Below, piece by piece: positions 1 to 29,225 of a DNA stretch of 29,225 bases. The position numbers and the translations under genes are program-made. Each line of letters starts with the position of its first letter. Positions within the stretch are counted from its first letter, which is position 1. The DNA is from Spirogloea muscicola (lineage: Eukaryota > Streptophyta > Zygnematophyceae > Spirogloeales > Spirogloeaceae). Location: contig WELB01000105.1 in NCBI GenBank assembly GCA_009602725.1, forward strand, positions 121,192-150,416, given 5' to 3'. Under the pieces are notes generated by a model. The model saw nothing but the letters and a program-made list of their open reading frames with translations. It made no database searches and was not told where the DNA came from.

Positions 1-14
1 GGCACCGCGGCGGC

Positions 15-49
<35 letters not shown>

Positions 50-3000
50 AGCCGCCGCCGCTTCAGTCGCTGGCGTCCAGCAATGCCGGCCCTCCAGCCA
101 GGCCCGCCTCTCCGCCACTTGTCCTTCCGCGCTCCTTCTCGGCGCCCTGCGCGCCCGAGGCGCTCGAGCAGGACGCTGCCGTCGCAGTCCTGGCCACACC
201 GCCGCCGCTGCTTCGCGGCGACGGTGGCGGTGCGGCGCTTCCAGCAGAGCAAGCCCCCGCCTCCCTCCCGGCACTCCCCAGTGGCCCCAAACGAACGCTG
301 CCGACGGCGCCCGCCGCCAGCCCTGGTGGCCTCTTCTCCTTCGTGACGCAGTTCATGGACAATCAGAGCTATGACGGCGCTCTAAAGGCCTCGCCGACGG
401 CAGCGGCCGCCGGAGCCACTGCGGACAGCGATGCGGGCTCGCCGCTGCCGGCAGTTGCTGATGACAGTGTGGCTTCAGGCAGTATTCTGGGCTCGCTTGG
501 CAGCCTCAGCTTCCAGGGCTACCGGCGCAACAAGTCGGACTCGCTGGTGAGTGCCGGGCGACTGGTGAGGTAGAGGCAATCAGAGGCGCATTCCCTGGCA
601 GGTGCAAGTTATGAGCAATTGTACTGATCACAGTACAATAGCGCTGGCTGCGCAGGCAGTGTCTCGCTACGCGCAGAAGGGCGAGGAATATCGCCAGCTC
701 TTTGAACTTCCTGCAGAAGAGGTGAGCTGCTTGCCACTTCTATCTCTTGTCACCCTGGCTGCAGGCAGCTGAAAGCTGGCGCCAAGCAAGTAGCTGCCAC
801 CACTGGCCAATTTCTGCGGGCAACTGAAGCAGATCGAGCTCTCTACAGGCGTTTGCAGGGTTAGGAGCTCATCCTGACCCAATCAGCCCCTGTTCTGTGT
901 GCCAGACGCTGATTGAGGACTTCAATTGCGCACTACAGAAGAAAATCCTTTTGCAGGTTGGCATTGATGCGGCCAGCTGGCATTTTCTCACCATCTTGCT
1001 TGTGTTTGAACCGGTACTTTTGTCTAGCCAGTCTACTTACTGCATTTCTCCCGGCCATCAGATGTCCACCTGCAGACTGACAGAAGAATGCAACTGCTTG
1101 CTGTTGCCAGGGTCACATCTACCTCTTTGATCACTACCTTTGCTTCTACTCCAACATATTTGGTTATGAGAGATTGGTATGTCATCAGCAGCCAACGTCC
1201 TTATGACAATATGGCATTTTTAGGAAGAGGAGGTGGGAAGGGCGCCTGTGGAGGCATTTTCGGAAGCGCACCTGACGAGAGTGTACCTTCTGTGGCCCTT
1301 GTGCCAGAAGGTCATTCCACTGATGGATGTCACAGCTGTGCGCAAGGCCAAGACTGCTGGTGTCTTCCCCAACGCAATTGAGGTCACCGCCATGGGCAAG
1401 AAGGTCTGTGCTTCTCATACACCGCTATAATACCTTCATAGCTGGCATAGAATCTGGTCTTCCCTGTGCTCTCGTGACCTTTGAGTGCCCTTCACATCAT
1501 CTTACATATCCTGCTCTGGCAGCAGTAGCTAACTTGTGTATCAGCCTGAACCAATGAAGTGCAGAACTTCTTCGCATCCTTCATCTCGCGCGACGAAGCA
1601 TTCCGTCAAATTACGTACCTGTGGTCCCTCAACAGCGGCTATGCCAAGCTCTTTGCGGCGGAACAGCAGCTGACCAGCAGCCCCACAAGCGTTGGCAGCG
1701 CCACTGCTGATGAGAGTCCGCCTGCTGTGGTTCAGGTGAGGGGGTCAAGATGTCTGGTACCTCCTTAGGTATTTCACCCATCTGCTTTGCAGCACAGTCA
1801 GTGCAATGATAGTTAAGCTTGTCGCTTGGCCAGTCAGTGTGGTGCCAATGTTGATAGCACTTCGTGCTCTGAATGCGTGCAGCAACACAGTGTCATTCTT
1901 GACAGCACCGATAGTGTGCAGCAGGTAGAGGAGCGGCTGAATGGCTCTATGCAGCGCACACACACAAGTGGTGATGTGGACAACCTAACCATGGACGAGG
2001 AAGCAAGTCCAGCGTCAAGGAGCTATCCAGGGCAATCTCATAAGGCCTCAAGCTCATTACCATTGCCATGTCCAGATAGTAGCAAGGTGGAGGAGAGGAC
2101 ACCTGCTGTTGACGCATCATATGATATGGAGCCGCCTGCTGAGAAAGTCTACGACGTCTCTCGAGCACTTTTTGCAAAGTCGCACGAAGACTTGGCCGAG
2201 GCATGGTCCACGGAGTTGGCGAGCGATAGACCAGCAGACATGCCAGCTATGCCGATTGCTGAGCCGTCACCTGACGGCAATGAAGCAGGGCCACCTCCCG
2301 TGCAGGGTGCCGCGGCCAGCATCAAGGCCGTCCTTGCATCCACGGTGGCATTCGCACAACGCAAGGGCTTGGGACTGAAGCAGGGCTCTATGGACATGCT
2401 TCCAAGCGATCCGGTGACCCTGGATGTGGGGCTTGGCGAGCTGCTCGACTCACCTGCTGGTCGGTCGGGGCTAAAAGTAGGACCCTCGAGCGACAGCGCC
2501 GACATTGAGAGCCTTGCTGTCTCGGCAGCGCGTGCCGCTCTCCAGCCTGCTGCCGTGAAGGACCCCGCCGTTGACCCCACCACAGCTCAAAGCTCCTTGC
2601 CACCAGCCAAGAAGCTCAGGTCCCTGGACTTGAGTCTCATCCAAAGCCTTGACCTCATGTCGCCTCCAGGTGAGAGACTGTCAAGTAGCCTCATGAGACC
2701 TCTGCTGACATACACGTACAGTATCAACCTGAGCAAAAAAATCTGGTGAATGTGCACAAGTGGCCAGCCATTGGCTAAAACCTTTGGGTATAGCTTGTCA
2801 TGACAAACGAGCAAGGGATTTTGCTGTCGTTGCAGTTCCCGCCTACATGACACTGCTGGCCGAGAGCGTCTTCAAGGTACATCCTATACAAAGCAGGCAG
2901 CTATTTTGCTGTTGTCACTACTTGGCTGCCCGTTTGGGGAGGCATGGAGACGAAGAGTTTGGCTGAAGTCGTATGGTGGCTGGTAGAGGAGTGTGTTATT

Positions 3001-6000
3001 CAGGAAGTCTGTGGAAATCAATGTTCTGTAGAGATTTCTTGAGCATCATCTATACAGTGTGCCCGACAGAAGACTGGCAATGGAGTTTCTGCCACAAGGG
3101 AAAACTGTTGCTGAAGTTGTCTCACTCTGATCAGTAGTAGATCCTATGACAGTATGCTTGGCAAAATATGCAATAACCACAGCTTTTGTCCTAGGATATT
3201 GGTTAGCATTAGCACTGATGACCTGCTGCATTGAAACTGTTACCTTGCGGTGTTGTTCCGCAGGTCAGCTTGGAGGCTTTCTTCAACCACTTCTTCTCAG
3301 ACGACAGCTCCTTTCAGGCCAACTTCCAGTGCAGGCAAGGCGATGAGGGTAAGGCTCTAAGCTGCTTACTAGAGCAATAATGTTGGGTCAACTTTGGTCT
3401 TGTATTTGTGGGTTGTACCCCAGTATCATCCAGTATCTGATTGCAAATGGCTGTGCGAAGTGAATAGACTATCAATGCAGCAAGTGGAGGAAGCACGAGC
3501 AGAGTGGCTATGTCCGTGACATCTCCTTTCGACATCCAATTAATCTTTTCATTGGTGAGAGTGTCCTGCTTGCAAGTCTCAATTGAGGCGCAGAGCAGGA
3601 TATCTTGCATCGTGCTGCTCAATGCTGGTCGATATATGACAGCAGCACCACCATATTGTATGTCATAGCTCTGAGGTCACAAGTTTACAAGCACTCGCTC
3701 ATGTGATTAAGCAAGTACCTCGAAATTGCTGTGTAGCACATTTTTATACTCGTTGGCAGAATCTTGTTGTTGATATGCTATTAATCTAAAGGGGCATTCA
3801 CTTTGTCGCACATTTGGTGGCAACCTTTGACATGCATTTTGTCTTTTGCAGGACCAAAGTCTACACTCTGCAAGCAGCAGCAGCAGTTCAACATTTATAG
3901 AGATGGGTATGACATTATCCCGTACTTTAAGGACTTGCCAGCAATGTCTGTGAGCAGATTCTTTCGCGGTTTGCCTCCTGATGGTGTAACAGACTGGTCA
4001 GACAGTTATTATCGTGTCCACGTCTGCATGAAATGCTACACTTTGATGAGGTTTTGTTGAAGTTCATTAAGCTGGTGCTTTCCACGACAGGCATATCGTA
4101 ATTGAGAGCAGGCAGCAGATGATTGACATTCCTTATGGGGATTACTTCACTGTGAATGTGAGGGACAACCTATGCCTGGTTCATTTGCATCACATACGAC
4201 GTTCCTTTGATTTGAGCTGATGTCCGATCTAGGCCGATTTAGCACAACACTGCATTTTGGACAAAGCATCGGAGATATGAGAATCCTTCCGTAAAGAATG
4301 CCGGCGACCTTGTTTCTTCGCCAGATGAGGTGGGACTTGCTGCCAGAGGAAAGGAAGCCCTCAGACTGCTGCAGAATTTCCATCAATCTGGGTGTCGATT
4401 TCTCGAAGAAGACCATGTGGAAGGGTAAGCTAATGAGACTCAAAGCCATGTGCAGTTGCCTGGTCCAGTAAGTACATTGTTGCTTCTGTAGTCTCCTTTT
4501 GAAGTACTTTGGTTCTGCTTGGCAGCTGATCATGTATTGTCAGGCACATTATGTAATCAAGTGGAAGTGTGAAAGCTTGCATTGACTCGAACACAGGCAA
4601 AATCGAGCAGGGAGCTTTGACTGAAAGCCAGGACATTTACCGGCTATGGATGGAGGAGGTACTGTGCCCATAATAACTGCAACAGACATCCTCTTCTTCT
4701 CAGCTTATGTGCATCCAACAAGTCATTACTGGCTTCTGAGCAGTTGCTTATGCCTCTCACAACTCTCTCCCCTGCAGGCCCGCGCAGCAGTCCAAGCCTC
4801 CTCAAATGATGAGGCGCAAGAGTCAGGCTATGACTCGCATGTCTTGGGCAGAGCATCCACGTCTTACAATGGGGTCGGTCCTGCCTCAGCAAGAAGCCGC
4901 CCTGCCCATATTGATGATGCAACAGCTCGGCTCCTGGCTATCTTGGGTTAGTCTTATCCCCAATGTATGCAACCAGGGTCTTCAGTGTATGAGTTGCAGG
5001 CCTGCTGAAGAATAAGAAACCAATCTGCGAAGCTTCTCTTGCCCTCCCTCTCAGTATTACATATTGTGGGAAAGAGGCTTTGCCCTGCTACCATGCTGCT
5101 CGGTATCCAACATCATGCAAGAGCTGCTTCTTGTGTGCAGCTGAGAACAGGATACTTCCTGAGTACGAGCATGAAATTCGAGATATGCTCAATCTGGAAA
5201 AGGATGAGCTTGATGCAGCAGCTGCTAGTGGAAGCCCGTCAACCAGCAGCAAGTCGAGGCCAGGTGCTTACTGCAGTCAATGCGATGCCCCTGCGACTTA
5301 CAACAGAACACCCTTACGTTGTTGTTGTGCATCCCACTGTTCCTGGATTGAGTCGTGGCTGACTGGGACTCTGTTGCAGGTGCCTCACCACAAGGAGGTT
5401 ACAAGCGTCCCATCCGTAGTCGATCAAGCGATGTCTCGGCCAATTTTGGAGGTGCCTCTGGCATAAGCACCGGCGGAGGCCGGGCGACAAGGTGGCGCAG
5501 GCTCTGGAACAGATGGCGAGGAGTTGCCCTCTTGCTCCTGCTCGGCTTTGCCATACTAGCGCTGCAGGTGAGTCAACTGACACCTATGCCTAATTTTTGA
5601 CACAAATACCTGTCATCCAATGATGGTGCTCTCCTTAATATCCAGAAGTCTTTATACCAAAGATGGTTGAGACCTGATGAATGGTGTCATTGACTCTTTC
5701 CATGCACTTTGGCCAATGTGCAGTTCCTCTTAGAGTGGCCAGGCTGGCAAACAGCTCCCATAGTGGATGTCATTAAAACGGGAAAGCACCGTGTGTCACT
5801 CAAGCACGAGATTCAAACAAGCAAAAAGGCATATACAAAGTGGGAGGATAGATGGGAAAAGCGAATACTTCGGTTCCAGGTGGCTCTGGCTTACCTTTAC
5901 ATGTCTTAAACAAAACGACACAACAATGTGCAATGCTGAATGTCTCCTGGCACTCGAGGGGTCTTGTTTTAATAGGAGTGTGGCTAACAATGAGGCGGCT

Positions 6001-6195
6001 CTGTATCACTCTGTGCAGAAAGATGCCTACCGACTTGAGAAGAAGCTTCAGTCGATGCACATTGATTTGTCACGCTTCAAGCAAGACATTTGGGAATCTC
6101 CACAATGTAGAGCCCACACAATGATAGCACCAGAGGACCTTGATGATGAAGGCGAGGAAAGCGAGTCGGTCACTGGTATCAGTGATCGACTTTGA
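1..6195 (+). CDS. GRAM-VASt domain membrane protein (VAD1/LAM-like), 5' partial
   Basis: Exons read here: <1-546, 656-721, 906-956, 1111-1176, 1308-1403, 1565-1735, 1838-2669, 2836-2876, 3264-3334, 3481-3554, 3852-3906, 4091-4157, 4325-4424, 4597-4658, 4778-4946, 5141-5263, 5380-5567 and 6019-6195. Phases agree at every join and give about 984 codons in the window. The N-terminal exon is low complexity (Pro/Ala/Ser, ten CCG codons in a row) and is still open at base 1. A GRAM domain follows (visible residues about 190-300; EEYRQLFELP, TLIEDFNCALQKKILLQ, AKTAGVFPNAIEV, FASFISRDEAF). A roughly 280-residue acidic/Ser linker fills exon 7. The VASt domain (about 610-765) shows AFFNHFFSDDSSF, DISFRHPIN, IDIPYGDYFTV and VDFSKKTMWKG. 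Exon 17 encodes a Trp/Arg patch and a hydrophobic helix (VALLLLLGFAILAL, about 905-925); the tail is charged. Family knowledge: VASt folds are StART-like, and LAM/VAD1 relatives bind lipids at ER-plasma membrane contacts. The function here is inferred. An extra in-phase exon (5724-5879) is possible. Confidence 0.85.
3335..3480 (+). other. GC-AG intron in the VASt-coding region
   Basis: The GT donor at 3349 leaves phase 1, which cannot join the next VASt-coding exon in frame. The GC donor at 3335 (AG|GCAAGG) leaves phase 2. It joins the acceptor at 3480 (TGCAG) to read FQCSKWRKHEQSGYVRDIS, which matches the family pattern of a Cys, a Trp and a 'R-(N/D)-(L/I)-S-F-x-H-P-I' strand. Confidence 0.75.
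5724..5879 (+). other. Possible optional exon after the transmembrane segment
   Basis: This 52-codon open stretch is preceded by TGTGCAG and followed by a weak GTGGCT donor. Both ends are phase 0, so inclusion or skipping keeps the frame of the GRAM-VASt gene. It would encode a charged segment (FLLEWPGWQ at the start, WEDRWEKRILRFQ at the end) just after the membrane helix. I do not recognise it from the family, and it may be chance openness within one long intron (5568-6018). Confidence 0.3.
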
Positions 6196-6909
6196 TGAGA
6201 TTGATTCAGAAACATATCTATGCTCCATGGCCTCATTCAAACAGGCCTCAACCGATTTGTGCAAGCCCGTGTTTAGCATGCCCAAAGCTTGCTGTCCAAA
6301 TAGTCAGCAAGAAGTCCAGCTTTGCTTTGCTATGGACAATAGCTACTGTGCTGTAGCAACCTTAGAATGGTTCCTGGCAAAGACAAGTCTTTTTAGTCGA
6401 CTTCAGCAGTAGTGAGGTGAGTTGTTGACTTTTGGGAAGAGCAACCGTTTTCTCAAACAATATTGGGGAGATGGACCAAGACAGTGCGCATACCAAGCAG
6501 TTCAGAAATGTGCTAATTGTTTAATAGCTGCCCATAGCCTCCGTGCTGGCAATGTGGGCTCATCTTAATATCTGCCAACTTAAGTCTCGCTATCACACAT
6601 GTCACACGCAAGCGCAGCAGTAGCTGGCCGATGCTCCCAAATATATGGAGCCGCTGACTACGTTGGCTACAAATGTGATTCTCCCGTCAACAGCCTGTCA
6701 GGCACGAACTCCACATCACACGGTGGGCCAATCTCGAGGTAAGCCTTCAACGGATGACTGCTGGAAGCCCTCTGTAGACTCTGGTACGAGCAGCCTGCAG
6801 GCTAGTGCTGGGCTGACACGTAAGGTTCTAGGAGATGTCAATTCCCGACGACAGCAGCCGTGAAAGTACCTCCAACCGGATGGGGTCTCCACAGTGGCAA
6901 ATCCGCAAC
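6196..6909. other. Convergent intergenic region between GRAM-VASt gene and eL36
   Basis: This holds the 3' untranslated regions of two genes pointing at each other. Short open frames occur on both strands, but none has recognisable sequence or a convincing chain of splice sites. I see no RNA gene or repeat here. Confidence 0.6.
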
Positions 6910-7418
6910 TCACTTCTTCTTGTTGGTCGCTGTGGCATGTGTTGTGGCATGCGTCCTGCAAGCCCGGCCACACAGTCAGCAACTGCAGACGGTAGCACAG
7001 ACATCCAGGACGCGGGCAGGACTGCTGAACGAGCCGCTTCGCTTTGGCCTGTGCCCCGCAGCCACCAAGGCCAGCGGTGTTCACAGACGGTGGTCGCTGC
7101 GCAATGGGGCCAGGTTGAGGTGCCGGGGGCCTGGGGAAGCCGCTAACCTGGACTTGCGGAGCTCGGTGGTCATCTCCTCGCGCTTGCGCTTGGCGCGGAG
7201 GTGCGTGCCCAGCTTCTTCTTGGCGAGCTTGAGCGCGCGCTTGTCCTTGCCGACCTTGAGCAGCTCCGTGATGCGCTTCTCGTACGGCGCCAGGCCCGCC
7301 ACCTNAGCGGCGGCGGGGGGAGGCGGGGACTCACGCCCTTGCGGCTGGCGGGGCGAGCGACCTTCTCGCGGCGCGTCACGACGTGGCCCTTGCCCAGGCC
7401 CACGGCGAGGCCCGACAT
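6910..7418 (-). CDS. RPL36: 60S ribosomal protein eL36 (RPL36), internal piece missing
   Basis: Large-subunit cytosolic ribosomal protein. Exon 1 is 7418-7335 (starts [19 protein letters not shown], ends SRKG, donor GTGAGT). Exon 2 runs from the N at 7305 to 7148 and contains [19 protein letters not shown] and [16 protein letters not shown], the eL36 core. The terminal exon 6955-6910 joins in phase 2 and gives a Thr/His/Ala tail ending ATNKKK and TGA. From recalled family sequence, about 14 residues between SRKG and the EVAGLAP block are absent. A single N sits exactly there, with intron-like sequence on one side and exon on the other, so I read a collapsed assembly gap and not a broken gene. 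The start ATG lies just downstream of a GGC/GCC-rich leader. Confidence 0.92.
7305..7305. other. Single-N assembly gap inside eL36
   Basis: On the minus strand the bases after the N read AG-GTG-GCG, completing a Glu-Val-Ala in frame with the eL36 core. The bases before it are C-rich intron sequence only about 30 nt from the exon 1 donor. The end of that intron and about 14 codons are missing from the assembly. Confidence 0.75.
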
Positions 7419-7426
7419 GGCGGCCG

Positions 7427-7457
<31 letters not shown>

Positions 7458-7976
7458 GGGGAGTCGGCTAGGGCCACTTAAACCCTGGGGAGTTGCGGCC
7501 GCTTCAACCCGGAATTGTGACGGGACGGGACCGGGGGGACGAGGCAAACGGCTGCCGTCAACGAGGGGGTTGTGGGCGCCACGCGGCCGCAGCGCAGGGA
7601 CGCGTGGTCCGGCCTCTTCTCTCGCCCCTGGCTGCCTAGCCTGTGGCTCCGTCATGAACACCTGTATGCATCTGGCTGGCTTTCACAGCCGCTCTTTTCA
7701 TATCAGCAGCCGTGCTCCTCTCCTCCCCCCCCCTCTCTTGGCCATTCAGGAACTCCATCGCGCGCATTTCTTCCATCACTCACTACACACTCTATTTCCC
7801 CTCGCCCCCGCCCGGTCTCTCTCTGCAGGTGGCGGTGCTCGGCTCCCCAAGTTCGCTTCCTGTATTTGTGTGTGCTCACCCGTGATTAGTAACGTCCCCC
7901 TTCAGCCTGCATTCACGATTTTACGTCAGCCCCACTTCTCATTAAGGGCTTCGTTTTCGTGACCCCAATGCTTGCA
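7419..7976. other. Upstream region of eL36
   Basis: A GC-rich leader with a GGC trinucleotide run (about 7430-7458) sits next to the eL36 start, followed by pyrimidine-rich, AT-richer sequence. No TATA-like box or coding segment could be assigned. Confidence 0.5.
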
Positions 7977-8148
7977 CTGGCTTTTACCTTGCCCCCATTG
8001 GGAGAGCCACTTTTTCTTATGCCTGAGCAGTGTGTTGCCTGATTGGCTTGAGCGGCGGAGAGAAGTGGCTTCCAATGGGGGCTAGGGCTGTAAGAAGCCA
8101 GCCCAAAAAGACTTGACAGGGTTCGAAGGGGCCAAACTACGAAGGGGC
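7977..8148. repeat. Foldback (inverted) repeat with core-family tail
   Basis: Bases 7977-8010 and 8065-8101 are imperfect inverted copies of one sequence (CTGGCTT...CCCCCATTGG...AGCCAC), separated by about 54 bases. The right arm continues to 8148 with GACTTGACAGGGTTCGAAGG and GGCCAAACTACGA. That block is nearly repeated at 23585-23669 and 23697-23781. The structure resembles a non-autonomous (MITE-like or SINE-like) element; no coding capacity is seen. Confidence 0.75.
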
Positions 8149-8458
8149 CAGAGGCGAAGAGAATAAGAGAAGGTTGGTCTCAAGAAGGGGCGATGGCTGT
8201 TGTAGGCCAGGCCCACAAGAGAGAAGGCGCGCGCTGTGCGCAGGAGTTGAAGAAAGAACAGAGAAAGAAACAGCTCCTTTCAAGTAAGGTATCGGCTGTG
8301 AGAGGCCAGCCCAAACAGAGCGCTTCCGAACTTCCAGCCCAAAGGAATGTACAAGAGAAAGTGCGCGCCCTAAGAGAAGAGGGGCTGGCAGAGGTCAGCT
8401 TGGAAAGAATGGACAAAGTTCAAAGAGCAAAAATATGCCTACAAGAAAAATGACACAG

Positions 8459-9660
8459 CTAGACACAAGATGACGCAACAGGAAACTCACTAACCCCTGC
8501 TAAGCAGCCGCAGGTCGAAGAAGCTGGGCTCCTGGTAGCGGGTCCCCAGGCCAGAGCCAGAGGCCGCAGCGAGGGCACGACCGGCACGCAAGTGCAATGC
8601 GCGAGCGATGGGCAAGCCGTCTTTTCCATGGACCACTGCAGCGAGACGGACAGGCGCATTCGACACACCTGTGCGAGCGAGCCTGCAAAATGGAAGTCCA
8701 CCGCCTCCCCATGGTAGCGGCGGGAGATGGCGTGGCGTGCGAGCTGGTTGAGCAGGCCGAGCCACCGAGCGCCCACCGCACCGTGGGTGTCGATGGCGAC
8801 AGGGAAGAACTCCTCCTCTCGTCCTCCCGTGGATGGTCAGCGTATTTCAACTCCTTGGCCCGGGCTGCGCATGTACAAGGTCTGAAAGGGCCAGAAGGCA
8901 CGCACGGAACTACTTCCCATGACTAGCGAGTGGGTGCTCAACAACTTCTAGTCAGCAAGTGCAGACGAAATGGGGAGGGAGGCCAAGCTGAGCCAATATA
9001 CGGCACACGGGGATAAGAGAAGCGCCGCGGTGCCAGAGAGAGTAAGCGGCGCAGTGTGCATGAGTTTGAGGCAAGGGGGCGGGGCCTGTTGAAAGCCAGC
9101 CCATGAAGAATGGACAAGGCGCAAAGTGCCAGCACCACACTAGCTTTGCAAGAGACTACAGCGCATGGGAACTCAGTATTCCCATTAATTCCGAGTCAGC
9201 AGCCGCAAGTTGGAGTGACTTGCGGCTGGAAAAGAGGCACACCCCGACGAGCCCCAGAAATAGATGGAAACGGAGGCCAGTCCAGTGTAGAATGGAGAGA
9301 GATAGAGAAGGCGCGCGGTGCGCATGATATTGAAAGGGAGGCCAATTCTAGCCTTACAAATGTCCTGTTAAGTGGGTAATGAGCTGACTAAGGGGACACT
9401 AATATCCCCGAGTGAGCACATGCATATCTGACATGCTGTACTGAGGCGCCAAGCCACCACCACGGAAGCCATCAGGCTGGACTAATGCACGACCGGCACG
9501 CTGGTCGTGCACATCATGATGGCCGCATTCTATAGCATGCAACGAATAAGGTATTGCAAGCACTGCGAAGCCCCGGGAGCCCGCTGGTTGGCTGGGAAGC
9601 GGCAGAGAACCGGGCGCTCGGAACGGTAGAGAGAAGGCGCGCGCGGAGCGCATGAAATGC
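8459..9660 (-). repeat. Array of decayed repeat units with a shared coding-like 3' end
   Basis: Read on the minus strand, units end in closely related peptides followed by stop codons: DLRLLSRG at about 8490-8517, RLHLLTRSC at about 8938-8965, NLRLLTRN at about 9188-9212, and DMHVLTRGY at about 9400-9430. Several units begin with a GC-rich segment similar to GCGCGCGCNGNGCGCATGA (near 9035, 9303 and 9629). The 8459-8776 unit also carries FAGSLAQVCRMRLSVSLQ, almost the same as a peptide in the unit at 23309-23580. Unit lengths differ and frames shift between copies. This looks like the remains of one mobile element's open reading frame and 3' end. I do not recognise its family. Confidence 0.6.
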
Positions 9661-10086
9661 AAGGGAGGCCGCGGAACGGAAGAAGCGAGCTAGCTCTTCC
9701 AGACGGGGCGGGGGCTTCCAATCACAGCCACTGGCTGACGTTGGAAGAGCTGGTCCTCCTTTCTTCTTTGCGGGCTGGCCTTCCCCGCAGGCATCATCGC
9801 CCCCCGTGGACCCAGCCGCTGATCTCTCCCGGCAGGCCCCGACACTGCCAGCAGCCCGCAGGCGGCGAGACGGGAGGCGCCAGCAGCCGCGGCGCAGGTC
9901 CCCGCCCCCGCCAGCGCGCCCCCGCCCTCGCCCGCCCCATGGAGCAAGGCGAGCGGCTGCCGCGGCTGCTGCTGCGGCTGGAGGTACTGCAGGAAGTGCG
10001 CAGGGAGGCCGGCGGACAGCCGCGCGAGGGCCGCAGCACTCAATGCCGGGCGCGGCACCTGCTGCTGCGGCNGCGGCTCGCGGTGC
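9661..10086. other. GC-rich upstream region of the EDR2-like gene
   Basis: Strongly GC-rich with long open frames on both strands that reflect base composition more than coding. A single N lies at 10072, 15 bases before the chosen ATG, so an upstream exon or more N-terminal sequence could be missing. Confidence 0.5.
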
Positions 10087-13000
10087 ATGGCCGGCGCCAA
10101 GAGCTCCATCCCGCGCGCCGGCGGCGGCGGGTCGCGCAGCCCGGTGCCGAGCTACGTGCAGCGGCAGGGCAGCACGCTGGACGCGGCGGCGCTGCAGAAT
10201 GTGGCGCCGTACATCGGCGCGCTGGCGGAGGCCCACAGCTCCTCCAAGATCCGCCGCCAGAAGTCGCTCAACGGCCTGGCCCAGACCGGGCCCCCGCTCG
10301 TGGAGGGCTGGATGTTCCGCTTCGGCCGCCGCGCCATCGGCCGCTCCTTCTTCCACAAGCGCTACTTTATGCTGGAGCCGCGCCTCCTCTGCTACTTCAA
10401 GAAGAAGCCCAAGGAGGAGGATGAGGTCCGTCGCCGTCCTGCTCCTCCTTTGGCTGCGCCGCACTTAGTCATGAGTCGCCTGGCAACGCCTTCGTTTGCT
10501 GCATATGGGCTTTGAGAGGCGCACACAGGCTACAAGAAGGTCGTGCTTCGCAATTTGCGCTCATCGAACGTCTGCTCACTCTGTGGCCAGCTTCATCCTG
10601 CGACTGTTTGCCAAGCAGCAGGTGCCCGTCCAGTCGCTGGTGCTGAATGGCAACTGCAGGGTGGAAGATCGGGGACTGGAGACGCACCATGGCCATGTGA
10701 GTCACCTGATGCTTTAGCAGCAGGCCCAGCGTCCATGTTGCTGCGACCGATGGGTCACAGAACTTGCTTAGATTAGTCAGCTAGCATCTCCTCCTCTGCA
10801 GCGCAGCTAATTTCAATGCATCTGAGTGCTGCCGCTCGTTCTGCAGCACAGCTCAGTCCAATGCATCTGAACACTGCCGCTGTGAATGCCCATTTAGCGT
10901 TACGAAGTCAACTTCGAGATTGCAGGGCAAAAGGCATTGGGTAAAAGCCACTGGCACACCCACGCGGGGGTGGGTGTGCCAGTCTTATGGCAGTGTGTTA
11001 GCGACCCCATATTCGTTTTCGTGCGCTGTCAACTGCAATGGCTGTTCTTGCCCTTTCTCAGCCGATACTTTGTCCTCTTTGGCCCCTCATCCAACTGCAG
11101 GGTGTGTATGTTCTTACCGTGCACAACAGGGACCGCTCCAACTCAATAACAGTGAGTACTGCACGTTCTCACCTATTTGCTCTCTAATTCTTTATATTGC
11201 TTGTCGTCATGTCGGATAAGGATGCAGCATCGGAGTGAGATTGATTCTCTGCAGTTATAGCCCGTGAGATTTGTCAGTGAAGCTTCTGATTTTACTGCTT
11301 CTCTTATGCAGATGGCTGCTTTGAATATACAAACGTCCCAGCTCTGGCTTTCTGCTATTGAGCATGCCATCGACCAGGCGAGCTTCTCCTCACAGCTGCC
11401 TCATGTTAGTACCCTTTCAATATCCTGCAGGTGATGCTTAGTAGCACAGCTCAGAGGCTGGTGAATGCAGACAGGCCCCTGCCTGCTCTGGCATCTTCAG
11501 ATTGTGATGCTCGACAAGGTCAAGCATTACTTTCAGTCTACTATATTATGTCTTGACAGCTCGTTATCGTTTCTTGTGGTGCCAGCTGTACGGTTCAATG
11601 GCTCCATCCATGCACAAATTCGACAAATTCGGTGATCCGACAGGCCTGCCGCACCTGCCAGACAAGGTTGACCAAAGGTAGTCTGGCTCTCCTGCATTTG
11701 TTGAGCATTGTTGCATTTGTGATGCCAAAAGCAAGCCTGTGACAGGTGACATGGTCACTGTCAGCAGATTTCGACTGCCATTGACTGCTGCAATACTGAT
11801 GTAATGTAGACTCCCGTCCATTTACTGCTGTGACGTGCAGGGACAGCAGAGGTTCGACAACGTCGACTGAGGCTGAGGATGATGGTCCATCTGGTAGCCT
11901 CACTCGAGCTGCAACTTTTGGGAGAGGTACTTAGAAAAGAGTCCTCCTCGAGTAGGCTACAACAACATTGCACGATGCTGATTGTGACAGCAAACATCAA
12001 TGGGACTGCATGTTCGCTGGCTTTGTGGGAGAATTGGGCCGGTATTCCTGCATCTTTGACCAACATTCTGGATGAGCACAGCCGGCTAATCAAGAGCAAC
12101 ACCCAGCTGTATGAAAGACAGCTCCAGTTTAGATGAAGCTCATGAGTGTGATGTGCTGCTGACCAAGCAAGGCACACGCTATGCTATCAGCTCACTGTTG
12201 GAGTGAGTTGCTTCTTACGTCATACTTAGGACCGCCAAGGGACTGGAAACCAGATGACCAATCTGGAGATGCCCATGAGATGGGCATGTACAACCGCAAT
12301 TGGCGTCTCTTGGGTTGTCAGAATGGTAAGTAAGAGAATAAGTACGGGGATCCACTGGTGCGTGTGATCCAGTGTTGCACCTACCAAGCAAATTGGTGTA
12401 TAAACCTTTTGTTCTGGGTCGACAGGTGCGCGTCTTGGCTGTATTCCTGGCTTGACAGCTGCGTTTCCGTGTGCGTGCAGCTCTTCGTATCTTTGAGGAG
12501 ATACCAGAGGCTGACGCAGCAGTAAGTGCATTTGCTGATGCAGCTTACCCGGAAAAAAGTTTGTGTGAGCGTCAGGAGAAAGTAAATGAAGCAGAGAGTC
12601 TACTGTGTTGTCAATTTGGTCATAGGTAGTATAAGCCTCAATAAATGTTCCTCTGCTTGCTTAGCGCAGCGGACATAAGCCAGCCTATATTGCAATTTAT
12701 TGACTTGAATTAGCGATGCCTTGTGGCTGCAGTCTGGACTTGGAGCTTGGCGAGCTGTTGGTGTGGTAGAGGCGTCATGTTCTGACATTTTCGAGCTTGT
12801 GATGGGGATGGGAGAGACGCGTTATGAGTATGTCGCAGACCTACATTCACTGCTCCTGGTAGAGCAAGTACCAATGCAAAGGCCATTGCATAGCAGCAGC
12901 TTTCTCAGTAACTTTTCTTTTGGCAGAGAAATTGAAGACGGTTTTGGCTACTCAGCACCACTTTCCTTCGTGTTGGGTACCTTTTGGCAGATGGGATGCA

Positions 13001-16000
13001 GCTTTTCAGCAAGGGAGCCTGGTTGAAGAAGTGGATGGTCACACAGCAGTCATCTATCATGCGTTCCAGCAACACTACTGCCCATGGTAACGGCATCATT
13101 TTCTCACTTGCAGCTCTGTAGGGTTTGCTATTCTGTATCACAAACCGATGGAGAAGTGCTAGGTCGAGCCACATTTGCAGTCCTCTGAATATGCAGAATT
13201 GTGCAGGGGCTTCCTTAGGTTTCTGTGGCCAAGGGATTTGTGCTACACTAGGTACTGGCGCCGCAACGACGATGGCTCGTATGGTACGGATGGACTGCCG
13301 TATTTCCTCTTGGGACAAGGCTCCATATTTTGATGCAGTGCTTATTGTGGGCTCTGATGACAACTGCCATCACAAGACTTTTGCCTTTGAGCTTGCAATG
13401 CCTGCTAACATGTCAAAAGTATGTGCGTAGAACTCGATGTATCAGCTAACCCGATTTGACAGGCTTAGTCTGTGCCCCACTGCACCGCAGTGATTTTGGC
13501 CAGGTCTACAAAGCATCCTCATTGTCCTCCTCAACCGGGCTTTGTCAGGGCACACCTTGAAAGTACTGAGTCCTCCCACTGCTTGCATCAGCACTTCATT
13601 GCAGGCGACAACTACTCCTATGTTTTTGCTTTAGCTTTAACAGAAGTGCGAAGGTTGCTCATCTGCTACATAAGCGTCCTCACGGATACATTCTGAGGGC
13701 ATGGTTGCAGGTGGTGGGTACCTTATACAGCCACTGAGGCCTCGCGGCGGCGCAACATCGCCGAGGTCTCTGGTCCAGCATCTGGTCCAGCTTGACCTTA
13801 AGGGTTGGGGAGCACATTATGTTCCTACATACTACCGGAGTGTGGTATTGGAGCAGCTTAACACTATTGCTGGTAGGTGGATGATTTCACTTTTTCAAGG
13901 TCGATCTCTCCAATATGGAGAGTGGATCTTTGAAGAGTAGCAGGCTCTGTTAGACAACTCACCTGAATCAAAGGGTCTGAAGAACTGATGAATGGGGTAT
14001 GTTAGAGTTCCATCTCAGCAACTTGAGATTCCATTTCCTTGTTTTTAATTGCTCTTCAGGGTTACGTGAGTGGTTCGCTGCAAGGGATGAAGATTATGTG
14101 CCTCGGCCTGTCCAGAGGATGGCTCAGCTTGTGGGTCTATCACAAGGAAACCCAGCAGCAATGTTGAAAAAACTGGTCGAGAAGGTCAATGGTAACGAAG
14201 TGCCTGCTCACTCGCTGAGCCCACTGCGATATCCTCATCAATCCACAGATGACTTCTCAGATGACGAAGACTCCGGACTCCTGGTGTCAATGTATGATGC
14301 AGCTCAAGAGGTGTGTTGCTTCTCTTATATGAAAGCATGTTGTTGATGTATGGGAAGATTACTCAAATTGTATCATATTGTCAAACTTTCTGAAAAGAGC
14401 GTGAAGAGCTTGAGCTACTGTTTGCTCATTAGGCAGTACACGTACTGCTATTGGCAGGAACAAATGCATTCTGATGGCTTCAGATCAACACCAGGTATTC
14501 CCAGTTTTGTTGAACACCAGCTTACGGTGCGACGAGTCTGCTTAGGATGCTCCTTGTAGGCAGATACATCAAGCACGCATCATCAAGCTCGTTGTACACG
14601 TCGACTTGGCATTGCGATTTGTTAGATTGCTCTTCAGATCTTCATATGTCCTGATGAGTACTTGCCCATATCTGAGACTCCAATATTCTTATACTCAGGA
14701 CATTCGCAACGGTCAGATCAGGATCAAGCAGTGCCGGACCTGTCCTTTAATGATCTTCACTTTTATGGGTCTCTGGAGGAGGGAGACCACGAAGATGGCC
14801 AATGTTGCTGGAGCGTGACAGATCCTTGCAAATTCAGAGTTCGTAGCAAGATGTTCCTTTCTAACAAAGGAAAGGTATGGCGATGCAGGGAATGTTGAGC
14901 TTAAGGTGTGGTCATATTTATCTAGCGCGCATTTTTCTGGTGCTTAAGTCGTCATCTGCCCAGGAGGCTCCCTCTCACACCTTAAAAGGGGGAGGGGTTC
15001 GAAGTTCAGGGCTTAGGCTTTGGTCTTGGCATGGCAATGGCACACGGCGTGAGTAGAGAGTGAACAGCAGGGTGTGAAGCAGTCTGAACAAGATACTCAC
15101 GACAGTGAGTGGGAATGGATGATTGGCACATGACCTCATTCAAGCCCTTGATGGCTTGTTTCAGGCCCCGGCTGGCGAGAATTTGATGAGCTTGGTTGCA
15201 GTTGATTGGTACAAGGCGAGGACCCGCATGGACCACCTGGCTCGCTGCAGAGGATGTGCAGCTCAGGTTGCTCTTGCTACCATGCAATGATCTGCAAGCT
15301 ATTGTCACAGCTTTGAGCCATTCTGCGATGACCCATTCATTTATTAACGCTGCTCTGACTTGATGACAATCAGCTGGCTGGCTTTTAAGCAGCAGGCTGA
15401 CTTGACAATGTCAGCTGCCTCCTCACTACCCTTGCTCCAGTGCATGCTAGAGCCATGTGACGTACAACAGCATGGCAGTGTCCAACATTCGTGAAGTGTG
15501 TTCTGCTGTGTTCTGCCTTTGGCAGGCTGCTATAGAACGTGGAATGTTTGTGCTCATCATCAATATGCAGGTACATCAGAAGCTCTGCAGACGGCACGCG
15601 AAGACACGTCTGACTTCTATTGTTAGTTTGGGGCACACAGTTGATAGCTGTCAATTGTCATTGTGACTTCGGGTGTTTGAGCTAGACATAAATCATGCAG
15701 GGTCAGCTCTCTGCTGATCTATTTCAGACCATGCTATGCGGAAGCTTATCTTGTAGGCCGTACTCTGCAAGTGATGCACTGATGTACCTGGGCTCAGTGC
15801 AGGGGTAGGTGCACATCAGTGCAACTACGTTGGCCGCTTCTGCCTGTCCTGTGTTGGCCAGCACAAATATGACGTTCCAAATGTTGCCCGCTGTCATAAA
15901 TTCTCATGCAGGTCCCTGGCGCGACACATTACAGCATGGTTTTCTACTTTGTGGCCATCAAGCCAATACCTCTGAAGTCCGCGCTGCAGCGATTTATTGA

Positions 16001-17003
16001 TGGAGATGACAGCTTCCGAAACAGTCGCTTCAAGCTCATCCCTGCTGTTCCAAAGGTCAGTGAGCACATGTGCACCGAAACTGATACTGAGCAGCAGATA
16101 AGCTTTAGGCTTGCTTTCCTGCATCCAGTAGAAGAAGTTCTCCATTATTCTGGTAACGTGCTAGGTGTACCTTATTACGGTGACATGCTAGGTCTATCTT
16201 GCTTCACTATGCTGGCAGCTAAGAAGTGTCTGTGGCTCTGCTTCAAGCGCAGGGTTCATGGATAGTACGACAAAGTGTTGGGAGCACACCATGTCTTCTT
16301 GGAAAGGCCGTCGACTGCACTTACTACAGGCGTCCTGGATACTTAGAGGTCATTGCACATGCCTCTTCATGCAACTCCTAGAGTACATTAGTACAGCTTT
16401 GAATGTATCGTCTGGACAGGAAGAAATTCGGTCATTAGCAATAGCTTGCAGGGACCGGACTGTCACTTAGCAGACCTGTGAGGCCTTGGCTCTGCACACC
16501 TTTAGTACCTTTTCTCTGAGACTTGACTGCCTCCAAGCCACTCTCAGATGGTAGCAGCTTCATGCTTCTCAGCAGCCTTCCTTGTCTGTCCAGATTGATG
16601 TGAACATTGGCTCGTCCACAGTGGCTAATGGAGTCCTTGGGCTTGTCTTTGGATACATCACCAACCTGGTGGTCGACATGGCCTTCCTTGTACAGGTTCG
16701 TTCAGACCTGGTCTGCCGCTCCCTGGATCATTATTATGCACTCCTCTTATTGGCTTGTGCGCTGTAGCAAATGCATGAACTTCCTGCGCTTGGCTCTGAC
16801 TATGCAAATGTGCCTTTGCTGCTGGGTCCCACTTGGGCATTCGACAGAGTAACACGCATGAGGAGTTGCCGGAGCGACTCATTGCTGCTGTGCGCATCTC
16901 CAAGCTACAGCTGCAGGCTGCAGTCAGCCCCCCCCCCTTTGCCGACGAAGCCGAAATACCTACGCATGTAGGCCCAAGGAACGGGCACACCAAAGGTGCA
17001 TAG
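10087..17003 (+). CDS. EDR2-like protein: PH, START and DUF1336 domains
   Basis: 22 exons: 10087-10425, 10622-10696, 11101-11151, 11312-11404, 11586-11677, 11841-11926, 12230-12325, 12481-12521, 12733-12827, 12991-13086, 13219-13283, 13491-13562, 13711-13872, 14060-14310, 14458-14494, 14699-14874, 15165-15266, 15526-15570, 15912-16055, 16253-16348, 16594-16695, 16848-17003. The sum is 2472 nt, 823 codons plus TAG. The PH domain (about 72-185) shows EGWMFRFGRRAIGRSFFHKR, NCRVEDRG and the WLSAIEHAID helix. The START domain (about 255-470) shows RNWRLLGCQN, FEEI, AVGVVEASC, WPRDLCYTRYWRRNDDGSY and QLDLKGWGAHYVP. An acidic linker follows. DUF1336 (about 550-800) shows CWSVTDP, FRVRSK, DHLARCRGCAAQ, PGATHYSMVFYFV, DGDDSFRNSRFKLIP, GSWIVRQSVG and DVNIGSSTVANGVLG. 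Land-plant EDR2 binds phosphoinositide, localises to ER, endosomes and plasma membrane, and restrains salicylate-linked cell death; that role is inferred here only by homology. Arabidopsis EDR2 is shorter (about 720 residues). Confidence 0.93.
10795..10884 (+). repeat. Imperfect tandem repeat, period 45, in EDR2-like intron 2
   Basis: Two adjacent units (10795-10839 and 10840-10884) share TCTGCAGC, CAATGCATCTGA and CTGCCGCT with scattered changes. It lies inside the intron 10697-11100. Confidence 0.7.
10950..10983 (+). repeat. Perfect 13-bp inverted repeat, 8-base loop, in EDR2-like intron 2
   Basis: ACTGGCACACCCA at 10950-10962 is the exact reverse complement of 10971-10983, with an 8-base G-rich loop between. 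In RNA this would form a stable hairpin inside the intron. No function can be assigned. Confidence 0.85.
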
Positions 17004-17802
17004 TCGAGGACCAGCAGTCAGCGAGGCGCCCACGTACTTCAACTCATCTGCATCAACTTCTCCTACACGCTACTACTCGCAAACTCTCTCCCCATACTCC
17101 TCACTCTTGGCATCTGTCACCCCTAGCCACGGCAGCATCCAGCAGGTCCTCGCCAGGGGCCTCAAGGAGATAACGTGGTAAGCCTACTCTATCCTCACAA
17201 GCTCTACGCCCTCCTTGGCTGGGTCATCATCACAGATGATCACATGCCTGTACCAGTCACTGACTATGCATTCATCGGACTGGCTAGAGTGGCCTCTTTC
17301 AGGGAGGCTAGTTAACCAGCCAGGTAGTGAAATAAACAAAGTGTGGGTGCTATATTGTGGCAGCTATTCTGTGCGTGTAGATGCGCCAGCGTGAGTGGCA
17401 GACAGCATTGGTAAGTGCCAAATGCTTCAGATGTGCCTTGCAGGATCTCAACGAGATTCCCTCCTATAAAGCGTTTGAAGCAACAACATTTGAGGATATA
17501 TTTCCTCTACAAGGCGTGGCACACGTCTTCAGTCAAGTAGCTGCCTATATGCAAGCACTGCAGAGTACTCACTCCACTATGATGCACAGCATTCTCGTCT
17601 CCTGTTTCCCAGCAGAAATGTGATGAAAGATCGTGGGGCTTTGACACCATGCATGACCCAACAATGTCGAACGTAAATTTGCCATAATCCATTGCAACAA
17701 GAGCAAGGAAGCTGAGGTAACGCCGCTGAGTGCAGAGGCAAACCCTTCAGCTTCCGGACGCAGAGCCCAGGGCGGCTGGTGCATTGCCAAGGGCCGGCAA
17801 GT
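17004..17802. other. Convergent intergenic region between EDR2-like gene and atpG
   Basis: Holds the 3' untranslated regions of both genes. A short plus-strand frame (17381-17623) and minus-strand frames exist, without recognisable sequence. I see nothing else of note. Confidence 0.6.
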
Positions 17803-18336
17803 CTAGATGGGGAAGGGCACCACCTTCTTGATGATGTCGTCCGAGAGCTTCTGGACCTGCTTGTCCAGGCTGCGCAGCGTGTCCTCCTTCTGCTCCTCCA
17901 GGTTGGCGAGCGACTGCGTGAGCTCCTTCTCGATGCGCGCGCGGCTCTCCTGCAGCTTGGCGTCGAGGTCGGCGGCCGTCTCCTTCTTCATCTTGTTGAG
18001 CGCGGTCGTGGTCTCAGCGCGCGCCGCCTTCAGGATGCCCTCCGCCTCGTCCTGCAGCGCCTTGAGCTCCGCCGAGTTGTCGCGCACGCCCACGAGCTTG
18101 GCGCGGATCGCCTCGTCGCGCTCGTCCATGACGCGCGACACGGGCTTGAACCAGATGCGGTCCAGCGCCACCATGAGCAGCAGGAACTGGACGACGATGA
18201 TGGGCAGCGTGAGGTTGAAGTCGAAGATCTTGCCCTTCTCCTCCGCCAGCGCCGGCGCCGCCGCCGCCAGCGCGCCCGCCGCTACCGTCAGCGCCACGCC
18301 CGCGCCCCGCACCCGCCGCGCCACAGCCTCGGCCAT
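17803..18336 (-). CDS. atpG: Chloroplast ATP synthase subunit b' (CF0 subunit II), nuclear-encoded
   Basis: Stator stalk subunit of the thylakoid F-type ATP synthase. It carries one N-terminal membrane helix, and a long helix that reaches to F1. The visible frame (about 177 residues from the Met at 18336) shows an Ala-rich thylakoid-transfer region ending APALA, then EEKGKIFDFNLTLPI, the membrane helix (IVVQFLLLMVALDRIWF), FKPVSRVMDERDEAI, and a charged coiled coil ending KKVVPFPI and TAG. No intron is seen. The frame stays open upstream into the run of N at 18342. The chloroplast transit peptide is therefore probably inside or across the gap, and the Met at 18336 is only the first visible one. 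The plant protein uses a two-part presequence, which fits the Ala-rich segment. Confidence 0.92.
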   Translation of the reverse strand: MAEAVARRVRGAGVALTVAAGALAAAAPALAEEKGKIFDFNLTLPIIVVQFLLLMVALDRIWFKPVSRVMDERDEAIRAKLVGVRDNSAELKALQDEAEGILKAARAETTTALNKMKKETAADLDAKLQESRARIEKELTQSLANLEEQKEDTLRSLDKQVQKLSDDIIKKVVPFPI

Positions 18337-18341
18337 CGCCG

Positions 18342-18442
18342 NNNNNNNNNNNNNNNNNNNNNNNNNNNNNNNNNNNNNNNNNNNNNNNNNNNNNNNNNNN
18401 NNNNNNNNNNNNNNNNNNNNNNNNNNNNNNNNNNNNNNNNNN
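18342..18442. other. Assembly gap (101 N) at the 5' end of atpG
   Basis: The run of N interrupts the presequence-coding part of atpG. GC-rich GGC/GCC runs lie on both sides, the usual cause of such dropouts. Sequence at 18443-18535 on the minus strand is open and Ala/Pro-rich and may be more transit peptide, but its frame relation across the gap is unknown. Confidence 0.9.
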
Positions 18443-18584
18443 GGCGGCGGTGCGGCTGGCGGCGATCCCGGCGGCAGCGGCGCCGCCAAATGCGGCGGCG
18501 GCGGCGGCGGTGGCGGCGGCGGGGGGACGGGGCACAAGCGCGATCCCGGCCGGGAGCGGTTAAGTCATCATGTCCCAGTATCGG

Positions 18585-18592
18585 TGACGTCA
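18585..18592. promoter_or_regulatory. CRE-type TGACGTCA palindrome upstream of atpG
   Basis: A perfect 8-bp palindrome recognised by bZIP factors in plants and other eukaryotes. Further TGACG cores lie close by at about 18629 and 18649. The site is about 250 bases upstream of the first visible atpG Met, across the gap. A role in atpG expression is inference. Confidence 0.45.
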
Positions 18593-18593
18593 A

Positions 18594-18618
18594 GATTCAT
18601 AACCGTCAGTTATGAATC
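18594..18618. promoter_or_regulatory. Perfect 10-bp inverted repeat next to the CRE site
   Basis: GATTCATAAC at 18594-18603 is exactly inverted at 18609-18618, with a 5-base spacer (CGTCA) that itself contains part of a TGACG core. It starts one base after the CRE palindrome. It could be a dimer-binding site or a cruciform/hairpin element in the atpG upstream region. Confidence 0.6.
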
Positions 18619-19545
18619 ATCCCCTCCGTGACGGGGGAGGCGGCCTTGTGACGGGGGGAGCGCAGTCGGGCCCTTGGCGGACCGGTCAGGCGCGCCTCGC
18701 TAACCGGCGGTTAGCGTCGGCCTTCAGGGGCGGGCGGGGGCCCCCCTCCGACCAGTGCTTTCCCCGCCCCCGGATAAGTCCACGCTAGCGGCCAGCTGGG
18801 CGCGGAAATGGCCCGCGTGGCAGCACCCGCCCCGCCACGTCCCCCAGGGTACCGCTTCCCACCGAGACGCGCCTGCTCCGCCGAGGTTCCGCCAGGCAGC
18901 CATGGCGGCCGCGTCCCCGTCGCCGGCCCGCGCCGCCGCAGAAGCTCGCTCAAAATCCTAAGTCCTGAACCTTAAACTGTATACCCTAGGGCCCATGCTC
19001 GGCTGCCTCCTGGGCCGCCACTGCCCATCTCCTCCACCCACCGGCCCCGCAGCTCGGAGCCACCGCTCCTATTCTCGTGGGCGACAGCTTGCCTGCCCAC
19101 TCCGGCACTGAGCTGCCACTGCAGGAGCTCGTGAGTTAAGCGGCGAAATGCCTCTACGCGCGCTTCCATCACAGGGTCGGAAGCTTGCCTCCTGAACGAC
19201 GCCGCGAGACCAGGAATACCTGCGGTCTTGTGGCACAAAGAGAGCTTGACACGGCAGCTGCAAGCTTGCTGATCATATGCAAGGCTGATACATGCAGCGA
19301 CTTGCTGCAGTACTGGTAAATATTTAGTGAGCCTGTGTATCTGCATTTGCACACGAAACAATTAGCCACCAAGTGCTTTGATAGGGTACTTGTTTGAGTG
19401 CTTAAGCTCCTGTTAGGGAAGCATTGACTTACATCTCTGGCAGAGCTGGCAGGTGAGAGCTTCTACTGGGCTGTCAAGCCTCAGTAGCGAATAACAGCAA
19501 GGGCACAGTGGGAACTCATACATATAAAGCGGGCCACTGAACAGA
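18619..19545. other. Unassigned region upstream of atpG and downstream of iPGAM
   Basis: 18640-19080 is a GC-rich island; 19080-19545 is AT-richer and contains the 3' untranslated region of iPGAM. Minus-strand frames of 80 and 129 codons (18711-18953, 18972-19361) and a plus-strand ATG at 18902 exist. None has recognisable sequence or clear splice sites, so I call no gene. Confidence 0.5.
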
Positions 19546-22500
19546 TCACACTTCAATCATGGTAGGCTCGTAGTCCTCTGGAGCTTCAAAACCGAGGAGA
19601 TTAATGAAAGTAGCAGCCACGTTGGCGAGGCCGGCCTCTGAAAGGTCTGTCCGCAGTCGTACGTCAGGGTGAAGGCCAGGACCACCAATGGCAAGGGGCA
19701 CCTGCAACTCGCATGCAAGGAGCTTTAAAGCAGGTGGAACCTCAGCAGCAGACCACTACACACTTGACGTCATTCGGCTGGAAGGCACTACGACGTCATT
19801 CGGCTGGAAGGCACTGCACTGCAGGCACTGCATCCACCCACCAAATGCCTCAACGCAAAACTGTAGAGCGTCATGCAGCCTTGCCGGACAACCCCACCCC
19901 ACAGGCATCGGCTTGAGGTCTTACGGGTGCACAAGTGTGAGCCGTGAGGATCTGCAGCTTTCCAGCCTTATCCTTCAGTGGCTCCCCTGTCTTCGGATGT
20001 CTTTTCACCATGTCCTCTGCATTCCCATGGTCTGCTGTAAGGAGGAATATGCCACCAACTTCTTCAACTGCATCAAGAATCACCTGTACAGGTATGCATA
20101 GGACAAAGACCTCTAACCTTAGTGCCTCATAGTAGTACAGCGACGTAGGCATCTATTCATTCAGCTCATAGCAATACTTGAACTTTGCAGGAAGTTGAGC
20201 ACCATACACAGTGTGTGCTGGACACCAAGATGGCTTATGCTCCAGTCTTTGCATTGAAGGGAGAGGTGCAAGCTAACCTTGATGGCCTTGTCAACCACAC
20301 CACAAGCCTCTATGGTGGCTTCCAAGTCACCAGTATGCCCCACCATGTCGGGATTTGGAAAATTGACTCGCACCTGCCAGTTGTTTATTAATAGCAACAT
20401 GATCAGCACAAAGAGGCTTCTATTGTATATAATATAACAAGCATGCGCAATTGACCGGCGCGCTTCTTGACATCGTCAGTAAGTACGAAACGAGCCTGGC
20501 TTGGAATGCATGGCTATAACGGCCGGCCCCACAAAAAAGTAGAATTCGGCTACTTGCTCACATGATCATACTTTCCGCTCTGCAATGCCTCCTTGGCCTT
20601 CTTAGCAATCTCAAGAGCCTTCATCAGCGGCTTCTCATTAAACTTGATGTCAGAGTCACTGGGAATCTCGAAGTAGGTCTCATAGTCCTGATTGAAGTAA
20701 CCCGATCGGTTCCCATTCCAGAAGAAAGTGACATGCCCAAACTTCACGGTCTCACTGAAAGTTGGAAATCATTCATAGACATTGTCACAAGCACGACCAC
20801 ATTAGAGTGGGAATCCAAAAGCATGACAATATAACATGCTATTCCTCTCTAGAGCAGCTATCAGCTTGTCCTGCGACCAGTGAGCCGCCACGGGAAGAAC
20901 AATAAGAGGCACAAGTACAAATATCTGATATAGTGCCCTCCTCAAGCCCAGCAATGCATCACTCACCTGCAGGCATACGTGCGAACGCCATTGTGGGCCA
21001 AGTACTCCCCAGAAGTACGCGCAATCTCGGGCGGGCTGACCAGGAATTTGTTGGGCAACTTTAGTTCTCCATCATATTGCATCATACCCGCATATCTGAT
21101 TTTAGGGAATCGGACTCTGTCGAAATGGTCAAAGTCCTCAAACTGCAGTGCCTTTGCAAGCATCACCATCCTATCTGCTCGGTAGTTGAAGGTGACCACC
21201 GCATCCCCGTCGACAATGGGGCCAACAGCCTTCCCGTCATTGTCAACAATGACAAATGGTGGATAGTACTGGTCATTGACTTTCGGGTCGGCCTCCTTCA
21301 GCTTCTTCAGAGCCTCCACAGCACTGGTGAACTTGTTGGGCGCTTCTCCGAGTACCTGAGCTTCCCAGCCTCGTTTCACCACGTTCCAATCGTTCTGCAT
21401 GAAAAGGGCTGCAATGTAAGAGACCATTGGTCTGCGCTGTATGAAATCCGGGAGGATGTTGCTTTTGATTGCCACGAACAGAAGCAGAACATAGCTGCAC
21501 TGCATCGCTATGCTGTCTGTACCAACTGTCTGCCTGTCTGCCTGAGTGAAGCAGACATAAAGTATTACGACTCTTATAGGCCTCACCTCGTACCGATCCA
21601 TGGTGACATACATTCGGCCACCTCCGGAAGCTATCTGGGCATCTGTGCCGCCAGACCTCAGCTCCTCGAGGTCTTTCTCAAGTTGCTCCACAAAGCCCAG
21701 GCTGCTCCCGTCTTGGACATCGCGGCCATCTGTCAAGAAGTGCACGCGTATCCGCTTGGCGCCATTCTCTGCGGAACCCTTGAGCAACATCTGCTCCATC
21801 CAGCTGACATCCTGATCAGCTTCTTCGCCAAATGACCACAAGTTTGACAGTGACAGTATGGTATCAAACCCTTCCTGCTCATTTCAAGGGCCCTTCTCTT
21901 GGAAAGACGTCTACGCCTAGGACGTCACAGTGGAATCTCCTCTTCTGAGCTGAAAAGTACCTCTTCCTGGTCCTTCTGCAGCTATGACTTGTCAGGTCCG
22001 TAGCTTAGGCTGCTGCAACAGCTCTCCGCCGCAGGTCAGGGGAAGTGTGCTCGAGTGATAGGAGGAAAAGCTGACAAACCTGGAGCTGGTCGTAGCGAGA
22101 GTGCACACCGCCATCGCTGAGGAGGCCGATGAGGTGCAGAGTGCCCTTCTCGAAGCAATCGGTGAGCCACTTGAAGCCCTCGCCGGAGAAGAGCTTCTTG
22201 GTCGTCAGAGCGTTGTCCACCAGGCCCGCCCTGCACATCCACCAGTCTGGCTGTGAGCACAGGCCTTCTGACCACAATGACGAGCGGCAGCGCTGCAATG
22301 GGGATAGCGGGGCCGCGGCGGAGGGCGGGCGCCTGACCCCTGCTCGAAGATGCGGCCGGCACCGAGCGCGTTGTGGCCCACTTCGCTGTTGCCCATGTCG
22401 TCCTCCTTGGGCAGCCCCACCGCCGGGCCGTGCGCCCGCACCGTCCGCCACAGCTTGGGCGCCGCCTGCGTCGCTCGCACACACCACACACAGCCCTCAG

Positions 22501-22722
22501 CTGATGGGCATAGGTGGCGAGCGCAGCTGGCGGAGGGATGCCACAGACGGCCCGGACCTGCTTGAGGGCGTCCATGGTGGGCGTGGGGGCGACGAAGGTG
22601 GCGTTGTACTGGTCGTGGATCTGCTCGCCCCAGCCGTCCAGCACGATGACGGCCACCGGCTTGCCCCGCGGCAGCACCGCGTGCGGCTTCAGCTGGAAGC
22701 TCGGGTTGGCCGGTGGCCCCAT
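19546..22722 (-). CDS. 2,3-bisphosphoglycerate-independent phosphoglycerate mutase
   Basis: Interconverts 3- and 2-phosphoglycerate in glycolysis through a phosphoserine intermediate and two metal ions. Nine exons on the minus strand: 22722-22558, 22465-22338, 22230-22080, 21790-21587, 21394-20967, 20754-20562, 20373-20278, 20083-19925, 19701-19546. The sum is 1680 nt, 559 codons plus TGA, close to plant cytosolic iPGAM. Active-site parts: Asp29 in VIVLDGWGE, the nucleophile Ser82 in [34 protein letters not shown]-type [33 protein letters not shown] at 288-291, DMVGHTGD (Asp432, His436) and [13 protein letters not shown] (Asp473, His474). The C terminus is [13 protein letters not shown]. The Met at 22722 was chosen because [12 protein letters not shown] aligns with the plant start; upstream in-frame sequence is Arg/Pro-rich. 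No transit peptide is seen, which suggests the cytosol. Confidence 0.95.
19766..19815. repeat. Two-copy direct repeat, period 26, in last iPGAM intron
   Basis: GACGTCATTCGGCTGGAAGG plus CACT occurs at 19766-19789 and again exactly at 19792-19815. It lies in the intron 19702-19924, a recent small tandem duplication. Confidence 0.85.
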
Positions 22723-23150
22723 GGCCGCAGGGCGCCCGGCGCCGCTCCCAGCCCGCGGGGAGCGCGGCGGGGCCGGGGGCCTCGCGTAACGCCGGGAGAG
22801 CCGCCGCGATCGGCGCCGCAAGAGCCGCCGCGATCGGCGCCGGCGGGGACGCCGCGAACCGCGGCGGCAGTCCCGGCGTGGGAGGGGATCGGGGTGGGCG
22901 TCGCGGCGGGCGACGCTAATAATGATGGGGGGCGATCCCGGTTCCCGGCATTCCCAGAATCGCAGCAGGCGACCGGTGCAGGAGGGGATCCGCGGTGCAA
23001 TCCCGCATTCTCGGCGGGCCGATGGTGGGGGGCCGATGACGCGTGCGGGGGCACTCGCGGCGCGTCAGCGAGGGGCACCGCCAGGGTGACGTTGCCGTCA
23101 GCGTGAGGAGGTTGGGAGGCGCCACTGAAGCCCCTCCCCAGGATGAAAGG
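22723..23150. promoter_or_regulatory. GC-rich upstream region of iPGAM with tandem repeat
   Basis: The unit GAGCCGCCGCGATCGGCGCC occurs in direct tandem (22798-22821 and 22822-22842). The ten-mer GCGATCCCGG at 22932-22941 also occurs twice upstream of atpG (18462-18471 and 18540-18549). Long open frames here are compositional. A promoter role is inferred from position only. Confidence 0.4.
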
Positions 23151-23169
23151 AGGACTCCAGTAGAAGAAG

Positions 23170-23660
23170 AAGTGGCTCTCCCAATGGGGGCAAGGAAAGA
23201 AGCAAGCGCGGCCAGATTAACTGGTGGCTGGGAGAGGCCAGCCCAAAAGAATGGACAAGGTCTGAAGGAGTCGGAGTGCTAAGGACTGAGACAGCAGTAA
23301 GCGAACTCTCAGTAACCTCTCGTCAGTAGATGCAAATCTGAGTAGCTAGCAGGCGGAAAGACGTCGCCCTGACGGAAGCCGGAGGCCGCCGCCAGAGCGC
23401 GGCCTGCGCGCAAGTGGACCGCAAAAGCTAGGGACCGCTGCAAAGAGACGGCCAGGCGCATCCGGTAAACTTGGGCGAGGGACCCGGCGACATGGAAGCC
23501 AGGCTGCTCGCCTTGCTGCCCGTCGCGGCGGGCCGCTGCTCGCCGCGCAAGGCGGTGAAGGAGGTCCAGCCATTTGGCGCCGAAGGGCTGTGAGAAGCCC
23601 GCCCGTAAAGAATTGACAAGGTTCGAAGGGGCCAAACTACGAGCTAAGCAGCAACTACGG
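23170..23660 (-). repeat. Second repeat cluster: decayed mobile-element unit
   Basis: On the minus strand this carries WLDLLHRLARRAAARR, FHVAGSLAQVYRMRLAVSLQ, HLRAGRALAAASGF and the terminal DLHLLTRGY stop (about 23309-23580). All are close to peptides in the 8459-9660 array, for example LRAGRALAAASG at about 8550-8590 in a shifted frame. It is flanked at 23170-23275 by core-repeat pieces (TCTCCCAATGGGGGCAAG, GGCCAGCCCAAAAGAATGG). It is the better preserved copy of an unidentified element. Confidence 0.65.
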
Positions 23661-23781
23661 GGCCTGAAGAAGAAGTGGCTCTCCCAATGGGGGCAAGGGC
23701 TGTGAGAAGCCAGCCCGAAAAGAATTGACAAGGTTCGAAGGGGCCAAACTACGAGCTAAGCAGCGACTGCGGGGCCTGAAG
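23585..23781 (+). repeat. 85-bp direct repeats, period 112
   Basis: 23585-23669 and 23697-23781 are equal in length and differ at only about four positions. Both contain ATTGACAAGGTTCGAAGGGG and GCCAAACTACGAGCTAAGCA. The 27-base spacer holds the GTGGCTCTCCCAATGGGGGC head of the same family. Confidence 0.9.
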
Positions 23782-23784
23782 AGG

Positions 23785-23907
23785 CTATAGCAGAACGTCC
23801 TTTCCCGGCTCCTCTTTCTTTGGCTTTGGACATTGTCCATTCTTTTTTGGGCTGGCTTTGCCAGCCCCTCTTCTCTATGGGCGCGCACTTCTATCTATAG
23901 CAGAACG
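23785..23907. mobile_element. 97-bp insertion flanked by 13-bp direct repeats
   Basis: CTATAGCAGAACG at 23785-23797 is repeated exactly at 23895-23907. Between them lie 97 bases (23798-23894) related, in inverted orientation, to the core family (GACATTGTCCATTC, GGGCTGGCTT, GCGCGCACTTC). The flanks look like a target-site duplication. A length of 13 fits target-primed (LINE/SINE-type) insertion, though this is inference. Confidence 0.6.
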
Positions 23908-24092
23908 AAGTAGAAGAAGGGCTCGCCCACAGAGGATTAGGGGCTGGAAAAGGTCAGCCTAAAAAGGAATGAACAAAGTGGGAAAAGGGGCCAGTAGATG
24001 GGGGATAGGTTTCCGGCAGCTAGTCTGTCGGGTTTGAGGTTCCTCACTCGTAATTACTGAGTGGTCCATCCTCCCCCGTTCTGACATAGCAT

Positions 24093-24216
24093 CTTCAGGC
24101 CCCTTCGAAGCTGCTTAGCGCTTTTTAGGCCCCTCCATCATTTGGCCCCTTCGAACCTTTGTCAATTCTTTTTCGGGCTGGCTTTTCACAGCCCTTGCCC
24201 CCATTGGGAGTACCAC
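24093..24216 (-). repeat. Inverted copy of the core repeat
   Basis: This is the reverse complement of 23675-23781 with a short insertion (the AGCGCTTTTTAGG and CCATCAT segment). Together with that copy it forms a large foldback enclosing 311 bases, including the 97-bp insertion. Confidence 0.85.
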
Positions 24217-24299
24217 CTCTTCCCCCAGTAGAGGGCGATGGCTGTCGTTGGCAAGCCCAGAAGATGAATACAAGCTTGGCGCGGTGTGGTGAGAGGCAG

Positions 24300-24816
24300 G
24301 TGGCTGCACGAGGACGTCACTGGCCGCATGTCGCTTGAGCTGGGCGAGGTAAGTAGGACGGTCGCACGAGGGCATCCGCGTGTCCATCCTCGCTGTTGCG
24401 TGCCTCTTCTGCTTTGTCCACCAGCTCTTCCACTGCTACCGTCACGCTCTCGAAGTGCTGATGCAGCGGTAAGTGTCCACACCCCAGAAGAGATGATCGA
24501 GATGATAGACGGTGGCGATGACAGGCGAGCCCAATCCCACCCACATGTAGTCCTTGATGTCCAGCTGCAGTGTTCGATGCTCCACTGCGACCATCTTGAT
24601 GTCCTTGGACATCCCGCATGCCCCTCCAAGATCCACCTCAGCATGACCCCTGCGGCCAGCTTCTTCACCACTTAATTTGCTTGAGGAGTTCCAGCTGCTA
24701 AGAGAGCATACTTACAAGGAGCATGTGAGTGTCTATGTCATTGCAATGAGGTCTTCAGCTTCCGCATCCTGCACCCGAAGGTGGCCGTGCAAGGCAAGTC
24801 AAACCCCTCTCCGTAG
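24300..24816 (+). CDS. Unidentified coding-like segment, probably plus strand
   Basis: Plus-strand exon candidates: 24300-24348 (WLHEDVTGRMSLELGE, donor GAG|GTAAGT), 24425-24468 (LFHCYRHALEVLMQR, donor GTAAGT), 24686-24724 (EFQLLREHTYKEH, donor GTGAGT) and 24751-24816 (VFSFRILHPKVAVQGKSNPSP, stop TAG). Junction phases agree for the first pair and for the last pair; the exon linking them was not found. No start was found, and mobile repeats end only about 80 bases upstream. The minus strand also has plausible peptides (IKMVAVEHRTLQLDIKDY, VTVAVEELVDKAEEARNSED), but in different frames with no room for an intron between. I recognise no family. It may be a small gene or a gene cut at its 5' end by the repeats. 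Confidence 0.3.
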
Positions 24817-25317
24817 CCCTCCTCCTTGCAGCAAAGAACGAAACACCGAGGATGTGAACCACCGGGACTGTAAGGCATCAACGTCTTTGCCTTCTGTACC
24901 TTGGAGAGGAGCAACAGACGCAAGCTCCTACTTTCCACAAGGACCCAGCACCTTCCCAAGGGTTCTGTACCTGCCTCCCTCCATCTGCCTTCCTTCTGAG
25001 AGGAGCGTGCTGTGGCGGGATTCGCAGCACACAACTCAAAGAGGGCTCGCACAGAGCAGCACTTGAGGACCTTGATAGGACTCATAATAGCGCTGCCATT
25101 TAAATTAGAATGATATAAGACGGCACAAAGTAGCCTCGGAAGAAGAGATGCAACGCCAGTGGCGCTAATAAAATTTAAAGATAAGAGCAATCAATACATG
25201 TGCTACTGATCATTCAAGATAGAAGTATCCCAGTGTCAGAATATTGTACGTGGCGTGGCAACAGAAGGTTGCTGTTTAAGACTTCAATTGTCCTACCTGC
25301 CATGCCGTGCATCTGCA
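24817..25317. other. Convergent 3' region before the TIFY gene
   Basis: Probably the 3' untranslated region of the TIFY gene (minus) and of the uncertain plus-strand segment. The minus-strand frame at 24738-25190 has no recognisable features. Confidence 0.5.
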
Positions 25318-28300
25318 CTAGCTGGGCTGTCTTCCCGGCCCCCCTCCCTGCGGAGCAATGCGAGGTGACTCGATGTGTCTGCCAGCCCTCTCGGAGCCAG
25401 AACCATGCCATGCCATCTGGCTCTGCTCCCGCTCGGCACCAGCAGAGTAGTGGGCAGCCAGCCTTCTTCCACCTCCACCACCACCTCCGCTGCTCCCTAG
25501 CGTCCTTGGCTCTGGCATGCTGGCCACTGGTGGCACATCCACGGGCATGGCAGCTGAGAGGAAACTGCTGGTTGCCAGCAGCTCCCGAGGCAGCGACCTC
25601 GAGCCGCGCCACTCCCCTGCCACCCTGGGCAGCCCTTCTTTTGTAGCTGCACGACCATCCTCGGCCCTTGAGTACACTGTGGGCTTGCCGCCCTGCGCAG
25701 CAGGACTCTCATGACCGTGATGCAGGTCGGCATCCTCCCTTGCCGCCCAGCCACTATCGGCGGCTGCCCCTCTCCTCGAAGCACCCAAGCTACCAGGCGA
25801 CGACCTCAGATCGACGTCAGGCCTGGTGCCGCCCACTACCTGGCCACTGCTGCCAGCGCCGGTGCCATCTTCCCTCTGCTCCGAGACCATCACAGGCGCA
25901 AAAGCTCCGCTGCCTGCCTTGCTGACCACATTGGGCCTCGACTCGACCACCCGTCCTGGCTGCAGCTCCTGCTCGCGAAGGGCGAGGCTGACGCCCCGCG
26001 CTGGGGCTGTCACCGAGCCCTCCCCACAGTCGCCTGGCTGGGCGGCATACTGTGGGTGCCCTGCTCGTGCGTCGTCGAGCTGCCGGGCGAGACTGGCCAC
26101 CTCGTTGCCGCCAACTATGCTGCCTTCACCACCGCCCCCACCAGCATCACCGCCGCCTAAGAGAGAGATTCCGCCAGCCACGCTGCCCTCACCAGCACGG
26201 CCCCCAAGTCTCCGCAAACCCTGCAGGAAGCCCTCTGCAGCTGCACCAGCGCTGCTGCCACCATAGGACTCTGCCGGCAGCGCTGAGCCGCCCGAATGTA
26301 CTGTTCCATCCATCCAGCCGCTGCCAGTACCGCCACCACCGCCAACACTGACTCGGGGCCTGGAGTCGATCGTGTCACCCACGCTATAGGTGCGTCGCGC
26401 ACTGCGCTGCATGCTGCGCGACACTGATGGCTCCTCAGTGGGAGCGCACGATGTCGAGTAGCTTTTGCCCCGCTGCGCCGCCGCCAACAGCATGATTCTC
26501 TTTGCCTGCACATATTTGCAGGGGTCCCAGACAAGCTCCACAAGTAAGACCAACTTCTTCTGTAGACATGTTCCAAGGAAGAGCAGGAAGCAGCCAACCG
26601 AATGAGCGGAGCAAGTGTTCCAAGGTTGAGCTGCTGGTCTCCTCTCTCAATGCACAAGCAAGCTTGCCCTTGACCCGTTGCACCACACCTGCTCCTCAGA
26701 GACGTCGTCAAAGACGTGGATCAGTCGACCATAGAAGATGGTCATTTGCTTCTCAGCTTGGCCATGGCTTGCGACACTCCTGCACGGGATGTCAGAGGTA
26801 TGTCAATAGCTTGATCAGCTCAGGTCACATGTGGAGATTGACAAGTCGTCAAAGCAGTAGTTAGACTGACAAGGAGCGGCCACCTCATTTGACGCTACAC
26901 ATGAAGTTGAGCTACAGGTCAACTTAGAGGACATGGCGCCATGAAGCAACTTGAGCGGGTAGTAACCAGGCAATGCTGACCTGGTAGGTTCCTCCACCAG
27001 CGGTGCCACAGGCGTGCGCGACGCCACATCCACACGATAGTGGCTATCCAAGGGGCTGCTTCGACTCCTCTCCTGCTCAACCAGCTCACCATTGCAAGGA
27101 CAGGCAGCAACATAAAGATGCTGCGGTCAACCCGCATCACATAATAAGGTAAGCAATGACCACAAAGAGAGGCCAAGTAAGTGATGGCCACCTCACCTGC
27201 ACCCTCACTACCTCAGGCATGCTCTGGGGTGACTGCTGATATACCGCCAGTGGGCTCCGTGGCAGGGGTGCGCTGCTGCGCACCAGCTCCTCGGACACGA
27301 CAGGGCGGGCAAAACGGCGTGTCTCTGCTCCTGCGCGTCCCCAATCTTGCGAGCCTGCGGGCTGCGCAATGTGGCCACCATCCCTGTGCTCGCTGGCTGC
27401 TGCGAAGCCTGTGGGGGCCAAGCTGTGCTGATACTGGCGCAGCGGGCTTATGGACGGGCTGTGGACGGTGAAGTCCCCACCATCACGAGTCAGCGCGTCC
27501 GGAGCCGACATCACTGGCCGTGCGACGCCGCCGCCGGCGCTGCCTCCTTGGCTCTCGGCTGCCACAAATGTGGGAATGCTGCCCACAGTCTGGGCGGGAG
27601 AGCGGTGCATGGGCGGCAGGGTGCTGGCCGCAGCTCCCTGACGTGCTGCAAACGGCTGCGAGAGCTTGCCCTGGCGGAACCCTATGGGTTGCTTGGCGAC
27701 GGGCAGCAGCAGACTTGACGAGGCAGGCCGTGCAGGCAGCGCTCCCGGGGGGGACGGTGCACTGCTGCTCGCAGGGCGGCTGCCATGGGGCCCCACCAGG
27801 TACTTCAGCTGCTGCCGGAGCGAGGGCTCCGGCGTTGGCCTGGACGGCAATGGTGCCGTGACTGCGAGCTGCGAGGGTGGTTGCTGCTGCCGCTGCTGCT
27901 GCTGGCCGGTGCTTGGGGTTTGCATTGGCTGCTGCGTGCGCAGCATACCGCGCTGGTCAGCACCCTCGTGCCTCGGGGACGACTGCTGCGCAGGCCGAGA
28001 CTGCACGCGCATGACCTGCTGCTGAATGGCCTGCTCGGTCGACAGCGATGCCGGCAGCATTGTCGGGCCTTGCAGCTGCTGCTGCTGCGTTGCAGAGGAG
28101 GCATGCCGCGAGTCGTCCTTGACTGGAACCTGGTTCCCCAGCCCGCCATCCCGCAGCTGCTGCGCCGTGAGCCGCACGCCTGTAACCCATCGTACACCAC
28201 AACACACAGTGGACATCAGAGAAGCGGAAAAAATAAGTCGAGCACCTCAGGACGAGTGCGGAACTTGCGATGGCGAGGCAGGAGTAGAGAAGCGTTCCAA

Positions 28301-29225
28301 TAGGCACCGTGCATGCCAGAGTGAGAAGGTCCAAAGAGGCGGACGGGGCAGCAGGGGCCGGGGCAAGGGCAGTAATGGGGACAAGGGCCGGACCTTGGTC
28401 TTGCAGGTATTGCAAGATGTGCGCCTCTTGGGCAGCCAGCTCCCGGACCTGCGCCTCGGTCAGATGGCTGGCCGGGCCGTCAAGCCGCGCCCGCTTGGCG
28501 AGCTCCTGGCCGCCCTCGTCTTCGGCCAAACGGCGTACTTCTGCAGCCAGGGCAGGGCCTTGGAGCTGCCACGCTGCTCCTGGCTTCTGGGCCAGCCTGT
28601 ACGGCGGTCCGAGCGCCTGGGCCTGGCTGCCACCGGCGCCCCCGGCCATGCGCGTGAGGAGAGGCGGCTGCAGCTCGTGGAAGAGCGGGCTCGTTGTGCT
28701 GCATGGCGGCGAGGGCAAGGCTCAGCAGCGTGATCAGCAGCGAGCGCCGACAAAGATCAAAGACCGGGCCACCATGCGCATTCGTCTCAGCAGGGCAGCT
28801 TCCCAGCAGCATCCCCCCACCACAGGACATGAGGCTCGTGGCGCGCGGCGGCAGCACTCGGGCCAGCCTCGAGGGCCACCAGCCAGATGCGGCCGGTGCC
28901 ACGCCCTCGGCCAGCGACACACTCTTGAGCGGGCTTTGAGGTCTGCTGGCCGTTGCCGTGGGGAGAGGAGGAGAGGGGCTCGGGGGCCCGACCTGCCAGT
29001 AATGCTGCCCTCGGCGGCCGCCGCGAGCGCGTGCAGGGCAGGGTCGTGGGACGCGGCCTCGTCGGAGCCGAAGATCAGCGAGGAGGAGCCGTCGCGCGCG
29101 CCGCCCGAGTCGTTCGAGAGTCGCTTGAGAGGCGGCCTGTGTGCGGGCACGGCCGTAGCGGCGCCGGCGGCGGCGGCGGCGGCGGCAGCGGGCAGGCCCA
29201 CGCCGGCGGCGGCCTTGTCCACCAG
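25318..29225 (-). CDS. TIFY-domain protein, 5' partial
   Basis: Six exons on the minus strand: >29225-28993, 28698-28394, 28179-27197, 27072-26981, 26779-26689, 26505-25318. Phases agree at all joins and give 963 codons plus TAG. The TIFY domain crosses the join of the last two exons: KQMTIFYGRLIHVFDDVSEE then QAKRIMLLAAAQRGK (visible residues about 549-583). It keeps the TIFYG core, the FDD turn and the K-x-IMLLA helix. The rest is low complexity: Ala-rich start, a Gln/Ser/Pro-rich 327-codon exon with poly-Gln, and a Gly/Ser/Arg-rich 395-residue tail. I see no Jas (degron) motif, CCT domain or GATA finger, so it is neither JAZ nor a complete ZIM/ZML in the visible part. It is closest in layout to TIFY-only proteins. 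TIFY domains mediate dimerisation and NINJA-type corepressor binding; nuclear regulation is inferred. Confidence 0.82.

Follow-up and report, generated by a model that had tools for sequence, protein, structure and literature searches.

The window, the whole stretch of 29,225 nucleotides analysed here, contains at its right end an incomplete gene that raises the question of whether an alga encodes a genuine TIFY protein, to which class of the family such a protein would belong, and what it could say about the origin of the jasmonate-repressing JAZ proteins. The TIFY family has been tied to land plants (PMC3439424, PMC8836299), and of the algae surveyed, most are described as lacking JAZ, the exception being Klebsormidium (PMC8079949). 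Jasmonate signalling is apparently not conserved in streptophyte algae according to the excerpt of PMC11449224, and jasmonates themselves probably originated in land plants (PMC11096116). Among the literature matches listed, no title or abstract opening describes TIFY genes of Zygnematophyceae. In Spirogloea muscicola, all 100 transcription-associated protein families are also present in land plants (PMC11712027, in part), and TIFY may be among those 100.

The TIFY domain and its three gene copies

A profile search with the Pfam tify model (PF06200), run exon by exon over the 153-Mb, 471-contig assembly with gaps read as N, identified four TIFY loci (all five candidates scored), and further loci are possible. 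These are the window gene on contig C105 and loci on C59, C210 and C114. The first three are copies of one gene, their aligned DNA stretches being 76-92% identical and most of them near 90%, and when the second half of the TIFY domain served as query, these three loci and no other were found. With respect to the genome as a whole, the GRAS model PF03514 gave 92 exon matches, which count as 22 loci; in no fewer than five cases, three of these loci have near-equal scores. Because GRAS genes occur in sets of three, a triplicated genome is suggested, and the three TIFY gene copies are most likely homeologs kept after this triplication. GRAS factors form part of a network that Zygnematophyceae and land plants inherited from their common ancestor (PMC11096116, excerpt). 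A chlorophyte origin of the genome is unlikely given the 22 GRAS loci and their grouping in threes. The earlier sequence-only reading had placed the gene in a green-algal-type genome; this holds as far as a green alga is concerned, and is refined here to a probable zygnematophyte with a triplicated genome (GRAS sets; PMC11712027, in part), most probably Spirogloea muscicola itself. Since the genome appears to be that of a streptophyte alga of zygnematophycean type, a TIFY gene is less unexpected in it than it would be in a chlorophyte.

The spliced product of the window gene matches PF06200 at 43.6 bits (E 1.8e-11; residues 465-497 against model positions 2-34 of 34), which is above the model's cut-off of 27 bits, so that the TIFY signature proposed from the letters alone withstands an HMM search of the spliced translation. 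The C59 protein scores 47.4 bits, and a 50-residue segment from C210 scores 51.4 bits. A chance or artefactual domain is ruled out by the E value of the window match together with the presence of the domain in three copies. The signature had also been described as complete and split by one intron, and this too is borne out. Specifically, the junction 26689/26505 has GT...AG borders (GAGCAG/GTGTGG ... TGTGCAG/GCAAAG) in phase 0, common to all three copies, and it is supported by the match score itself, because splicing adds about 12 bits to the 31.3 bits that the window exon with the first half of the domain attains alone. The unspliced reading frame reaches a stop early within the intron.

The TIFY core motif is defined as TIF[F/Y]XG (PMC3439424, PMC3885651, both in part), and in this strict form it is absent from the window gene and from its two homeologs. 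The motif reads TIFYGR rather than TIFYxG, with Arg at the Gly position of TIF[F/Y]XG in all three copies, and the two residues directly after this constant Arg differ among the copies.

Gene model and coding constraint

Five exons of the window copy, from 28394-28691 through 25318-26505 (Table 1), join into 883 residues with zero internal stops, and the same five exons yield 904 residues in the C59 copy and 903 in the C210 copy; the exons from 28179 to 25318 alone encode about 784 residues. The exon at 28992-29225 is 97% identical to its C59 counterpart and 88% identical to that in C210, and its join to the next exon is tentative. A length of at least 963 residues had been claimed from the sequence alone; the 883 residues are open and the first exon would fit, but with its junction tentative the figure of 963 is no more than plausible. 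The description of the product as a large low-complexity protein was accurate. The middle exon (27197-28179) is 983, 1007 and 998 nt long in the three copies, and these differences are multiples of 3. Compared with both other copies, the window copy lacks 14 bp near its stop, and this deletion alters its last residues.

Table 1. Features of the TIFY gene in the window, and the TIFY domain of the ZML gene elsewhere in the assembly
Feature	Position	Strand	Observation
Probable first coding exon	28992..29225	-	78 codons in window, open; 5' end in assembly gap
Tentative coding exon, 99 codons	28394..28691	-	Same open frame, phase-compatible in three of three copies; 5' boundary uncertain
Coding exon, Gln/Pro/Ser-rich low-complexity, 327 codons	27197..28179	-	Open in three of three copies
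Small coding exon, 92 nt, phase 2 at end	26981..27072	-	Length and splice borders same in three of three copies
Coding exon, larger N-terminal part of TIFY domain (QMTIFYGRLIHVFDDVSEEQ)	26689..26779	-	PF06200 31.3 bits alone
Phase-0 GT-AG intron within TIFY domain	26506..26688	-	Same position as in C114 ZML gene
Last coding exon, 395 codons and stop	25318..26505	-	AKRIMLLAA (TIFY remainder) and Gly/Ser-rich C-terminal part
TIFY of C114 ZML gene	C114:282556-282627		Within L006 (C114:277000-286999)

Differences among the copies fall unevenly over the codon positions. Between the window and C210 copies they number 47/50/99 at first, second and third positions (99 of 196 at the third, p 2e-6), and between C59 and C210 34/36/73 (73 of 143 at the third, p 4e-5); the window-C59 pair, at 37/43/61, has a weak third-position excess (p 0.036). 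From this bias we conclude that the gene is, overall, constrained coding sequence. In terms of individual exons (pairs given throughout in the order window-C59, window-C210, C59-C210), dN/dS is 0.30, 0.26 and 0.28 for the last exon, 0.65, 0.42 and 0.36 for the middle exon, and 1.0, 0.31 and 0.10 for the TIFY exon at 26689-26779, which comprises 30 codons. Codon-level constraint is not seen in the exon at 28394-28691, where dN equals or exceeds dS in all three pairs, and in the 92-nt exon dN is above dS in all three pairs on the basis of just 30 codons. These two of the five modelled exons are the less certain, weaker parts of the model.

A gene for a cofactor-independent phosphoglycerate mutase lies near the TIFY gene, on the minus strand at 20963-22821 of the window (iPGM_N 141.9 bits, Metalloenzyme 27.1 bits). 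Homeology reaches as far as this gene, the stretch 20963-21841 being present next to the C59 and C210 TIFY genes as well. About 1 kb between the two genes (about 23163-24224) aligns with neither homeolog and may be inserted DNA, perhaps a mobile element. Scanning the window for tRNA genes gave no hit.

Class within the TIFY family

The fourth locus, on C114, is a canonical ZML gene of TIFY-CCT-GATA type, with scores of 54.4 bits for tify (two TIFY exons joined), 43.9 for CCT and 51.4 for GATA; the stretch of this gene that matches the Jas profile scores higher as CCT. It shares with the window gene the TIFY domain and, within it, an intron of the same position and phase (VSEEQ/AKRIML in the window, VPPEK/VQAVLL on C114), and it differs from the window gene by its CCT and GATA domains and by the VQAVLLLLGG form of the motif. 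The common intron is most simply read as ancestral to both domain forms. A single ZML gene was found, where a triplicated genome could carry three; its two counterparts may have been lost or may lie in gaps.

Within the domain, the window gene has 13 of 29 identities with Arabidopsis JAZ1 and 10 of 29 with the resident ZML, and the margin is narrower in the C59 and C210 copies (11 of 29 with the ZML, again 13 of 29 with JAZ1); between JAZ1 and this ZML, 11 of 29 positions are identical. The algal motif letters are TIFY...AKxIMLLA, which is the class II type, as against TLSY...VQAVLLLLGG in the resident ZML. Among the PDB matches, JAZ1 (PDB 8t2i chain J) was the sole TIFY protein; the first comparison also listed an unrelated, weaker chain, and in the second JAZ1 was itself part of the query profile. 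A comparison over 29 residues with one land-plant sequence, JAZ1, is suggestive of a class II-type TIFY gene. The principal alternative is a derived class I ZML whose CCT and GATA domains were lost in the algal lineage, with the likeness to JAZ arising by convergence within a short domain. We consider this unlikely: the TIFY intron of the resident ZML does agree in position and phase, and over so short a domain the C59 and C210 copies are only two identities nearer to JAZ1 than to this ZML, but an ancestral intron would be expected in TIFY genes of every kind, and both the class II-type TIFY and AKxIMLLA letters and the closer match to JAZ1 than to the resident ZML speak against such a derivation.

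A class II assignment is accompanied by the lack of any further recognised domain in the readable exons. The sequence-only reading had described a TIFY-only protein without visible Jas, CCT or GATA, and a Pfam comparison of the 883 spliced residues agrees with it, having returned no other family at E<=1 and none of these three. The last exon by itself gave zero Pfam family matches, and the 78 window residues of the first exon gave a sub-threshold match to DNAX_ATPase_lid (E 0.08) as their sole Pfam match. For Jas in particular, a genome-wide profile search with PF09425 (all four candidates scored) matched C114 only and none of the three TIFY-only genes. When the three genes and their 3' flanks were scanned on both strands for a Jas regular expression, three near-hits came up, none of them Jas-like: two cross a stop codon, and the third falls about 1 kb past the C210 gene in an Arg-rich frame. 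A hidden Jas exon in the three genes was therefore rejected by profile and regular expression, although a Jas split by an intron could escape both. The CCT and GATA domains of a ZML are likewise absent from the 883 residues, the upstream gap lying outside the readable part, and general Pfam scans found no N-terminal PPD domain, with the first exon incomplete.

The profile match places the protein in the TIFY superfamily even though the strict core motif is lacking, and by the features examined it is neither a JAZ nor a ZML; for the readable part of the gene, the TIFY domain is the only one present, and the architecture is to that extent TIFY8-like. Arabidopsis TIFY8 (At4g32570) resembles the algal protein in having TIFY/ZIM as its sole recognised domain (PMC3885651, excerpt). 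Its ZIM is closely related to that of JAZ, and the protein is without Jas, EAR, PPD, CCT and GATA (PMC3885651). PEAPOD (PPD1/2) is likewise class II TIFY (PMC3885651, in part), and may differ by the PPD domain, which the general Pfam scans of the algal protein did not find. JAZ repressors have the TIFY domain in common with the algal protein, which is much larger and in which no Jas motif was found. TIFY8 is about 360 residues long; the algal protein departs from it in its size (about 784-883 residues or more), in the Arg at the motif Gly and in belonging to a genome in which no NINJA was detected.

Part of the 5' end is hidden by the assembly. The right end of the window (29225) is followed by N for at least 10 kb, and the minus-strand gene continues into this gap. 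The C59 copy offers 62 extra bases before its own gap, and in these an in-frame ATG precedes the window's first codon by 13 codons; this ATG is a candidate start codon of the gene. If it is the true start, no GATA finger lies upstream, and on this ground such a finger appears unlikely. The sequence-only reading had raised the prospect of an upstream GATA finger and of extending the gene beyond 29225. The C59 copy provides such a continuation and weakens that worry without dispelling it; the window contig itself has N there. A DNA-binding or other domain encoded in the gap, which would make the TIFY-only structure an assembly artefact, strikes us as improbable. N does adjoin the window and also lies upstream of the C59 copy, and the C210 sequence there is present but does not align with that of C59; set against this are the ATG in C59 and the position of CCT and GATA downstream of TIFY in the C114 gene, as in ZML genes generally, the window being complete on that side. 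Upstream of about C210:90160, the C210 contig looks by eye like coding DNA on the opposite strand, pointing to a rearrangement or misassembly. Also upstream of the C210 copy, on the plus strand at about 5400-6250 of locus L009 (C210:83400-84250), are what appear by eye to be leucine-rich-repeat coding exons.

Possible bearing on JAZ origin, and proposed partners and mode of action

Overall, we conclude that the window gene probably encodes a class II-type (JAZ/PPD/TIFY8-like), TIFY-only, non-JAZ protein that is kept as three homeologs and may serve as an adaptor. In an alga that probably belongs to the sister group of land plants, the TIFY domain of the jasmonate repressors is present in three gene copies, without the part that makes those repressors hormone-responsive. 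The sequence-only reading had suggested that the gene would bear on how this signalling family arose; this is possible, but a 29-residue domain is too short for a firm phylogenetic claim. The co-occurrence of a TIFY-only gene and a standard ZML in a probable zygnematophyte bears on the origin of JAZ without settling it. Tentatively, the gene might descend from a TIFY protein that later gained Jas to become JAZ, with class I (ZML) and class II having split before the divergence of Zygnematophyceae and land plants, and with the ancestral class II protein having been a large, hormone-independent adaptor with a partner other than NINJA.

With respect to partners, Arabidopsis TIFY8 is nuclear, acts as a repressor via NINJA-TOPLESS (TPL) and is stable under jasmonate (PMC3885651, PMC9967580, both in part). 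The NINJA models PF16136 and PF07897 had no match in the algal genome; the 14 control genomes, silent in all plant-family searches, were silent here too and so provide no positive control for these families. The TIFY-binding-domain model PF16135 (TDBD) gave six genome matches, all six read in frame, which by eye we take to be of the PHD-finger protein type and not NINJA-like. Because no NINJA was found and the motif Gly is replaced by Arg, a TIFY-binding protein distinct from NINJA is the likelier partner.

If TIFY8 is a guide, the algal protein would be a nuclear adaptor that does not itself bind DNA. Its TIFY domain would pair with itself or with other proteins, and the long low-complexity flanks could tether, on opposite sides, a transcription factor and a co-repressor, as in TIFY8. 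Since no Jas motif was found, the protein would have no jasmonate degron; without Jas it would not undergo COI1-mediated degradation upon jasmonate, and would act as a hormone-independent adaptor or co-repressor bridge. It is very improbable that the TIFY domain is instead a non-functional relict, with other low-complexity regions of the protein doing the work, for although Arg occupies in all three copies a Gly that is reportedly needed for JAZ10 interactions (Chung and Howe 2009), the domain scores well above cut-off in each copy, and this Arg is constant while the next two residues vary. The genome also holds 10 matches to PF18511, the F-box model of TIR1/COI1 type.
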